DNA of 64,000 bases, taken from Lysobacter arenosi (GTDB lineage Bacteria > Pseudomonadota > Gammaproteobacteria > Xanthomonadales > Xanthomonadaceae). Where the stretch lies: contig NZ_CP071517.1 of NCBI RefSeq assembly GCF_016613475.2, positions 2,728,001 to 2,792,000 on the forward strand, read 5' to 3'. The notes beneath the pieces were generated by a model. The model did no database searches. It had not been told where the DNA came from and was given only the letters and a program-made list of their open reading frames with translations. This document shows positions 1 to 64,000 of the stretch, in pieces. Numbering within the stretch: the first letter of the stretch is position 1; the number at the start of each line of letters is the position of its first letter. Made by a program: the position numbers and the translations under genes.

Positions 1-110
1 AACTGGTAGGCGAGCGCGGCGGCCGATATCACTGCGATGGCAAACGGCAATCGCCCGCGGGCTTCCTCCGGGACCGCGGCAGCAAGGCCGGCGTCGGCAG
101 CGTCCGCCAC
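1..110 (-). CDS. Possible start of an unidentified membrane protein (partial)
   Basis: Downstream of pcm on the same strand an open frame begins at a GTG and runs off the window edge. It covers 36 codons. The visible residues are Ala-rich, followed by a hydrophobic stretch (LPFAIAVISAAALAYQ) that could begin a membrane segment. No family can be assigned. The GTG lies a few bases after the pcm stop, which fits an operon, but there is no clear ribosome binding site, so this may not be a gene. Confidence 0.3.
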   Translation of the reverse strand, partial: MADAADAGLAAAVPEEARGRLPFAIAVISAAALAYQ

Positions 111-115
111 GATCG

Positions 116-856
116 TCAGTGCCCACCTGTCAGCGGCACGAATCGCACCGGCAGCACCTGCCGCGTTCGCGCGCGTCCCTGCGCGTCCTTCTCCACCAGC
201 ATCAGCGTCTGGGTGAAGAAGCTGCTGCCGACCGGAATCACCATGCGCCCGCCGGGCTTGAGCTGGGCCAGCAACGGCGGCGGTATCGACGACGCGGCCG
301 CCGTCACGATGATCGAGTCGAACGGCGCCTGCTCCTTCCAGCCGTAGTAGCCGTCGCCCTTTCGCGTGCTGACGTTGGCGTAGCGCTTGAGGCGTTTGGC
401 CGCCTGGTCGGCCAATGGCGCGATGATCTCGATCGAGCACACCTGCACGTCGAACTCCGCCAGCACCGCCGCCTGGTATCCCGAGCCGGTGCCGATCTCG
501 AGGATCTTCTGTCCCGTGCGCGGCCGCACCAGCGTGGTCATCAGGGCGACGATGTAGGGCTGCGAGATGGTCTGGCCGTGGCCGATGGCAAGCGGACGGT
601 TCTCGTAGGCGTTTTCGCGCTCGTTTGCCGGCACGTACTCGTGGCGCGGCACGCGGGCGAGTACATCGAGCACGTCGCGGTCGATGCGCGCAGTCGTGCC
701 GGCGTCGGCGCGCGCCTCGGCTTGCAGCTCGGCGATCAGCGCGCGCCGCGGCTGCGCATAGGCATCGCCCTGCCGCGCGTGCGCGGTGGCGCAGCACAGC
801 GCCGCGACCAGCACGGCCATGCGCGCGATTCCGGCGAGGGTGGCACCGCCCTGCAT
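116..856 (-). CDS. pcm: Protein-L-isoaspartate O-methyltransferase with signal peptide
   Basis: This enzyme uses S-adenosylmethionine to methylate L-isoaspartyl residues in damaged proteins and start their repair. The SAM-binding motif LEIGTGSGYQAAVLAE is clear, as are the family segments RPLAIGHGQTISQPYIVA before it and KPGGRMVIPVG near the C-terminus. I chose the ATG at 856 (246 aa) because the residues upstream of it are not family-like. It is followed by a hydrophobic Ala-rich segment ending AHA, which looks like a signal peptide, so this copy may act in the periplasm rather than the cytosol. It lies 56 bp downstream of the NYN-domain gene on the same strand. Confidence 0.92.
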   Translation of the reverse strand: MQGGATLAGIARMAVLVAALCCATAHARQGDAYAQPRRALIAELQAEARADAGTTARIDRDVLDVLARVPRHEYVPANERENAYENRPLAIGHGQTISQPYIVALMTTLVRPRTGQKILEIGTGSGYQAAVLAEFDVQVCSIEIIAPLADQAAKRLKRYANVSTRKGDGYYGWKEQAPFDSIIVTAAASSIPPPLLAQLKPGGRMVIPVGSSFFTQTLMLVEKDAQGRARTRQVLPVRFVPLTGGH

Positions 857-912
857 GGCGGCGAGTCTAGGGGCTGTCCCGTTACCCTTTCGGCAAGAGA
901 CGCGTGAAAGCC

Positions 913-1653
913 TCAGCCCTTCTTGGCGGCCTTGGCCTTTGCCCTGGGCCGGATCCACAGGATCTGGTTTTCGCGATTGACCTCGAACAGGCCGGTGGCC
1001 TCGATCAGGTCGCTGAGTTTGCGGAAGCCGTAATTGCGCGGATCGAACGAGGCCTGGTTGCTGATCTGGTGGCCCACCTGCCCCAGGTGTGCCCAGCCGT
1101 CATCGCCGCTGGCCGACTCCACCGCGCTGCGCAGCATCTGCAGCAGGCGCGTGTCGTCGCGCAGTTCCTTGGCGGTGCGCGGCTTGTTGGTGACTGCCGT
1201 GGCTTCGGCGCTCGGCTCCCCCAGCGCTTCCAGGTAGGTGAACTTGGAACAGGCGTTGACGAACGGCAGCGGTGTCTTCTTCTCGCCGAAGCCATACACC
1301 TTCACGCCTTCGGTCAGCAGCCGCATCACCATCGGGGTGAAGTCGGCATCGCTGGAGACGATCGCGAAGCCGTCGAGGTTGCGCGCGTAGAGCAGGTCCA
1401 TGGCGTCGATGACCATCGCCATGTCGGAGGCGTTCTTGCCGCTGCTGTAGGCGAACTGCTGGATCGGCCGGATCGCGTACTCGTGCAGCGTCGCCTCCCA
1501 GCTCTTGAGGTGCGGGCTCTTCCAGTTGCCGTAGGCGCGGCGGACGTTGGCCACGCCATGGCGCGCCACCTCGGCCAGGATCACGTCGATCTTGGCGGCC
1601 GGCGCGTTGTCGGCGTCGATCAGCAGGGCAATGCGGCGCTCGGGTTCGGCCAT
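913..1653 (-). CDS. NYN/LabA-like domain protein with C-terminal OST-HTH (LOTUS)-like domain
   Basis: The 246-residue product begins with a PIN-like NYN domain. It shows ALLIDADNAPA near the N-terminus, then SDMAMVIDAMDLLY and FAIVSSDADFTPMV, which supply the acidic residues typical of this metal-dependent nuclease fold. Residues from about 165 (DDTRLLQMLRSAVESA, then NYGFRKLSDLIEATGLFEV) match the OST-HTH/LOTUS pattern, an RNA-binding winged helix. The C-terminus is basic (RPRAKAKAAKKG). The start at 1653 follows an AGGAAG ribosome binding site. A role in RNA turnover is inferred from the domains; the substrate is unknown. Confidence 0.85.
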   Translation of the reverse strand: MAEPERRIALLIDADNAPAAKIDVILAEVARHGVANVRRAYGNWKSPHLKSWEATLHEYAIRPIQQFAYSSGKNASDMAMVIDAMDLLYARNLDGFAIVSSDADFTPMVMRLLTEGVKVYGFGEKKTPLPFVNACSKFTYLEALGEPSAEATAVTNKPRTAKELRDDTRLLQMLRSAVESASGDDGWAHLGQVGHQISNQASFDPRNYGFRKLSDLIEATGLFEVNRENQILWIRPRAKAKAAKKG

Positions 1654-1797
1654 GACACGCTTCCTGGCGGGGGCTCGGGGTCTGGGCGAGCCTACCCCAG
1701 GGCGGCGGCGACGGCATGACGCGGCCTGCCTTACGAATGTTAGCGCTACCATGATCTAATCGGAGAGAATGAGCCCGACACCGAAGCCACCGACACC

Positions 1798-2748
1798 ATG
1801 ACCAGCCAGCTCGAACAACTGCGCACCCTGTCCGCCGTCGTCGCCGACACCGGCGACATCGAGGCCATCGCCCGCTTCCATCCGCTCGACGCCACCACCA
1901 ATCCCTCGCTGCTGCTCAAAGCCGCCTCGATCCCGGCCTATTCGCCGCTGATCGACTCGGCGCTGGCGCAGGCGCGCGGCTCCGACCTGAGCGAGCGCGT
2001 CGCCGACGCGTCCGACGTCCTTGCGGTCACGATCGGCACCGAGATCCTCAAGCTGATCCCGGGCCGAGTCTCGACCGAAGTCGATGCACGCCTGAGCTTC
2101 GACACCGACGCCACGCTGGCCAAGGCACGCAAGCTGGTCGGGCTGTACGAGAAGGCCGGCATCGGCCGCGAGCGGTTGCTGATCAAGACCGCCTCGACCT
2201 GGGAAGGCATCCGCGCCGCCGAGCAGCTCGAGCGCGAAGGCATCAACTGCAACCTGACCCTGCTGTTCTCGTTCGCCCAGGCCGTGGCCTGCGCCGAGGC
2301 CGGCGTGTTCCTGATCTCGCCCTTCGTCGGTCGCATCCTCGACTGGCACCTGGCCAACGGCGGCGAGAAGCCGGCCACGCCTCAGGACGATCCGGGCGTG
2401 CAGTCGGTCACGCGCATCTGGCACCACTACAAGCGCCATGGCTTCAACACCGTGGTGATGGGCGCGAGCTTCCGCAACACCGGGCAGGTGCTGGCGCTGG
2501 CCGGTTGCGATCGCCTGACCATCTCGCCCGAACTGCTGGCCGAACTGGCCGCCAGCGAAGGCGGCGTGCCGCGCGCGTTGAACGACACCGGCGACCGCGC
2601 ACCGGCACCGGCCGTGCTCGACGAAGCGGCCTTCCGCTGGCAGCACAACGAGGATGCGATGGCCAACGACAAGCTCGCCGACGGCATCCGCCGCTTCGCC
2701 GCCGACCAGCGCAAGCTCGAGGCATTGCTGGCCGACCGGCTGCGCTGA
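1798..2748 (+). CDS. tal: Transaldolase
   Basis: Transaldolase of the non-oxidative pentose phosphate pathway. It moves a dihydroxyacetone unit between sedoheptulose 7-phosphate and glyceraldehyde 3-phosphate. At 316 residues it matches the TalB subfamily. The Schiff-base lysine is in [10 protein letters not shown] (about K130), the N-terminal [10 protein letters not shown] is present, and the [13 protein letters not shown] and [11 protein letters not shown] segments are intact. It is transcribed divergently from the NYN-domain gene. The intergenic gap to the following MFS gene is 93 bp, so co-transcription is possible but not shown. Confidence 0.97.
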
Positions 2749-2841
2749 TCGCCGCCTGCGGTTGCGGCATCGGCCGCGACCTGCCAACTTCCGGTGGGAG
2801 CGGCTGAAGCCGCCCTCATCGGCTTGAGGCAAACTGTGCGC

Positions 2842-4170
2842 ATGGATGCGACGACCCGGATCACTCCCGCCAACCGCCTGCGCAGCATCTTCAGCGGATC
2901 GGTCGGCAACCTGGTGGAGTGGTACGACTGGTACGCCTACTCCGCGTTCGCCATCTACTTCGCACCGCATTTCTTCCCCAAGGGCGATACCACAGCGCAG
3001 CTGCTCGACACCGCAGCGGTGTTCGCGGTCGGCTTCCTGATGCGTCCGGTCGGCGGCTGGCTGATGGGGCTTTACGCCGACCGCCACGGCCGCAAGGCGG
3101 CGCTGATGCTGTCGGTGCTGCTGATGTGCGCCGGCTCGCTGCTGATCGCCGTGGCACCGGGCCACGACAGCATCGGCCTTGCGGCACCGGCCTTGCTGGT
3201 CTTCGCGCGGCTGCTGCAGGGCCTCAGCGTCGGCGGCGAGTACGGCACGTCGGCCACCTACCTGAGCGAGATGGCCGACGCGCGCCGACGCGGTTTCTGG
3301 TCGAGCTTCCAGTACGTGACGCTGGTGATGGGGCAGTTGCTCGCACTCGGGCTGCTGGTCTTGCTGCAACGGTTGCTGCTGACCGAAGAGCAGCTGCACG
3401 ACTGGGGCTGGCGCATTCCGTTCGTGGTCGGCGCGCTGTGCGCGGTCACCGCCTTGTACCTGCGCCGCGGCATGCAGGAGACCGAGTCGTTCGTGGCCGC
3501 CCGCAGCCACGACCCCAAGCGCCGCGGCAGCCTGCGCGTGCTGCTGCAGCACCCGCGCGCGGTGCTGACCGTCATCGGCCTGACGATGGGCGGCACGCTC
3601 TCGTTCTACACCTTCACCACGTACCCGCAGAAGTTCCTGGTCAACACCGGCGGCTTCAGCAAAGCCGATGCCACGCTCATATCTGCGGCGTCGCTGCTGG
3701 TGTTCATGCTGCTGCAGCCACTGGTGGGCGCACTGTCCGACCGCATCGGGCGGCGCCCGATCCTGATCGCCTTCGGAGTGCTCGGCACGCTGTGCACCTA
3801 CACCATCCTCAGCGGCATCGCAGCGGCCAGCAGCGTCTGGAGCGCGTTCGCATGGGTGATGACCGGGCTGGTGATCGTCAGCGGCTACACGTCGATCAAT
3901 GCGGTGGTGAAGGCCGAATTGTTCCCGGCGCACATACGCGCGCTCGGTGTCGGGCTGCCTTATGCACTCACCGTGTCGGTGTTCGGCGGCACGGCCGAGT
4001 ACCTGGCACTGTGGTTCAAGAAAGTCGGCCATGAATCGTATTTCTACTGGTACGTGACCGCGTGCGTCGCCGTGTCGCTGTCGGTGTACGTGTTCATGCG
4101 CGACACCAAGCTTCATTCCTGCATCGACCGGGATCAGGATGGCGCCCAACCAGGAGCAGCCAAGGCATGA
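2842..4170 (+). CDS. MFS transporter, metabolite:H+ symporter (MHS) family, KgtP-like
   Basis: A 442-residue inner-membrane carrier with about twelve hydrophobic segments. The MHS family signatures are visible: GNLVEWYDWYAYSAFA at the first helix, GWLMGLYADRHGRKAAL in loop 2-3, LQGLSVGGEYGTSATYLSE in helix 4, and the repeated loop SDRIGRRPIL. This family imports organic acids such as 2-oxoglutarate, or betaines, with protons; the actual substrate cannot be read from sequence. The ATG at 2842 is preferred over an upstream in-frame ATG whose codons are not family-like. Its stop overlaps the start of the NADH dehydrogenase by ATGA, so the two are probably translationally coupled. Confidence 0.9.
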   Translation: MDATTRITPANRLRSIFSGSVGNLVEWYDWYAYSAFAIYFAPHFFPKGDTTAQLLDTAAVFAVGFLMRPVGGWLMGLYADRHGRKAALMLSVLLMCAGSLLIAVAPGHDSIGLAAPALLVFARLLQGLSVGGEYGTSATYLSEMADARRRGFWSSFQYVTLVMGQLLALGLLVLLQRLLLTEEQLHDWGWRIPFVVGALCAVTALYLRRGMQETESFVAARSHDPKRRGSLRVLLQHPRAVLTVIGLTMGGTLSFYTFTTYPQKFLVNTGGFSKADATLISAASLLVFMLLQPLVGALSDRIGRRPILIAFGVLGTLCTYTILSGIAAASSVWSAFAWVMTGLVIVSGYTSINAVVKAELFPAHIRALGVGLPYALTVSVFGGTAEYLALWFKKVGHESYFYWYVTACVAVSLSVYVFMRDTKLHSCIDRDQDGAQPGAAKA

Positions 4171-5450
4171 GCTCGCGTCCACGCATCGTTGTCGTCGGCG
4201 GCGGTTTTGGTGGCCTCTGGGCGACGCGTGCATTGTCCGGCGATGGCGTCGACATCACCCTCATCGACCGGCGCAACCACCACCTGTTCCAGCCGCTGCT
4301 CTACCAGGTGGCCACCGCCGGCCTGTCGTCGCCCGATATCGCCGCGCCGCTGCGCCACATCCTGCGCAACCAGCGCAACGTGGAAGTGCGCCTGGGCGAG
4401 GTCACCGGCATCGACATGCAGTCGCGCACGGTCACGCTCGCCGATGGCGAGCAGCTTCCGTACGACTGCCTGCTGCTCGCCAGCGGCGCCACGCACGCGT
4501 ACTTCGGCCACGACGAATGGAGCCGCGATGCGCCCGGGCTGAAGACGCTCGACGACGCGCTGGCGATCCGGCGGCGACTGCTGGTGGCATTCGAGCGCGC
4601 CGAGGCCTGCGAAGACCCCGACGAGCGGGCCGCCTGGCTGAGCTTCGCCGTCGTCGGTGGCGGACCGACCGGCGTCGAACTGGCCGGCACGCTGGCCGAG
4701 ATCGCGCGGCACACACTCAAGCGCGAGTTCCGCAACATCGATCCGTCGCATGCCCGCGTGCGGCTGATCGAAGCGGGCCCGCGCGTGCTGGCCTCATTCC
4801 CGGAGTCGTTGTCGGCCAAGGCGCAACGGCAGCTGGAGAAGCTCGGCGTCGAAGTCGTGACCGGCACGGCCGTCAGCGCCATCGATGCGCGTGGCTTCAC
4901 CCTTGGCGAGCAGTTCGTGCCCGCGCGCACCGTGCTGTGGGCCGCCGGTGTCGCCGCCTCGCCGCTGGGCGCGTTGCTGGGGGTCGACCGCGATCGCGCC
5001 GGGCGCGTACCGGTGGCGTCCGACCTGAGCGTGCCCGGCCATCCGGAGATCTTCATCGCCGGCGACCTCGCCAGCGTGGTGCAGGACGGCAAGCCCGTGC
5101 CCGGCGTGGCCCCGGCGGCCAAGCAGATGGGCGCGCACGTGGCCACGGCGATCCGCGCCCGCCTGGCCGGCAAGCCGGCGGCGCCGTTCCGCTATCGCGA
5201 CTTCGGCAACCTCGCCACGATCGGCCGCATGGCCGCGGTGGTCGACCTGCACGGGTTCAAGCTGTCAGGCCTGCTGGCGTGGTGGTTCTGGCTGGCCGCG
5301 CACGTGTTCTTCCTGATCGGCTTCCGCAACCGGATCATCGTGCTGATCAACTGGGCATGGGCGTACTGGAGCTACCAGCGACACGCGCGGATCATCCTGG
5401 GGCAGGACAACCTTGAACGTCATCCCGGCGAACGCCGGGATCCATCTTGA
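4167..5450 (+). CDS. ndh: NAD(P)/FAD-dependent oxidoreductase, type II NADH dehydrogenase (NDH-2) family
   Basis: Membrane-associated flavoprotein that would pass electrons from NADH to quinone without pumping protons. An N-terminal FAD site (IVVVGGGFGGLWATRAL) and a second dinucleotide site (FAVVGGGPTGVELAG, about residues 163-177) are present. The FAD-binding IFIAGDLASV motif follows. The C-terminus carries the hydrophobic, Trp-rich membrane-anchoring region (LLAWWFWLAAHVFFLIGF). The start overlaps the preceding MFS stop by 4 bp. The last nine residues (HPGERRDPS) are encoded by a dispersed palindromic repeat that has replaced the natural 3' end, so the tail is probably not functional. Confidence 0.9.
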   Translation: MSSRPRIVVVGGGFGGLWATRALSGDGVDITLIDRRNHHLFQPLLYQVATAGLSSPDIAAPLRHILRNQRNVEVRLGEVTGIDMQSRTVTLADGEQLPYDCLLLASGATHAYFGHDEWSRDAPGLKTLDDALAIRRRLLVAFERAEACEDPDERAAWLSFAVVGGGPTGVELAGTLAEIARHTLKREFRNIDPSHARVRLIEAGPRVLASFPESLSAKAQRQLEKLGVEVVTGTAVSAIDARGFTLGEQFVPARTVLWAAGVAASPLGALLGVDRDRAGRVPVASDLSVPGHPEIFIAGDLASVVQDGKPVPGVAPAAKQMGAHVATAIRARLAGKPAAPFRYRDFGNLATIGRMAAVVDLHGFKLSGLLAWWFWLAAHVFFLIGFRNRIIVLINWAWAYWSYQRHARIILGQDNLERHPGERRDPS

Positions 5451-5510
5451 TCCGGCCGTTGCCGTCCAGTGCCAAGTCCAAATGGATCCCGGCGCTCGCC
5501 GGGATGACGG
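5419..5510. repeat. Inverted pair of REP-like palindromes
   Basis: Two copies of a dispersed palindrome lie head to head. The first (5419-5444) has GTCATCCCGGCG and CGCCGGGATCCA arms; the second (5483-5510) is its inverse. Each forms its own hairpin and the two can also pair with each other into a cruciform, like BIME units built from REP sequences. The first copy overlaps the 3' end of the NADH dehydrogenase gene. Further copies occur at 18146, 31223, 31287 and 35480. Confidence 0.85.
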
Positions 5511-5515
5511 TTATG

Positions 5516-5547
5516 CAAAACAAAACGGCCCGGTTTCCCGGGCCGTT
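5516..5547 (-). terminator. Rho-independent terminator of rpoH
   Basis: A 10-bp perfect stem (AACGGCCCGG with CCGGGCCGTT, loop TTTC on the + strand) is followed on the minus strand by TTTTGTTTTG. It lies 24 bp after the rpoH stop. Confidence 0.85.
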
Positions 5548-5570
5548 CTGCGTGTCACATCTGCTGACGC

Positions 5571-6470
<900 letters not shown>

Positions 6471-6498
6471 CTTAGCAGTCGGGTTGTAGGACTGCTAA
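6471..6498 (-). promoter_or_regulatory. 5' leader hairpin abutting the rpoH start codon
   Basis: On the rpoH strand, TTAGCAGTC, a 9-base loop (CTACAACCC) and GACTGCTAA form a perfect 9-bp stem. It ends one base before the ATG at 6470. The 3' arm contains the only Shine-Dalgarno-like bases (TAAG). Folding would hide the ribosome binding site, so temperature- or factor-dependent opening is plausible. The structure is seen in the sequence; the regulatory role is inferred. Confidence 0.55.
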
Positions 6499-6575
6499 AG
6501 GCCCTGGAAGTTCCGCACTGTTGCGGTGACAGAACAATCGAACCGTTCAGGTTCGGGACCGTGCCGTAGGCGTAG

Positions 6576-7295
6576 TCAGACCGCCAGCTGGGTCCGGGGC
6601 GGCAGCGACCAGTCGATAACGCCCTGCCCGCGCCGTTGGAGGTACTCGTTGGCGGCCGAGAAGTGGCCGCAGCCGAGGAACCCGCGGTGGGCCGACAGCG
6701 GGGAAGGATGCGGCGCCTTGAGCACCCGGTGCCGGCGCGTATCGATCACCTTGCCCTTGGCCTGGGCGTAGCTGCCCCAGAGCAGGAACACCAGGCCCTC
6801 GCGTTCGCGGTTGAGGGTGTCGACCACGTGGTCGGTGAAGCCTTCCCAGCCCTTGCCCTGGTGGGCGCCGGCGCGGCCCTCCTCGACGGTCAGCACGGCA
6901 TTGAGCAGCAGCACGCCGCGCTGCGCCCATGGCAGCAGGCAACCGTGGTCGGGCCGGGCGATCCCCAGGTCGCGCTCGATTTCCTTATAGATGTTGAGCA
7001 GCGACGGCGGCACCGGCACGCCGGGCAACACCGAGAAGCACAGGCCATGGGCCTGGCCGTGGCCGTGGTACGGGTCCTGGCCGAGGATGACGACCTTGGC
7101 CGCATCGAACGGCGTCGCGTCGAACGCGGCAAAGATGTTCGGGCCGGGCGGATAGACATTGGCGCCGGCGGCCTTGCGCTCGCGCAGGAACGTCGACAGC
7201 GCCTGCATGTCCGGACGTTGCAGGTAGTCGCCTATCCGCTCCTTCCAGGATGGCTCGAGTGCGATCCTGTGGGCGCGCTCGCCGCCGTCGTTCAT
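6576..7295 (-). CDS. ung: Uracil-DNA glycosylase, family 1
   Basis: Removes uracil from DNA and starts base excision repair in the cytoplasm. At 239 residues it is normal for the family. The catalytic water-activating motif [11 protein letters not shown], the [16 protein letters not shown] loop, [12 protein letters not shown], and the DNA-intercalating [11 protein letters not shown] motif are all present. The start at 7295 overlaps the stop of the upstream double-receiver gene by 4 bp, which suggests translational coupling. Confidence 0.97.
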
Positions 7296-8134
7296 GCGTC
7301 CAGCGTCGCCTGCTCCGGCAACCGCGACAGGCGCAGCTGGAACAGCGTCTTGGTAATCAGCAGGCGCTCTTCGATCGGCTTGAGCACCAGATCGTTGGCG
7401 CCGGCGCGCAGCAGCGCGCTCTGGTTGTGGGCGTTGGCATCGCCGGTCATCACCAGCACCGGCAGGCGGCGCTTGCCGTGGCCGAAGTCCTGGCGCAGGC
7501 GCTCAAGCAGGTCGTTGCCGCTGAGCGCGCCCTTCAGATAGACGTCGGTCAGCACCAGGTCGGCGCCGATGTCTTCCTGGCCGCGGCGGGTCTCGAGGAA
7601 TTCCAGCGCTTCCTCGACACCGATGAAGTGCAGCACGCTCAGGCCGGCGCGTTCGAGCATGCGCTTGGTCGCCAGCGCCACGACCTTGCTGTCCTCGACG
7701 TAGAGCACGCGTGCGCCGGGGATCGGCTGCGGGTGCACGTAGCCGCGGATGAAGGCGGCCAGCGCGGTGTGTCCGAGGGCCTTGTCGAAATAGTCGGTGA
7801 CGTCCTCGGTGAAGCTGCGCGATTCCAGGTGCGACTGCGCATCACCGGAGACCACGATGATCGGCACGTAGGCCTGCCCCGCCGCCTCGCGCACGGCCCG
7901 GGCGAGGGCAATGCCGTCGCCGTCCGGCAGCGACAGCGAGGTGGTGACCAAGTCGACGGCGCCTGCTTCGAGCGCGGCGCGCGCCTCGGCGATGCCGGCG
8001 CAGGGCACGACCACCGCATCGGCGAGTTCGCGCGTGAGCACGTCGCCGATGAGCTTGCGCACCAGCTTGGAACCGTCCACCACCATGATCCGCGGCGCGG
8101 TGCTGGCGAGGTGGCGAAGATCGTGGGAGGTCAT
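7292..8134 (-). CDS. Response regulator with two receiver domains, the first degenerate
   Basis: The 280-residue protein consists of two CheY-like receiver domains and no visible output domain. Receiver 1 (about 13-132) has the acidic pocket residue in MVVDGSK, but the phospho-accepting Asp is replaced by Ser66 ([13 protein letters not shown]). Receiver 2 (about 141-262) is complete: ED at 147-148, D197 in [10 protein letters not shown], and K252 in LKPI. No partner kinase is nearby. It lies between ftsX (11 bp gap) and ung (4 bp overlap) in an apparent ftsE-ftsX-RR-ung operon. Function is unknown. Confidence 0.85.
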
Positions 8135-8145
8135 GCGTTCACTGC

Positions 8146-9120
8146 TTACGAAATGGGCCGGGTCTGGCGCAGGTAATGACCGGTCACGAGACCGGCGCCG
8201 ATCCAGCCGAGCAGGCCGGACCCGAAGACAATCGCCGCTGCCTGGCGCAGGTCGAAGCCGCGCAGGGTGAAGCTGCTGCCATAACTGCGGGCGAGATCGG
8301 CGAGCGGATCGCGCAGCGCCTGGTCGGCCGCCGTCAGCAGCGCCAGTGCGATCGCGCCTGCGACCAGGCCATAGCTCAGGCCCAGATAAAGGAAGGGGCG
8401 ACGAATGAAGCCGTCGGTGGCGCCGAGCTGCTGGAGCACGGCGATTTCCTCGCGGCGCGACTGGATGTCCAGGCGCACGGTGTTGCCGACCACCAGCAGC
8501 GCGCCCAGGCCGAGCAGGATCGCCAGCACCCAGGCAAGGCGCACGCCGAAGCGCAGCCAGCTATCCAGTCGCTCGCGCCAGCCGGCGTCGTGCTGGACGA
8601 CGTCGACCTCTGGCAGGTTCTTCAGCGAGGCGGCGAGCATGGCTTCGTCGCCCTTGGGGCTGACGATCAACACGCTCGGCAAAGGATTGCCTTCAACGGC
8701 GGAGATGGCTTCGCCCAGGCCGCTGTGTTCGCGCAGCTCCTGCATGCCCTGCTCGGGCGTGCGCAGTTCCAGCGCGGCCACGTCGGCACGGCCACGCAGC
8801 TCGTCGGCGAGCGCGCGGGCGCGGTCGAGCGCGACTGCCGGCTTGAGGAACAGGCTGATCTGGCGCGCCTGCTGCACCGAGCCGGTGAAACGCTCGATGT
8901 TGCCCAGCGCCGCCCACAGACCCAGCGGCAGCGTGATCGCCACCGCCATCACGCCGATGGTCAGCGCGGTCGCCCAGGGCTTGTGGAACATGCGGCCGAG
9001 GCTGGCAACCAGGCTGTAGAGGTGGTGGTCGAACCAGGTGCCCAGGCGCGAACGCGGCGCCTGCGGGCGCGCCTTGGCGGCCGGAGCCTGCGGCTTGGTC
9101 GCTTCCGGGGACGCGCTCAC
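8146..9120 (-). CDS. ftsX: Cell division protein FtsX
   Basis: Inner-membrane partner of the ATPase FtsE. The complex activates periplasmic amidases that split septal peptidoglycan. The 324-residue product has a basic, Ala/Pro-rich cytoplasmic N-terminus, a first membrane segment (ALTIGVMAVAITLPLGLWAAL), a periplasmic domain of about 125 residues, and a C-terminal block of three membrane segments. I place the start at a GTG at 9120 because the true ftsE frame ends in a TGA that overlaps it (GTGA). With the base inserted in ftsE, the same frame is open all the way back to the ftsE start, so it reads as an FtsE-FtsX fusion (see findings). Confidence 0.88.
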   Translation of the reverse strand: MSASPEATKPQAPAAKARPQAPRSRLGTWFDHHLYSLVASLGRMFHKPWATALTIGVMAVAITLPLGLWAALGNIERFTGSVQQARQISLFLKPAVALDRARALADELRGRADVAALELRTPEQGMQELREHSGLGEAISAVEGNPLPSVLIVSPKGDEAMLAASLKNLPEVDVVQHDAGWRERLDSWLRFGVRLAWVLAILLGLGALLVVGNTVRLDIQSRREEIAVLQQLGATDGFIRRPFLYLGLSYGLVAGAIALALLTAADQALRDPLADLARSYGSSFTLRGFDLRQAAAIVFGSGLLGWIGAGLVTGHYLRQTRPIS

Positions 9121-9804
9121 TGGGCCAGGTCCTGGGGCGAGATGTCGTCGACCAGGCGCCCCTGGTTGAGCACCAGCACGCGCTTCTTCATGCGCTTGAC
9201 CAGCGCCAGGGTCGTGGCTGGCGACCAGCACGCTGGTGCCGCGCTCGGGCAGCGACTCGAACAGCGCCATGATTTCGGCCGACAGGGTCGGATCGAGATT
9301 GCCGGTGGGTTCGTCCGCGACCAGCAGGCGCGGTTCGCCGACGATGGCGCGGGCGATGCCGACGCGTTGCTGTTCGCCGGCCGACAACTGCGTCGGCAGG
9401 GCTTCGGCGCGCGCGCCGAGGCCGACCTTGTCGAGCACGCTGCGCACACGCTTGCCGATATCGCCACGGCGCAGGCCGCGCAGGATCAGCGGCAGGGCGA
9501 CGTTGTCGGCGACGCTGCGGTCGGCGAGCAGGCGGTGGTCCTGGAATACGACGCCGACATCGCGCCGGTGCAGGGCGATGCGACGGCCGCGCACTTTGAG
9601 CAGGTTGCGATCGCCGAACAGCACGGCGCCGCGGCTGGGCCGCTCGGACAGATGGATGAGTTTGAGCAGGGTGCTCTTGCCGGCACCGGAATGGCCGGTC
9701 ACGAACAGCATCTCGCCCGGCGCCACTTCAAAGCTGACTTCGCTCAGCGCGTCGTGGCCGCCGCTGTATCGCTTGCTGACATTGTCGAAGCGCAGGACGC
9801 TCAT
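9117..9804 (-). CDS. ftsE: Cell division ATP-binding protein FtsE, interrupted by a +1 frameshift
   Basis: ABC-type ATPase paired with FtsX. Walker A (GHSGAGKST), the signature LSAGEQQRVGIARA, Walker B (RLLVADEP) and the switch His (VASHD) are intact in the first frame. Directly after VASHD the frame breaks. An extra C in a CCC run (GGG at 9209-9211 on the + strand) shifts the reading. Without that base the frame continues as LALVKRMKKRVLVLNQGRL and ends at the expected length (228 aa), overlapping ftsX by GTGA. As read, the gene has lost its normal C-terminus. A sequencing or assembly error is as likely as a real mutation. Confidence 0.85.
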
Positions 9805-9898
9805 CGCTCACCGGGGCTTGCTCGTGTCGCCAAGTATCGGTGGCGCGGGCGAGGAAGGCCAGCGGCCTCAATAAAACCGCGACGGTGATCGTGAAAGT

Positions 9899-9924
9899 CC
9901 CCTCTCCCGCTGGCGGGAGAGGGG
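9899..9924. repeat. CCCCTCTCCCGC hairpin repeat
   Basis: A perfect 12-bp stem with a 2-base loop (CCCCTCTCCCGC, TG, GCGGGAGAGGGG) lies just beyond the original rhlB end. A close relative is at 26883-26912. It may serve as a transcription end, but no T-tract follows on either strand. Confidence 0.6.
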
Positions 9925-9933
9925 CTCGGAGCG

Positions 9934-10050
9934 TCAGTGCTGGCTGCGCGGTGCGCGCGTGATCAGCGACTTCAGGCTGCGGCCGATGCGATTGAGCAGG
10001 CCCGGCTTCTCGCCCGACGCAGCGGCCTTCGGCGGCTTCTGCGCGTGCAC
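9934..10050 (-). pseudogene. Untranslated remnant of the rhlB C-terminus beyond an in-frame TAG
   Basis: After the TAG that ends rhlB, the same frame stays open for 38 codons to a TGA. It reads as a plausible RhlB tail: VHAQKPPKAAASGEKP, then LLNRIGRSLKSLI and a basic end. The LL-x-RIGR-x-L-x-SL pattern resembles the C-termini of xanthomonad RhlB proteins as I recall them. The TAG sits where a CAG (Gln) would fit. Confidence 0.6.
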
Positions 10051-11658
10051 CTAGGTGGCCTTGCCGCCCTGCTGCACCGGTGCTGCGGCGACGGCGGCTT
10101 CACCGTTGCCCTCGACGCGCTTGCCGCCACGACGGCGACGGCGCTTGCGCGGCGCGCGCTCGGCATCGGCCAGGCCCGGCGTCGGTGCGGCGGCTGCGGC
10201 GGCGACCGGCGCTGCCACTACCGATGCACCGGCCTCGGCCACGGCTGCGGCCGCGCGCGGCTTGCGCTCGCCACGCGGCGCGCCGCCTTCACGACGCTCG
10301 CCAGGACGACCACTGCTGCTGCGACGCGGGCCACCGGCACCGCTGCCGCTGCGACCCTTGCCACCGCCACGACGCTCCTCGTCGGCCGCACGCTGTTCGC
10401 GCGCTTCCTTGAAGATCGCGCCGATGCTTTCTTCTTCCTCGCCCGGCTCGCCGGCCGGCACTTCGCGCGGCGTACGCGGCAGCGCCACCAGCAGGTCGGG
10501 TTCGACCGCCACCACCGGCAGCTTCTGCTCGATGTAGGCCTCGATGTCGGGCAGCGACATCGCATAGCGCTCGCAAGCGAAGCTGATCGCGTCGCCTTCG
10601 GCGCCCAGGCGGGCGGTACGACCGATGCGATGGACGTAGTCCTCGGCATCGAACGGCAGGTCGTAGTTGTAGACGTGCGAGACGCCGTCGATGTGCAGGC
10701 CGCGCGCGGCCACGTCGGTGGCGACGAGTATCTCGAGCTGGCCCTTCTGGAACTTGTTGAGCAGCGACTCGCGCTTCTTCTGCGGCACGTCGCCCGACAG
10801 CACGCCGACGCGGTAGCCGCCGCGCTCGAGGGCGCGGGCAACACGCTCGACGAACGCCTTGGTGTTGACGAACACCATCGTGCGCGCACCTTCGCTGCGC
10901 GACAGCAGGCCCAGCAGCAGCGGGATCTTCTCTTCGTCGGCCGGGAAGTAGACCTTCTGGCGGACCTTTGCGGCAGTGATGAACTCGGTCTCGACGACCA
11001 CCTTCTCAGGCTCGTTCATGTGCTCGTACGCCAGCTCCAGCACACGGTGGCTGAGCGTGGCCGAGAACAGCAGCGTCTGCCGCTCGGTGCGGATCGGCAT
11101 GCGACGCAGCAGGAAGCGGATGTCCTTGATGAAGCCCAGGTCGAACATGCGGTCGGCTTCGTCGAGCACGCAGACTTCGCAGGCGTGCAGCGAAACGACC
11201 TTGTGCTGCTTGACGTAGTCGATCAGGCGGCCGGGCGTGGCGATGATGACGTCGGCGCCCTTCTGCAGCAGCTCGCGCTGCTTGTCGTAGTCGACGCCGC
11301 CGTAGACCAGGGCGAACTTCAGGCCCAGGTCGCTGCCGAACTTGACCGCGTCCTTGTGGATCTGGATCGCCAGTTCGCGCGTCGGCGCCAGGATCAGCGC
11401 GCGCGGGTCCTCGGGCTTGCGCTCGGCCAGCGCCGGACGCGTCAGCAGGCGGTTGATCACCGCGACCAGGAACGCCAGCGTCTTGCCGGTGCCGGTCTGG
11501 GCCTGGCCGGCGACGTCACGGCCGGTGAGTGCGATCGGCAGCGTCAGCGCCTGGATCGGGGTGCAGCGGGTGAATCCAGCGGCTTCCAGTCCGGCCAGCA
11601 GGCTCGGATGTATGTCGAAGGAGGAAAAGGAAATATCGGTTAGGGGCTTGTCGCTCAT
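10051..11658 (-). CDS. rhlB: DEAD-box RNA helicase RhlB, truncated by an amber codon
   Basis: ATP-dependent RNA helicase that works in the RNA degradosome. The Q motif ([17 protein letters not shown]), [30 protein letters not shown] and [10 protein letters not shown] motifs are all present within the first 380 residues. A long low-complexity tail follows, rich in Arg, Gly, Ala and Glu with a basic [11 protein letters not shown] block, typical of RNA and RNase E contact regions. The visible product is 535 aa. An in-frame TAG cuts off 38 further residues that still look coding. It is divergent from trxA-rho, the usual gammaproteobacterial arrangement. Confidence 0.93.
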
Positions 11659-11946
11659 CAGCTTTCAGTCTGTCCGCGGGACCGTGCTATCTGCGGATTG
11701 CAGTTTTGCACCGGTGCGCTTGCGTGGGTGGCGTCCGCATCGCAGACTGCCGGGGCCGGTCCCAGAGTGGGTCATTCCCATCCGGGCCGGCTCGGTTCGG
11801 TGTCGGCGGCGGGCTTGAAGTCGCCGCGAAACGCCCCAGTTTACCGTAACGCCCGATCCGGCACCGGCCGGTCCCCGGGCCGGCCCCAGCCGGGCCGGCG
11901 GCCCGTGCCGCCGCTCGGCCGTCGATCCAACCCGCAGGAGAACCCC

Positions 11947-12273
11947 GTGAGCGAGAAAATTTTGCACGTCGGCGATGCCGATTTCGATGCCGCCGTGCTG
12001 CAGTCGTCCGAGCCGGTCCTGGTGGACTTCTGGGCGGAATGGTGCGGCCCGTGCAAGATGATCGCCCCGGCCCTGGACGAGTTGGCCGCTGCCTACGAGG
12101 GCAAGGTCAAGATCGCCAAGGTCAACGTCGACCACAACCGCAACACGGCGATGAAGTACCACGTGCGCTCGATCCCGATGCTGTTGCTGTTCAAGAACGG
12201 CCAGGTCCAGGCCACCCAGATCGGCGCGGTGGGCAAGGCCCAGCTGAGCCAGATGATCGACAAGGCGCTCTGA
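11947..12273 (+). CDS. trxA: Thioredoxin 1
   Basis: A 108-residue cytoplasmic disulfide reductase with the classical active site WAEWCGPCKMIAP and the cis-proline loop VRSIPMLLLF. It starts at a GTG at 11947 with a good AGGAG site eight bases upstream. The 288-bp gap to the divergent rhlB must hold both promoters. Rho follows 258 bp downstream, as in many gammaproteobacteria. Confidence 0.97.
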   Translation: MSEKILHVGDADFDAAVLQSSEPVLVDFWAEWCGPCKMIAPALDELAAAYEGKVKIAKVNVDHNRNTAMKYHVRSIPMLLLFKNGQVQATQIGAVGKAQLSQMIDKAL

Positions 12274-12305
12274 GGCCGGGTCCCGGCCCTGCATCGAGCC
12301 CTTTG

Positions 12306-12328
12306 CTGCGCCCGCCCCGCGGGCGCAG
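12306..12328 (+). terminator. GC-rich hairpin downstream of trxA
   Basis: A perfect 10-bp stem (CTGCGCCCGC, loop CCC, GCGGGCGCAG) begins 32 bp after the trxA stop. No T-tract follows, so it may be a weak terminator, an attenuator in the trxA-rho intergenic region, or an mRNA-stabilising stem. Confidence 0.4.
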
Positions 12329-12531
12329 TTCCGCCGGCCCCTCCGGCGATGTGAACGCCCCCTGTCCGGACGCTTGCCGCCACGCTTTGGCAGTGCTAGT
12401 TTCGTCCTACCCGGCGTTTCCGAAGACCTGTCGCGTGACCAGTCGCGGCGCCGCACCCCCCTCTGATAACCCATCGTCCCTGACGCCCCGCTCGCCGTCT
12501 GCGAGCGCTCGCCTTAGCGAGGAATCCCTGC

Positions 12532-14301
12532 TTGTCCGATAACACCCCCGACGCTGGCGACACCGCCGAAAAGCGCGTGCGCAAGCCGCGTGTGAGCAAG
12601 GCCGCCGACAACGCCGCCGCCGCACAGACCCAACTCGAAATGCCCAGCGCCCCGGCGCCGCGCGCGGAAGCCCCGCCGCCGGCTGCCCCGGCCCCCAGCG
12701 CGCCCGCTCCGGCCGCCGCTCCCTCCGAACCCCGCGCCGAAGGCGCCCCCGCCCAGCAGGGCGAAGGCGGCCAGGGCCAGCGTGGCCAGGGCGGTCAGCA
12801 CCAGGGCCAAGGCCAGGGCGGCCAGCACCAGAACCGCAACCAGGGCGGCGGCCAGCAAGGCCAGCAGCAAGGCCAGGGCCAGGGTGGCGACGAAGGCGGC
12901 CGCAACAACCGCCGCGACCGCTTCCGCAACCGCCGTGACCGCCAGCGCGACCGCTTCCAGGGTGGCATGGAGGACGACGGCGGCAACGGCGAGCAGTTCG
13001 TGCCGCGTCCGCACCCGCAGGTCCCCGAGGGCTTCCCGCAGTACTCGCTGGGCGACCTCAAGCGGATGCCGGCGAACAAGCTGCTCGACCTCGCCGACAC
13101 CCTGCAGATCCAGGAAGGCGTTGCCCGTGCCCGCAAGCAGGACGTCATCTTCGCCCTGCTCAAGGTCCTGACCCGCCATGGCGAAGGCGTCGCCGCCGAC
13201 GGCGTGCTGGAGATCCTGCCCGACGGCTTCGGCTTCCTGCGCTCGCATGAGGCCAGCTACCTGGCCGGTCCGGACGACACTTACATCTCGCCCAGCCAGA
13301 TCCGCCGCTTCAACCTGCGCACCGGCGACCATCTGTCCGGCCGCATCCGCTGGCCCAAGGATGGCGAGCGCTACTTCGCCTTGGCCGTGGTCGACACGAT
13401 CAACGGCGAGCCGCTGGAAGCGAGCAAGAACAAGGTCCTGTTCGAGAACCTGACGCCGCTGTTCCCGCGTCGCAAGTTCCGCCTCGAGCGCGGTGACGGC
13501 TCGACGGAAGACATCACCGGCCGAATCCTCGACCTGATGGCGCCGCAGGGCAAAGGCCAGCGCGCCCTGATCGTCTCGCCGCCGAAGGCCGGCAAGACGA
13601 TGATGATGCAGCAGGTGGCCACGGCCATCACGCACAACCACCCGGACGTGCATCTGATCGTGCTGCTGGTGGACGAGCGTCCGGAAGAAGTGACCGAGAT
13701 GCAGCGCACCGTGCGCGGCGAAGTGGTCTCCTCGACCTTCGACGAGCCGGCCGCGCGCCACGTGCAGGTCGCCGAAATGGTGATCGAGCGCGCCAAGCGC
13801 CTGGTCGAACACAAGCGCGACGTGGTCATCCTGCTCGACTCGATCACCCGCCTGGCCCGTGCCTACAACAACGTCGTGCCGTCGTCGGGCAAGGTCCTGA
13901 CCGGTGGTGTCGACGCCAACGCCCTGCACCGCCCGAAGCGTTTCTTCGGTGCCGCGCGCAACGTCGAGGAAGGCGGCTCGCTGACCATCATCGCCACCGC
14001 GCTGATCGACACCGGCAGCAAGATGGACGAGGTGATCTACGAAGAGTTCAAGGGCACCGGCAACTCGGAAGTGCACCTGGACCGTCGTATCGCCGAGAAG
14101 CGCGTGTACCCGGCGATCAACATCAACCGCTCGGGCACCCGCCGCGAAGACCTGCTGATCGAGCCGGAACTGCTGCAGAAGATCTGGATCCTGCGCAAGC
14201 TGCTGCACGGCATGGACGAGATCGGCGCGATGGAGTTCCTGCTGGACAAGATGAAGACCAGCAAGTCGAACGACGAGTTCTTCAGTTCGATGAAGCGCTG
14301 A
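12532..14301 (+). CDS. rho: Transcription termination factor Rho with long N-terminal extension
   Basis: Hexameric RNA helicase that ends transcription. The conserved Rho core (about 165-589) has the RNA-binding GFGFLRS and Walker A SPPKAGKT with [14 protein letters not shown] and [12 protein letters not shown] downstream. The N-terminal 165 residues are an Ala/Pro-rich segment followed by a Gln/Gly/Asn-rich tract (about 78-125) and an Arg/Asp block. The protein is therefore about 170 residues longer than E. coli Rho (419 aa). The start is a TTG with an AGGA site eight bases upstream. A strong terminator follows. Confidence 0.96.
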
Positions 14302-14321
14302 GTTCTACATCCGACGCAACG

Positions 14322-14351
14322 AAAACGCCCCGCACTGCGGGGCGTTTTTGT
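14322..14351 (+). terminator. Rho-independent terminator of rho
   Basis: A 12-bp stem (AAAACGCCCCGC, loop ACT, GCGGGGCGTTTT) ends in TTTTTG. The upstream A-run lets it work on the opposite strand too, for the convergent TonB-like gene. Confidence 0.9.
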
Positions 14352-14403
14352 TACTGGTGCACTCCGTGCGAGCGACCAATCCGTACGCTTGTGCTGGCGC
14401 CGG

Positions 14404-15228
14404 TCAAAGGACCTTGCCGACAACATCGTCGACCAGCCGGAAGCGCGAGGACATCGATCTGGGCGCGTCGTCTCCCGGTTCGCGCTGGTCGATGTCTACG
14501 ACCGCGCCGGTCGCCTCCGGCCATGGCAGGGGGTTGATCGGACCGGGCACGTAGGATTGCCATCTCGTCATGCCCTCGCCATTGCGGGTCGGTGCGACGA
14601 ATTCGACCGGCACCCGCGTGATCGATTCGACGGTCTTGCCACCGATGGTCTCGGTCAGGTCGAACGTCCACTGCATCGCGGCCTCGGTCGCGGCCTGCTC
14701 GAAGCGCCGACGCCAGGCGCCGGAGACCTTGTCATTGGCCCGATGGGTCAGGCTGGTCTGGTAGGAGTGCGCCGCAATGACCTTGCCTTTGTCATCAAGC
14801 TTGAGCGCCAGATCCACCTGCGCTCCGATCCCGGCAACGGCCGCATCGCGCGGATACTTCGGCGGTGTCAGACCGTGGACGCGCTTCGGATTACCGAAGG
14901 TTACCTTCGTGATCCGCATCCGGTAGTTCCCATCCACTGGTTCCAGCGACAGGCGCAGGTTCCAGCGGGACTTCGCCGCAACCGGTTGGCCATCCACCAG
15001 CACCGGTACGAAGCGCCAACTGCGTACGCTGCGATCGACCGGCACGGCGATCGATGGCGGCAGTTCCGTCGATGTCAGCGTGTAGTCACGGACGGTTCCA
15101 TCCGGATTGAGGACGATGTCTCCTTCGGCGTAGAGCGCGTACTTCCGCTCGTCCTCGAACGCAGGCGACGCCCCGGGCAGCAGTAGCGCCAGCGCGAGCA
15201 CCGCATTACCGAACCTTTCCATCCCCAT
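14404..15228 (-). CDS. Secreted TonB-like C-terminal domain protein (copy A)
   Basis: A 274-residue exported protein with an N-terminal signal peptide (NAVLALALLLPGASPA). The region TPPKYPRDAAVAGIGAQVDLALKLDDKGKV has the YP...G..G.V.L pattern of the TonB C-terminal fold. It lacks the N-terminal anchor and Pro-rich spacer of true TonB, so it is unlikely to be a classical energy transducer. It ends YVPGPINPLPWPEA, a phrase shared with copy B. The start at 15228 was chosen because upstream residues are not signal-like. It is 76 bp downstream of copy B. Confidence 0.75.
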   Translation of the reverse strand: MGMERFGNAVLALALLLPGASPAFEDERKYALYAEGDIVLNPDGTVRDYTLTSTELPPSIAVPVDRSVRSWRFVPVLVDGQPVAAKSRWNLRLSLEPVDGNYRMRITKVTFGNPKRVHGLTPPKYPRDAAVAGIGAQVDLALKLDDKGKVIAAHSYQTSLTHRANDKVSGAWRRRFEQAATEAAMQWTFDLTETIGGKTVESITRVPVEFVAPTRNGEGMTRWQSYVPGPINPLPWPEATGAVVDIDQREPGDDAPRSMSSRFRLVDDVVGKVL

Positions 15229-15305
15229 GGCGTGTCCCCGTTTGTGTTCGCTGTGCCCATGCCGCGGAGATGCTGCGCGGCGTGCGTGAGTATCGTGGCG
15301 CCCAG

Positions 15306-16160
15306 TCATCCCTGTCCCGGCGGCGTCAGCAGGCGCGGGCCGTCGTCGCTGTCGGAGTAGACGCCACCGGCTGCGATGGCATCGGTCGAGCCACGGTCGG
15401 CTTCGGCGCTTGTCCGCCACGGCACTGGCACGCGCGGGCCTGGGACATAAGCTTCCCAGCGACCGTAGCTGACAGGTGGGCGATCGGGCGCATGGAAGTC
15501 CACGGGTATCTGCACCGACCATGACGACGCGGTCGCCGCCTCACCCTGCGTCGGCGGATCGAAGCGCCACCTGCGGGCCGTCGCGATGCAGGTGTCGGCG
15601 AACTGCTTGCGAAAGTACTCCATGTCCTTCGGCGACGCCGCGACGCGAAGATTGACCTGTTGCGCGATGACATCCTCGACGCTGCCATCGCGGCCGATCC
15701 GCAGCACCAGATAGACCGTGCCACCGACGCCACGGTGCGCGGCCTGCTCCGGATAGCGGGGAGCCGCGAGGCGACCGCGCCGATGCGGGATCGAATCGTC
15801 GGCATTGCCCTTGCCGAAATGGACGCCGGCGATTCGCAGCGTGTAACCGCCATCCTCGGCTTGTTTGCCGACGACACGCAGGCTGAACCTGCTTCGTGCC
15901 GCAATCGCCTTGCCATCGGCCTTCACCGGCTCGAAGCGCCACGTCTTGATCGCCTGGTCGACGAGGTCGACCAGGCCCTTGGGAAGCGCTTCGGCCTTGT
16001 CGAAGGCATGGCCGCCCACGCTGCCGTCCTGCTCGATGTCGACCGAGCCGGTCACCAGCATGCTGGCCTCCACTTGCCTGCGCACCTCTTCCGGCGCGCG
16101 CGCATGCGCCATGCCCGTCAGCAGCACCAGCGCCATTCCCCACCACCCCAGCCTTGCCAT
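15306..16160 (-). CDS. Secreted TonB-like C-terminal domain protein (copy B)
   Basis: A 284-residue paralogue of the next gene. It has a signal peptide (MALVLLTGMAHARA), a first half with TWRFEPVKADGKAIAARSRFSL matching copy A's SWRFVPVLVDGQPVAAKSRWNL, and a TonB-like APRYPEQAAHRGVGGTVYLVLRIGRDG segment. Both copies end with a YVPGP....PW motif. The two genes are a tandem duplication. The function is unknown. The gene is divergent from the Kef antiporter. Confidence 0.75.
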   Translation of the reverse strand: MARLGWWGMALVLLTGMAHARAPEEVRRQVEASMLVTGSVDIEQDGSVGGHAFDKAEALPKGLVDLVDQAIKTWRFEPVKADGKAIAARSRFSLRVVGKQAEDGGYTLRIAGVHFGKGNADDSIPHRRGRLAAPRYPEQAAHRGVGGTVYLVLRIGRDGSVEDVIAQQVNLRVAASPKDMEYFRKQFADTCIATARRWRFDPPTQGEAATASSWSVQIPVDFHAPDRPPVSYGRWEAYVPGPRVPVPWRTSAEADRGSTDAIAAGGVYSDSDDGPRLLTPPGQG

Positions 16161-16311
16161 GCGATTTCCCTATCGATGCGGGTTCGCAGATGACACCCGG
16201 AATCGCGCCCTCGCACAAGCCCCCATGCCGGGCAGTCCTTCGCATGTCCAGGTGAAGGTACTGCGGGTTATCGGCAACGGCCGGCACTTATACTCCAGCC
16301 AGGAGGTGCTC

Positions 16312-18141
16312 ATGCACAGCGGTGGTCTGGAACTGGCTCTGGTATTCCTGTTGGCCGCCGTGATCGCGGTGCCGATATTCCGTCGCTTCGGCCTGGGCGC
16401 GGTGCTGGGATACCTGACTGCCGGCGTCGTGCTCGGTCCTTACGGCCTGCGGGTCGTCACCGAGGCCGAGCGCGTGCTTACCGCCGCCGAAATCGGCGTG
16501 GTGATGCTGCTGTTCGTGATCGGCCTGGAGTTGTCGGCAGCGCGACTGCGGGTGATGCGCAAGCCGGTCTTCGTCGTCGGTGGCCTGCAGGTGCTGCTGT
16601 GCGGACTGGCCCTGGGCGGCCTGGCGATGGTCGCGGGGTTGAGCTGGCAGGCGGCGCTGCTGGTCGGCCTCGGCCTGACGCTGTCGTCGACCGCGGTCGG
16701 GCTGCAGCTGCTGTCCGAGCGCAAGGAACTGACTACCGACCACGGCCGCGTGGCGTTCGGCGTGTTGCTGTTCCAGGATCTTGCCGCGATCCCGTTGCTG
16801 GCGGCGATCCCGTTGCTGGGTCGCGCCGGTGCCGCCGAGTTCGGCTGGGACGATGTGCTCAAGGCCGTTGGCGCTGTGGTGGCATTGGTGATCGGCGGCC
16901 GCGTGGTGCTGCGACACGTCTTCCGCGTGGTCGCGCGCGCGCAGATGCCCGAGGTGTTCACCGGCGCGGCATTGCTGACGGTGCTCGGCAGCGCCTGGAT
17001 CATGCAGGTCGCCGGCTTGTCGGCCGGCCTGGGTGCATTCATCGCCGGCGTGCTGCTGGCCGATTCGGAATTCCGCCACGAGCTCGAAGCGCAGATCGAT
17101 CCGTTCAAGGGTTTGCTGCTGGGCCTGTTCTTCATTGCCGTGGGCATGAGCATCGACCTGCAGCGGGTGTTGTCCGAGCCGTGGCTGATCACCGGGCTGG
17201 TGGTGGTGTTGATGGTGGTGAAGTTCGCCATCCTCTACCTGATCGGGCGACGCCCGGGCGGGCTCGACCCACGTGGCGCGCTGCAGTTGGGCGGCGTGCT
17301 GGCGCTGGGCGGCGAGTTCGCCTTCGTGCTGTTCAACGAAGGCGTGAAGTCGGGCCTGATCGACGACCCGATGCGCGACCGCCTCGCCGCCGCGGTCGGT
17401 GTGTCGATGGCGTTGACGCCGCTGCTGCTGATCGCGATCTCGCGACTGCTCGCGTCCAACCCGATTCGGCGCAAGGAACGCAAGTTCGACTCGATGCCCG
17501 AGGACGGCGCACCGCAGGTGCTGATCGCCGGCTTCGGGCGCTTCGGGCAGATCGTCGCGCGCCTTCTGGTCGCGCAGAAGATTCCGTTCATCGGCATCGA
17601 GCACAGCGCCGATCAGGTCGACTTCGTGCGCCGCTTCGGCAACCCGGTGTACTACGGTGATCCGGCCAAGGCCGAGTTGTTGCGGTCGGCCGGCGCGGCC
17701 CACGTGAAGGTGTTCGTGGTCGCCATCGACGGCGTGGAGGAGAACCTGCACACGGTGCGCACGATCCGCCGCCTGTATCCGGAGGCGACGGTGTTCGCCC
17801 GCGCGCGCGATCGTCGCCACGCCTGGGAACTGATGGACCTGGGTGCGCGGGCGCTGCGCGAGACGTTCTACAGCAGCCTGCGCATGGGCGAGAAGGTGCT
17901 GGTCGAGCTGGGCCTGTCCGAGGACATGGCACGCGACCACGCCGAACGCTTCCGCGAGCACGACCAGCGCCTGCTGCGCGCGCAGTACCTGATCCGCGAC
18001 GACGAGGACGCGCTGCTGCAGTCGACGCAGGATGCACGCCGCGAGCTGGAGGAACTGTTCAACGCCGACTTCGGCGAAGGCGTGCTCGGCGAGATCGCCG
18101 ATGCGACACGCAACGAAGAGAACGTGCTGGACGAGGAGTAG
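16312..18141 (+). CDS. Kef-type K+/H+ antiporter with RCK (TrkA-N) domain
   Basis: Monovalent cation:proton antiporter of the CPA2 family, 609 residues. Residues 1-375 contain about twelve membrane segments, including LGYLTAGVVLGPYGL and VLLFQDLAAIPLL. The TrkA-N/RCK domain follows (about 400-520), with the NAD-binding VLIAGFGRFGQIVARLL. The C-terminal 80 residues are charged and probably cytoplasmic. KefB/KefC systems exchange K+ for H+ during electrophile stress under glutathione control. No KefF/KefG ancillary gene is adjacent. The start at 16312 has a strong AGGAGG site. Confidence 0.9.
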   Translation: MHSGGLELALVFLLAAVIAVPIFRRFGLGAVLGYLTAGVVLGPYGLRVVTEAERVLTAAEIGVVMLLFVIGLELSAARLRVMRKPVFVVGGLQVLLCGLALGGLAMVAGLSWQAALLVGLGLTLSSTAVGLQLLSERKELTTDHGRVAFGVLLFQDLAAIPLLAAIPLLGRAGAAEFGWDDVLKAVGAVVALVIGGRVVLRHVFRVVARAQMPEVFTGAALLTVLGSAWIMQVAGLSAGLGAFIAGVLLADSEFRHELEAQIDPFKGLLLGLFFIAVGMSIDLQRVLSEPWLITGLVVVLMVVKFAILYLIGRRPGGLDPRGALQLGGVLALGGEFAFVLFNEGVKSGLIDDPMRDRLAAAVGVSMALTPLLLIAISRLLASNPIRRKERKFDSMPEDGAPQVLIAGFGRFGQIVARLLVAQKIPFIGIEHSADQVDFVRRFGNPVYYGDPAKAELLRSAGAAHVKVFVVAIDGVEENLHTVRTIRRLYPEATVFARARDRRHAWELMDLGARALRETFYSSLRMGEKVLVELGLSEDMARDHAERFREHDQRLLRAQYLIRDDEDALLQSTQDARRELEELFNADFGEGVLGEIADATRNEENVLDEE

Positions 18142-18145
18142 TTGT

Positions 18146-18173
18146 CGTCATCCCGGCGTTCGCCGGGATGACG
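18146..18173. repeat. REP-like palindrome, single copy
   Basis: CGTCATCCCGGCG and CGCCGGGATGACG flank a TT centre, forming a 13-bp stem. It sits between the convergent antiporter and ankyrin genes, four bases after the antiporter stop, and could act as a bidirectional transcript end. Confidence 0.85.
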
Positions 18174-18174
18174 T

Positions 18175-21100
18175 CTAGCGCGGCTCGCGCAGGAACCGCG
18201 CCATCGACACGTTCTGGCCCGATGCCGGCGGTGCGAACTCCGCCGCGATGTCGATGAAGCCGCGCATCACCGCGATCTCGCGCGGCGTGCGGTTGAGCGC
18301 ATCGCGCAGGTCCGGGTCGGCACCGGCACGCATCAGGAACTGGACCACGCGCAACAGGCCGTGCAACGCCGCCAGGTGCAGCGGGCCGAAGCCGCGCGGA
18401 TCCTTGGCATCGAGCGCAGCCTCGTGGTCGACCAGCAACTGCATGCCGGCGATCAGCACATCCTCGTCGGCACCGGTGCCGGGCTCGGCGCGCGCGCCCA
18501 GCAGCAGCAGCAACGGGGTCGCGCCGGCCGCGGGTTGGTCGGCATCGACGCCGGCCAGCAGCAGCGTGTCGAACAACGCCACCAGGCGCGAACGCTCGCG
18601 CGCGTTGAAGCCGTACATCGCCGCGCAATGCAGCGCCTGTCGGCCCTGCGCGTCGCAGGCCTGGACATCGGCACCGGCAGCCAGCAGGCGCGCGGCCAGG
18701 TCGGTCAGGCCCAGTGCGCAGGCGACCATCAGCACGGTCAGTTCGCCCGGCAGGCGCTGTTCAAGCGGGGCGCCGGCGGCGATCAGCCGATCGACGATCT
18801 CGGCGTGGCGCATGCTCACTGCCGCCGACAGCGGCGTCGCGCCGGAGTTGGCGGTGGCCTTCGGGTCGGCGTTACGGGCGAGCAGGAGATCGACTACTGC
18901 GCGATGGCCGCCACCGGCGGCGCGCAGCAGCGCGGTGCAGCCCTGCGCGTCGACGGCATCGACCGGCAGGCCGAGATCGAGCAGGCGGCGCACGGCGTCG
19001 GCATCGCCCATGATCGCGGCCGCCGGCACGTCCTGCGCCTGCAGCGGGCGCCTGGGCAACGGCCAGCCGCGCCAGTCGAGCCAGTCGGCGAGGTCGCGAC
19101 GGCCCGAGGCCAGCGCCACGCCGAGCGGGGTTTGACCGTCGGCGGCCAGCAAATCGGGGGCAGCACCCTGCGCCACCAGGCGCTTGAGCATCTCGTCGCG
19201 ACCCAGCGCGGCGGCCAAGTGCAAGGCGCTCATGCCATGGCTGTCGCGGGCGTTGAGGTCGACGCCGATCGCGAGCAGGCGCTCGACGACGCGCGTCCAG
19301 TCCAGTCGCACCGCCAGCGCCAGGGCCGGGTCACCGGCCGGCGAACGCGCGAACGGGTCGGCGCCGCGTTCGATCAGTTCCAGCGCGACCGCTTCCAGGT
19401 TCGTATCGTCGCCGTCGTCGCCGTGGCAGGCGGCGAGGAATCGCGCCAGTCCGCCGGCACCGGCCGGCGAAACGCCACGGCGCAGCAGCGCCAGCAGCGA
19501 CGGCACGGCCGGGCCACCGCGCGCGATCAATGCGTGCACCGGCGTGTCACCGGCGCTGTTGCGTGCTTCCGGATCGGCACCCTGCGCCAGCAGCCAATGC
19601 ACGCGCTGGGCTGATGCCGCCGACTCGTCGTCATGCAGCAATGCACCGCGTTCGCTGGCGCTGAGCAGTTGCGCCAGGCCGCCGAGCTCCTCGGCACGGC
19701 CATCGCGCAGGCCATCGCGCAACAACACGGTCGGAGCACGGTCGGGCAACGGCGCATCGTCATCGCCGTCCTCGCTGAGGGCGGACGGCAGCGGGTAGGC
19801 GCGGTCGAGTGCGGCTACCAGCGACCAGCGCCCGGCCTCGGCGGCGCGATCGATGGCGCGCTTGCCGTCGGCATCGCGCTGTTCGGCGTCCACGCCCAGG
19901 TCCAGCAATCGCTGCACCAGCGCCGGCGCCGGCGAGTCGGCCATGCACGCCAGCACCAGCGCGTTGCGGCCGCGGCTGTCGATGGCGGCTGCGGCATCGG
20001 CGCCACCGCGCGGCAGCTGCGCGAGCAGTCGTTCGAGCATGTCGAGGTGGCCGCCGCGAGCGGCCTCGAGGAACGGGCTGCGGCCTTCCAGGTCGCGTGC
20101 GTCGGCATCGGCACCGGCGGTGAGCAGCGCCGCAGCGATGTCGAGATGGCCGGCGAGCGCGGCCTCGTGCAGGGCGCTGCGACCGCGACGGTCGCGCGCA
20201 TCCACGCGAGCCTTGTGCTTGAGCAGCAGGCCGACACCGGCGACGTCGTCTTCGTCTGCGCCGGCTGCGGCGAGCAGCACCGGCTGGCCGCCGGCCGGTT
20301 CCGGGCGCGCACCGCGCTCGAGCAGGAACTTGGCCAGGCGCCAGTTGCCACTGGCACAGGCGACGCCGAGCGGAGACAGCCCGTCGTGGTTGAGCGGATC
20401 GAGTTCGGCCGCGGCATCGCGCAGCAACGCGGCCACGCCCGGGTCGGAGCTGCGTGCGGCGTGGTGCAGCGGCGTATTGCCCTCGGCATCTGTCCGGCGC
20501 GGATCGGCGCCGTTGGCGAGCAGGGTCATGACCGCATCGGGTCGGCCATGCCAGCTGTCGCGGGTGGCGGCGAGCAGCGGGTTCATGCCGGCATGCGTGG
20601 CGTTGAGGTCGATGCCGTGGGCGATCAGCGTGCGCAGCAGGCGCAGGTCCGGCAGCACCGCGGCCAGCACGGCCAGGCTGCGCTGGTCGCGCTCGTCGGT
20701 CGGCGGCGGCGCCGAAACATCGGCGCCCAGTTCGATCAGCTCCAGAGCGCGTTCGACGCGACCGCTGCGGGCCGCGGCGTACAGGGCCGGGGCGAGCGGT
20801 TCGCCGTCGACGAGGGCGACCGGCTCGTCCTCTTCCTCGTCGTCATCGTCATAGGCAAAGCCGGGCAGCGGCTCGGCCGGGGCGACTTGTTGCAGCAGCA
20901 GGTGCAGGGCCGGCGTGGCCAGCGCGAACAGCACGGCGACCGTCCAGCGTGCGCCGCCGCCGAGCACACCCGGCCAGGCCAGCAACAGCACGGTCGCGGC
21001 CAGCGCCAGCACGATCGCGGCGACGCCCAGCCCGCGCCAGGCACTCAGTTCCAGCTCGCCCAGGGCCTGCCAGTGTTCGCGCAGCGGCCCGCCCTCGCGT

Positions 21101-21492
21101 TCGGCGCCCAGCCACAGCGGCCACAGCCGCCACAGGCCGAGCAGGGCAACGCCAGTCACGGCGCTCAGTCCAAGTGCGGACGCCAGTGAGCCGGTCTGCA
21201 GCAGCGAGGACAGCGGCCAGGCCACGACCGCGGCCAGCACTACAGTGGCAGCGGCCCACAGCAGCGCCAGCACTCCGGCTTCGCGCAGTGCTTCATCGCG
21301 GCTCGGCAGGGCGCCGTCGCGCCAACCGCGCACGGCCAATGCCGCCAGCGGTTGGGCGAGCACGCCGGCAATCGCAGCGACGATGCCGCCCATGCCGGTC
21401 AGCAGGCACAGCGCGGCCGCGCCGGCGAGGAGGCCGCCCAGGCGCATGGTCCGGGTCGAAGGCGGTGTTTTCTGCGGCATCGGCTCAGGCAT
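18175..21492 (-). CDS. Large membrane-anchored ankyrin-repeat protein
   Basis: A 1105-residue protein. Residues 1-205 hold about five hydrophobic segments (for example [20 protein letters not shown] and [18 protein letters not shown]). An acidic linker with DDDDEEEDE follows near residue 220. From about 230 to the end come twenty or more ankyrin repeats, with G-x-TPLH-type cores such as [32 protein letters not shown] and [19 protein letters not shown]. This suggests a cytoplasmic protein-binding scaffold at the inner membrane. The partner is unknown. The start overlaps the end of ycgL by 8 bp. Cytochrome bd genes lie just upstream on the same strand. Confidence 0.88.
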
Positions 21493-21754
21493 CGGTGCCC
21501 CAGTCCTCCGTCATCGGATCATCCAGGGTCGTCGGGAACTGCAGGTGGAATCCACGCGCCGCCAGGTTTTCACGCACCACGGCCGCGTCGCCGCGGGCGA
21601 GCTTGCGCTCCGGCGTCAGCGCCACTTCGAGGACGAACTGCAGGGTGCCCAACTGCGTGCGCAGGTGTTCGGGCAGGCGCGCGAACTCGTCGCGCTTGGC
21701 GAGGTACACGTAGGTGTCGGCCTTGCGGAGGCTCTTGTAGACGTAGGCTTGCAT
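21485..21754 (-). CDS. ycgL: YcgL domain-containing protein
   Basis: An 89-residue protein starting [19 protein letters not shown], the typical opening of the YcgL family, and continuing with the conserved [20 protein letters not shown]. Family members are small cytoplasmic proteins of unclear role, often near RNase D or cell-division genes. The frame is open upstream, but residues before the chosen ATG are not family-like. It overlaps the ankyrin gene by 8 bp, so the two are probably co-translated. Confidence 0.88.
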
Positions 21755-21887
21755 CTGTCCGGACGAAAGCAGCGGCAAAAACGGCCGCAACGTGATGTTG
21801 GACACAGCATACCTGTCGTTGTGGCGCGCGGGCACAACGGGAGGTTCAGGTTTTTCGGCTTTTTTCGGCCGTGCCTGCAAAGGCGGT

Positions 21888-21908
21888 GGACGTCCCTGGT
21901 GGACGTCC
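21888..21908. terminator. Hairpin at the end of cydB
   Basis: Two copies of the self-complementary GGACGTCC separated by CTGGT can form an 8-bp stem. It touches the cydB stop. On the cydB strand there is no T-tract, so termination is uncertain. Confidence 0.35.
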
Positions 21909-22921
21909 TAGTGGTAACCGGCGTCGGCGGCGACCTTGCCCCTGAACACGCTGTAGGACCAGTAGGTGTAGCCCAGGATCGCCGGCAGCAGCACGATCAG
22001 GCCAACCAGCACGAAGCCCTGCGACGACGGTGGCGAGGCCGCGTCCCAGATGGACAGGGCCGGCGGCACGATATTGGGCCAGATGCCCAGCACCAGCCCG
22101 GCGAAGCCCAGTGCGAAGAAGCACAGGGTCAGCAGGAACGGGGTTGCATCACGGCCCTCACGCATTACCGCGCGCCACAGGGCGAAGGCATTGGCCAGGG
22201 CCAGCAGCGGCACCGGCGCCAGCCACCAGAAGTTCGGGCCGTCGAACCAGCGCGCCATGATCCGTGAGTCGAGGAACGGCAGCCACGCGCTGACCAGCCC
22301 CATGAAGGCGACCACCACCAGCACCAGCGGCCGGGTCAGGCTGCGCGCGACCAGCTGCATGCGGCCCTCGGTCTTGAGGATCAGCCAGGTCGAGCCCAGC
22401 AGCGCATAGCCGAACACCACCGCCACGCCGGTCAGCATCGAGAACGGGCTGAACCAGCCGAAGGCGCCGCCCAGGTACTTGCCGCCCTGCAGCGGCATGC
22501 CCTCGACCAGCGCGCCAAGGATCACGCCCTGGGCGAACGCGGCGAACATGGATCCCAGCGAGAACGCCGCGCCCCACGCCGGCTTGCTGCGCTGGGCCTT
22601 GAAGCGGAACTCGAAGGCGACACCACGAAACACCAGCGCGATCAGCATCAGCAGCACCGGCAGGTACAGCGCCGACAGCACCACGGCGTAGGCCTTGGGG
22701 AATGCCGCCATCAGGCCGGCACCGCCGAGCACCAGCCAGGTTTCGTTGCCGTCCCAGATGGGGGCAGCGGTGTTCATCATGTGGTCGAGCTGATGCTCGT
22801 CTTCGGCGAACGGCGCGAGGATGCCCAGGCCGAGCACGAAACCGTCGAGCACGACGTACATCAGCACGCCAAAACCGATCACGCCGAACCACACCACCGG
22901 AAGCACGGTCGCCAGGTCCAT
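21908..22921 (-). CDS. cydB: Cytochrome bd-type quinol oxidase subunit II
   Basis: A 337-residue integral membrane subunit of the bd oxidase, with about eight to nine hydrophobic segments. Family segments visible include VVWFGVIGFGVLMYVVLDGFVLG, GNETWLVLGG and FEFRFKAQ. The ATG overlaps the cydA stop by one base (TAATG), a clear sign of translational coupling. No recognisable cydX micro-subunit follows; the next 150 bp carries a hairpin and then ycgL. Confidence 0.95.
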   Translation of the reverse strand: MDLATVLPVVWFGVIGFGVLMYVVLDGFVLGLGILAPFAEDEHQLDHMMNTAAPIWDGNETWLVLGGAGLMAAFPKAYAVVLSALYLPVLLMLIALVFRGVAFEFRFKAQRSKPAWGAAFSLGSMFAAFAQGVILGALVEGMPLQGGKYLGGAFGWFSPFSMLTGVAVVFGYALLGSTWLILKTEGRMQLVARSLTRPLVLVVVAFMGLVSAWLPFLDSRIMARWFDGPNFWWLAPVPLLALANAFALWRAVMREGRDATPFLLTLCFFALGFAGLVLGIWPNIVPPALSIWDAASPPSSQGFVLVGLIVLLPAILGYTYWSYSVFRGKVAADAGYH

Positions 22922-24324
22922 TACGCGCCCTCCTCGAGCTTGTCGCCGGACGCCGACAGCGGCCGCGCCGGCGTCTTGTCGCCACCTTCGGTGTGCTGTG
23001 GGGGTTCGTGCGGCAGCGGGCCCTTGAGCACCTGCTTGCGCAGGTACCAGATGCCGGCGCCGAAGACGATGGCGTACACCAGCGCATAGACGATCAGCGA
23101 CGTCATCACGCTCGCCGCGGCGAGGATCGGGCTGACCGCATCGGCCGTGCGCAGCAGGCCGTAGACGACATACGGCTGGCGACCGATCTCGACCACGTAC
23201 CAGCCGGCGAGGATGCAGACGAAGCCGGAGAGCATCAGCGCCTTCCAGCCCAGCAGCACGATGCGCGAGGCGTACAGGCGGCCGCGCCACAGCAGCCACA
23301 GCGACACCATCGCCAGCAGCAGCATCAGCGTGCCCAGGCCGACCATCACCCGGAACGCATAGAACACCGGCTTCACCGGCGGCCGCTCGCTGGCCGGCAC
23401 CGACTTCAGCGGCGCGATTTCACCGTCGAGCGTGTGCGTGAGGATCACGCTGCCCAGTTTCGGGATCGCGACCTCGTAGTCGTTGCGCTCGGCCTTCTCG
23501 TTGGGCACCGCGAACAGCACCAGTGGCACGCCCTCGCCCTTGGGGTAGTGATCCCAGTGGCCCTCCATTGCCGCGACCTTGATGGGTTGGTGCTCGAGCG
23601 CGACCAGACCGTGCTGGTCACCGACGATCACCTGCGCAGGCACCGTGATCGCGGCAAAGATCACCGCCGCCTTCAGCATGCGCTTGCCGGCTTCAATGTG
23701 GACGCCACGCAGCAGGTAGGACGCGCCGACGCCACCGATCACGAAACACGTGGTGATGAACGCCGCCAGCACCATGTGCGCCAGGCGCAACGGGAAGGAG
23801 GGATTGAAGACGATCTGCATCCAGCTGACCGGTTCGAACACGCCATCGACGATGCGATAGCCGGTCGGCGTCTGCATCCAGCTGTTGGCCGAGATGATCC
23901 AGAACGTGGAAATCAGCGTGCCCAGCGCGACCATGCAGGTCGCCAGGAAATGCATTCGCTCGTTGACGCGGCCCCAGCCGAACAGCATCACGCCGAGGAA
24001 CGTCGCTTCCAGGAAGAACGCGGTCAGCACTTCGTAACTGAGCAGCGGACCGAGGATGTTGCCGGCCTGTTCGCTGAGCGTGGCCCAGTTGGTGCCGAAC
24101 TGGAAACTCATGACGATGCCGGACACCACGCCCATGCCGAACGACAGGGCGAAAATCTTGGTCCAGAAGAAGTACAGGTCGCGCCACAGGGTGTCGCGGG
24201 TGCGCAGCCAGCGCCATTCGGCGAAGGCCAGCCAGCTCGCCAGACCGATGGTGAAGGCCGGGAACAGGATGTGGAACGAGATGACAAAGCCGAACTGGAT
24301 GCGCGACAAAAGCAGTGCGTCCAC
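22921..24324 (-). CDS. cydA: Cytochrome bd-type quinol oxidase subunit I (CIO-like)
   Basis: The haem-bearing subunit that oxidises quinol and reduces oxygen at high affinity. It is 467 residues from a GTG at 24324, preceded by a well-spaced GGAG. This start gives VDALLLSRIQFGFVISFHILFP, with the haem b595 ligand His18 in the expected place. GRQPYVVYGLLRTADAVSP is the conserved C-terminal motif. The protein is shorter than E. coli CydA (522 aa) because the Q-loop is short, as in cyanide-insensitive CioA-type oxidases. It is divergent from the S9 peptidase gene. Confidence 0.94.
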   Translation of the reverse strand: MDALLLSRIQFGFVISFHILFPAFTIGLASWLAFAEWRWLRTRDTLWRDLYFFWTKIFALSFGMGVVSGIVMSFQFGTNWATLSEQAGNILGPLLSYEVLTAFFLEATFLGVMLFGWGRVNERMHFLATCMVALGTLISTFWIISANSWMQTPTGYRIVDGVFEPVSWMQIVFNPSFPLRLAHMVLAAFITTCFVIGGVGASYLLRGVHIEAGKRMLKAAVIFAAITVPAQVIVGDQHGLVALEHQPIKVAAMEGHWDHYPKGEGVPLVLFAVPNEKAERNDYEVAIPKLGSVILTHTLDGEIAPLKSVPASERPPVKPVFYAFRVMVGLGTLMLLLAMVSLWLLWRGRLYASRIVLLGWKALMLSGFVCILAGWYVVEIGRQPYVVYGLLRTADAVSPILAAASVMTSLIVYALVYAIVFGAGIWYLRKQVLKGPLPHEPPQHTEGGDKTPARPLSASGDKLEEGA

Positions 24325-24495
24325 GGCGTAACTCCATGACTTCCTGCACATGATTGTGCGCCGCGTCAAAGGAGCTGTCACGCTCGTCCAGGTCACTTCA
24401 CTGTTTCCCATGACGCATGACCCGATCCGGCAAACCCGCGGACTGATACGCTTCGGCAGTTTTTTGCCCACTTGCCAACGCCTGGTCCCGACCCG

Positions 24496-26868
24496 ATGCG
24501 CCTTTCGCCGCTTGCCACCGCCCTGACCCTGTCGACGCTGCTGCTGTCCAGCGCCCATGCCCAGACGCCCATCACCCTTGCCCAGACCATGGCCGATCCG
24601 GACTGGATCGGGCCGCCGGTCGAACAGGCCTGGTGGGCCTGGGACGGCCAGCGCGTGCAGTACCAGCTGCGCCGCGAAGGCGCGACGATCCGCGACACCT
24701 GGCAACAGGGCATCGCTGGCGGCAGTGCCGCGCGCCTGGACGGCGCCGCCCGCGCCGACCTCGACGCCGCCCAGCCGGTGCTCGATGCCCAGCGCACGCG
24801 CATGGCGTTCGTGCGCAACGGCGACGTGTTCGTGCGCGACCTGCGCAACGGTGCGCTGACCCAGGTCACGCGCAGCAACGAAGACGAAGCCACGCCGCAG
24901 TGGAGCAACGAAGGCAACCTGGTCTTCCGCAGCGGCAACGACTGGTACCAGTGGCGTGCCGGCCAGGTCACTTCGCAGGCGGCGATCGTCAAGGCCGAGA
25001 AGGACCCGGCGGCCGCACCGAAGGCTGACGACCTGCGCACGCGCCAGCTCGACATGATCAGCACGCTCAAGAACGATCGCGCGCAGAAGGACGCCGCACG
25101 CGCGCAGAGCGAGCAGTGGCGCCAGGCCGATCCGACCCGCGCCGCCGCACCGACCTACCTGGGCGACGACGTCAAGATCGTCGACAGCGCGCTGTCCCCG
25201 GATGCGAAGTGGCTGCTGGTGGTGACCTCGGCCAAGGATGCCGACGAGGGCAAGGCCGGCAAGATGCCCAAGTACGTGACCGAATCGGGTTACGAGGAAT
25301 TCGAGGACGTGCGCGTGCGCGTCGGCCGCAACGCGCCCGTGGCGCACAAGCTGTGGCTGGTCGACGTCAACGGCGCCAAGGCGACCGAACTGAAGTTCGA
25401 TGCCCTGCCCGGCATCAAGGACGATCCGCTCGCGGCCATGCGCAAGGCGGCCAAGAAGGATTCGCTGAAGGGCGACCGCGCCGTGCGCATCGAGACCGAC
25501 GGCGATGGCACCGGACCGGCGATCCACTGGAGCAATGACGGCCGCCAGGCCGCGGTGCTGATCCGTGCGATCGACAACAAGGACCGCTGGATTGCCACGA
25601 TCGCGCCGGGCCCGGAAGCGAAGCTCGCCGTGCGTGATCGCCTGACCGATCCGGCCTGGATCAATTGGGGCTTCAACGACTTCGGCTGGACCGCCGACGG
25701 TTCGCTGTGGTTCCTGTCGGAGCGCACTGGTTACTCGCACCTGTACGTCAACGACGGCGGCGGCAAGTCGCGCGCGCTGACCTCGGGCAAGTGGGAAGTG
25801 TCGGCACCGCAGCTGTCCAACGACGGCCGCAGCTTCTACTTCGTCTGCAACCGCAAGTGGCCGGGCGATTACGAAGTCTGCGCAGTCGACCGCAACGGCG
25901 GCGACGTGCGCGAAGTGACCTCGCTCGACGGCGTCGAGGATTTCTCGCTGTCGCCCGACGGCTCCAAGGTGCTGGTGCGTCATTCCGACAGCTACACGCC
26001 GCCGCAGCTGGCAGTGGTCAACACCGGTGGTGACGGCCTGGTGCAGCTGACCGACACGCGCAAGCCGGAGTTCAAGGCACGCGAGTGGATCAAGCCCGAG
26101 TACGTGCAGGTGCCGAGCAAGCACGGTGCCGGCGTGGTCTGGGGCAAGTACTACGGCCCGAAGAATCCGGACCCGTCGCGCAAGTATCCGATCGTGATGT
26201 TCGTACACGGCGCCGGTTACCTGCAGAACGTCTCCGACCGCTACCCGAACTACTTCCGCGAGCAGATGTTCCACAACCTGCTGGTGCAGCAGGGCTACAT
26301 CGTGCTGGACCTGGATTACCGCGCCAGCGAGGGCTACGGCCGCGACTGGCGTACGGCCATCTATCGCCAGATGGGCCATCCGGAACTCGAGGATTACCTG
26401 GACGGCCTGGACTGGCTGGTCGCCAACAAGGGCGGCGACAAGGACCACGCCGGCATCTACGGCGGCAGCTACGGCGGCTTTATGACGTTCATGGCGCTGT
26501 TCCGCTCGCCGGGCACGTTCAAGGCCGGCGCCGCGCTGCGCCCGGTGGCCGACTGGTCGCAGTACAACCACGAGTACACCAGCAACATCCTCAACACGCC
26601 CGAGCTCGACCCGCAGGCGTACAAGGTGTCGTCACCGATCGAGTTCGCCGACGGTCTGCAGGACAACCTGCTGATCGCCCACGGCATGATCGACGACAAC
26701 GTGTTCTTCAAGGACTCGGTGATGCTCAGCCAGAAGCTGATCGAGCTGCGCAAGGACAAGTGGGAGATCGCGCCGTACCCGCTGGAGCGCCACAGCTTCA
26801 CCCATCCGGACAGCTGGTATGACGAGTACCGCCGGATTTACGAGCTGTTTGAGCGGACGTTGAAGTAA
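24496..26868 (+). CDS. Secreted S9 family (prolyl oligopeptidase/DPP-type) serine peptidase
   Basis: A 790-residue exported peptidase. A signal peptide ends SSAHAQ. Residues of about 25-560 form a beta-propeller with repeated SxDGK-like blades (LSPDAKWLLVV, WSNDGRQAAVL, LSPDGSKVLV). The alpha/beta-hydrolase domain follows with the nucleophile in GGSYGG (Ser658), Asp733 in HGMIDDNVFF and His766 in ERHSF. The family removes dipeptides or cleaves short peptides in the periplasm or outside the cell. The ATG at 24496 gives the signal peptide; an upstream TTG adds eight non-signal residues. A second S9 peptidase is at 43431. Confidence 0.93.
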   Translation: MRLSPLATALTLSTLLLSSAHAQTPITLAQTMADPDWIGPPVEQAWWAWDGQRVQYQLRREGATIRDTWQQGIAGGSAARLDGAARADLDAAQPVLDAQRTRMAFVRNGDVFVRDLRNGALTQVTRSNEDEATPQWSNEGNLVFRSGNDWYQWRAGQVTSQAAIVKAEKDPAAAPKADDLRTRQLDMISTLKNDRAQKDAARAQSEQWRQADPTRAAAPTYLGDDVKIVDSALSPDAKWLLVVTSAKDADEGKAGKMPKYVTESGYEEFEDVRVRVGRNAPVAHKLWLVDVNGAKATELKFDALPGIKDDPLAAMRKAAKKDSLKGDRAVRIETDGDGTGPAIHWSNDGRQAAVLIRAIDNKDRWIATIAPGPEAKLAVRDRLTDPAWINWGFNDFGWTADGSLWFLSERTGYSHLYVNDGGGKSRALTSGKWEVSAPQLSNDGRSFYFVCNRKWPGDYEVCAVDRNGGDVREVTSLDGVEDFSLSPDGSKVLVRHSDSYTPPQLAVVNTGGDGLVQLTDTRKPEFKAREWIKPEYVQVPSKHGAGVVWGKYYGPKNPDPSRKYPIVMFVHGAGYLQNVSDRYPNYFREQMFHNLLVQQGYIVLDLDYRASEGYGRDWRTAIYRQMGHPELEDYLDGLDWLVANKGGDKDHAGIYGGSYGGFMTFMALFRSPGTFKAGAALRPVADWSQYNHEYTSNILNTPELDPQAYKVSSPIEFADGLQDNLLIAHGMIDDNVFFKDSVMLSQKLIELRKDKWEIAPYPLERHSFTHPDSWYDEYRRIYELFERTLK

Positions 26869-26882
26869 TCCGCTGAGCAAAA

Positions 26883-26912
26883 TACCCCTCTCCCGTCCGC
26901 GGGAGAGGGGTA
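26883..26912. repeat. CCCCTCTCCCG hairpin repeat, second copy
   Basis: TACCCCTCTCCCG and CGGGAGAGGGGTA form a perfect 13-bp stem around TCCG. It lies between the convergent S9 peptidase and DUF2950 genes and closely resembles the stem at 9899. A bidirectional terminator role is plausible. Confidence 0.65.
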
Positions 26913-26914
26913 GC

Positions 26915-27832
26915 TCATTTCGATGCGGAAGTTGTCACAGGCGGCTTCACTTCCTTCCAGCTGCTGTCCGGATCGAACTTCGTCATCGCCTTGGCCAGCT
27001 TCTCGCTGTCGGGTCCGAGGTCCTTCTCGAACACCTCGCCCTCGTGGCTGATCATGAAGCTCATCACGCCGGTGTCGCCGTACTTCGACGGCCAGCCGAT
27101 CAGCGCGAAGCCGCGGCTCATGTTGTTTCCCAGCAGGTAGTTGTAGGCGCCACCCGGTGCCGACGGGCCCTGCGCGGTCAGGATCTTGAAGTGGTAGCCG
27201 TGCCAGTCGCTGCCCGGCTCGGCGTCGGCGAACAGCGGCCCGAGCGGACTGATCTGGCCGCTGTCGTCGTCGGCCCAGTACAGGCCATCGTGCTTGCCAT
27301 CGGTGCTGAGCACCTTCTGCGCGTACTCGAGCACGCCGTCGCCGTCGCGATCGAGCTCTGCGTATTCGGTCTGCGCATCGTGATAGGCCAGCTCCGATTC
27401 GATCGTGTCGTCTTCGTTGCGGCCGATGCGGCGCGCGCGGATCTCCTCGGTGGCCGCATGCGTGTCGAAGGCCCAGCCGGCCTTGCCCTTGGCCAGCGGG
27501 ATCGGCAGCGTCCACGCATCCTTGCCGACGGCAAGATGGGCGGTACCGTCCTTTGCGGTCTGGATGCTGTGCTTTTCGCGATAGCCCTTGAGGAAGGCCT
27601 CGACGTCGGCGCGCTCGATGCCTTCGATCGGAATGTAGTCGCGCCAGTCCTTGCCCAGCAGCGCTTCGAGCTTCTGCGCGTCGGCGCGCTGGGTGCCCAG
27701 CGCGGCGACGAACGCCTCGGCGGCCGCATCGGGGGTCGGGAACGCTTGCTGGGCCGAGGCAGGCAAGGCCAGCATCGCCAATATCGCGACAGGAAGCATG
27801 CGCCGCACGCAGTTCGACAGCAGGCAGTTCAT
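26915..27832 (-). CDS. DUF2950 family secreted protein
   Basis: A 305-residue exported protein with a signal peptide (MLPVAILAMLALPASAQQ). The conserved DUF2950 features are visible: FPTPDAAAEAFVAAL at the mature N-terminus, DWRDYIPIEGIERADVEAFL, and a C-terminal APGGAYNYLLGNNMSRGFALIGWPS region ending in a GVMSFMISHEGEVFEKDLG segment. Function is not known. It lies 13 bp after the DUF3300 gene; this pairing recurs in proteobacteria, so the two products probably act together in the envelope. Confidence 0.9.
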   Translation of the reverse strand: MNCLLSNCVRRMLPVAILAMLALPASAQQAFPTPDAAAEAFVAALGTQRADAQKLEALLGKDWRDYIPIEGIERADVEAFLKGYREKHSIQTAKDGTAHLAVGKDAWTLPIPLAKGKAGWAFDTHAATEEIRARRIGRNEDDTIESELAYHDAQTEYAELDRDGDGVLEYAQKVLSTDGKHDGLYWADDDSGQISPLGPLFADAEPGSDWHGYHFKILTAQGPSAPGGAYNYLLGNNMSRGFALIGWPSKYGDTGVMSFMISHEGEVFEKDLGPDSEKLAKAMTKFDPDSSWKEVKPPVTTSASK

Positions 27833-27845
27833 GGATGTCTCCCTC

Positions 27846-29612
27846 TCAGCGACGATGACCGCCGCCACCCTGGCGCTGCGGCGGACGGGATTGACGTTGC
27901 ACCTGGTGGCCACCACCGCCACCGCCACCGCGTGACTGCTGCGGGCGACGCGCCGAGGCCTGACTGGAGTGGCCGCGATTGGCCTGCTGGCGCGACTGCT
28001 GCGGATTGCGCGCGCCGGACATCGCGTTGTTGCGCGGTGCCTGCCGCGACGCCTGCTGCGAGCGCGCCTGCTGCCGTGCCTGGTTGTTGCTCTGCTGCGG
28101 ACGCTGGCGGTTCTGCGCCTGCCGATTCTGCGCCGTCTGCTGCGCGCGCTGGCGATCGGCCTGGCTGCGATTGCCGGCGCCGCCGCCGGCGGCGGCACGG
28201 GCGCGTTCGCGATCGGCGTTCTGCGAGCGGTCGCGCGATGCCAGATCCTTCGCGGCATCGGGCCGATTGCCGCCCAGATCGGTCGGCTTCGAACGATCCC
28301 GCGACGCGTGCTGCTGCGCCGCGGACTGTGCACGCTGGCGCTGCGCGTCGCGCGACTGCCCTGCACCCTGGGCACGGTCACGCGCGCCGCCGCCTTCGAG
28401 GCGTTCGCGCGCCTGCGGGTTGTTGCGCAGGTCGCGGTTCGCCGCCTGTGCGCGGTCGCGCGCCTCGCGGTTGCTGCCGGCAGGTGAGCCGATTCCGCGA
28501 TTCTCCATCGAACTGCGCGCACGGTTGCGCGCATCGGCACGGCCCGGGTCGTCGCCACGGAACTGGTTGCGGTTCTGCGCGCCATCGAGCTGGCGGCCGT
28601 AGCGCTCGCGGTTGGCGTTGTCGCGATACGGCACGCCATCGCGGTTGAGCGAGTTGTGCTGCCAGTTGCTGTTGTTGATCTGGCGGTTGGTGTTGATGTT
28701 GTTGTAGCGGTTGACGTCGATGTCGACGTCGCCGCCACCCCAGCCGCCGCCCCAGTCGCAGTCGCCCCACAAGGCGTTGGTGACGGCGATACCGGTACCG
28801 AACGCAAGGCCTGCCATCAGCGCACTGCCGGCGTAATAGCCTGGCGACGGCGGGTAGTACGCCGGCGGATACGACGGGTACGCCCAGCTGCCGTAGACCG
28901 TGGTCGGGTTGTACGACGGGACGTAGACGACCTCCGGGTCGCTTGGCTCGATGATGATGGTCTGCTGCGGTTGTGGTTCCTGGATGATCGTGGTGCCACC
29001 GCCACCGCCGCCGCCACCGTCCGACGGCGCCGCCGCGGGCGCAGGACCGGTCGGCGCGGCCTGCACGGTGACGTTCTGGTACTGGTTGGACGAGAGATTG
29101 CCGGCTGCCTGGGCCTGGCGGCGCAACCGCTGCACGGCATCCATCACTTCGTTGGGCTGGGCGAGGAAGGCATCGCCCAGGCGCTGCACCCAGGCCGGAT
29201 CCTGGCCGAGGCTGTCCAGGGCCTGCGGGAACGCCACCAGCGCCTGCACGCTCGGGTCCCACGGCTGCGAGGCGACCTGCTTGACCGCGTCGTCGCCCTT
29301 GGCATTCGGATTCGCCTTCGACCACGCCGCGGCATCGGCGACGTTGCCCGGATAGGTCGCCGCCATCAGCACCTGGGCCAGCAGCGGATCGGGATAGAGC
29401 GCGATCGGCGCGACCATCTGGTCGAGCTCTTCCTTGCTGAACGACGTCGAGGCCGGAGCGGCCGCCGGCGTCGTCGCGGGTGGAGGCGTGGCCGCGGGGG
29501 CGGCTGGAGCGGGCGCCGGGGCTGTCGCCGCGGGCGCGGGAGTCTTGTCGCCGGAGCACGCGGCCAGCGACAGCAGGACCATGAGAAGGCCAATTCGACG
29601 ATGGTTGCGCAC
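27846..29612 (-). CDS. DUF3300 family lipoprotein with long Arg/Gln-rich tail
   Basis: A 588-residue lipoprotein. The lipobox is LSLAACSG with Cys19, followed by an Ala/Pro linker. DUF3300 covers about residues 57-260, with ELDQMVAPIALYPDPLLAQVLMAATYP and EVVYVPSYNPTTVYGSW. After a Gly/Trp-rich stretch the last 290 residues are low complexity, dominated by Arg, Gln, Asn and Ala and ending GGGGHRR. Such a tail could bind nucleic acid or an anionic polymer, but that is inference. The GTG start at 29612 has a GGGAG site. Function is unknown; it is operonic with DUF2950. Confidence 0.88.
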   Translation of the reverse strand: MRNHRRIGLLMVLLSLAACSGDKTPAPAATAPAPAPAAPAATPPPATTPAAAPASTSFSKEELDQMVAPIALYPDPLLAQVLMAATYPGNVADAAAWSKANPNAKGDDAVKQVASQPWDPSVQALVAFPQALDSLGQDPAWVQRLGDAFLAQPNEVMDAVQRLRRQAQAAGNLSSNQYQNVTVQAAPTGPAPAAAPSDGGGGGGGGTTIIQEPQPQQTIIIEPSDPEVVYVPSYNPTTVYGSWAYPSYPPAYYPPSPGYYAGSALMAGLAFGTGIAVTNALWGDCDWGGGWGGGDVDIDVNRYNNINTNRQINNSNWQHNSLNRDGVPYRDNANRERYGRQLDGAQNRNQFRGDDPGRADARNRARSSMENRGIGSPAGSNREARDRAQAANRDLRNNPQARERLEGGGARDRAQGAGQSRDAQRQRAQSAAQQHASRDRSKPTDLGGNRPDAAKDLASRDRSQNADRERARAAAGGGAGNRSQADRQRAQQTAQNRQAQNRQRPQQSNNQARQQARSQQASRQAPRNNAMSGARNPQQSRQQANRGHSSQASARRPQQSRGGGGGGGHQVQRQSRPPQRQGGGGHRR

Positions 29613-29732
29613 GGACTACTCCCAACGCTGTGTCGTTGAAACCCGCGTCCGCCGGACGATGAAACAGCCCGGAGGGCCCCTGGTTCAGGCGGCGGCTATC
29701 ATGCGCACCACCCCTGCAAGTTTCTTGTGAAC

Positions 29733-30659
29733 ATGACCGAGCCCTCCCCCGGATTCGACGACGTCCGCGACTACCTGACCGGACTGCAGGACCGCATCTG
29801 CGCGGCGATCGAGGCCGTCGACGGCAGCGCGCGCTTCAGCGAGGACCTCTGGCAGCGTGCCGAGGGCGGTGGCGGCCGCACCCGCATCCTTCGCGACGGC
29901 GGCGTGTTCGAACAGGCGGGAATCGGCTTCTCTGACGTATCCGGAACCAGGCTGCCACCGTCGGCCACGGCCGCGCGGCCCGAACTGGCTGGCGCGTCGT
30001 GGCGCGCGGTTGGTGTGTCACTGGTGTTCCATCCGCGCAATCCGTACCTGCCGACCACGCATGCCAACGTGCGCCATTTCCGCGCGATACGCGATGGCGA
30101 GACCGTGGCGTGGTGGTTCGGTGGCGGCTTCGACCTGACCCCGTTCTACCCGTTCGACGCCGACGTGCTGCACTGGCACCGCACCGCGCGCGACCTGTGC
30201 GAGCCGTTCGGTGGCCAGCAGCGCTATGACAAGCACAAGCAGTGGTGCGACGAGTATTTCTTCCTCAAGCACCGCAACGAGACGCGCGGTGTCGGCGGAC
30301 TGTTCTTCGACGACCTGCATGAAGACGCCGACCATGACTTCGCTTACATGCGCGCAGTCGGCGACGGCTTCCTCGATGCCTACCTGCCGATCGTCGAGCG
30401 CCGCAGCCAGACGCCGTTCGGCGATCGCGAGCGCCAGTTCCAGCTGTATCGGCGCGGACGCTACGTCGAGTTCAACCTGGTGTTCGACCGCGGCACGCTG
30501 TTCGGCCTGCAATCGGGCGGCCGCACCGAGTCGATCCTGATGAGCCTGCCGCCGCTGGTGCGCTGGGAATACGGGTTCACGCCCGAGGACGGCAGCGCCG
30601 AGGCACGCCTGGCCGATTACCTGCGGCCGCGCGACTGGTTGAACGAACTGATCCGCTGA
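29733..30659 (+). CDS. hemF: Oxygen-dependent coproporphyrinogen III oxidase
   Basis: Cytoplasmic haem-biosynthesis enzyme that oxidatively decarboxylates two propionates of coproporphyrinogen III. At 308 residues it is the usual length. Family motifs are present: [80 protein letters not shown] and [21 protein letters not shown]. Either the ATG at 29733 or a GTG two codons earlier could be the start. The gene is divergent from the DUF3300 operon. Confidence 0.97.
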
Positions 30660-30683
30660 GCACCGCGGTGGCGCGAGGCAGCG

Positions 30684-31172
30684 TCAATCGTCGCTGCCGC
30701 CGCCTTTCTGCTCGTTGGTCATGATGGTGATACGGCCGTCGGTTTCCAGCAGGGCCAACCGCACCCGTTCGATGTCGCTGCATCCTGACTCGCGCATGGC
30801 CTTGGCAAGGTCGTCGCGATTGACGAGCTCGCGCTTGAGCACGTCGCGATAGACATGCCCGTTGCGCACCAGCACGACCGGCACGCCTTCCAGGATGCGC
30901 TCAGCCGTCTTGCTGCGCGAGGTGATGAAGCCGACGAGCCAGTTGAGGATGATGAGCGTCGCAGCCAGCAGCAGCCCGCCGGTCATCGACGTGTCCTTGC
31001 CGAGCAGCGCGTTCTGCACGGCATTGCCGAGCAGCACGATCAACAGCATGTCGAACGCCGTGAGCTGCCCCATCGTGCGCTTGCCCGACATGCGGATCAT
31101 CGCCAGCAGCACCACGTAGACCACGACCGCACGAAAGACAAACTCCCACCACGGCATCGACATCTCGAACAT
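30684..31172 (-). CDS. DUF421 (YetF-like) membrane protein
   Basis: A 162-residue protein with three N-terminal hydrophobic segments (FVFRAVVVYVVLLAMIRMSG, LTAFDMLLIVLLGNAVQNALLG, GGLLLAATLIILNWLVGF) and a soluble C-terminal half containing RILEGVPVVLVRNGHVYRDVLKR and VRLALLETDGRITIM. These are hallmarks of the YetF/DUF421 family, whose role is unclear. The ATG at 31172 has a GGAG site. It is convergent with hemF. Confidence 0.88.
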   Translation of the reverse strand: MFEMSMPWWEFVFRAVVVYVVLLAMIRMSGKRTMGQLTAFDMLLIVLLGNAVQNALLGKDTSMTGGLLLAATLIILNWLVGFITSRSKTAERILEGVPVVLVRNGHVYRDVLKRELVNRDDLAKAMRESGCSDIERVRLALLETDGRITIMTNEQKGGGSDD

Positions 31173-31222
31173 GGAGTGCTCCGGCGACGGGATCGCGGCG
31201 ATTGTGCACCACGCCCACCCCC

Positions 31223-31314
31223 GTCGTCCCGGCGAACGCCGGGACCCACTTTGAGTTAGCGGTGCGTGGGACCTGCAACATCCAGATGGATCCCGGCGTT
31301 CGCCGGGATGACGG
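31223..31314. repeat. Inverted pair of REP-like palindromes
   Basis: Copies at 31223-31248 (GTCGTCCCGGCG / CGCCGGGACCCA, slightly diverged) and 31287-31314 (TGGATCCCGGCG / CGCCGGGATGACGG) lie in opposite orientation, like the pair at 5419-5510. The spacing is also similar (about 38 bp). They sit upstream of the DUF421 gene. Confidence 0.85.
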
Positions 31315-31419
31315 TGTGTGCAATGTCGCGGCAGCAGCAACCGATCCGAAGTCATCAGCCCCCTTGGTAAGGGGGCGCGGCGGCAGCCGCAGGGGATTGG
31401 GAGCACATAGCGGGGCCCG

Positions 31420-31447
31420 AAGTTTGCTGCGCAAACTTTGGGTTTTT
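31420..31447 (+). terminator. Terminator-like hairpin on the + strand
   Basis: AAGTTTGC, TGC and GCAAACTT form an 8-bp stem followed by TGGGTTTTT. No gene on the + strand leads into it from the left for more than 700 bp, so either a small transcript ends here or it is a repeat-derived structure. Confidence 0.4.
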
Positions 31448-31479
31448 ATTGCCCGCGCAAAAAGCGCAGGCAATAAAAA
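31443..31479. repeat. 11-bp perfect inverted repeat
   Basis: TTTTTATTGCC and GGCAATAAAAA flank a 15-base centre that itself contains a GCGC/GCGC stem. The AT ends let it work as a bidirectional terminator. It also contains TTGCCC and, 17 bases on, AATAAA, which resembles a + strand promoter. Confidence 0.6.
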
Positions 31480-31509
31480 GCCCCGCAGGCAGGGGGGGCC
31501 GGCGGGGCT
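31470..31509 (-). terminator. Rho-independent terminator downstream of polA
   Basis: On the minus strand AGCCCCGC and GCGGGGCT form an 8-bp stem followed by TTTTTATTG. It lies about 305 bp after the polA stop, so the polA mRNA may have a long 3' untranslated region, or it may end a separate small RNA. Confidence 0.7.
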
Positions 31510-31715
31510 GGTGGAGCGGGACCTGGGGAGGGGTCTTCGCTCCGGGGGATCACTCCAGGGGAGGGAAGAGATCTACGACAGGCGTTGCACCTGTCGCGAC
31601 CTATATGACCATTCCGTACATGGATGGTTCGTGAAGATTCGGGTTAACAATCCGTTGGATTCAGGACGGATTCATTCTGGGAAAACGATTACCCCGCCGG
31701 TTTTCCTGTTCAGCC
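31485..31715 (+). ncRNA. Candidate small RNA region rich in GGA hairpin loops (speculative)
   Basis: This non-coding stretch between polA and the DUF421 gene is less GC-rich than its surroundings and folds into several small stems on the + strand: CGACAGG/CCTGTCG, ACCAT/ATGGT enclosing GTACATGG, and AATCCGT/ACGGATT with TGGATTCAGG in the loop. The 12-mer GTACATGGATGG at 31616 is close to the CsrA/RsmA consensus. A possible promoter (TTGCCC, 17 bases, AATAAA) lies at 31449-31477. No clear terminator with a T-tract is seen before polA, so transcript and strand are unproven. Confidence 0.3.
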
Positions 31716-31814
31716 AGACACTGAATGCGCTGGCATGAAACTCGCCGGAAGCCCGACCCGGCCAAAACAGGGTCGCGGGTCCTCCGTTCGTCGGCTGAGC
31801 GGCAGCCGACGACC

Positions 31815-34595
31815 CTAGTGTGCCTCATCCCAGTTGGCCCCGACGCCGCTGTCGACCACCAGCGGAACCCGCAGCTGGGCCGCGCCGGACATCCTGGCGC
31901 CGACCTCGGCCAGCAGCGTGTCGACGAACCCCTCCTCCACCTCGAACACCAGTTCGTCGTGGACCTGCAGGACCATCAGGGCACGGTTGCCCTGCCCGGC
32001 CAGCCAGGCGTCGATGGTGATCATCGCCCGCTTGATGATGTCGGCCGCGGTGCCCTGCATCGGGGCGTTGATCGCGGCGCGCTCGGCGCCGGCGCGCAGG
32101 CCCTGGTTGCGGGCCTGGATGTTCTCCAGGTACAGGCGGCGACCGAACACGGTCTCGACATACCCCTGCTCGCGCGCCTGCTGGCGGGTGCGCTCCATGA
32201 AATCGCGCACGCCCGGGTAGCGGCTGAAGTACAGGGCGATGTAGTCCTGCGCCTCGCCGCGGGCGATGCTCAGCTGGCGCGCCAGGCCGAACGCGCCCAT
32301 GCCGTACATCAGGCCGAAGTTGATCGCCTTGGCGGCGCGGCGTTCATTGCCGCTGACCTCTTCCATGGACTTGCCGAACACTTCTGCGGCGGTGGCGCGG
32401 TGGATGTCGGCGCCCGATTCGAACGCGCGCAGCAGGCCGGCGTCCTCCGACAGGTGCGCCATGATCCGCAGCTCGATCTGCGAGTAGTCGCAGGCGACGA
32501 TGCGTCGACCCGGCGGAGCGACGAAGGCCTGGCGGATGCGGCGGCCGTCGTCAGTGCGGATCGGGATGTTCTGCAGGTTCGGGTCGCTCGAGGCGAGCCG
32601 ACCGGTGGCGGCGCCGGCCTGGTGGTAGCTGGTGTGGACGCGACCGGTGTCGCGGTTGACCATCTCCGGCAGCTTGTCGGTGTAGGTGCTGCGCAGCTTG
32701 GCCAGGCCGCGGTACTCGAGGATCACGCGCGGCAGCTCGTGCTGCTCTGCGATCGCCTCCAGCGCTTCCTCGTTGGTCGAGGGCGCGCCCGAGGGCGTCT
32801 TCACCAATGCCGGCAGCTTGAGTTCGTCGAACAGCAGCTGGCCCAGCTGCTTGGGCGAATCCAGGTTGAAGGTGCGGCCGGCCATCTCAGTCGCCTTCTG
32901 CTGCGCGGCCAGCATGCGTCGGCCGAGGTCGGCCGACTGCCGGCGCAGCTCGTCGCCGTCGATCATCACGCCGTTGGCCTCGATCCGTGCCAGCACCGGC
33001 ACCAGCGGCATCTCGATCTCGCGGTAGACGCGCTCCAGTCCCGGCTCGGCCAACAGCCTCGGCGAAAGCGCCCGATGCAGGCGCAGGGTCACGTCGGCGT
33101 CCTCGGCGGCGTAACGCGTGGCATCGTCGATGGCGACCTGCGAGAACGAGATCGCCTTGGCACCCTTGCCCGCGACCTGCTCGTACTTGATGGTGTCGTA
33201 GCCCAGGTAACGCTTGGCCAGCGAATCCATGTCGTGGCGGCTGGCGGTGGCGTTGTAGACGAAGCTTTCGAGCATGGTGTCGTCGGCGTAGCCGGCGATC
33301 TCCATGCCATTGCGGCGCAGGACGTGCAGGTCGTACTTGCCGTGCTGGCCGAGTTTCTTCTTGCCCGGATCGGCGAACAACGGCGCCAGCGCGGCCAGGG
33401 TTTCAGTGCGATCGAGTTGCGCGGGCACGCCCGGATAGTCGTGGCCGAGCGGCAGGTAGGCGGCGCGACCCGGTTCGACAGCGAAGCTCAGTCCGACCAG
33501 GCGTGCCTGCATCGGGTCGAGCGAATCGGTTTCGGTATCGAAGGCGAACTCGTCGGCTTCGCGCAGGCGCGTGATCCAGGCGTCGAGCTGGTCCAGGGTC
33601 AGCACGGTTTCGTATTCGCCCGGCGCCGACAGTTCCGGATGCGGTGGTTCCGCCGGCGCCGATGCCGCGCGCGCATAGCCTGCGGCGGTGTTGCGCACGC
33701 CGGCGCCACGCGCGTCGCCGCTGTCGCTGCTGCCAGCGCCGCCCTCGAGCTCCTTCAGCGCCTGCTTGAAGCCATAGCGCGCGTACATCACCCGCAGGTC
33801 GTCGGCATGCGGCTCGCGCAGCGCCAGTTCGGTCGGCGCGCGCTCGAGTTCCAGGTCGGTGCGGATCGTGGTCAGGGTGCGATTGAGCGGCAGGCGCGGC
33901 AAGGCCGCGCGCAGGTTCTCGCCGATCTTGCCCTTGATCTGGTCGGCGTTGGCGATGACCGCATCGAGCGTGCCGTACTCGCCCAGCCACTTGGCGGCGG
34001 TCTTCGGGCCGCACTTGTCGACGCCGGGGATGTTGTCGACGGCGTCGCCCATCAGCGCCAGCAGGTCGATGATCTGGTCCGGGCGCACGCCGAACTTGTC
34101 GATCACGGTTGCTTCCGAATCCAGGCGGCTGCCGCTCATGGTGTTGACCAGGGCAATGCCCGGACGCACCAGCTGGGCGAAGTCCTTGTCGCCGGTGGAG
34201 ATGGTGACGTCGATGCCCTGCTCGGCCGCGCGCAGCGCCAGCGTGCCGATCACGTCGTCGGCCTCGACGCCGGGAATGCGCAGGATCGTGATGCCCAGTG
34301 CCTCGACGATGTCGCACATCGGCTGCACCTGGGCGCGCAGGTCGTCCGGCATCGGCGGACGGTTGGCCTTGTAGTCGGGATAGAGCTCGTCGCGGAAGGT
34401 CGGGCCCGGTGCGTCGACCACGAAGGCGACGTAGGTCGGTTGTTCCTTCAGTGTCGCGCGCAGCATGTTGACCACGCCGAACAGTGCGCCGGTGGGCTCA
34501 CCGGCGTCGTTGGTCAGCGGAGGCAGCGCATGGAACGCGCGATACAGGTAGCTGGAGCCATCGATCAGGACAAGGCGGGGGGCTGGCTGGTTCAT
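31815..34595 (-). CDS. polA: DNA polymerase I
   Basis: A 926-residue replication and repair polymerase with three domains. The 5' nuclease (about 1-290) has LVLIDGSSYLYRAFHA, DYKANRP and VEADDVIGTLA. The 3'-5' exonuclease (about 320-500) has FAFDTETDSLDP and YAAEDADVTLRL, with the acidic residues intact. The polymerase domain (about 530-926) has VACDYSQIELRIMAHLSED, RRAAKAINFGLMYGMGAFGLA and LQVHDELVFEV. It is divergent from the DUF2782 lipoprotein gene. The stop lies at the edge of the hairpin-rich intergenic region. Confidence 0.98.
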   Translation of the reverse strand: MNQPAPRLVLIDGSSYLYRAFHALPPLTNDAGEPTGALFGVVNMLRATLKEQPTYVAFVVDAPGPTFRDELYPDYKANRPPMPDDLRAQVQPMCDIVEALGITILRIPGVEADDVIGTLALRAAEQGIDVTISTGDKDFAQLVRPGIALVNTMSGSRLDSEATVIDKFGVRPDQIIDLLALMGDAVDNIPGVDKCGPKTAAKWLGEYGTLDAVIANADQIKGKIGENLRAALPRLPLNRTLTTIRTDLELERAPTELALREPHADDLRVMYARYGFKQALKELEGGAGSSDSGDARGAGVRNTAAGYARAASAPAEPPHPELSAPGEYETVLTLDQLDAWITRLREADEFAFDTETDSLDPMQARLVGLSFAVEPGRAAYLPLGHDYPGVPAQLDRTETLAALAPLFADPGKKKLGQHGKYDLHVLRRNGMEIAGYADDTMLESFVYNATASRHDMDSLAKRYLGYDTIKYEQVAGKGAKAISFSQVAIDDATRYAAEDADVTLRLHRALSPRLLAEPGLERVYREIEMPLVPVLARIEANGVMIDGDELRRQSADLGRRMLAAQQKATEMAGRTFNLDSPKQLGQLLFDELKLPALVKTPSGAPSTNEEALEAIAEQHELPRVILEYRGLAKLRSTYTDKLPEMVNRDTGRVHTSYHQAGAATGRLASSDPNLQNIPIRTDDGRRIRQAFVAPPGRRIVACDYSQIELRIMAHLSEDAGLLRAFESGADIHRATAAEVFGKSMEEVSGNERRAAKAINFGLMYGMGAFGLARQLSIARGEAQDYIALYFSRYPGVRDFMERTRQQAREQGYVETVFGRRLYLENIQARNQGLRAGAERAAINAPMQGTAADIIKRAMITIDAWLAGQGNRALMVLQVHDELVFEVEEGFVDTLLAEVGARMSGAAQLRVPLVVDSGVGANWDEAH

Positions 34596-34708
34596 GCGGT
34601 CGATTCTACGGGGTCGCCTGCATGGCGACAGCCGGGCCGTCCATCACCGCCACTTCAGCGCGAACGCGTATCCTGTCAGCTGCGACCCCCACCGGATTGG
34701 AGACCGCC

Positions 34709-35008
34709 ATGCGCAACCACCTGCTCGCCCTCATGCTGCTGCCGCTGACCCTGACGGCTTGCGCAACCATGGGCGCCGGCGACGACCCGACTGCCGGCCT
34801 GCAGGGTGCCGAAGTGCGTTCGCGCACGATCGAAGGTGGCGATCTCATCGAGGAGTACCACGTCGCCGGCCAGCTGCGCGTGGTGAAGATCACCCCGGCC
34901 CGCGGCCCGGTCTATTACCTGACCGACAGCAACGGCGACGGCATCCTCGACAGCAGCAAGGGCGAAGGCCCGATCTCGCCGGTGCAGTACAAGCTCTTCA
35001 GTTGGTAA
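34709..35008 (+). CDS. DUF2782-like small lipoprotein
   Basis: A 99-residue lipoprotein. The signal ends at the lipobox LTLTAC (Cys18). The mature part contains VRSRTIEGGDLIEEYHVAGQL, then VKITPARGPVYYLTDSNGDG and a C-terminal ISPVQYKLFSW, the pattern of DUF2782 proteins next to polA in related bacteria. Function is unknown. Confidence 0.85.
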   Translation: MRNHLLALMLLPLTLTACATMGAGDDPTAGLQGAEVRSRTIEGGDLIEEYHVAGQLRVVKITPARGPVYYLTDSNGDGILDSSKGEGPISPVQYKLFSW

Positions 35009-35018
35009 GCCAAGCACG

Positions 35019-35468
35019 ATGACGACAACGCAAGACCGCGGACACGCTATCCGCACGCTCACTTCCGAATCCGACCTGCGTGCGATCTGGCCGCTGGTCT
35101 CGCAATTGCGACCCGAGTTCGACGAAGACCGCTTCGTCGCGCAGATGCTGCGCCAGATCGGCGAAGGCTGCCGCGCGACGGTGCTGTTCGACGAAGGTGG
35201 CGAGCCGCGCGCGTTTGCCTGCTGGCGGGTGATGGAAATGCTCGCCGTCGGCAAGCATGTCTATGTCGACGACCTGGTCGTGGATACCACGGTGCGCAGC
35301 CGCGGTTACGGCAAGGCCATGCTCGACTGGCTCAAGGCCGAGGCACGGCGCCTGGGCTGCGCGCGGCTGCAGCTGGACTCGGGCACGCATCGCCAGGACG
35401 CGCACGCCTTCTACCTGCGCGAAGGCTTGCGCATCGAGGCGTTCCACTTCGGGATTGCGCTGAAGTAG
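35019..35468 (+). CDS. GNAT family N-acetyltransferase
   Basis: A 149-residue cytoplasmic acetyltransferase. The core acetyl-CoA site is VYVDDLVVDTTVRSRGYGKAMLDWLKAEARRLGC, with the R-x-x-GYG-x-A loop, and the C-terminal part has DAHAFYLREGLRIEAFHFG. The substrate cannot be inferred. It starts 10 bp after the DUF2782 gene, so the two are likely one operon. Confidence 0.92.
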   Translation: MTTTQDRGHAIRTLTSESDLRAIWPLVSQLRPEFDEDRFVAQMLRQIGEGCRATVLFDEGGEPRAFACWRVMEMLAVGKHVYVDDLVVDTTVRSRGYGKAMLDWLKAEARRLGCARLQLDSGTHRQDAHAFYLREGLRIEAFHFGIALK

Positions 35469-35479
35469 CGCACCAGGCC

Positions 35480-35507
35480 GTCATCCCGGCGCACGCCGGG
35501 ATCCAGG
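35480..35507. repeat. REP-like palindrome, single copy
   Basis: GTCATCCCGGCG, CA and CGCCGGGATCCAGG, in the same orientation as the copy at 5419. It begins 11 bp after the acetyltransferase stop. Confidence 0.85.
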
Positions 35508-35612
35508 CTGCGCACCTGTCCGGAGACGACGTCCATGCACTGCAAGAACCGGATATCCGGGCGGGTGTGCGCCTTCTAGATTCATCCGTGCTCCCTTCGA
35601 TAGAGGCACGCG

Positions 35613-35669
35613 ATGAACGTTTCCGACATCCACGACACGTGGCGCAGCCTGTGCGGGGCACGCGCATGA
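35613..35669 (+). CDS. Possible 18-codon leader ORF upstream of the 2OG oxygenase
   Basis: A short frame (MNVSDIHDTWRSLCGARA) starts eight bases after an AGAGG ribosome binding site. It ends in ATGA that overlaps the start of the oxygenase gene. The oxygenase itself has no good site of its own, so its translation may depend on this leader. It is a possible coupling peptide, or a remnant of a lost gene. Confidence 0.35.
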   Translation: MNVSDIHDTWRSLCGARA

Positions 35670-36406
35670 GCGCTCTGCTGCAACCGCGCTGGTATTGCGA
35701 TGGCCTGATCCAGCGCATCGACTGGGTCGACTGGGCGGGCGTCAGCGCGCAACTGGATGCCCAGGGCTGCGCTCGCATACCGGCGCTGCTCGACCCTGGC
35801 GAATGCGACGCGATCGCGGGCCTGTACGACCGTCCCGACGGCTTCCGCAGCACGGTGACGATGGCGCGCCATGGTTTCGGCCGCGGCGAGTACCGCTACT
35901 TCTCCTATCCGCTGCCGGCCGCGGTCGCGGCATTGCGAAGTGCGGTCTATCCGCATCTGGTCGCCATCGCCAACCGCTGGAACGCGGCCATGGCAAACGA
36001 CGTGCGTTACCCCGACGAGCACGCCCGGTTCATCGCCCGGTGCCACGAGGCAGGCCAGACCCGGCCCACGCCGCTGCTGCTGCGCTATGACAAGGGCGAC
36101 TACAACTGCCTCCACCAGGACGTCTACGGCGAACATCTGTTCCCGCTGCAACTGGTGGTACTGCTGTCACGGCCCCAGCACGATTTCGAAGGTGGCGAGC
36201 TGGTCCTCACCGAGCAGCGCCCGCGGATGCAGTCGCGCGTCGAAGTGCTGCCGCTGCGGCAGGGCGATGCGGCCGTGTTCGCGGTACGGGAGCGCCCGGT
36301 CAAGGGCTCCCGCGGCAGCTACCGCGTGCAGATGCGGCATGGAGTGAGCCGCATCCATGCCGGCCGGAGGCACACCCTGGGGGTGATCTTCCACGACGCC
36401 TGCTGA
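35666..36406 (+). CDS. 2-oxoglutarate/Fe(II)-dependent oxygenase
   Basis: A 246-residue protein with the facial triad of the prolyl 4-hydroxylase-like superfamily: LHQD (HxD), then HGVSRIHAGRRHTLGVIFHD supplying the distal His and the 2-oxoglutarate-binding Arg. RYDKGDYNCLHQDVYG, followed by LFPLQLVVLL and EGGELVLTEQRPRMQSR, is typical of the 2OG-FeII oxygenase fold. The substrate is unknown. The start at 35666 overlaps a short upstream frame. Confidence 0.82.
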   Translation: MSALLQPRWYCDGLIQRIDWVDWAGVSAQLDAQGCARIPALLDPGECDAIAGLYDRPDGFRSTVTMARHGFGRGEYRYFSYPLPAAVAALRSAVYPHLVAIANRWNAAMANDVRYPDEHARFIARCHEAGQTRPTPLLLRYDKGDYNCLHQDVYGEHLFPLQLVVLLSRPQHDFEGGELVLTEQRPRMQSRVEVLPLRQGDAAVFAVRERPVKGSRGSYRVQMRHGVSRIHAGRRHTLGVIFHDAC

Positions 36407-36428
36407 CCGGGCCGGCCGACGAACGGTC

Positions 36429-36457
36429 TTGAATTTATTACTTAGGACTCCTAAGTT
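36429..36457 (+). promoter_or_regulatory. Promoter and MarR-type operator
   Basis: TTGAAT (36429) and TAAGTT (36452) are separated by 17 bases. Between and over the -10 lies a perfect palindrome, ACTTAGG-ACT-CCTAAGT (36440-36456). Transcription would begin at about 36464, right at the ATG of the MarR gene, so the message may be leaderless. The palindrome is a likely autorepression site. Confidence 0.65.
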
Positions 36458-36464
36458 ATCGGCC

Positions 36465-37109
36465 ATGGATGGCCCCGTGAACCAACTCGACCAGGCCCTT
36501 GTCGGCATCGAACGGCTGAGCGCCCTGCTGCGTGCACAGTCGTGGAGTGAAGACGGCACCCCGCCGCTGCACCCGGCGCAGCGCTCGCTGCTGCTCGCCC
36601 TGGCCGGCAATGCCATGGGCATGCGCAGCGGAGAACTGGCCACGCGCCTGGGCGTTTCGGCGCCCAGCGTCAGCGAATCGCTGCGCACACTGGAGGCGAA
36701 GGGCTGGGTCCAGCGCAAACCCGATCCGGACGACGGCCGCGCCTGGCGCATGTCGCTGACCGCGTCGGGCAACAGGCTGGCCAGACGCCTGCAGGACCCG
36801 GCGGCCGGCCTGGGCCCGCTGCTGCGGGCGTTGCCGGAACGTGATCTTGGCCAGTTCCTGCGGGCGATCCAGCTGATGATGCGCGAGGCGCAGCAGCTCG
36901 GCATGGCCAGCGGACTGCGTACCTGCCTGGGCTGCGAGTTCTTCCGCCCGTACGCATCGTCCGACCCGAAGCAACCGCATTTCTGCGCCTATGTCGGCGC
37001 ACCGTTCGGCGACGCGCAGTTGCGCGTGGACTGCGCCGATCAGCAACCCCAATCCGCAGAGGCGCTGGCGCTTGCCGTACAGCGTTTCCGCGATGCCGTG
37101 CCTTCCTAG
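36465..37109 (+). CDS. MarR family transcriptional regulator with C-terminal cysteine cluster
   Basis: A 214-residue regulator. The winged helix covers about residues 35-105 (SGELATRLGVSAPSVSESLRTLEAKGWVQRKPDPDDGRAW). The C-terminal extension has CLGCEFFRPY and then two more cysteines (HFCAYVG, RVDCAD), a possible metal- or redox-sensing site. The ATG at 36465 is preferred because the predicted start of transcription is at the same place. It heads a gene group with glutaredoxin-like, thioredoxin-like and MOSC genes, so a role in thiol or electrophile stress is inferred. A palindromic operator lies just upstream. Confidence 0.85.
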   Translation: MDGPVNQLDQALVGIERLSALLRAQSWSEDGTPPLHPAQRSLLLALAGNAMGMRSGELATRLGVSAPSVSESLRTLEAKGWVQRKPDPDDGRAWRMSLTASGNRLARRLQDPAAGLGPLLRALPERDLGQFLRAIQLMMREAQQLGMASGLRTCLGCEFFRPYASSDPKQPHFCAYVGAPFGDAQLRVDCADQQPQSAEALALAVQRFRDAVPS

Positions 37110-37167
37110 GCCGGTCACATGCAGCAACCCCCTCCCCCCGCGTCACAGCGACAGAAGGAACACAAGT

Positions 37168-37404
37168 ATGAAGCAGAAGGCCGTTTTCTATCACGCCGGT
37201 TGCCCGGTCTGCGTCGATGCCGAGCAGCAGCTCGCTTAAGCGCTCGATCCGCAGCGCTATGAAGTCGAGATCGTCCATCTGGGCGAGTCACCGGACCGTG
37301 TCGACGAAGCCGGACGGGCCGGCGTGAAATCCGTACCCGCGCTGGTCATCGGCGGCGCGCCGATGCACGTCAACTTCGGCGCGGCCCTCGACGACCTGCG
37401 CTGA
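37168..37404 (+). pseudogene. Glutaredoxin/thioredoxin-like gene interrupted by an in-frame TAA
   Basis: Beginning after an AAGGAA site, the frame encodes MKQKAVFYHAGCPVCVDAEQ with a CPVC redox motif. A TAA follows at codon 24 (37237-37239). The same frame then reads 54 more codons of matching thioredoxin-fold sequence, including VKSVPALVIGGAPMHVNFG with the cis-proline loop, to a TGA. The full length without the stop would be 78 residues. It is either a recent nonsense mutation or a base error. Confidence 0.7.
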
Positions 37405-37489
37405 CGACCTGCGCGACTGCCGGCGCGGCATTCCCGCCGCGCCGGCAACCACCGCTCCGACGCTGAATGCGTCGCCAAGAGGCACTGCC

Positions 37490-38071
37490 ATGCTCAGCAT
37501 TTCCAAGCCCGCGCCGGAATGGCGCGTCGATTCGTGGCTCAACACACCGCAACCGCTATCGCTGCAGTCGCTGCGCGGTCGCGTGATCGTGTTGCTGTCG
37601 TTCCAGATGCTATGCCCGGGCTGCGTCGCCCAGGCGCTCCCGCTGGCCGCGCGGGTGCACGCGACCTTTCCGCACGACCAGGTCGCGATGATCGGCCTGC
37701 ATACGGTCTTCGAACACCATGAGGCGATGACGCCGGTGGCGCTGCGCGCGTTCGCCCACGAGTACCGGCTGCAGTTCCCGATCGGCGTCGATCGCCACGA
37801 GGGCACGCAGCCATTGCCGCTGACGATGCAGGCCTACGGCATGCGCGGCACGCCGACCTGGACGCTGATCGACCGCGCTGGCCGTTTGCGCCAGCAGCAT
37901 TTCGGCGAGTTCGATCCGCTGCGTCTTGGCGCGGAAATTGCCGCGTTGATGCTTGAGCCGGGCACAGCGGCGACGCGCGACGCTGCAGGGACCGAAGCGG
38001 TATCGTGCAGCGACGGAACCTGCGCGATTCCTTCCAGCCCGAATCCGGACGGTGCACACGCCCATGCCTGA
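37490..38071 (+). CDS. Thioredoxin-like/peroxiredoxin (AhpC/TSA-type) protein
   Basis: A 193-residue protein of the thioredoxin fold. VIVLLSFQMLCPGCVAQALPL carries a CPGC motif, and the cis-proline segment is GMRGTPTWTLIDRAG. The C-terminal tail adds two cysteines (SCSDGTCAI), which may be a second redox pair or a metal site. The AhpC/TSA and TlpA families share these features; I cannot choose between them. No signal peptide is seen. It follows the broken glutaredoxin-like gene and overlaps the MOSC gene by 8 bp. Confidence 0.82.
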   Translation: MLSISKPAPEWRVDSWLNTPQPLSLQSLRGRVIVLLSFQMLCPGCVAQALPLAARVHATFPHDQVAMIGLHTVFEHHEAMTPVALRAFAHEYRLQFPIGVDRHEGTQPLPLTMQAYGMRGTPTWTLIDRAGRLRQQHFGEFDPLRLGAEIAALMLEPGTAATRDAAGTEAVSCSDGTCAIPSSPNPDGAHAHA

Positions 38072-38771
38072 TACGTCGCCACCGCAGATCGACGCCCTTC
38101 TGGTGGGCAAGGTACGCCCTTACACGCGTCCGGAAAGCACCAGCGCGATCGACAAGCGGCCGGTCGGCGATCGCGTGCGTATCGAAGCGTTGGGACTGGT
38201 CGGCGACGAGCAAGCCGACCCTCGCGTGCATGGCGGCCCCGACAAGGCGGTCCATCACTATCCGTTCGACCACTACGCTCCCTGGCGCGAAGAGCTGGGC
38301 GAACTGGTCGCCCCTGGGCGCCTGGATGCGCCGGGCGCGTTCGGCGAAAACCTGAGCAGCCGCGGCCTGACAGAAGTCGATGTCTGCCTCGGCGACCGCT
38401 TCCGTATCGGCACGGTTGTGCTGGAGGTCAGCCAGAGCAGGCAGCCGTGCTGGAAGCTCAGCGACCGCCTCGGTGTAGCCGACATGGCCCGACGGGTGCA
38501 AGCCAGCGGCCGCACGGGCTGGTACTACCGCGTGCTGCAGCCAGGCGATGTGCGTTTGGGCGACCCGGTGGAACTGGACGCGCGTCCGTTCCCGCAGTGG
38601 TCCCTGCGCCGCCTCGCCGCGCTGATCTTCGAGCGGAACCTCGACGCCGACGAATTGCGCGCCGCCCTCGAGTTGCCGCTGGTTCCGTCGTGGCGAAAGC
38701 TCATCGACTCGCGCCTGCTGCGTCGTGAAGTGGAGGACTGGGGCAAGCGCATCGACGGCCCCCGCGACTGA
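38064..38771 (+). CDS. MOSC domain protein, YiiM-like
   Basis: A 235-residue protein with the MOSC core HGGPDKAVHHYPFDHYAPW, FGENLSSRGLTEVDVCLGDRFRIG, and EVSQSRQPCWKL with the presumed metal-cofactor Cys. A C-terminal 3-alpha region (WSLRRLAALIFERNLDAD) matches the YiiM type, which reduces N-hydroxylated compounds with molybdenum cofactor. It is the last gene of the MarR-led group and convergent with uvrD. Confidence 0.87.
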   Translation: MPDTSPPQIDALLVGKVRPYTRPESTSAIDKRPVGDRVRIEALGLVGDEQADPRVHGGPDKAVHHYPFDHYAPWREELGELVAPGRLDAPGAFGENLSSRGLTEVDVCLGDRFRIGTVVLEVSQSRQPCWKLSDRLGVADMARRVQASGRTGWYYRVLQPGDVRLGDPVELDARPFPQWSLRRLAALIFERNLDADELRAALELPLVPSWRKLIDSRLLRREVEDWGKRIDGPRD

Positions 38772-38813
38772 TCGCGGGAGGGACCGTCAGCCCTTCCCGC
38801 AGGCCTCAGCGGC

Positions 38814-40994
38814 TCACGCCGGCTGCAGGTTCGCGTACGCCAGCACCAGCCACTTGCTGCCGGCATCGTCGAAGTTGACCTGCACGCGCGCGTGCGCGCC
38901 GGCGCCTTCGTAATCGGTGACCGTGCCCGTGCCGAAGCTGGGATGGCGCACCATCGCGCCGAGCTTGATCGGCGGCGCCTCGATCGCGGCGTGGCCCATG
39001 TCGCGGCGCGGCTGCGAGTTGTACATCGGCCGCGACACCTGCACCTTCGGCCGCACCTCGTGCAGCAGCGCCGGCGGAATTTCGCGCAGGAAGCGCGACG
39101 GCACGCCGTACATGTCGGCGCCGTGGATGCGGCGCGTCTCGGCGTAGCTCAGCACCAGCTTCTGGCGCGCGCGGGTGATGCCGACGTAGGCCAGGCGGCG
39201 CTCTTCCTCGAGACGTCCTGACTCCTCGGTCGAGCGTCCGCTCGGGAACACGCCCTCTTCCATGCCCGCCAGGAACACCAGCGGGAACTCCAGGCCTTTG
39301 GCGCTGTGCAGCGTCATCAGCTGCACGCCTTCCTCGCCGGCCTGGGCCTGGCCTTCGCCGGCCTCGAGCGCGGCGTAGCTGAGGAAGGCGACCAGTTCCG
39401 GCATCGCCGCGGCGTCTTCCTCGTCGGTGCGGGAGAAGCGCGAAGCCACCGACACCAGTTCGTCGAGGTTGTCGACGCGCGAGTCGAGCTGGCCGCGCGA
39501 TTCGTTGAAGTAGTGGTCGCGCAGGCCCGAGCGGATCAGGACGTGGTCGATCTTTTCCGGCAGCGTCATCGGCTGCACTTCGGTGTCGATGTCGTCGATC
39601 AGGGCGAGGAAACCGGCAATCGCGTTGCGCGCCCTCGCGGTCAGGCCGTTCTCGCTGACCGTGCGCCGCGCCGCTTCCCACAGTGCGACCGCGTCGGTGC
39701 GGGCGCGACGGCGAATCTCGTCGAGCGTGCGCTCGCCGATGCCGCGCGTGGGCGTGTTGACCGCGCGTTCGAAGGCGGCATCGTCCAGGCGCGAGGCGAT
39801 CAGGCGCAGGTAGGCCAGGGTGTCCTTGATTTCGGCGCGCTCGAAGAAGCGCTGGCCGCCGTAGACGCGGTACGGCACCTGCTCCGAAAGCAATGCTTCT
39901 TCGAAGGCGCGCGACTGCGCATTGCTGCGATAGAGCACGGCGACTTCGCCGAAGCTGCCACCGTCGCGCACCCACTGGCGCAGGCGCTCGACCGCGAAGC
40001 GCGCCTCGTCCATCTCGTTGTAGGCCGCGTACAGATCGATCGGCTCACCGGTGCCGCTGTCGGTCCACAGGTTCTTGCCGAGGCGGTCGGGGTTGTGGGC
40101 GATGACGGCGTTGGCCGCTTCCAGGATGTTGGCGCTGGAGCGGTAGTTCTGCTCCAGGCGGATGGTCTGGGTTCCTGGGAAGTCCTTCAGGAACCGCTGC
40201 ATGTTCTCGACCTTGGCGCCGCGCCAGCCGTAGATCGACTGGTCGTCGTCGCCGACCACGAACACGTGGCCGCTGTCGCCGGCGAGCACGCGCACGAAGG
40301 CGTACTGGATCGCGTTGGTGTCCTGGAACTCGTCGACCAGGATTTCGCGGAAGCGGTGGCGGTAGTGCGCCAGCAGCGCCGGGTTGTCGCGCAGCAGTTC
40401 GTGCGCGCGCAGCAGCAGCTCGGCGAAGTCGACCAGGCCGGCACGTTCGCAGCGCTCCTGGTACGCCTCGTAGGACTTGAGCATCACGTCGGCCCACGGA
40501 TCGTTGCCGGCCGGCTGGATGTTCTGCGGGCGCTTGCCCTCGTCCTTCTGCGCGTTGATCCACCAGGCGATCTGGCGCGGCGGGAAGCGGGCCTCGTCGA
40601 TCTCCAGGCCCTGCACGACGCGCTTGACCAGGCGCAGCTGGTCGTCCGAGTCGAGCACCTGGAAGCCCTCGGGCAGCTTGGCTTCCTGCCAGTGCAGGCG
40701 CAGCAGGCGGTGGGCCAGGCCGTGGAAGGTGCCGATCCACATGCCACGGGCGCCATTGCGCAGCTGCCCGTCGACGCGCGCGCGCATCTCGCCGGCGGCC
40801 TTGTTGGTGAACGTCACCGCCAGGATGCCGTGGGTGGGCACGCCGTGGACTTCGTTGAGCCAGGCGATGCGATGAGTGAGCACGCGGGTCTTGCCGGAGC
40901 CAGCGCCGGCGAGGACCAGATAGTGACCGGGCGGGGCGCTGACGGCCTCGCGCTGCGCTGGATTCAGCGCGTCGAGCAGGTGGGAGACATCCAT
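38814..40994 (-). CDS. uvrD: DNA helicase II (UvrD/Rep family)
   Basis: Superfamily 1 helicase for nucleotide excision and mismatch repair, 726 residues. Walker A LAGAGSGKT (about 29-36), TFTNKAAGEMR, the DEFQDTN Walker B, GDDDQSIYGWRGA, LEQNYRSS and the late motif LMTLHSAKGLEFPLVFLAGMEEG are intact. The C-terminus resembles the UvrD tudor-like domain. The Lys/Arg-rich Rep variations are absent, so UvrD is favoured over Rep. Confidence 0.96.
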   Translation of the reverse strand: MDVSHLLDALNPAQREAVSAPPGHYLVLAGAGSGKTRVLTHRIAWLNEVHGVPTHGILAVTFTNKAAGEMRARVDGQLRNGARGMWIGTFHGLAHRLLRLHWQEAKLPEGFQVLDSDDQLRLVKRVVQGLEIDEARFPPRQIAWWINAQKDEGKRPQNIQPAGNDPWADVMLKSYEAYQERCERAGLVDFAELLLRAHELLRDNPALLAHYRHRFREILVDEFQDTNAIQYAFVRVLAGDSGHVFVVGDDDQSIYGWRGAKVENMQRFLKDFPGTQTIRLEQNYRSSANILEAANAVIAHNPDRLGKNLWTDSGTGEPIDLYAAYNEMDEARFAVERLRQWVRDGGSFGEVAVLYRSNAQSRAFEEALLSEQVPYRVYGGQRFFERAEIKDTLAYLRLIASRLDDAAFERAVNTPTRGIGERTLDEIRRRARTDAVALWEAARRTVSENGLTARARNAIAGFLALIDDIDTEVQPMTLPEKIDHVLIRSGLRDHYFNESRGQLDSRVDNLDELVSVASRFSRTDEEDAAAMPELVAFLSYAALEAGEGQAQAGEEGVQLMTLHSAKGLEFPLVFLAGMEEGVFPSGRSTEESGRLEEERRLAYVGITRARQKLVLSYAETRRIHGADMYGVPSRFLREIPPALLHEVRPKVQVSRPMYNSQPRRDMGHAAIEAPPIKLGAMVRHPSFGTGTVTDYEGAGAHARVQVNFDDAGSKWLVLAYANLQPA

Positions 40995-41046
40995 CCGGGT
41001 ATTGTACCGGGGCCGTCACCCCTGCCCCTGAAGGAAGCGACGCGTC

Positions 41047-41979
41047 ATGCACCCCAAGCTGCTGATGCTGGCACTGCTCGCCGCGGCCCCGGCTTACGCC
41101 GACGATGGCAAGCCCATCGTGAACGAACACGTCCTCAGTGCCGGCGGCAATACGCTGCACGTGGAGGTGGTCGAGACCACCGACCCGGCGCGGATCGACG
41201 AATTGCAGCGCTGGCTGGCCGAAGCCGCCGGGGCGACGCTGACCCCGTTCGGACGCTATCCGCTGGCCGACGCGACGGTGCGCATCACCCAGATCGACCG
41301 CGACGACGACAGCCCGGTGCCGTGGGGCCAGACCCAGCGCGGCGACGACGTGTCGGTGCTGCTGTTCGTCCGCCGCGACGCCAGCCTGGCCGAGCTGCGC
41401 GCGGACTGGACCGCGGTGCACGAGCTCTCGCACCTGTTCCACCCGTACCTGGGCCGCGAAGGGCGCTGGCTGGCGGAGGGCCTCGCCAGCTACTACCAGA
41501 ATGTCCTGCGCGCCCGGGTCGGCCTGCTGACGCCGGAGACGGCATGGCGCGAGCTTGACGCCGGTTTCAGCCGCGGCCAGCGCGAGGACAGCGGCATGCC
41601 CCTGGACGGACTCGGCCGGCGCGGGACGATGCGGGTGTACTGGGCCGGCGCGGCGTTCTGGCTGGAGGCGGACCTGGCGCTGCGACGCGAGCACCGCAGC
41701 AGCCTCGATGCGGTGCTGTCAAAGTACTCGCGCTGCTGCCTGCGCGGCACCGGTGAGGTCGCGCCCGAAGCGTTCATGGCAAAGCTGGACGAGCTTGCCG
41801 GCGCGGAAGTATTCCTGCCGGCGTACCGGCGTTACGCGCAGTCGCGCGAGTTTCCGTCGCTGGTTGCGGCCTATTCGGCGCTGGGCATCGAACGCGGCGC
41901 GGACGGACTGGTGTACTCCGACCGCGCCGACGCACGGAAACTGCGCGCGGCGATCATGCGGCCGCGCGCGAAGCCGTAA
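41047..41979 (+). CDS. Exported zinc metallopeptidase-like protein (HExxH)
   Basis: A 310-residue protein with a signal peptide (MLALLAAAPAYADD). The gluzincin signature HELSH is at 125-129 and the third ligand Glu144 lies in WLAEGLASYYQ. This layout resembles M61/M1-type peptidases, but the overall family is not recognised. It is divergent from uvrD, with a 52-bp gap. Confidence 0.75.
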   Translation: MHPKLLMLALLAAAPAYADDGKPIVNEHVLSAGGNTLHVEVVETTDPARIDELQRWLAEAAGATLTPFGRYPLADATVRITQIDRDDDSPVPWGQTQRGDDVSVLLFVRRDASLAELRADWTAVHELSHLFHPYLGREGRWLAEGLASYYQNVLRARVGLLTPETAWRELDAGFSRGQREDSGMPLDGLGRRGTMRVYWAGAAFWLEADLALRREHRSSLDAVLSKYSRCCLRGTGEVAPEAFMAKLDELAGAEVFLPAYRRYAQSREFPSLVAAYSALGIERGADGLVYSDRADARKLRAAIMRPRAKP

Positions 41980-41985
41980 GGCCCG

Positions 41986-42591
41986 TCAGTGCGCCGCCTT
42001 GTGCGGCTTGGCAGCCTGCGCCATCAGCTTGTCGGTGTAGGCGATACCGATGGCCGACAGGATGAAGGTGCAGTGGATGATGGTCTGCCACATCACGCCG
42101 GCTTCGGTGTAGACCATGCCCTTGGCGGCGGGATCGGTCGCCACGGAGGCAGCGGCGGCGATCGCGGGATCGGCACCGAGGCCGCCGATGGCGATGAAGG
42201 TCTTGAGCAGGTGGATCGAGGAGATGCCGATGATCGCCATCGCCAGCTTGACCTTGAGCACGCTGGCGTTGACGTGGCTCAGCCACTCCGGCTGGTCCGG
42301 GTGCCCTTCCAGGCGCAGGCGCGAGACGAAGGTCTCGTAGCCGCCGACGATCACCATCACCAGCAGGTTGGAGATCATCACCACGTCGATCAGGCCCAGC
42401 ACCGCCAGCATGATCTGCTGCTCGCCGAACGAGGTCGCGTGTGACATCAGGTGCCACAGCTCCTTGATGAACAAGACGACGTACACGCCCTGGGCGACGA
42501 TCAGGCCCAGGTAAAGCGGCAGCTGCATCCATCGCGAGCTGAAGATCAGGGCCGGAAGGGGATTGAGGGTGCGTTCGGACGTCTGCGTCAT
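41986..42591 (-). CDS. UPF0114/YqhA family membrane protein (TIGR00645)
   Basis: A 201-residue protein with four membrane segments, starting with RWMQLPLYLGLIVAQGVYVVLF and then IMLAVLGLIDVVMISNLLVMVIVGGYETF, KLAMAIIGISSIHLLKTFI and a C-terminal QTIIHCTFILSAIGIAYTDKL. It is a typical YqhA. The role is unknown. It is convergent with the metallopeptidase gene, six bases apart. Confidence 0.9.
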   Translation of the reverse strand: MTQTSERTLNPLPALIFSSRWMQLPLYLGLIVAQGVYVVLFIKELWHLMSHATSFGEQQIMLAVLGLIDVVMISNLLVMVIVGGYETFVSRLRLEGHPDQPEWLSHVNASVLKVKLAMAIIGISSIHLLKTFIAIGGLGADPAIAAAASVATDPAAKGMVYTEAGVMWQTIIHCTFILSAIGIAYTDKLMAQAAKPHKAAH

Positions 42592-42744
42592 GCGCCGGGG
42601 GCCGTTGGTTTGCGGGCCGGCTAGGGTAACGGCGGGCCGCCGGCACTGCCATCGCCGACCTTGCACCTCTTGGCCGTTCGGCACGCTCCGCGACCCGGCC
42701 GGCCGCTTTACACTCCGGACTCCCATTGCCAGGGCGTCTGACTG

Positions 42745-45686
<2,942 letters not shown>

Positions 45687-45708
45687 TCCACTGAGTTGGG
45701 AGATGCAG

Positions 45709-45736
45709 ACGGGCCGCCATGCGGCCCGTTTTCTTT
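45709..45736 (+). terminator. Rho-independent terminator of the GST-peptidase pair
   Basis: ACGGGCCGC, CAT and GCGGCCCGT form a perfect 9-bp stem followed by TTTCTTTT, 22 bp after the peptidase stop. Confidence 0.92.
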
Positions 45737-45754
45737 TGCACGGTTGTCGCAGGG

Positions 45755-45830
45755 GGAGGAGGTGGGGTGTACTTCCGCGAACCTCCGCTTCGCTCCGTTT
45801 ACTGTTCGCGAAATACACCCCACCCCCTCC
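45755..45830. repeat. Long imperfect inverted repeat (27-28 bp arms)
   Basis: The left arm (45755-45782, GGAGGAGGTGGGGTGTA then CTTCCGCGAAC) and right arm (45804-45830, GTTCGCGAAATACACCCC then ACCCCCTCC) pair with few mismatches around a 21-base loop. No coding frame in it looks genuine. It could be a miniature element or a structured RNA. Confidence 0.7.
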
Positions 45831-46067
45831 TTCCGGAAGCTCCTACTGTTCTATTGACTTCAACTGGTGGCGAGAGCGCAGTGCCCGCGTGATGCAGTTG
45901 CGACGGTCGGACTCGCGCTGTGCCGGCCCTGGACGGTGTCCGTGCCCTCGCTCATTCGCACGTCTGCTCGGTGACCTAGGTCCCGGACGCCCGCGAAAGG
46001 AAGTGGTCGTTCCAAACCCAGGGGGGTTGAAGAGAGGGCAACGAAGACAAGGAAATGAATTGCCGAA

Positions 46068-46182
46068 GCGTCGTCCGCCGGGTCGGGGATTGCGCAGCAG
46101 CGGGACATGGATGTCCCGCGCCCCGCATCAGACAGGATGTCTGACTAAGGGGCGGAGCAATCCCCGGCCCGGCGGACGACGC
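46068..46182 (+). ncRNA. Large three-way-junction element with two CsrA/RsmA-type hairpins
   Basis: Arms of 26 bp (46068-46093 and 46157-46182) match except for one position, giving a closing stem. Inside are two hairpins. The first has stem GCGGGACA/TGTCCCGC with loop TGGA (46100-46119). The second has stem TCAGAC/GTCTGA with loop AGGAT (46128-46144). Both present GGA in the setting ACA-x-GGATGT or ACAGGATGT, the recognition pattern of CsrA/RsmA. The GGA loops exist only on the + strand. The element lies 138 bp before the DUF885 gene and could be its leader, a separate small RNA, or a repeat. Confidence 0.5.
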
Positions 46183-46320
46183 CGCTCCGCAGACGCAAGC
46201 CACGAAGACCCGAAGCCCCAAAGCCCCAAAGCCAAAAAAGCGGCCCCGTGACCTTCGGGGTATAGCCTCCAGCGCCCGCAGCCGCCATGCTCGCCGGACT
46301 TTCCGCTGACCCGCGAAGCC

Positions 46321-48144
46321 ATGATCAAGCCGCTGACCCTTGCCATCGCCCTGACCCTCGCCGCGGGCACGCCCGCCCTGCTCCAGGCCGCCACGCCTGC
46401 TGCCAAGGCGCCCGCCACGAAGAGTGCTGCCGCCAAGGCCTCGCCGGCCTGGGTGACCAAGAGCAACGAGTACGCGCAGATCCTGCTGAAGGCGCAGGCC
46501 GAGTTCGCACCGGAACAGATGTCGTTCTTCGGCGTGCCGGGCTACGACGACCGCGTCGTCGACCTCAAGCCCGACAACGCCAAGCGCTTCCGCGACGCCA
46601 CCACCAAGGCCAAGGCCGAACTGCAGACCAGGCTCGCCACCGAGCGCGACCCGAACGTGCGCCAGGACCTGGCGATCATGATCCAGGCCGCCGACGAGAA
46701 CATCGAAACCAGCGCGCTCAACGAACGCCTGACCCTGCCGTGGACCGATGCACCGCAGACGGTCTTCAGCGGCATCAAGGGCCTGCTCTCCGACCAGACC
46801 CCGCCGGAGCGCCGCGCACGCGCGCTCGACCGCCTCAAGGCCTATGTCGGCCAGGCACCTGGCACCACCCCCATCACCGAACTGGCACGCGCCCGCTACG
46901 AAGAGCGCACCGGCGACAAGGCACTGCTGCGCCCGACCAGGCTTGAAGTCGAACAGGCACTGGGCAACGTCGACACCTACGTCGCCGGCATCAAGGACCT
47001 GTTCGCCAAGTACAAAGTCTCCGGCGCCGAAGAAGCGCTCGCGGCGATGGACACCCAGCTCAAGGCCTACGGCCAGTGGGCGCGCACCAGCGTGCTGCCG
47101 GAAGCGCGCACCGACACGCGCCTGCCGGCCGAGCTGTACGCCAACCAGCTCAAGCAATACGGCATCGACATCGACCCGCAGCTGCTGATCCGCCGCGCCC
47201 AGGTCGAGTTCATGGAAACGCGCGCCGCGATGCAGCAGCTCGCACCGCTGGTGGCCAAGGACAAGGGCCTGAAGGTCGGCGACGTGCACGACTACGTCGG
47301 CGTAATCAACGCGCTGAAGCAGCAGAGCATGCCCAACGACCAGCTCGAGGCGCGCTACCGCACCGTCATCGACGCGATCGACCCGATCATCCGCAAGGAG
47401 GGCATCGTCGACGTGCCGCAGCGGCCGATGGTGATGCGCCTGGGCAGCGAGGCCGAGTCAGCCGCGCAGCCGGCGCCGCATTTCCTGCCGGCACCGCTGA
47501 TCGGCAACACCGGCCAGCAGGGCCAGTTCGTGCTGCCGGTTTCGGTGCCGACGGCGGACGGCAAGGCTCTGTCGTACGACGACTTCAACTTCGATGCGGT
47601 GCGCTGGACGCTGTCGGCACACGAAGGCCGTCCGGGCCATGAGCTGCAGTTCACCGCGATGGTCGAGCGCGGCATCTCGCTGGCGCGCACGATGTTCGCC
47701 TTCAACTCGGTCAACGTCGAAGGCTGGGCGCTGTACGCCGAAGCCGAGATGGTTCCGTACGAGCCGCTCGACGGCCAGCTGATCGCGCTGCAGTTCCGCC
47801 TGATGCGCGCCGCGCGCGCGATGCTCGACCCGATGCTCAACCTGGGCCTGATCGACCGCGAAGCCGCGGGCAAGATCCTTCGCGAGAAGGTCGGTCTGTC
47901 TGAGGCGATGACCAAGCAGGAGCTGGACCGCTACACCTTCAACGCCCCGGGCCAGGCCGGCAGCTACTTCTACGGCTACACGCGCATCCTCGAACTGCGC
48001 ATGGAGACCGAGGTGGCGCTGGGCGACAAGTTCGACCGACTGGCGTTCAACAACTTCCTGCTCGACCAGGGGCTGTTGCCGCCGGACCTGCTGGCGAAGG
48101 CGGTGCGTGAGGTGTTCGTGCCCGCGCAGAAGGCGAAGAAGTAA
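46321..48144 (+). CDS. DUF885 family secreted protein, probable metallopeptidase
   Basis: A 607-residue exported protein with a signal peptide (TLAAGTPALLQAATP). The C-terminal half has the DUF885 core HEGRPGHELQ (His434, Glu435, His440, Glu441), which resembles a zinc site. Nearby are FNSVNVEGWALYAEAEM and LREKVGLSEAMTKQELDRYTFNAPGQAGSYFYGY. Family members are thought to be peptidases; the substrate is unknown. The upstream 634-bp gap to the DPP IV-like gene holds a terminator and two large inverted repeats. Confidence 0.88.
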   Translation: MIKPLTLAIALTLAAGTPALLQAATPAAKAPATKSAAAKASPAWVTKSNEYAQILLKAQAEFAPEQMSFFGVPGYDDRVVDLKPDNAKRFRDATTKAKAELQTRLATERDPNVRQDLAIMIQAADENIETSALNERLTLPWTDAPQTVFSGIKGLLSDQTPPERRARALDRLKAYVGQAPGTTPITELARARYEERTGDKALLRPTRLEVEQALGNVDTYVAGIKDLFAKYKVSGAEEALAAMDTQLKAYGQWARTSVLPEARTDTRLPAELYANQLKQYGIDIDPQLLIRRAQVEFMETRAAMQQLAPLVAKDKGLKVGDVHDYVGVINALKQQSMPNDQLEARYRTVIDAIDPIIRKEGIVDVPQRPMVMRLGSEAESAAQPAPHFLPAPLIGNTGQQGQFVLPVSVPTADGKALSYDDFNFDAVRWTLSAHEGRPGHELQFTAMVERGISLARTMFAFNSVNVEGWALYAEAEMVPYEPLDGQLIALQFRLMRAARAMLDPMLNLGLIDREAAGKILREKVGLSEAMTKQELDRYTFNAPGQAGSYFYGYTRILELRMETEVALGDKFDRLAFNNFLLDQGLLPPDLLAKAVREVFVPAQKAKK

Positions 48145-48163
48145 GGGCCTTACCCCTCTCCCT

Positions 48164-48207
48164 GGCCGCCGGTGGCGGCCTGTCCCTCCCCCGCAAGGGG
48201 GGAGGGA
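48164..48207. terminator. Tandem hairpins between convergent genes
   Basis: GGCCGCC-GGT-GGCGGCC is followed by TCCCTCCCCC-GCAA-GGGGGAGGGA. The pair lies between the ends of the DUF885 and DUF218 genes and could stop transcription from both sides, although T-tracts are lacking. Confidence 0.45.
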
Positions 48208-48216
48208 TTTGGGGGA

Positions 48217-48900
48217 CTAGCTGACTCTTGCGAGCATTCGCTGGTGCCCGATCAGCCGGGCCCAGCGCGCACCCACGTCGGTCATGCAGACGTATCCGGC
48301 CTCTCCGGCCAGGCGCAGCCAGGTGCGGGCATCCAGGCGCAGGCGCGGCTCGGCCGCGCACAGTTCCGCATCGAAGCCGAGCTGGCGGGCGAACAGCGCG
48401 CAGCGCGCCAGGTGATAGCGGCTGCTCAGCAGGGTCACGCGCGAACGCATGCGCTCGCCCAACAGCGCCCTGGCATTGCGCAGGTTCTGCAGGGTGTCGC
48501 GCGACTGCGACTCGAGCAGCAGCGGAGCGTCCTGCGCAACACCGCGCGCGAACAGCCCCCGTCGCGCCAGTTCCGCCTCGGTGGCCTCGCCGGGCGCGCC
48601 ACCGCCAAGCAGCACCACGCTCGCCGGCGGGCTGTGTGTCCACAGCGAAACGGCACGGTCCAGGCGCGCCTGGAAATCGTGGTCCATGCGCCCCTGTGGT
48701 GAATGCTTGCCGAACAGCAGCACGCAATTTCCCTGCTGCGGCCGGCAGGGCGCACGCCTTGCCACGCGCAGGACATGGACGAAGTAACCCAGATAGACCA
48801 GGCCGGCGCTGAAAAGGCAGGCCGCGCCCGCCACCGCCATCGCGTGGAGGACGTCGCGGTCGCCAAACAGGGCCCGTCGGTGTGCGGTGCGGCTGGTCAC
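48217..48900 (-). CDS. DUF218 (YdcF/SanA-like) membrane protein
   Basis: Residues after a membrane segment (MAVAGAACLFSAGLVYLGYFVHVL) match the DUF218 fold: GNCVLLFGKHSPQGRMDHDFQARLDRAV, SVVLLGGGAPGEATEAE, then LESQSRDTLQNLRNARALL and TLLSSRYHLARCALFARQLG. Proteins of this family are implicated in envelope and peptidoglycan processes. The start could be a GTG at 48900 (227 aa) or the ATG at 48840 (207 aa); neither has a good ribosome binding site. It is divergent from the polyene ketosynthase gene. Confidence 0.8.
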   Translation of the reverse strand: MTSRTAHRRALFGDRDVLHAMAVAGAACLFSAGLVYLGYFVHVLRVARRAPCRPQQGNCVLLFGKHSPQGRMDHDFQARLDRAVSLWTHSPPASVVLLGGGAPGEATEAELARRGLFARGVAQDAPLLLESQSRDTLQNLRNARALLGERMRSRVTLLSSRYHLARCALFARQLGFDAELCAAEPRLRLDARTWLRLAGEAGYVCMTDVGARWARLIGHQRMLARVS

Positions 48901-49004
48901 GATGAACGGGCTGAACGGACGTGAAGCAAGGCCGTTCAGTTTACGCCGGGGATGGGCCACGGGGGCGCTCGCTATACTCTGCACTCTTGGAAAGAGAGTC
49001 CTGC

Positions 49005-50225
49005 GTGCCGCCCGCACTGAGTCCCGCCAGCCCCGCCGTGATGCCCATGCCGCCGCTGGCGATTCGCGCCTATACCGCGACGAGTGCCGTCGGCCGTGGC
49101 CGCGAGGCACTGGCGGTGGCATTGCGCGATTCGCGCAGCGGATTGCGTCGGAACGATTTCGGCACGGCGCCGCTCGACTGCTGGATCGGTCGAGTGGACG
49201 GGCTGGAGGATCTGCCGTTGCCGGGTCCGTTCAGCCGCTGGGACTCGCGCAACAACCGCCTCGCCTGGCTGGCCCTGAACCAGGACGGCATCCCCGAAGC
49301 CATTGCCGCGATGATCGAACGCCACGGCGCCGATCGCGTCGCCGTGGTCGTGGGCACGTCGACGTCGAGCATCGGCGCGACCGAGGATGCCTACGCGAAC
49401 CTCGACGACGGCGCGTTCCCGGCCGACCTCGCCCGCGCCGACGTGCACACGCCGCACTCGCTCGGTGAATTCGTCCAGCACGCCACCGGCCTGCGCGGAC
49501 CCGCAATTACCGTCGCCACCGCCTGCTCGTCGAGCGCGAAGGTGTTCGCCCAGGCCGCGCGCCTGATCGCCGCCGGCCTTGCCGATGCGGCGCTGGTCGG
49601 CGGCGTCGACACGCTTTGCGGCAGCGTTCTGTTTGGCTTCAATTCGCTGCAACTGGTTGCCGCCGAACCTTGCCGTCCGTTCGACGCCGGTCGCAGCGGT
49701 CTGTCGCTCGGCGAAGCCGGCGGCTTCGCCGTGCTCGAGCGCGCGCAGCCCGGCGATGCCGGCCTGCAGCTGCGCGGCTACGGCGAATCCAGCGATGCCC
49801 ACCACATGTCCTCGCCGCATCCGGATGGCCTGGGTGCGCAGCTGGCGATGCGCGATGCGCTCGCCCGCGCCGGCATCGACGCCGGTGAAGTCGGCTACCT
49901 CAACCTGCACGGCACCGCCACGCCCGCCAACGATTCGATCGAAGCGGCAGCGGTGGCGCGCCTGTTCCCCGACAGCCTGCATGCCAGTTCGACCAAGGGT
50001 TGGACCGGGCACACGCTCGGTGCGGCCGGCATCGTCGAGTCGGTGATCGCATTGATCGCGCTGGAACTGGGCCAGTTGCCCGGCACGCTCAACAGCAGTG
50101 CGCCCGATCCGGCCTGCGGCCCGCAGATCCGTTTCCAGCCGCAACGCGTCGACATCGATTACGCGATGAACAACTCCTTCGGCTTCGGCGGCAACAACTG
50201 CTCGCTGGTGTTCGGTCGCGCATGA
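49005..50225 (+). CDS. Beta-ketoacyl-ACP synthase of an aryl polyene/xanthomonadin-type locus
   Basis: A 406-residue condensing enzyme. The catalytic triad is intact: Cys174 in VATACSSSAKVF, His302 in NLHGTATPAND and His336 in GHTLGAAG. The C-terminal NNSFGFGGNNCSLVFGR is typical of FabF/FabB-like enzymes. The context (chain-length factor, glycosyltransferase, MMPL exporter, acyltransferase, hotdog dehydratases) marks it as a polyene synthase rather than housekeeping FabB. The GTG at 49005 has an AGAGAG site; a TATACT -10-like sequence lies at 48973. The stop overlaps the next gene by ATGA. Confidence 0.9.
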   Translation: MPPALSPASPAVMPMPPLAIRAYTATSAVGRGREALAVALRDSRSGLRRNDFGTAPLDCWIGRVDGLEDLPLPGPFSRWDSRNNRLAWLALNQDGIPEAIAAMIERHGADRVAVVVGTSTSSIGATEDAYANLDDGAFPADLARADVHTPHSLGEFVQHATGLRGPAITVATACSSSAKVFAQAARLIAAGLADAALVGGVDTLCGSVLFGFNSLQLVAAEPCRPFDAGRSGLSLGEAGGFAVLERAQPGDAGLQLRGYGESSDAHHMSSPHPDGLGAQLAMRDALARAGIDAGEVGYLNLHGTATPANDSIEAAAVARLFPDSLHASSTKGWTGHTLGAAGIVESVIALIALELGQLPGTLNSSAPDPACGPQIRFQPQRVDIDYAMNNSFGFGGNNCSLVFGRA

Positions 50226-51025
50226 CGCCGCTGCTGGCCCACATCGAAGGCATTGGATTCTGGACGCGCGGGCTGCCGTCCTGGAATGCCGCGGTCGTCC
50301 ATGCCAGCGCAGGAACGCTCGTGGCCGATGCGCCGTCGCGACCGTCGCCGCAACTGCTGCCGGCCAACGAACGTCGACGCGCCCCCGAGACCGTTGCGGT
50401 CGCGCTCGAAGTGGCGATGGCCGCCTGCCATGACGCGGGACGCGAACCGTCGACGCTGCCGTCGGTGTTCGCCTCCACCCATGGCGACCTGGGCATCACC
50501 GACTACATGTGCGCGACCCTGGCCGATGAACCGCGCTCGCTGTCGCCGACGCGTTTCCACAATTCCGTGCACAACGCCGCCGCCGGCTACTGGACCATCG
50601 GCACCGGCGCGATGGCGGCGGCCAGCGCGATCAGCGCGCGCGAGGCCAGCTTCGCCCAGGGCCTGCTCGATGCGCTTGCGCACCTGGCCAATGGCGACGA
50701 GGCGGTGCTGCTGGTTGCCTACGACGGCCAGGCCTCCGGCCCGCTGGCGCGGATGGCACCGAGCGATGGCCTGCTCGGCGGCGCGCTGGTGCTGTCGCGA
50801 CAAGCCGCTGCGGGACGTCCGCAGTTGAGCGTGCAACTGGTGCAACGCCACGGCGACCGCGACGCAAGCGGGCCGCTGGCGACGCTGGCGGCGGCCAATG
50901 CCATGGCGCCGATGCTGCCGCTGTTCGACCTGCTGGCGCGCGGCAATGGCAGCGCGCGCGTCGTTGCCGGTCCCGACCACGATCTGCTGGTCGAAGTCAC
51001 CGGCGCGGAGGCCGCGCATGGCTGA
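50222..51025 (+). CDS. Beta-ketoacyl synthase-like chain-length factor
   Basis: A 267-residue protein resembling the N-terminal half of a ketosynthase but without the active-site Cys or either His. PSVFASTHGDLGITDYMC, FHNSVHNAAAGYWTIGTGA and a C-terminal SARVVAGPDHDLLVEV segment fit the Ketoacyl-synt_2/chain-length factor type in polyene loci. It would pair with the preceding ketosynthase to set chain length. It starts inside the previous stop and overlaps the glycosyltransferase by 8 bp. Confidence 0.85.
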   Translation: MTPLLAHIEGIGFWTRGLPSWNAAVVHASAGTLVADAPSRPSPQLLPANERRRAPETVAVALEVAMAACHDAGREPSTLPSVFASTHGDLGITDYMCATLADEPRSLSPTRFHNSVHNAAAGYWTIGTGAMAAASAISAREASFAQGLLDALAHLANGDEAVLLVAYDGQASGPLARMAPSDGLLGGALVLSRQAAAGRPQLSVQLVQRHGDRDASGPLATLAAANAMAPMLPLFDLLARGNGSARVVAGPDHDLLVEVTGAEAAHG

Positions 51026-51878
51026 CGGCCTCCATATCCCGACTCGCCCTGACCGGCTGACCCGCGACGACCTGGTCGTGGTGATCCCGGCGCTCAACGA
51101 GTCACTGCGCATCCGCGAAGTGGTGGCCGGCGCGCTCGGCGAATGCCCGCGCGTGATCGTCATCGACGACGGTTCCGACGACGGCACCGCCGAACGCGTC
51201 GCCGACCTGCCTGTCACCGTGCTGCGCCACGAAGTCCGGCTCGGCAAGGGCGCCAGCCTGCGCGACGGTTTCGCCGCGGCACTGGCCATGGGCGCCCGCG
51301 CGATCGTGACGATGGATGGCGACGGCCAGCACCTGGCGCGCGACATTCCGCGCCTGCTCGCCGCGGCCAACCGGCATCCGGGCCATGTCGTCATCGGCGC
51401 GCGCCTGCACCGCCGTTCGCAGCAGCCGCTGCACCGGCGCCTCGCCAACGAGTTCGCCGACTGGGGCATCGCCTGGGGCACCGGCTATGGCGTCGCCGAC
51501 AGTCAAAGCGGCCAGCGCCTGTATCCGGCCGCGGTCGCGGCCCTCGCCGAAGTGCCAGGCGAGGACTTCGTGTTCGAGGCGCAGATCCTGATTTCGGCCG
51601 CACAGCAGCTGGGCACGCGCTGCGTGTCGGTCCCGATCGAATCGCGCTACCAGACCGTGCATGGCGACGAGCAGTTCCGTCCCAGCCACTTCAAGCCGCT
51701 GCGCGACTTCAGCCGCATCACCTCGCACATCGTCGCCGGCGTGTTCCGGCGCGGCGGCATCCCGGCGGTGTTCCGCAGCATCCGCGCCAATCCGGCGCTG
51801 ATCGACGACGACGAACGGCTGGGCGTGCTCGAGCCCGGGCGGGACCCGATTTCCGCGCTCGACGACGCAGCGCGGTAA
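51018..51878 (+). CDS. Family 2 glycosyltransferase
   Basis: A 286-residue GT-A-fold transferase. VVVIPALNESLRIREVV, VIVIDDGSDDGTAE and TMDGDGQHLARDIPRLL carry the nucleotide-sugar and metal-binding Asp residues. ADSQSGQRLYPAAV and GEDFVFEAQILISAAQQ are typical of dolichol-phosphate mannosyltransferase-like enzymes found in polyene loci. It is the last gene of a three-gene translationally coupled run. The acceptor is unknown. Confidence 0.9.
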   Translation: MADGLHIPTRPDRLTRDDLVVVIPALNESLRIREVVAGALGECPRVIVIDDGSDDGTAERVADLPVTVLRHEVRLGKGASLRDGFAAALAMGARAIVTMDGDGQHLARDIPRLLAAANRHPGHVVIGARLHRRSQQPLHRRLANEFADWGIAWGTGYGVADSQSGQRLYPAAVAALAEVPGEDFVFEAQILISAAQQLGTRCVSVPIESRYQTVHGDEQFRPSHFKPLRDFSRITSHIVAGVFRRGGIPAVFRSIRANPALIDDDERLGVLEPGRDPISALDDAAR

Positions 51879-51881
51879 CCG

Positions 51882-52442
51882 TTACTTGCCCTTGGGCGGT
51901 GTGCCCTGTGGCGGCGTGGCCGGCGGTTGCGTGCCTTGCGGCGGCATGCCTTGCGGGGGCGTGCCCTGCGGCTGCGGCATGGCCGGCATCTGTTCCGGCG
52001 GCGGCGGGTTGGCGACGTAGATCGCGACACCGTGCGCGAACTTCTTGGTCGGCGAAATGCTCACGCCGATGCCGCCCGAACTGAAGTTGCCGCCGCGATA
52101 GCCGCCGTAGCTGCCACCACCGGCGCCGACGCCGATGCTGCTGCCGCCGTAGCTGTTCTCGCTGCCGACGAACAGCACGCCGTTGGCGCCGAGCTTGGCC
52201 GCCTCGATGCGCAGGTTGTTGATGACGTCGTTCAACTTGTTCTGCTCGCCGTAGGTGAAGCCGCCGCTGGCGGTTTCCAGCTGGGCGATCTCTTCGTAGC
52301 CACCCGGCGGCGGCGTGAAGTAGATGCGGACCTGCGAGGGATCGATCGGCGGACGTGGCGTGCCGGTGACCAGCTGCGAGGTCGACGAACAGCCGGCCAG
52401 CAGAAGCAGGAGGGGAATCAGGGAGAGGAGGACGCGACGCAT
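51882..52442 (-). CDS. Lipoprotein of unknown function, RcsF/DUF4156-like
   Basis: A 186-residue lipoprotein with lipobox LLLLLAGC (Cys18). The region YEEIAQLETASGGFTYGEQ followed by NNLRIEAAKLGANGVLFVG resembles RcsF/DUF4156 proteins, where a helix followed by LGAN-x-V is conserved. The C-terminus is a Pro/Gln/Gly tail with repeated PPQGTPPQGMPP. It points opposite to the three + strand polyene genes and may be unrelated to pigment synthesis. Confidence 0.75.
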   Translation of the reverse strand: MRRVLLSLIPLLLLLAGCSSTSQLVTGTPRPPIDPSQVRIYFTPPPGGYEEIAQLETASGGFTYGEQNKLNDVINNLRIEAAKLGANGVLFVGSENSYGGSSIGVGAGGGSYGGYRGGNFSSGGIGVSISPTKKFAHGVAIYVANPPPPEQMPAMPQPQGTPPQGMPPQGTQPPATPPQGTPPKGK

Positions 52443-52522
52443 GGCGATCTCCGTGCAGGGACGATGCGCCGATCCTACGCCAGGCCACCCGGACCGGCCA
52501 ATGCGACGTTTCTGACGTTCAG

Positions 52523-53263
52523 TCAGGTCATGCCGCCGTCAATGCCGATCACCTGGCCGTTGATGTAGCCGGCCGCATTCGAGCACAGGAAGCCCACCAG
52601 CGCAGCCACTTCGTCGGCCTGGCCGGCCCGGCCGGCCGGCACCAGCTGCTTGATCGCCGCGGGCGCGAATGCGGCATCCGCCAGGCGGCCGGCGATCAGG
52701 CCCGGGGCCACGACATTGCAGGTGATGCCGCGACTGCCCATCTCCCGCGCCAGCGATTTGGTCGCGCCGTGCAGCGCGGCCTTGGCCGCGGCGTAGTTGG
52801 TCTGGCCGCGGTTGCCCAGCACCGCCGCCACCGACGACACGCTGACCACCCTGCCCCAGCGCGTGCGCGCCATCGGCAGCAGCAGCGGTTGGGTGACATG
52901 GAAGAAGCCGTGCAGCGAGACATCGATGACCTGTCTCCATTGCCGCTCGCTCATGCCGGCCATCGGCGCGTCGTCGTGGATGCCGGCGTTGTTGACCACC
53001 ACCTGGATCGCACCCTGCTCGAGCAGGCCCGCCATTGCCGCAGCGGTGACCTCACCATCGGCGACATCGAACGAAACCGCGCTGGCGTGTCCGCCGGCGG
53101 CCGCGATTGCGTCGACGACCGCCTGCGCGCGTTCGACGTTGCGGTTGGAATGGACGATCACCTCGAAGCCATCGGCCGCCAGGCGCTGGCAGATCGCGCT
53201 GCCGATGTCACCGCTGCCGCCGGTGACGAGGGCACGACGGGGCTGGGTCTTGGAGGTGGTCAT
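52523..53263 (-). CDS. 3-oxoacyl-ACP reductase (FabG-like SDR) of the polyene locus
   Basis: A 246-residue short-chain dehydrogenase. The NADPH site ALVTGGSGDIGSAICQRLA, VVVNNAGIHDD and the catalytic Ser144, Tyr157 and Lys161 (SVSSVAAVLGNRGQTNYAAAKAAL) are present. PGLIAGRLADAAF and GYINGQVIGIDGGMT complete the FabG pattern. It would reduce the beta-keto intermediate during chain extension. It is the last gene of the minus-strand operon, 51 bp after the dehydratase gene. Confidence 0.93.
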   Translation of the reverse strand: MTTSKTQPRRALVTGGSGDIGSAICQRLAADGFEVIVHSNRNVERAQAVVDAIAAAGGHASAVSFDVADGEVTAAAMAGLLEQGAIQVVVNNAGIHDDAPMAGMSERQWRQVIDVSLHGFFHVTQPLLLPMARTRWGRVVSVSSVAAVLGNRGQTNYAAAKAALHGATKSLAREMGSRGITCNVVAPGLIAGRLADAAFAPAAIKQLVPAGRAGQADEVAALVGFLCSNAAGYINGQVIGIDGGMT

Positions 53264-53296
53264 TGCGCGGATTGTGCGCGAAACCGGGACTTTTTC

Positions 53297-53318
53297 GTAG
53301 GAGCCTGCCCGCTCCTAC
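53297..53318. repeat. GTAGGAGC hairpin
   Basis: GTAGGAGC, CTGCCC and GCTCCTAC form an 8-bp stem that includes the dehydratase stop codon. The GTAGGAGCGGGC motif on the minus strand resembles a common intergenic repeat of pseudomonads and xanthomonads. Confidence 0.5.
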
Positions 53319-53737
53319 CGATGTATGACTCCGGCGCGCCCGCGCGCCAGTTCGACCCCGGCGTGGCGGATCACGAATGCGTACTGTCCGCCCGAAGCCT
53401 CGGCGATCAGGCAATGCGCCTCGACCTCGAGCGCGCCGGGCAGGTCATCGATCCGCCCGACATGCAACTCGACGCCGCGCAGCGACACCAGCATCCCCGG
53501 CTTCACCGCTTCGCCGGCGGCGCGCGCGATCAGGCCACCGTGCACGGCCATCGCCTGCGCGCCGTACTCGCACAGGTGCACCGCGTGCAGCCTGCCGTTG
53601 TGACGCAGCGGATGGGCCGGGTCGCGATGCCCATGCGAAACCAGGCGGATGCGTTCGTGGTCCCAATCAATGATCTCTTCCCACAGGCACATCGCGCCTT
53701 GATGGGGAATCAGCGCGGCGATGTCCTCACGCGCCAT
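53315..53737 (-). CDS. Hotdog-fold 3-hydroxyacyl-ACP dehydratase-like protein (ApeP type)
   Basis: A 140-residue protein opening MAREDIAALIPHQGAMCLWEEI, with the catalytic-type His12 in PHQGAM-x-L. GRLHAVHLCEYGAQAMAVHGGL and VKPGMLVSLRGVELHVGRID follow. This matches the small dehydratases of aryl polyene loci. It would create the double bonds of the polyene together with the second hotdog protein. The start lies 11 bp inside the end of the MMPL gene. Confidence 0.85.
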   Translation of the reverse strand: MAREDIAALIPHQGAMCLWEEIIDWDHERIRLVSHGHRDPAHPLRHNGRLHAVHLCEYGAQAMAVHGGLIARAAGEAVKPGMLVSLRGVELHVGRIDDLPGALEVEAHCLIAEASGGQYAFVIRHAGVELARGRAGVIHR

Positions 53738-56063
53738 CGCCCGCCTCGCTCGCCGGCGCACGCACGATCAGCAGCGCCAGCACGAAGTTGCAGACCACGC
53801 CGAGAGCGACCGTCGAGCCGATGGCGCGCAGCACCGGGATGCTCGACGCCGCCAGCAACGCGAACACCAGCAAGGTGGTCAGGCTGCAGACGATGACCGC
53901 GTGCAGCGTGCGCAGCTGTTCGCTGCGGTCGTCGCCGGCATGATCGAAGAACAATGCGTAATCCAGGCCAAGGCCGGCGGCGAGGATGAGCGAGACCAGA
54001 TGGAACAGGTTCAACTCGACCCCAACCGCGCGCAGCAGCGCCAGGATCAGCAGCGTGCTCAGCGCCATCGGTGCCAGTACCCGCAGCACGCGGCGCGGCG
54101 AGCGCAACGCCACCCACACCGCCGCGGTCAGCAGCACCGCCGCCAGCGCCAGCGCCCACAGCACGCGCTGGCGATACTGGGCGACCAGCGATTCCGACGC
54201 CTGCTTGAGGTCGAGCAGCTGCGCGCCGTTGCGCGCTGCTGCAGTGGCGACGGCCGCCGGATCGTGCACGCCGCTCAAGGCCACCAGCGCGGTGACGTGG
54301 CCGCTGCGCTGCAGCAGCAAGCCTTCGACGCTGGCCGCCAGCGGCGTGCCGGCCAGATCGCCCGGCCGCAATGCCGGCGCCTGTTTCGCGCGTTCGACAT
54401 CGGCGACGAACTCGTCGAAGGCGCCGGATTGGAACGGCCCGCCGCTCATCGCCTGGTCGAGCACCGCGCGCAAAGCGTCGCGGTCGGGCAAATGCGACTG
54501 ACGCGTCTTCTGCGTCGCGGCGCTGGGCAGGTAGCGCGCGGCCAGGTCGTAGCCGGCGATGGCGCCGTCGTCGCGCAGGCGCTGCAGCTCCGGCAGCAAT
54601 CGCTCGGAGGCCTGCAATGCCGACTCGACATCGGGCTGCTGCACCACCAGCACGTAGCGCACGTCGGGGGCGCCGAGTTCGTTGCGCAGCTGCGCGTCTC
54701 GTGCCAGCGCGGCGGGTGGCACCGGGGTCAGGCGGCCGAGGTCGTTCTGCCAGAACGAACCGGGCGCGAATGCAGCGATCGCGGCAGCGATCAGCGCGAT
54801 CACCAGCACCGCACCACCGCGTAGCCGTGGCCAGCGAGCCAGGCGTTCCCAGCAGCGCCCGAGCCAGACCGAATCGGCGGCATCGCGCGGCGCCGGATCG
54901 ATCAGTGCCGGCAGCAGGAACCGCGTCGCCAGGGCTGCCGTCGCCAGGCCGACCACGGTGAACACCGCCAACTGCTGCAGGCCATCGACGCCGGAGACGA
55001 GGAACGTGAGGTACGCGATACAGGTCGACACCACGCCGGTGGTCAGCGTCGGCCACAGCGCGCGCGCACTCGCCCAAGGCGAGACACCGGCGCGCTGGTG
55101 GCTGAACAGATGGATCGGATAGTCCTGGACCACGCCAATCAGGGTGAAACCGAAGGCAACCGTGATGCCGTGCACGCCGTCGAAGGCGAGTGCGACCGCG
55201 CCCAGTCCGGCCAGGCCGGCGCTGGCCAGCGGCAGCCCACCCAGCAAGGGCGCCTTCCAGCTGCGGTAGGCCACCCACAGCAACAACACGAAGACCAGGC
55301 TGTCGAGCGTGCCGATCAGGCTGGCTTCGCGCGCGGTGCGGTTGCCGATCTCCACCGAGAACGCACCCGGCCCGGTCAGCGACATGCGCGTGGCGGTGTC
55401 ACCGCGCACATCGGCGAACGCGGCCTGGATCGAGTCGAACGCGGCCTGCTGGCCCTTGGGATCGAAGCCGGCGGCGTGCGTCTCGATCGCAAGCAGCGCC
55501 TCGCGCCCGGCCTTGTCGAACCAGACGCCGTGCAGGCGCTGCGGCGCGTTCGCCGGCTGCCAGGCTTCGGCCAGCTTGAGCGTCTCCAGGGTCGGGTCGG
55601 CCGACAGCAGCGGCTCGATCATCGCCGCCGCCGGCGAGCCCAGGTCCTGCAGGCGCTCATCGAGTTGCGCACGCAGGTAGTCGGCATCGAGCGCCTGCGT
55701 ATCCAGCGTCGACGACAGCAGGTAACGGTAGGGGCGCAGGTGCGACGGGATCGCCTCCGGCCCCAGCGCCGCGCCGTTGGCGACCAGCTTGAAGGACGGC
55801 AGGGATGCAAGCCGGTCGCGCAACGATTGCGACTGCGCGGCCAGCGTCTGCGCATCCGGGCCGGTCAGGCCGATCAGCAGCAGGCGCGAACCCGGGCCTT
55901 CGCCCAGTTCGTCGATCAGCAGCTTCTGCGCGGGCGTCTGCGGCGACGGCATGAACTTGCGCAGGTCGCCGCTGAGCTGCAGCCGCGGCGCGACCAGCGT
56001 CGCCAGGATCAGCAGCGCCACCAGCCACAGCAGCGCGAGGGCGAGGCGTCGGGCTCCACTCAT
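53727..56063 (-). CDS. MMPL/RND family transporter of the polyene locus
   Basis: A 778-residue inner-membrane exporter with two similar halves. Each half has one N-terminal membrane segment, a large periplasmic loop, and five closely spaced hydrophobic segments (for example LDSLVFVLLLWVAYRSW and LGLDYALFFDHAGDD). VAFGFTLIGVVQDYPIHLFSHQRA holds a charged transmembrane motif typical of MMPL proteins. It is likely to move the polyene lipid toward the outer membrane together with the LolA-like protein encoded 10 bp upstream. Confidence 0.92.
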   Translation of the reverse strand: MSGARRLALALLWLVALLILATLVAPRLQLSGDLRKFMPSPQTPAQKLLIDELGEGPGSRLLLIGLTGPDAQTLAAQSQSLRDRLASLPSFKLVANGAALGPEAIPSHLRPYRYLLSSTLDTQALDADYLRAQLDERLQDLGSPAAAMIEPLLSADPTLETLKLAEAWQPANAPQRLHGVWFDKAGREALLAIETHAAGFDPKGQQAAFDSIQAAFADVRGDTATRMSLTGPGAFSVEIGNRTAREASLIGTLDSLVFVLLLWVAYRSWKAPLLGGLPLASAGLAGLGAVALAFDGVHGITVAFGFTLIGVVQDYPIHLFSHQRAGVSPWASARALWPTLTTGVVSTCIAYLTFLVSGVDGLQQLAVFTVVGLATAALATRFLLPALIDPAPRDAADSVWLGRCWERLARWPRLRGGAVLVIALIAAAIAAFAPGSFWQNDLGRLTPVPPAALARDAQLRNELGAPDVRYVLVVQQPDVESALQASERLLPELQRLRDDGAIAGYDLAARYLPSAATQKTRQSHLPDRDALRAVLDQAMSGGPFQSGAFDEFVADVERAKQAPALRPGDLAGTPLAASVEGLLLQRSGHVTALVALSGVHDPAAVATAAARNGAQLLDLKQASESLVAQYRQRVLWALALAAVLLTAAVWVALRSPRRVLRVLAPMALSTLLILALLRAVGVELNLFHLVSLILAAGLGLDYALFFDHAGDDRSEQLRTLHAVIVCSLTTLLVFALLAASSIPVLRAIGSTVALGVVCNFVLALLIVRAPASEAGDGA

Positions 56064-56073
56064 GATGTCGCGC

Positions 56074-56787
56074 TCATCGCGTCGCGTCGCCGTGGCAAAT
56101 GCCTTCCAGCGCGGCGGCATCGGCGACATTCGCCGCATCCATCGCGGCACCGGCCAGCAACGTGCGCTGCGGCGGCGCGCTACCGACCATTCGCGTCTCG
56201 ATGCAGCGCAACTCCGAACCGCGACCGTACAGCGCAATGGACTGCACGCGCTTGGCCAGCGCGGCGTCCCTGGGCGCCATCGTCAGGTTCCAGCGCTGGC
56301 GCGTGCCTTGCGCCGCAAGCGTGTAGTGCTGCTCCAGCCTGGCGCGATCACCGTCGAGCAAGGCAGCGAAGTTGCTCTGGAACCCGGCCAGTTCCGGCAC
56401 GCGCGACAGCGCGAACTTGCGCGGCGCCTGGCCGGCACGCGCGATCGTCGCCTCGCCTGCGCGCAGCGTCGTGGTTTCGGCATAGGGCGCGCGGACTTCG
56501 CGAACCAGCGTATCCGCATCGGGTCGCAGGTACTGGCCCGACAGGCGCAGCGGCGTCTTCAGCAGTTTCGATCCGCGTACTTCCACGAACGGCGTGCTCG
56601 CCGGCACCGGCCGCGCAATGGCCTTGAGGATCCAGGCCGGATCGACCGCCGTGACGGTTTCAACCAGGTTCGCCCCAGCCGGGGCCGCGCACAGTGTCGC
56701 GCTTACCAGCATCCACATCGGCGCCAGGCGCCGCGCCCACGCGCCCAGCTTGTTGCGCTTGCCTGTCGTCCGCCGCGTCATCGCCAT
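56074..56787 (-). CDS. LolA-like outer-membrane lipoprotein carrier-related protein
   Basis: A 237-residue exported protein. A basic N-terminus with RRLAPMWMLVSATLCAAPAGA is a signal peptide. The mature part has VRGSKLLKTPLRLSGQYLRPD and an internal ALSRVPELAGFQSNFAALLDGD, as in LolA-like proteins of polyene loci. Probably a periplasmic shuttle for the lipid product. The ATG at 56787 (or 56781) lies 122-128 bp inside the acyltransferase gene, a long overlap. Confidence 0.8.
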   Translation of the reverse strand: MAMTRRTTGKRNKLGAWARRLAPMWMLVSATLCAAPAGANLVETVTAVDPAWILKAIARPVPASTPFVEVRGSKLLKTPLRLSGQYLRPDADTLVREVRAPYAETTTLRAGEATIARAGQAPRKFALSRVPELAGFQSNFAALLDGDRARLEQHYTLAAQGTRQRWNLTMAPRDAALAKRVQSIALYGRGSELRCIETRMVGSAPPQRTLLAGAAMDAANVADAAALEGICHGDATR

Positions 56788-57691
56788 CCCAGAAATCGTA
56801 GAAGTTGAACCAGTTGTAAGGGGCGCCGAGCACCTGTTCCTGCAATCGCGCCGCGTATCGCCGCACCACCGTCGCCACGGCCTCGCGCCGGTCGCGGCGC
56901 GACACCTGCTGGCGCAGCGTATCCGGCCCGTTGCTGAACTCCTCGAAACGCAGGTCGTAGCGGTTGCCACCACGGTACAGGCCGAAGGCGAGCACGACCG
57001 GCACCTGCAGCGTCGCCGCGATCAGCCAGGGCGCATTCGGGAAGGCGGCATCGTTGCCGAGGAACGGCACGCGGGTCACGGCCTCGCCTGGCGCCGCGCG
57101 GTCGACCAGCAGCGCCACCAGTTCGCCGCCGGCCAGCGCCTGCTGGATCGCCAGCACGATGGCGACGCCATCCTGCCCGGCATCGATGACATCGGCGGCC
57201 AGGCGCGGATTGAGCGCATCAAGCAGTTGCGTCAGCGCGGGATTGTGCGAGATGTCGAGGACGATCCGCACGCGCAGCGCGGGCCGCGTCGTCACCAGCA
57301 CGCGCAGTGCGTCGAAACTGCCCAGGTGCGAGCCGAAGACGAGCACGCCTTCGCCGCGATCGACGCGCTGCGCCAGCGCTTCCAGGCCCTCGACACGGAT
57401 GTCGAAGCGAGAAAGCTGGCCACTGAGCAGGAACACGCGATCGAGGATCGTGGCGGCGAAGGTATGGATGTGGCGTGCGACGTCCAGCCACCCCGGCGAC
57501 CGTCCGAGCACGCGCGCCAGGTACTCGCGCGAGGCGCGCCGTTCCGGCCCGCGCACGAGCAGGAAGTACGCGGTGATCGGATACAGGCACAGCCGCGCCA
57601 CGGAACGACCGCCATGGCGGGCGATGCTGCGGATCAACCAGATCGCGAACCGGCCGCCGCCTTCGGGACGCTGCTTCCAGTGCGCGTTCAA
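56660..57691 (-). CDS. Lysophospholipid acyltransferase-family protein of the polyene locus
   Basis: A 343-residue protein of the LpxL-like acyltransferase superfamily. The H-x4-D catalytic motif is FGSHLGSFDALR, with PFLGNDAAFPNAPWLIAA and NWFNFYDFW downstream. It would attach the polyene acyl chain to a lipid or sugar head group. The start is a TTG that overlaps the dehydratase stop (TTGA). The C-terminus runs about 38 residues past the usual NWFNFYDFW end, into the start of the LolA-like gene; that tail is acidic, then Gly/Ala-rich, and may be non-functional. Confidence 0.85.
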   Translation of the reverse strand: MNAHWKQRPEGGGRFAIWLIRSIARHGGRSVARLCLYPITAYFLLVRGPERRASREYLARVLGRSPGWLDVARHIHTFAATILDRVFLLSGQLSRFDIRVEGLEALAQRVDRGEGVLVFGSHLGSFDALRVLVTTRPALRVRIVLDISHNPALTQLLDALNPRLAADVIDAGQDGVAIVLAIQQALAGGELVALLVDRAAPGEAVTRVPFLGNDAAFPNAPWLIAATLQVPVVLAFGLYRGGNRYDLRFEEFSNGPDTLRQQVSRRDRREAVATVVRRYAARLQEQVLGAPYNWFNFYDFWDGDDAADDRQAQQAGRVGAAPGADVDAGKRDTVRGPGWGEPG

Positions 57692-57996
57692 GGCCTGCTC
57701 GCGTCGGGCGTGCGCGCTTCGGCGGCGGCCACGTCGCCGCTGGCCAGCAGCGTGTCGCCGCGCAGCACCCGGAAGCGCCAACGCGGCGCGGCGCCTTCCA
57801 GCTCGATGTGCGCCTCCTCGCCCGGCAGCAGCGGCTGCACGAACTTGACCTGCGGCAGACGCAGCGGCGGCAATGGCCCGTATACCGCCTCGATCGCCTC
57901 GACCACGCGGTCCAGCAGCACCACGCCAGGCACCAGCGGTCGACCCGGGAAGTGCCCGGGCAGGCTGGGATGGTCGGCGGGGATAACGAAACGCAT
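57688..57996 (-). CDS. FabA/FabZ-type hotdog dehydratase-like protein
   Basis: A 102-residue protein with HPSLPGHFPGRPLVPGVVLLDRV, the HFPG-x-P-x-x-PGV motif of 3-hydroxyacyl-ACP dehydratases with His15. VKFVQPLLPGEEAHIEL is also typical. It is shorter than FabZ (about 150 aa). It begins the minus-strand polyene operon and overlaps the acyltransferase by 4 bp. About 107 bp separate it from the OmpR-type gene, which lies upstream on the same strand. Confidence 0.83.
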   Translation of the reverse strand: MRFVIPADHPSLPGHFPGRPLVPGVVLLDRVVEAIEAVYGPLPPLRLPQVKFVQPLLPGEEAHIELEGAAPRWRFRVLRGDTLLASGDVAAAEARTPDASRP

Positions 57997-58103
57997 GCTG
58001 TGGCGTTGGCTGGACCGGGCGAGACAGACAGGATAAGGCACCGGCGGGGCGCGACCCGCATCGCGTCACCGGTCTGATTGCATCGCCGCTTGGCGCCTGC
58101 CGG

Positions 58104-58790
58104 CTATGCCTCCCCGGTCGCCACCACGCCGTAGCCCAGACCGTGGAAGGTCCGGATCATCGGCATCTTGAAGGGGCGGTCGATGGCGTTGCGCAGCTGG
58201 CACACGTGGGTCCGCAACAAGGTTTCCTGGGAATGGTCCAGCTCCCGACCCCACAGGTCACGGACCAGCTCGCGATAGCCGGCCGGCTCCGGCGCGACTT
58301 CCAGCAACGCCCGCAGCAGCCGCCTGGACGACGGCCGCAAGCGCAGCGTCCTGCCCTGCCGACGCACCTCCTCGTTCTTCAGGTCGTACTCCAGGTCGCC
58401 GGCGCGAAGCACCGGGCCCGCCTGACGTCGTCGATAACGGCGATGCATGCCGACGAGCCGCGCGTTGACCTCCGCGAACGCGAGCGGTGCGTACAGATAA
58501 TCGTCTGCGCCGCTTTGCAACGCCGCCAGGCACGGCGCCAGCGTCGCGCACTGTGCCAGCACCAGTAGTGGCGTAGTCAGCCGCAGGACCTCGCGCAGGC
58601 TGCGACATACATCCGCACCGTCGCGGCCCGGCGATCTGGCCAGCACGATCGCGTCGAAGCGACAGTCGGCGGCAAGGTTCAGGCCGTGGCGATGGCTGCC
58701 GGCGCAGTCCACCTCGTGACCGCACTGCTCGAGATAGTGGCAAAGCTCCGCGGCGTGAAGTGCGTCATGGTCGATCAGCAGGATCCGCAT
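58104..58790 (-). CDS. OmpR/PhoB-type response regulator with degenerate receiver
   Basis: A 228-residue protein. The C-terminal winged helix (about 128-224) is intact, with RLRPSSRRLLRALLEVAP and the recognition segment LLRTHVCQLRNAID ... IRTFHGLGYGV. The receiver has lost the key residues. The phosphorylation Asp is Ala51 (FDAIVLARSPG), the switch Thr is Ala79 and the conserved Lys is Ala101 (YLYAPLAF). It is therefore unlikely to be phosphorylated in the usual way. It is divergent from the NarL-type regulator. The ATG at 58790 gives a standard receiver N-terminus (MRILLIDHDA). Confidence 0.88.
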   Translation of the reverse strand: MRILLIDHDALHAAELCHYLEQCGHEVDCAGSHRHGLNLAADCRFDAIVLARSPGRDGADVCRSLREVLRLTTPLLVLAQCATLAPCLAALQSGADDYLYAPLAFAEVNARLVGMHRRYRRRQAGPVLRAGDLEYDLKNEEVRRQGRTLRLRPSSRRLLRALLEVAPEPAGYRELVRDLWGRELDHSQETLLRTHVCQLRNAIDRPFKMPMIRTFHGLGYGVVATGEA

Positions 58791-58841
58791 GACCGGTTGA
58801 GGGCTGAAGACTGATCCGCCACCGGTGGATGATGGCGTCAT

Positions 58842-59186
58842 CGACCGACGTGATCCCGTGGCCCGACTTCGCTGCCAGACCGCTGGTTGGTATGCATGAT
58901 GTTGAACGCGCGACTGCAGGGAGGCGGCAGACTACGTGCCGAGTGGTTGCCTCTGAATAGGATTTGGCCCAATTTGCACGCGAGGCGGCTCGAAGCACGC
59001 CCCGCCCCCGTGAGGGCCTTGACGGATACTTAACCTGAAATCTGGCTCGCCACCCGCCCCCGCATCCGCTGGACCGGTCCCATCACCTGTCGTTTCCGAA
59101 TGAGGAACGAGGCCGTCACAACCATTTCGACTAAAATGCTCCCGCACTCCCGCCGCACACTCGCAGCCCGCAAGGAGCAAGCCGTC
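58842..59186. other. Divergent intergenic region between two regulators
   Basis: This 345-bp stretch separates the OmpR-type and NarL-type genes. It has no credible coding frame. A TTGACG at 59019 and a TAAAAT at 59132 could be promoter elements, but they are not correctly spaced with each other. An AAGGAG site precedes the NarL-type start. I see no repeat or operator. Confidence 0.4.
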
Positions 59187-59828
59187 ATGCCAGCACGAGT
59201 CATTCTGGCCGATGACCACCCCATCGTTGCCGCCGGTGTCCGCCAGCTGCTGGAGCAAGACAGCACCACGAGCGTCGTCCACGTCGCGTCCTCGACGGAG
59301 GACTTGATGCGCACTCTGGCAAGCACACCGTGCGACCTGCTGATCACCGACTTCAGCATGCCCGGCAACGCAGTGCCTGACGGCCTGTCGATGCTCGGCA
59401 CGATCCGGCGCAAATGGCCCGATCTGGCCGTCGTCGTGCTCACCCGCATCTCCAATCCTGCGGTGCTTCGCAGCATTCGCGACACGGGCGTGCGCGGTTT
59501 GATCAACAAGTCCGACGCCCTTTCCGAGCTGCCGCAAGCGGTACTGTCGGTGCTCAACGGGCGCACCTACATCGCCAAGGCCGCGATGAGCCTGCTCGAG
59601 AGCGCCGAGACCACGCTCGCCACGTCTGCCGAGGCAGCGCTGTCGCCGAAGGAGACCGAGGTGCTGCGGATGTTCGCCTCGGGCATGAGCGTCAAGGACA
59701 TTTCGCAGCAGCTCAACCGCAGCTCCAAGACCATCAGCAACCAGAAGCTGTCGGCCATGGAGAAGCTCGGCATCAAGTCGGATGTGGAGATCTTCGCCTA
59801 CGCCTCCAGCCACGGGATGCTCTCCTGA
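59187..59828 (+). CDS. NarL/FixJ family response regulator (RcsB/BvgA/EvgA-like)
   Basis: A 213-residue two-domain regulator. The receiver has DD at 9-10, Asp55 in LLITDFSMPG and Lys108 in GLINKSD. The LuxR-type helix-turn-helix (about 152-206) has LSPKETEVLRMFASGMSVKDISQQLNRSSKTISNQKLSAMEKLGI, with the usual pattern. A strong AAGGAG site supports the start at 59187. The adjacent kinase gene encodes a BvgS/EvgS-like protein, so this is probably its regulator. Confidence 0.93.
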   Translation: MPARVILADDHPIVAAGVRQLLEQDSTTSVVHVASSTEDLMRTLASTPCDLLITDFSMPGNAVPDGLSMLGTIRRKWPDLAVVVLTRISNPAVLRSIRDTGVRGLINKSDALSELPQAVLSVLNGRTYIAKAAMSLLESAETTLATSAEAALSPKETEVLRMFASGMSVKDISQQLNRSSKTISNQKLSAMEKLGIKSDVEIFAYASSHGMLS

Positions 59829-59992
59829 GCCAGGCCGCGGATCGACCGGAAGTATCCGCTAGCTGTTTTTGCAAGGCACCCCGACTCAGCTCGCAAATGC
59901 ATGTAGCAGCTGCTGCTATGACGTGTCGTATGCCGCGTCAGACCGCGTAACCTAGGCTCGAAACTCGCCCGAAGCTGACCTGCTGGATCCAC

Positions 59993-62900
59993 ATGCATCG
60001 CCTGTGTTGCGCCAGCTCACGCCCTCACTGGCAACGGCTGAGGGCCTTGCTGCTGCTCGCCCTGCTGCCGTTCGCGGCATTCCAGGCCGCGCTGGGCCAA
60101 TCACGCCCGCTCCCTCCGCTCGATCCGGAGGAGGAGGCATGGCGACGCGCGAACAGTGTGGTTCAGGTGGGAGTTTTCGCCGGCGACCACATGCCGGCCG
60201 AAGCCTGGGTCGGAGGACAACCACAAGGGCTCGGCATCGATTACGTAAGCCTGTTGGCGGCGCGTGCCGGCTTGCGTCTGGAGTTCCACCCCTACACCGA
60301 TTGGGGTGCGGTCGCGTTCGATGGTTCCGCGGGCAAGGCATTCGACCTGCTGCCTGCACAGGGCGTAACACCAGCACGGCGCGACCATTTCGATTTCCTC
60401 AAGTCCTATGCGACGGTCGGTCCGGTGTTGGTCGTTCGCAAGGGCGACGCGCGCATCCGCGGCGATGCCGACCTGGTGCGAGCGCGCATCGTCATCGAGC
60501 GGCGTTTCCGCACGGCCGCGCATGATGTCGCCCAACGCTATCCGCAAGCCACCGTGTTGTATTGCAACGACGGCCGCGAAGCATTGGACATGCTCGCCCG
60601 CGGCGAGGCCGACGCCTACGTCGGCACGGGCGCCGCGCGGACGCGGGCGCTGCTGGACCGGCGGCCGACCGACGACCTGGTCCTGCTGGCAGCGCTGCCG
60701 TTGCCCACCTTCGATATCGCCCCGGTGGTTCGCCGCGGCAATACGGCGCTGCTGCGGATCCTTCGCAAGGCCGAGACCACCGTCACCGAGCGGGAACTGA
60801 CGCAGTTGCGCCTGCGCTGGGGCATGGTCGAGGACGCGGCGGTGCAGGCGCGAAGCGCACGCGAACCCAGCGCCGACGAGCGCGCGTGGTTGCTGGGGCT
60901 GCCGACCTTGCGCGTCGGCTACGAAATGGATCGCCATCCCTATTCCTTCGTCGACGGCGAAGGCGAGTTCACCGGACTGTCGGCCGACTACCTGCGCATC
61001 GTCCAGCGTGAGCTTGGACTGCGGCTGGAGATGGTGCCGGCGGAAGACTGGGACAGCTTGCAGCGCATGGTCCGCTCTCACGAGATAGACCTCATCGCGG
61101 CCGGCACGGCGCGCGATTTCGACCCGCTGGAGATGTCGTTCGCGCAGCCTTACGAGTACTTCCCGCAGGTGATCGTGGCGCGTAATGGCGGGCCGCCCAT
61201 TACCCGCCTGCAGGACCTGATTGGTAAGCAGGTGGCGTTTCGCAAGGAGACGGCGCTGCTCTCGCTGCTCCGTGCCAATCTGCCGGGAACGCAGCTTCTG
61301 CCGATGGCCAGCAACGAGGCCGGGCTGTCCAGGGTGGCCAGGGGGCAGGCCGATGCCTTCATCGGCACGCTGCCGGCCATCGACAGCCTGATCCGCAGCC
61401 GCTACGCCGCGCAGCTTCGGGTGGTCGGTCCGGCCGGGATGGACCAGGAACTGGCGATCGGCGCGCGCCCGGAGTTCAGCGCGCTGCTGCAGCTGATCGA
61501 CCGCAGGCTCTCGCATCTGGACGAGGGCACCAGGGCCGGCATTCGCAGCCGCTGGATATCCAGCGAATACAACTATGGCGTGCCATGGAAATGGGTGATT
61601 GGCACCGCACTCGCCGGGCTGCTCGTGCTGGGCCTGGTCCTGGCGGCGTACGCGAGGTTGCGGCGCGCAGCCAATGCGCAACGCGCTGCCGAACAGCAAC
61701 TGGCGGCACAGTTGGGATTCCGGGAGGCACTGCTGGAGATCATCCCCTACCCGGTATTCGTCAAGGACGCCGAAGGGCGCTACCTCGGCGTCAATCGCGC
61801 CTACGAAGAGCAGATGAACTGCCAGCGCCAGGAGCTGCTGGGCAGGGCGTTGCCGCAGACCCGCCATCTTTCCGGAATCGATGCCGAACAGCTGCAGGCG
61901 GAGGACCTCGCCGTGGTCGCTTCCGGTCGAGGTTCGCGGCGCGAGTTGCAACAACGGGGAGCGGACGGGTCGGTCCAGAGCACGATCGTCTGGCGGTTGC
62001 CCTTCAGCGATCCGAGCAACGGGCGGACCATCCTCCTTGGCACGTTCGTCGACATCAGCGAAGCGCGCGCGGCCGAAGCGAGGGCGCGCAGTTCGGAACA
62101 GCGGCTTTCCGAGTTTGCGCAGGCCATACCGGGTGTCGTGTTCCGGCTGTGCATCGGCCCGGACGGTAGCCGGCGCTTCACCTACGTCGCCGGCGATTCG
62201 GCCAGCCTGCTGGGCATGACGGCCGAGCAGCTGACCTCGGATGAGCCGGCACTGTTCGCCCGCGTCCATCCCGACGACCAGGGCATCGTCGCGGCCAACG
62301 TTGGCGAGGCGGCGGCGACGCTGCGGCCGATGCGGGCGTTCGACTTCCGCGTGCGAGTGATTGGCCAGTGGCGCTGGCTGCGCACGGAAGGCGGTCAGCC
62401 GCGGCGGCTGCCCGATGGCGGCGTCGAATGGAGCGGCTACTGGATCGAAACGACGCTGCTGCACGAGCAGGCGGCCGACCTGATCGCTGCCAAGTCGCAG
62501 GCCGAGGCGGCCACCGCGGCCAAGAGTGCGTTCCTGGCGGCGATGAGCCACGAGATCCGCACGCCGATGGCCGACGTGCTGGGCCTGGTCGAGCTGATCG
62601 AGCGCACGCCGCTGGATCGCGACCAGGCCGCGATGACCGGCATGGTGCAGGACTCAGCGCGTTCGCTGCTGCAGATCCTCGACGACATCCTCGATTTCTC
62701 GCGCATCGAATCGGGCCATCTGCGCATCGAGAGCGCGCCGTTCGACCTGCGTGAACTGCTGGACGGCGTCGTCGGCCTGTTTCGTGCACGCGCGCATGGC
62801 AAGGGCCTTGGCCTTCATTGCATCGTCGACTGGCGCCTGTCGGGCACCTACGAGGGCGATTGCGTCCGCATCCGCCAGATCGTCACCAACCTGCTGAGCA

Positions 62901-64000
62901 ATGCAATCAAGTTCACCGCGCGCGGCACGGTCACCGTGCATGCCGAACTGGCTGCAGTCGGTGCCGGCGCGCAGGACGTCAGGTTCAGCATCATCGACAC
63001 CGGCATCGGCATCGAACCCGGTAATCTGGCGCGGCTGTTCCAGCCCTTCACCCAGGCGGAGGACTCCACCGCGCGGCGCTACGGCGGCACCGGCCTGGGC
63101 TTGAGCATCAGCCGCCGGCTGGCGCGAATGATGGACGGCGACGTCACCTTGCACAGCATCGCCGGCGAGGGCACCCGCGCGGTGCTGGAGCTGCCGCTGC
63201 GCGCGATCGCCCCGGTGGCGGTGCGGCAGGAACTGGTGGGCAAGGTCGCGGTACTGGTCGGCCAGCAAGCGCTGTGCGTGCGCGAACTGGCCAACAGTCT
63301 GTCCGCGCTCGGATTGCAGGTAGTGGAGATCGATCACTCGGAGTGGGCGCAGGTGTCCGGTGTCGACATCGACCTGCTGGTGACGGCAGCCGGTGATGCG
63401 GACCATGCGGATTTCCCGACCGACGTGCCACGCCTGCTGGTCGTCTCCGGCGAACACGGCAGCTGGCGACCGATTCCGAACGGCATACGCATGCCCGGCA
63501 GTCCGCTGCTGTGGCGCAACGTCGTCGATGCGTGCTGCCGGATCTTCGGTGCGCCCGCACCGCAGGCGCTGCCGCCGCTCACCATCGCGACTGCGCCGTC
63601 CTGCGCCAGGATCCTGGTCGCCGACGACCATCCCACTAACCGCGCCCTCGTGGCGCGCCAGCTCGACATGCTGGGCCACCACGCCACCGTCGTCGCCGAC
63701 GGCAACCTCGCGCTGGAAGCCCTGGCGAAAGACCATTACGACCTGTTGATCAGCGACTGCCACATGCCGAACCTGGACGGTTACGCGTTGGCTCGGCGGA
63801 TACGCGCGACCGCGCGCAAGGGCGAACACCTGGTGATCGTCGGCATCTCCGCCAGCGCATTGCCCGAGCAGATCCAGCGCTGCCGCGATGCCGGCATGGA
63901 CGATTTCCTGACCAAGCCCATCCAGTTGCAGGCACTGGCGACCATGCTCGCCAGCCACCTTGGTGGTTCGCCCTATGCGGTGCCACCGCCGGCCGGACTG
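59993..64000 (+). CDS. BvgS/EvgS-like hybrid sensor histidine kinase (partial, runs off the window)
   Basis: The frame is open for 1336 codons to the window end. In order: signal peptide; two periplasmic solute-binding (SBP_bac_3) domains (about 45-275 and 300-525); a membrane segment near 540; two PAS domains (about 575-820); HisKA with His853 in AAMSHEIRTPM; HATPase with NLLSNAIKF and GGTGLGLSIS; a region with weak receiver likeness (about 1080-1180) lacking the acidic residues; and a full receiver (about 1200-1320) with DD, Asp1255 in LLISDCHMPNLDG and Lys in FLTKPI. An HPt domain may follow beyond the window. The double-Venus-flytrap layout is that of virulence and stress sensors. Confidence 0.93.
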   Translation, partial: MHRLCCASSRPHWQRLRALLLLALLPFAAFQAALGQSRPLPPLDPEEEAWRRANSVVQVGVFAGDHMPAEAWVGGQPQGLGIDYVSLLAARAGLRLEFHPYTDWGAVAFDGSAGKAFDLLPAQGVTPARRDHFDFLKSYATVGPVLVVRKGDARIRGDADLVRARIVIERRFRTAAHDVAQRYPQATVLYCNDGREALDMLARGEADAYVGTGAARTRALLDRRPTDDLVLLAALPLPTFDIAPVVRRGNTALLRILRKAETTVTERELTQLRLRWGMVEDAAVQARSAREPSADERAWLLGLPTLRVGYEMDRHPYSFVDGEGEFTGLSADYLRIVQRELGLRLEMVPAEDWDSLQRMVRSHEIDLIAAGTARDFDPLEMSFAQPYEYFPQVIVARNGGPPITRLQDLIGKQVAFRKETALLSLLRANLPGTQLLPMASNEAGLSRVARGQADAFIGTLPAIDSLIRSRYAAQLRVVGPAGMDQELAIGARPEFSALLQLIDRRLSHLDEGTRAGIRSRWISSEYNYGVPWKWVIGTALAGLLVLGLVLAAYARLRRAANAQRAAEQQLAAQLGFREALLEIIPYPVFVKDAEGRYLGVNRAYEEQMNCQRQELLGRALPQTRHLSGIDAEQLQAEDLAVVASGRGSRRELQQRGADGSVQSTIVWRLPFSDPSNGRTILLGTFVDISEARAAEARARSSEQRLSEFAQAIPGVVFRLCIGPDGSRRFTYVAGDSASLLGMTAEQLTSDEPALFARVHPDDQGIVAANVGEAAATLRPMRAFDFRVRVIGQWRWLRTEGGQPRRLPDGGVEWSGYWIETTLLHEQAADLIAAKSQAEAATAAKSAFLAAMSHEIRTPMADVLGLVELIERTPLDRDQAAMTGMVQDSARSLLQILDDILDFSRIESGHLRIESAPFDLRELLDGVVGLFRARAHGKGLGLHCIVDWRLSGTYEGDCVRIRQIVTNLLSNAIKFTARGTVTVHAELAAVGAGAQDVRFSIIDTGIGIEPGNLARLFQPFTQAEDSTARRYGGTGLGLSISRRLARMMDGDVTLHSIAGEGTRAVLELPLRAIAPVAVRQELVGKVAVLVGQQALCVRELANSLSALGLQVVEIDHSEWAQVSGVDIDLLVTAAGDADHADFPTDVPRLLVVSGEHGSWRPIPNGIRMPGSPLLWRNVVDACCRIFGAPAPQALPPLTIATAPSCARILVADDHPTNRALVARQLDMLGHHATVVADGNLALEALAKDHYDLLISDCHMPNLDGYALARRIRATARKGEHLVIVGISASALPEQIQRCRDAGMDDFLTKPIQLQALATMLASHLGGSPYAVPPPAGL

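Follow-up and report, generated by a model that had tools for sequence, protein, structure and literature searches.

A fast-moving intergenic repeat of Lysobacter arenosi, related to TwoAYGGAY, presents two hairpins predicted to be RsmA/CsrA sites

A structured element in the window (the whole stretch of 64,000 nucleotides that was analyzed, G000:C1:2728001-2792000) was found to be one copy of a dispersed, fast-moving repeat of a TwoAYGGAY-related kind. The genome of Lysobacter arenosi (G000), a single contig of 3.95 Mb, held 24 near-complete copies, and the most constant bases of the repeat were those that RsmA/CsrA needs. At a probability of roughly 0.55, we favor the reading that this repeat is dispersed as part of an intergenic mosaic and that its + strand, if transcribed, would form a TwoAYGGAY variant with twin RsmA/CsrA sites. 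The role of such a transcript is predicted from sequence.

The core of the element is a closing stem of 26 pairs, one of them a T/G wobble, formed on the + strand by a 5' arm at 46068 to 46093 and a 3' arm at 46157 to 46182. Within it lie hairpin 1 at 46100 to 46119 (GCGGGACA-TGGA-TGTCCCGC, with GGA at 46109 to 46111), hairpin 2 at 46128 to 46144 (TCAGACA-GGA-TGTCTGA, with GGA at 46135 to 46137, or alternatively read with an AGGAT loop) and an inner stem composed of GCCCC at 46120 to 46124 and GGGGC at 46149 to 46153. The GGA loops were present on the + strand only. A preliminary description of this DNA had proposed a 26-bp closing stem around two such + strand hairpins, and both sequence and fold bore this out. 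The minimum free energy of the + strand was -99.6 kcal/mol, whereas shuffled sequences averaged -61.1 (z -8.6) and none of 200 shuffles reached the same stability. The bottom strand folded equally stably (-99.8, z -9.1), and stability therefore gave no choice of strand. The limits of 46068 and 46182 given in the preliminary description held for the core but were slightly short for the repeat. The 24 own copies have in common a 5' flank starting with CGAAGAC (here 46042 to 46067) and mostly also a 3' flank with TCCGCAGAC (here 46183 to 46195, containing CTCCGCAGACG), so that the complete interspersed unit, as defined by their alignment, extends on the + strand from about 46042 to 46195. A CG[ACG]AG motif was found within 45 nt 5' of the element in 124 of the 162 copies compared across genomes.

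Besides the 24 near-complete copies, which lay beside many different genes, the genome contained two longer partial copies (L025 and L026) and 15 places with short arm matches (E up to 1). Among the 24, double changes were seen in 15 of the 43 predicted pairs, and the stem of hairpin 1 switched between CGGGACA/TGTCCCG and TGGGCCA/TGGCCCA with a constant TGGA loop. The search for the arms and hairpins in relatives, suggested beforehand along with that of the own genome, gave matches further afield. With R1, a covariance model built from the own-genome copies, matches were obtained in 8 of 39 genomes (G000, G007, G014, G016, G021, G028, G038 and, at one place, G032). Across the order, 25 of 398 genomes (own included) from 11 of 98 genera had matches at E 1e-6, a lower bound, since the filters were strict and 9 candidates were scored in each genome. 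Among 11 other genomes of the same genus, G007 was the sole carrier and the remaining 10 were without any R1 match; hence, the element is dispensable. Lysobacter prati, with at least 63 copies, was the only named species exactly matching a 25-base core pattern, in a search that may omit very near records. Four L. prati loci (L145, L166, L171 and L174) had extra copies of the 3' arm in tandem after the element, which slippage or template switching may have left behind.

When copies were compared side by side, the closing stems differed almost entirely between genera yet remained complementary, while the GGA loops persisted. This was the reverse of the pattern that the preliminary description had named as pointing to a mere repeat, namely, arms retained with GGA loops lost. 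Exceptions were six partner structures in G014 with arms and without GGA loops and the 15 own-genome places with short arm matches only. The covariation that the preliminary description had proposed to test with a covariance model was also found: in an alignment of 40 divergent copies fitted to the model, 96.1% of cells paired versus 36 to 46% with slid partners, and double changes occurred in 41 of 43 pairs, including all 23 closing pairs. In the same fitted alignment, the two innermost pairs of hairpin 1 were C-G and A-U in 40/40 copies. Hairpin 1 read CANGGATG in 162/162 copies, a count that is partly circular because hairpin 1 was part of R1 and also of the pattern with which L. prati was searched. 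For hairpin 2, 155 of the 162 copies had CA(N)GGA (not counting L051, whose motif match falls outside the hairpin) and 150 had CA(N)GGAXG; this hairpin was retained in 61 of 63 L. prati copies, though absent from the L. prati pattern. Its variable bases were those before and after GGA, positions that are free in the RsmE consensus, and in other genera it also read CATGGATG, CAGGGATG, CAAGGATG, CACGGACG and the like. The 162-copy set omits the G032 match (GGA loops on the strand opposite the match), the six GGA-less G014 partners, 3 of the 23 G007 places, the own partial copies L025 and L026 and all mirror-strand matches of R1; from the further order-level matches it includes only 8.

The GGA loops did not reflect a general property of these genomes. 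GGA was not enriched among all genomic hairpin loops in three genomes, ranking 35th to 39th of the trinucleotides, and the loop is therefore special to the family of the element. In 20 sampled stretches of the own genome, amounting to 400 kb, three same-strand pairs of GGA hairpins (stems of at least 6 pairs, within 70 nt) were found, all of them copies of the element. The 64-kb window contained the element and one unrelated pair at 39089/39125; the latter (39089 to 39130, + strand) has 6-pair stems and is unlike the family of the element. G-U counts over whole folds differed in sign between genomes and did not single out the + strand.

TwoAYGGAY (RF01731) was described in 2010 as a structure without assigned function, and a 2010 table gives it as probably an RNA and probably not cis-regulatory. 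In Rfam it is placed in clan CL00106 and typed cis-regulatory, and in the accessible text of PMC4333381 CsrA binding by TwoAYGGAY is independently proposed. TwoAYGGAY and the element have in common a closing stem, two GGA-loop hairpins on one strand and variable stem sequence, and on testing, the closing stem around both hairpins was found to covary in the element as well. In this genome the loop of hairpin 1, AUGGAU, fits AYGGAY, whereas that of hairpin 2, AGGAU, does not; both hairpins had AYGGAY loops in some copies of G038, G028 and G014. RF01731 scored above its gathering cutoff of 43 bits in 4 of 17 carrier genomes searched (G038, G021, G028 and G352), and its match in G021 (50.9 bits at G021:C31:158114-158236) was the place of an R1 match. 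Matches below the cutoff coincided with R1 matches in G016, G028, G038 and G272. Neither G000 nor G007 had a match at E 0.1, and membership by score was accordingly ruled out for this genome. Given the overlap elsewhere and the lack of matches in these two genomes, the element is best described as a variant adjoining TwoAYGGAY, not as a member by score.

TwoAYGGAY itself was found to be repeated in some genomes. A sample of 369 genomes from the class Gammaproteobacteria yielded 14 with RF01731 matches; seven with at least six matches, searched in full, had 6 to 29 each and 108 in total, and the other seven had one or two each in the class sample search. Among the 108, neighboring matches within 600 nt were arranged minus-then-plus, i.e., head-to-head and facing outward, in 24 of 25 pairs. 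A similar arrangement was seen around the present element. Only 24 of its 162 copies had a twin-GGA partner within 600 nt, but in 24 of 25 cases this partner was on the 5' side and in the opposite orientation; cases are counted by copies, so that both members of some pairs are included. A TwoAYGGAY-like partner was present beside copy L023 in the own genome. A report of TwoAYGGAY as a dispersed repeat was not found by literature searches or in the portions available of PMC4333381, PMC2864571, PMC11701678, PMC7694677, PMC4005645, PMC4383904, PMC3733652 and PMC3116915. Other paired arrangements were also observed. In G493, loci L239, L253 and L234 are palindromic units of ∼480 bp that end in repeats such as TCGTAACAAAAAGTCACCAAAAA and contain two TwoAYGGAY structures facing outward. 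The GGA-less partners in G014 (L035, L044, L051, L057, L075 and L076) are inverted, have similar arms with AAAAAGGGCCGAAGGCCC replacing the GGA loops and sit ∼240 nt from a GGA element. In G032, L039 has a related-looking fold, with two GGA hairpins on the strand opposite the R1 match and in reverse order.

The copies turned over rapidly. Both flanks were common to a G007 copy in only 5 of the 24 own copies when 20 of the 23 known G007 copies were compared, with a further, one-sided partial match to G007 at L023. For 12 other own copies the orthologous site in G007 was sought by means of joined flank pieces; 11 were matched, 10 of them with both flanks. At these 10 sites the element was absent in eight and represented by the 5' arm only in two, where the arm adjoined downstream sequence, an arrangement that loss of the hairpin part would give. 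GTAG-type palindromes stood in place of the element at 5 of the 10 sites. Such GTAG-tagged palindromes were seen in G007 at gene ends where the own genome has a GGA element (L206, L207, L208, L209 and L211). A clean target-site duplication was not readable at the empty G007 sites, since these differ by whole mosaics. The arms of the element are inverted repeats; a MITE would combine terminal inverted repeats with such a duplication. Searches gave no support for carriage on other replicons: no plasmid match was obtained for the window element or for G280 copy L198, and no phage match for L198, the one copy covered by that search.

The surroundings of the copies were themselves composed of repeats. 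A second dispersed repeat, module A, occupies 45752 to 46020 (+ strand) and was delimited by own-genome and locus comparisons. It occurred at 11 places in this genome, 8 of them about full length, and lay just 5' of the element (9 places) or of an arm remnant (2 places), always in the same orientation. Module A starts with an inverted repeat at about 45752 to 45831. Pieces similar to it were seen in L. prati loci L186 and L190. Small palindromes that, by eye, we take to be of a CGTC-type-like kind were present within 60 nt 5' of 55 of the 162 copies (39 in L. prati, 9 in G000 and 7 in G007). As module A and the palindromes precede the copies, the element appears as one module of an intergenic mosaic. 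The neisserial intergenic mosaic elements (NIME) are likewise built from several intergenic repeat modules arranged in a constant order, and by analogy the order of module A, small palindrome and element may be compared with them.

The genome has one CsrA/RsmA gene, and 47 of the first 53 residues of its product are identical to the solved CsrA chain 7yr6_E, a P. aeruginosa protein. The high-affinity RsmE/CsrA site is an ANGGAX hexaloop directly on a stem, according to the accessible text of PMC4005645. Hairpin 1, with AUGGAU on a C-G pair, fully fits this form; the fold program pairs the A and U of the hexaloop, which leaves the TGGA loop. Hairpin 2 is here without the N base and is predicted to be a weaker RsmA/CsrA site; several other genera have copies in which it shows the complete ANGGAX form. 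The earlier statement that both hairpins fit the SELEX consensus well needs a small correction for hairpin 2, in which ACA-GGA-TGT has no base before GGA and is one base short of the consensus as quoted there. In the part of PMC7694677 available to us, no CsrB/RsmY/RsmZ homologue is reported in Xanthomonas, and an RsmA antagonist unlike these would therefore be no surprise. CsrB/RsmY/RsmZ-type sRNAs and RsmU of Xanthomonas campestris likewise carry GGA motifs on one RNA as RsmA sites; the element differs in having two sites per copy, many copies and no promoter found.

In the mechanism proposed, a long, freely varying closing stem would hold a pair of hairpins displaying RsmA/CsrA sites: the high-affinity ANGGAX form in hairpin 1 and the shortened AGGAU form in hairpin 2. 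As an RsmA dimer has two RNA faces, a strand with two sites would be a fitting ligand for one dimer. Transcripts extending into a copy would sequester RsmA or hold it at the 3' region concerned, and many copies together would constitute a dispersed RsmA sink. We lean slightly toward the view that the loops persist because the transcript binds RsmA/CsrA. The preliminary description had suggested an RsmA-sequestering RNA; of this, the two CsrA/RsmA-type loops that persist while the stems covary across genera stand as observations, and binding is a prediction from them. A repeat may spread as DNA and still act as RNA. Counting against an RNA role were the lack of a sigma-70-like promoter at 45600 to 46400, a terminator-like hairpin at 45707 to 45738 (+ strand) 3' of the upstream S9 peptidase gene (one of 2 such sites found at 45600 to 46400, with 0.9 expected from shuffles), the DNA-like orientation bias and convergent preference described below, the absence of a clear orientation preference in tandem gaps, the GGA-less partners, the arm remnants, the G-U test, which did not single out the + strand, the lack of RF01731 matches among the own copies and the 10 same-genus genomes without the element.

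A second explanation, to which we assign a substantial minority chance, is that the element is purely a DNA-level structured repeat of a REPIN- or MITE-like kind, its folded single strand and GGA loops being recognized by a mobilizing or replication-linked protein and RsmA playing no part. High copy number and turnover (5 of 24 copies shared with G007, 8 of 10 sites empty) and head-to-head inverted pairs agree with it, as does orientation. With fork direction taken relative to dnaA and the terminus assumed opposite, arcs that GC skew supports weakly, 20 of 25 copies in G000 and 20 of 23 in G007 ran against the fork. After five shared loci were dropped the figure was 35 of 43 (p 4e-5); genes in sampled stretches ran with the fork in 238 of 404 cases. 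We attribute this bias to dispersal or loss at the level of DNA rather than to transcription. Neighboring genes, called with a simple codon-based gene finder, were examined for 88 copies, of which 82 had both neighbors: 34 lay between convergent genes and 5 between divergent genes, and in tandem gaps 24 were co-oriented and 19 opposed. Convergent gaps were about four times over-represented (19 versus 4.8 expected, G000 and G007 together), a preference also described for REPs in the available part of PMC3733652. Together with the fork bias it looks like a DNA-level process. In tandem gaps the orientation of the element did not follow transcription (24 co-oriented versus 19 opposed), and the 58 of 82 copies with a co-oriented 5' neighbor are about what many convergent sites alone would give.

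According to the accessible text of PMC3733652 and PMC3116915, REP/REPIN and CGTC-tagged (dRS3-type) repeats are intergenic, of high copy number, located at gene 3' ends and found as inverted doublets. The first three features hold for the element, and inverted partners accompany 24 of its 162 copies. The element differs from REP/REPIN in having a three-way fold of ∼150 nt instead of 20 to 40 bp, and no GTAG or CGTC tag of its own was seen. At E 0.001, the Y1 (RAYT) transposase PF01797 had no match in this genome, and a RAYT-mobilized REP was accordingly ruled out. Counting against a purely DNA-level repeat are the lack of this enzyme here, the recurrence of paired GGA hairpins in TwoAYGGAY beyond this order, and loop variation at the positions that the RsmE/CsrA consensus leaves open, for which a DNA recognizer offers no obvious explanation.

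That the element is a gene-end structure serving convergent genes, selected for its strong stem and acting as a terminator, an attenuator or a protector of mRNA ends, appears improbable. The over-representation of convergent pairs (19 versus 4.8) and the position of the element's 3' end, often near the stop codon of the opposing gene, are as such a function would have it, but the stem of the element itself gave no terminator-like site on either strand, and two conserved loops on one strand are not something that a bare stem requires. In the window, the element lies between a DPP IV/peptidase S9 gene (43431 to 45686) and a DUF885 gene (PF05960; 46321 to 48144), both on the + strand and identified by gene call and domain match. 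A dedicated 5' leader regulating the DUF885 gene, as the preliminary description had offered, is very improbable and already contradicted, since the 3' arm does end 138 nt before the start codon on the same strand but the element is a multi-copy insertion beside many different genes, and in the closest genome, G007, the DUF885 orthologue (protein 96% identical; orthologues were present in all 11 same-genus genomes searched) has an upstream region without it.

For the favored reading, of a mosaic-borne repeat whose transcript would carry twin RsmA/CsrA sites, the consequence would be that repeat copy number tunes a global regulator, if the binding is real, and carriers with dozens of copies beside same-genus genomes with none would constitute a natural experiment. 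If it is not, the element is a strand-biased structured repeat with no known mobilizing enzyme. A broader idea is put forward tentatively and seems to us rather doubtful: a mobile DNA class may spread ready-made RsmA/CsrA sites, with TwoAYGGAY-type units, head-to-head or single, passing with a replication-strand bias through the gene 3' ends of Gammaproteobacteria. Copy number would then set free RsmA, and a selfish repeat would act as a genome-wide sponge in bacteria without CsrB/RsmZ. Elsewhere in the window, the only Rfam match at gathering score was sX13, an sRNA of the Xanthomonadaceae, at 31474 to 31586 on the - strand (70.7 bits).
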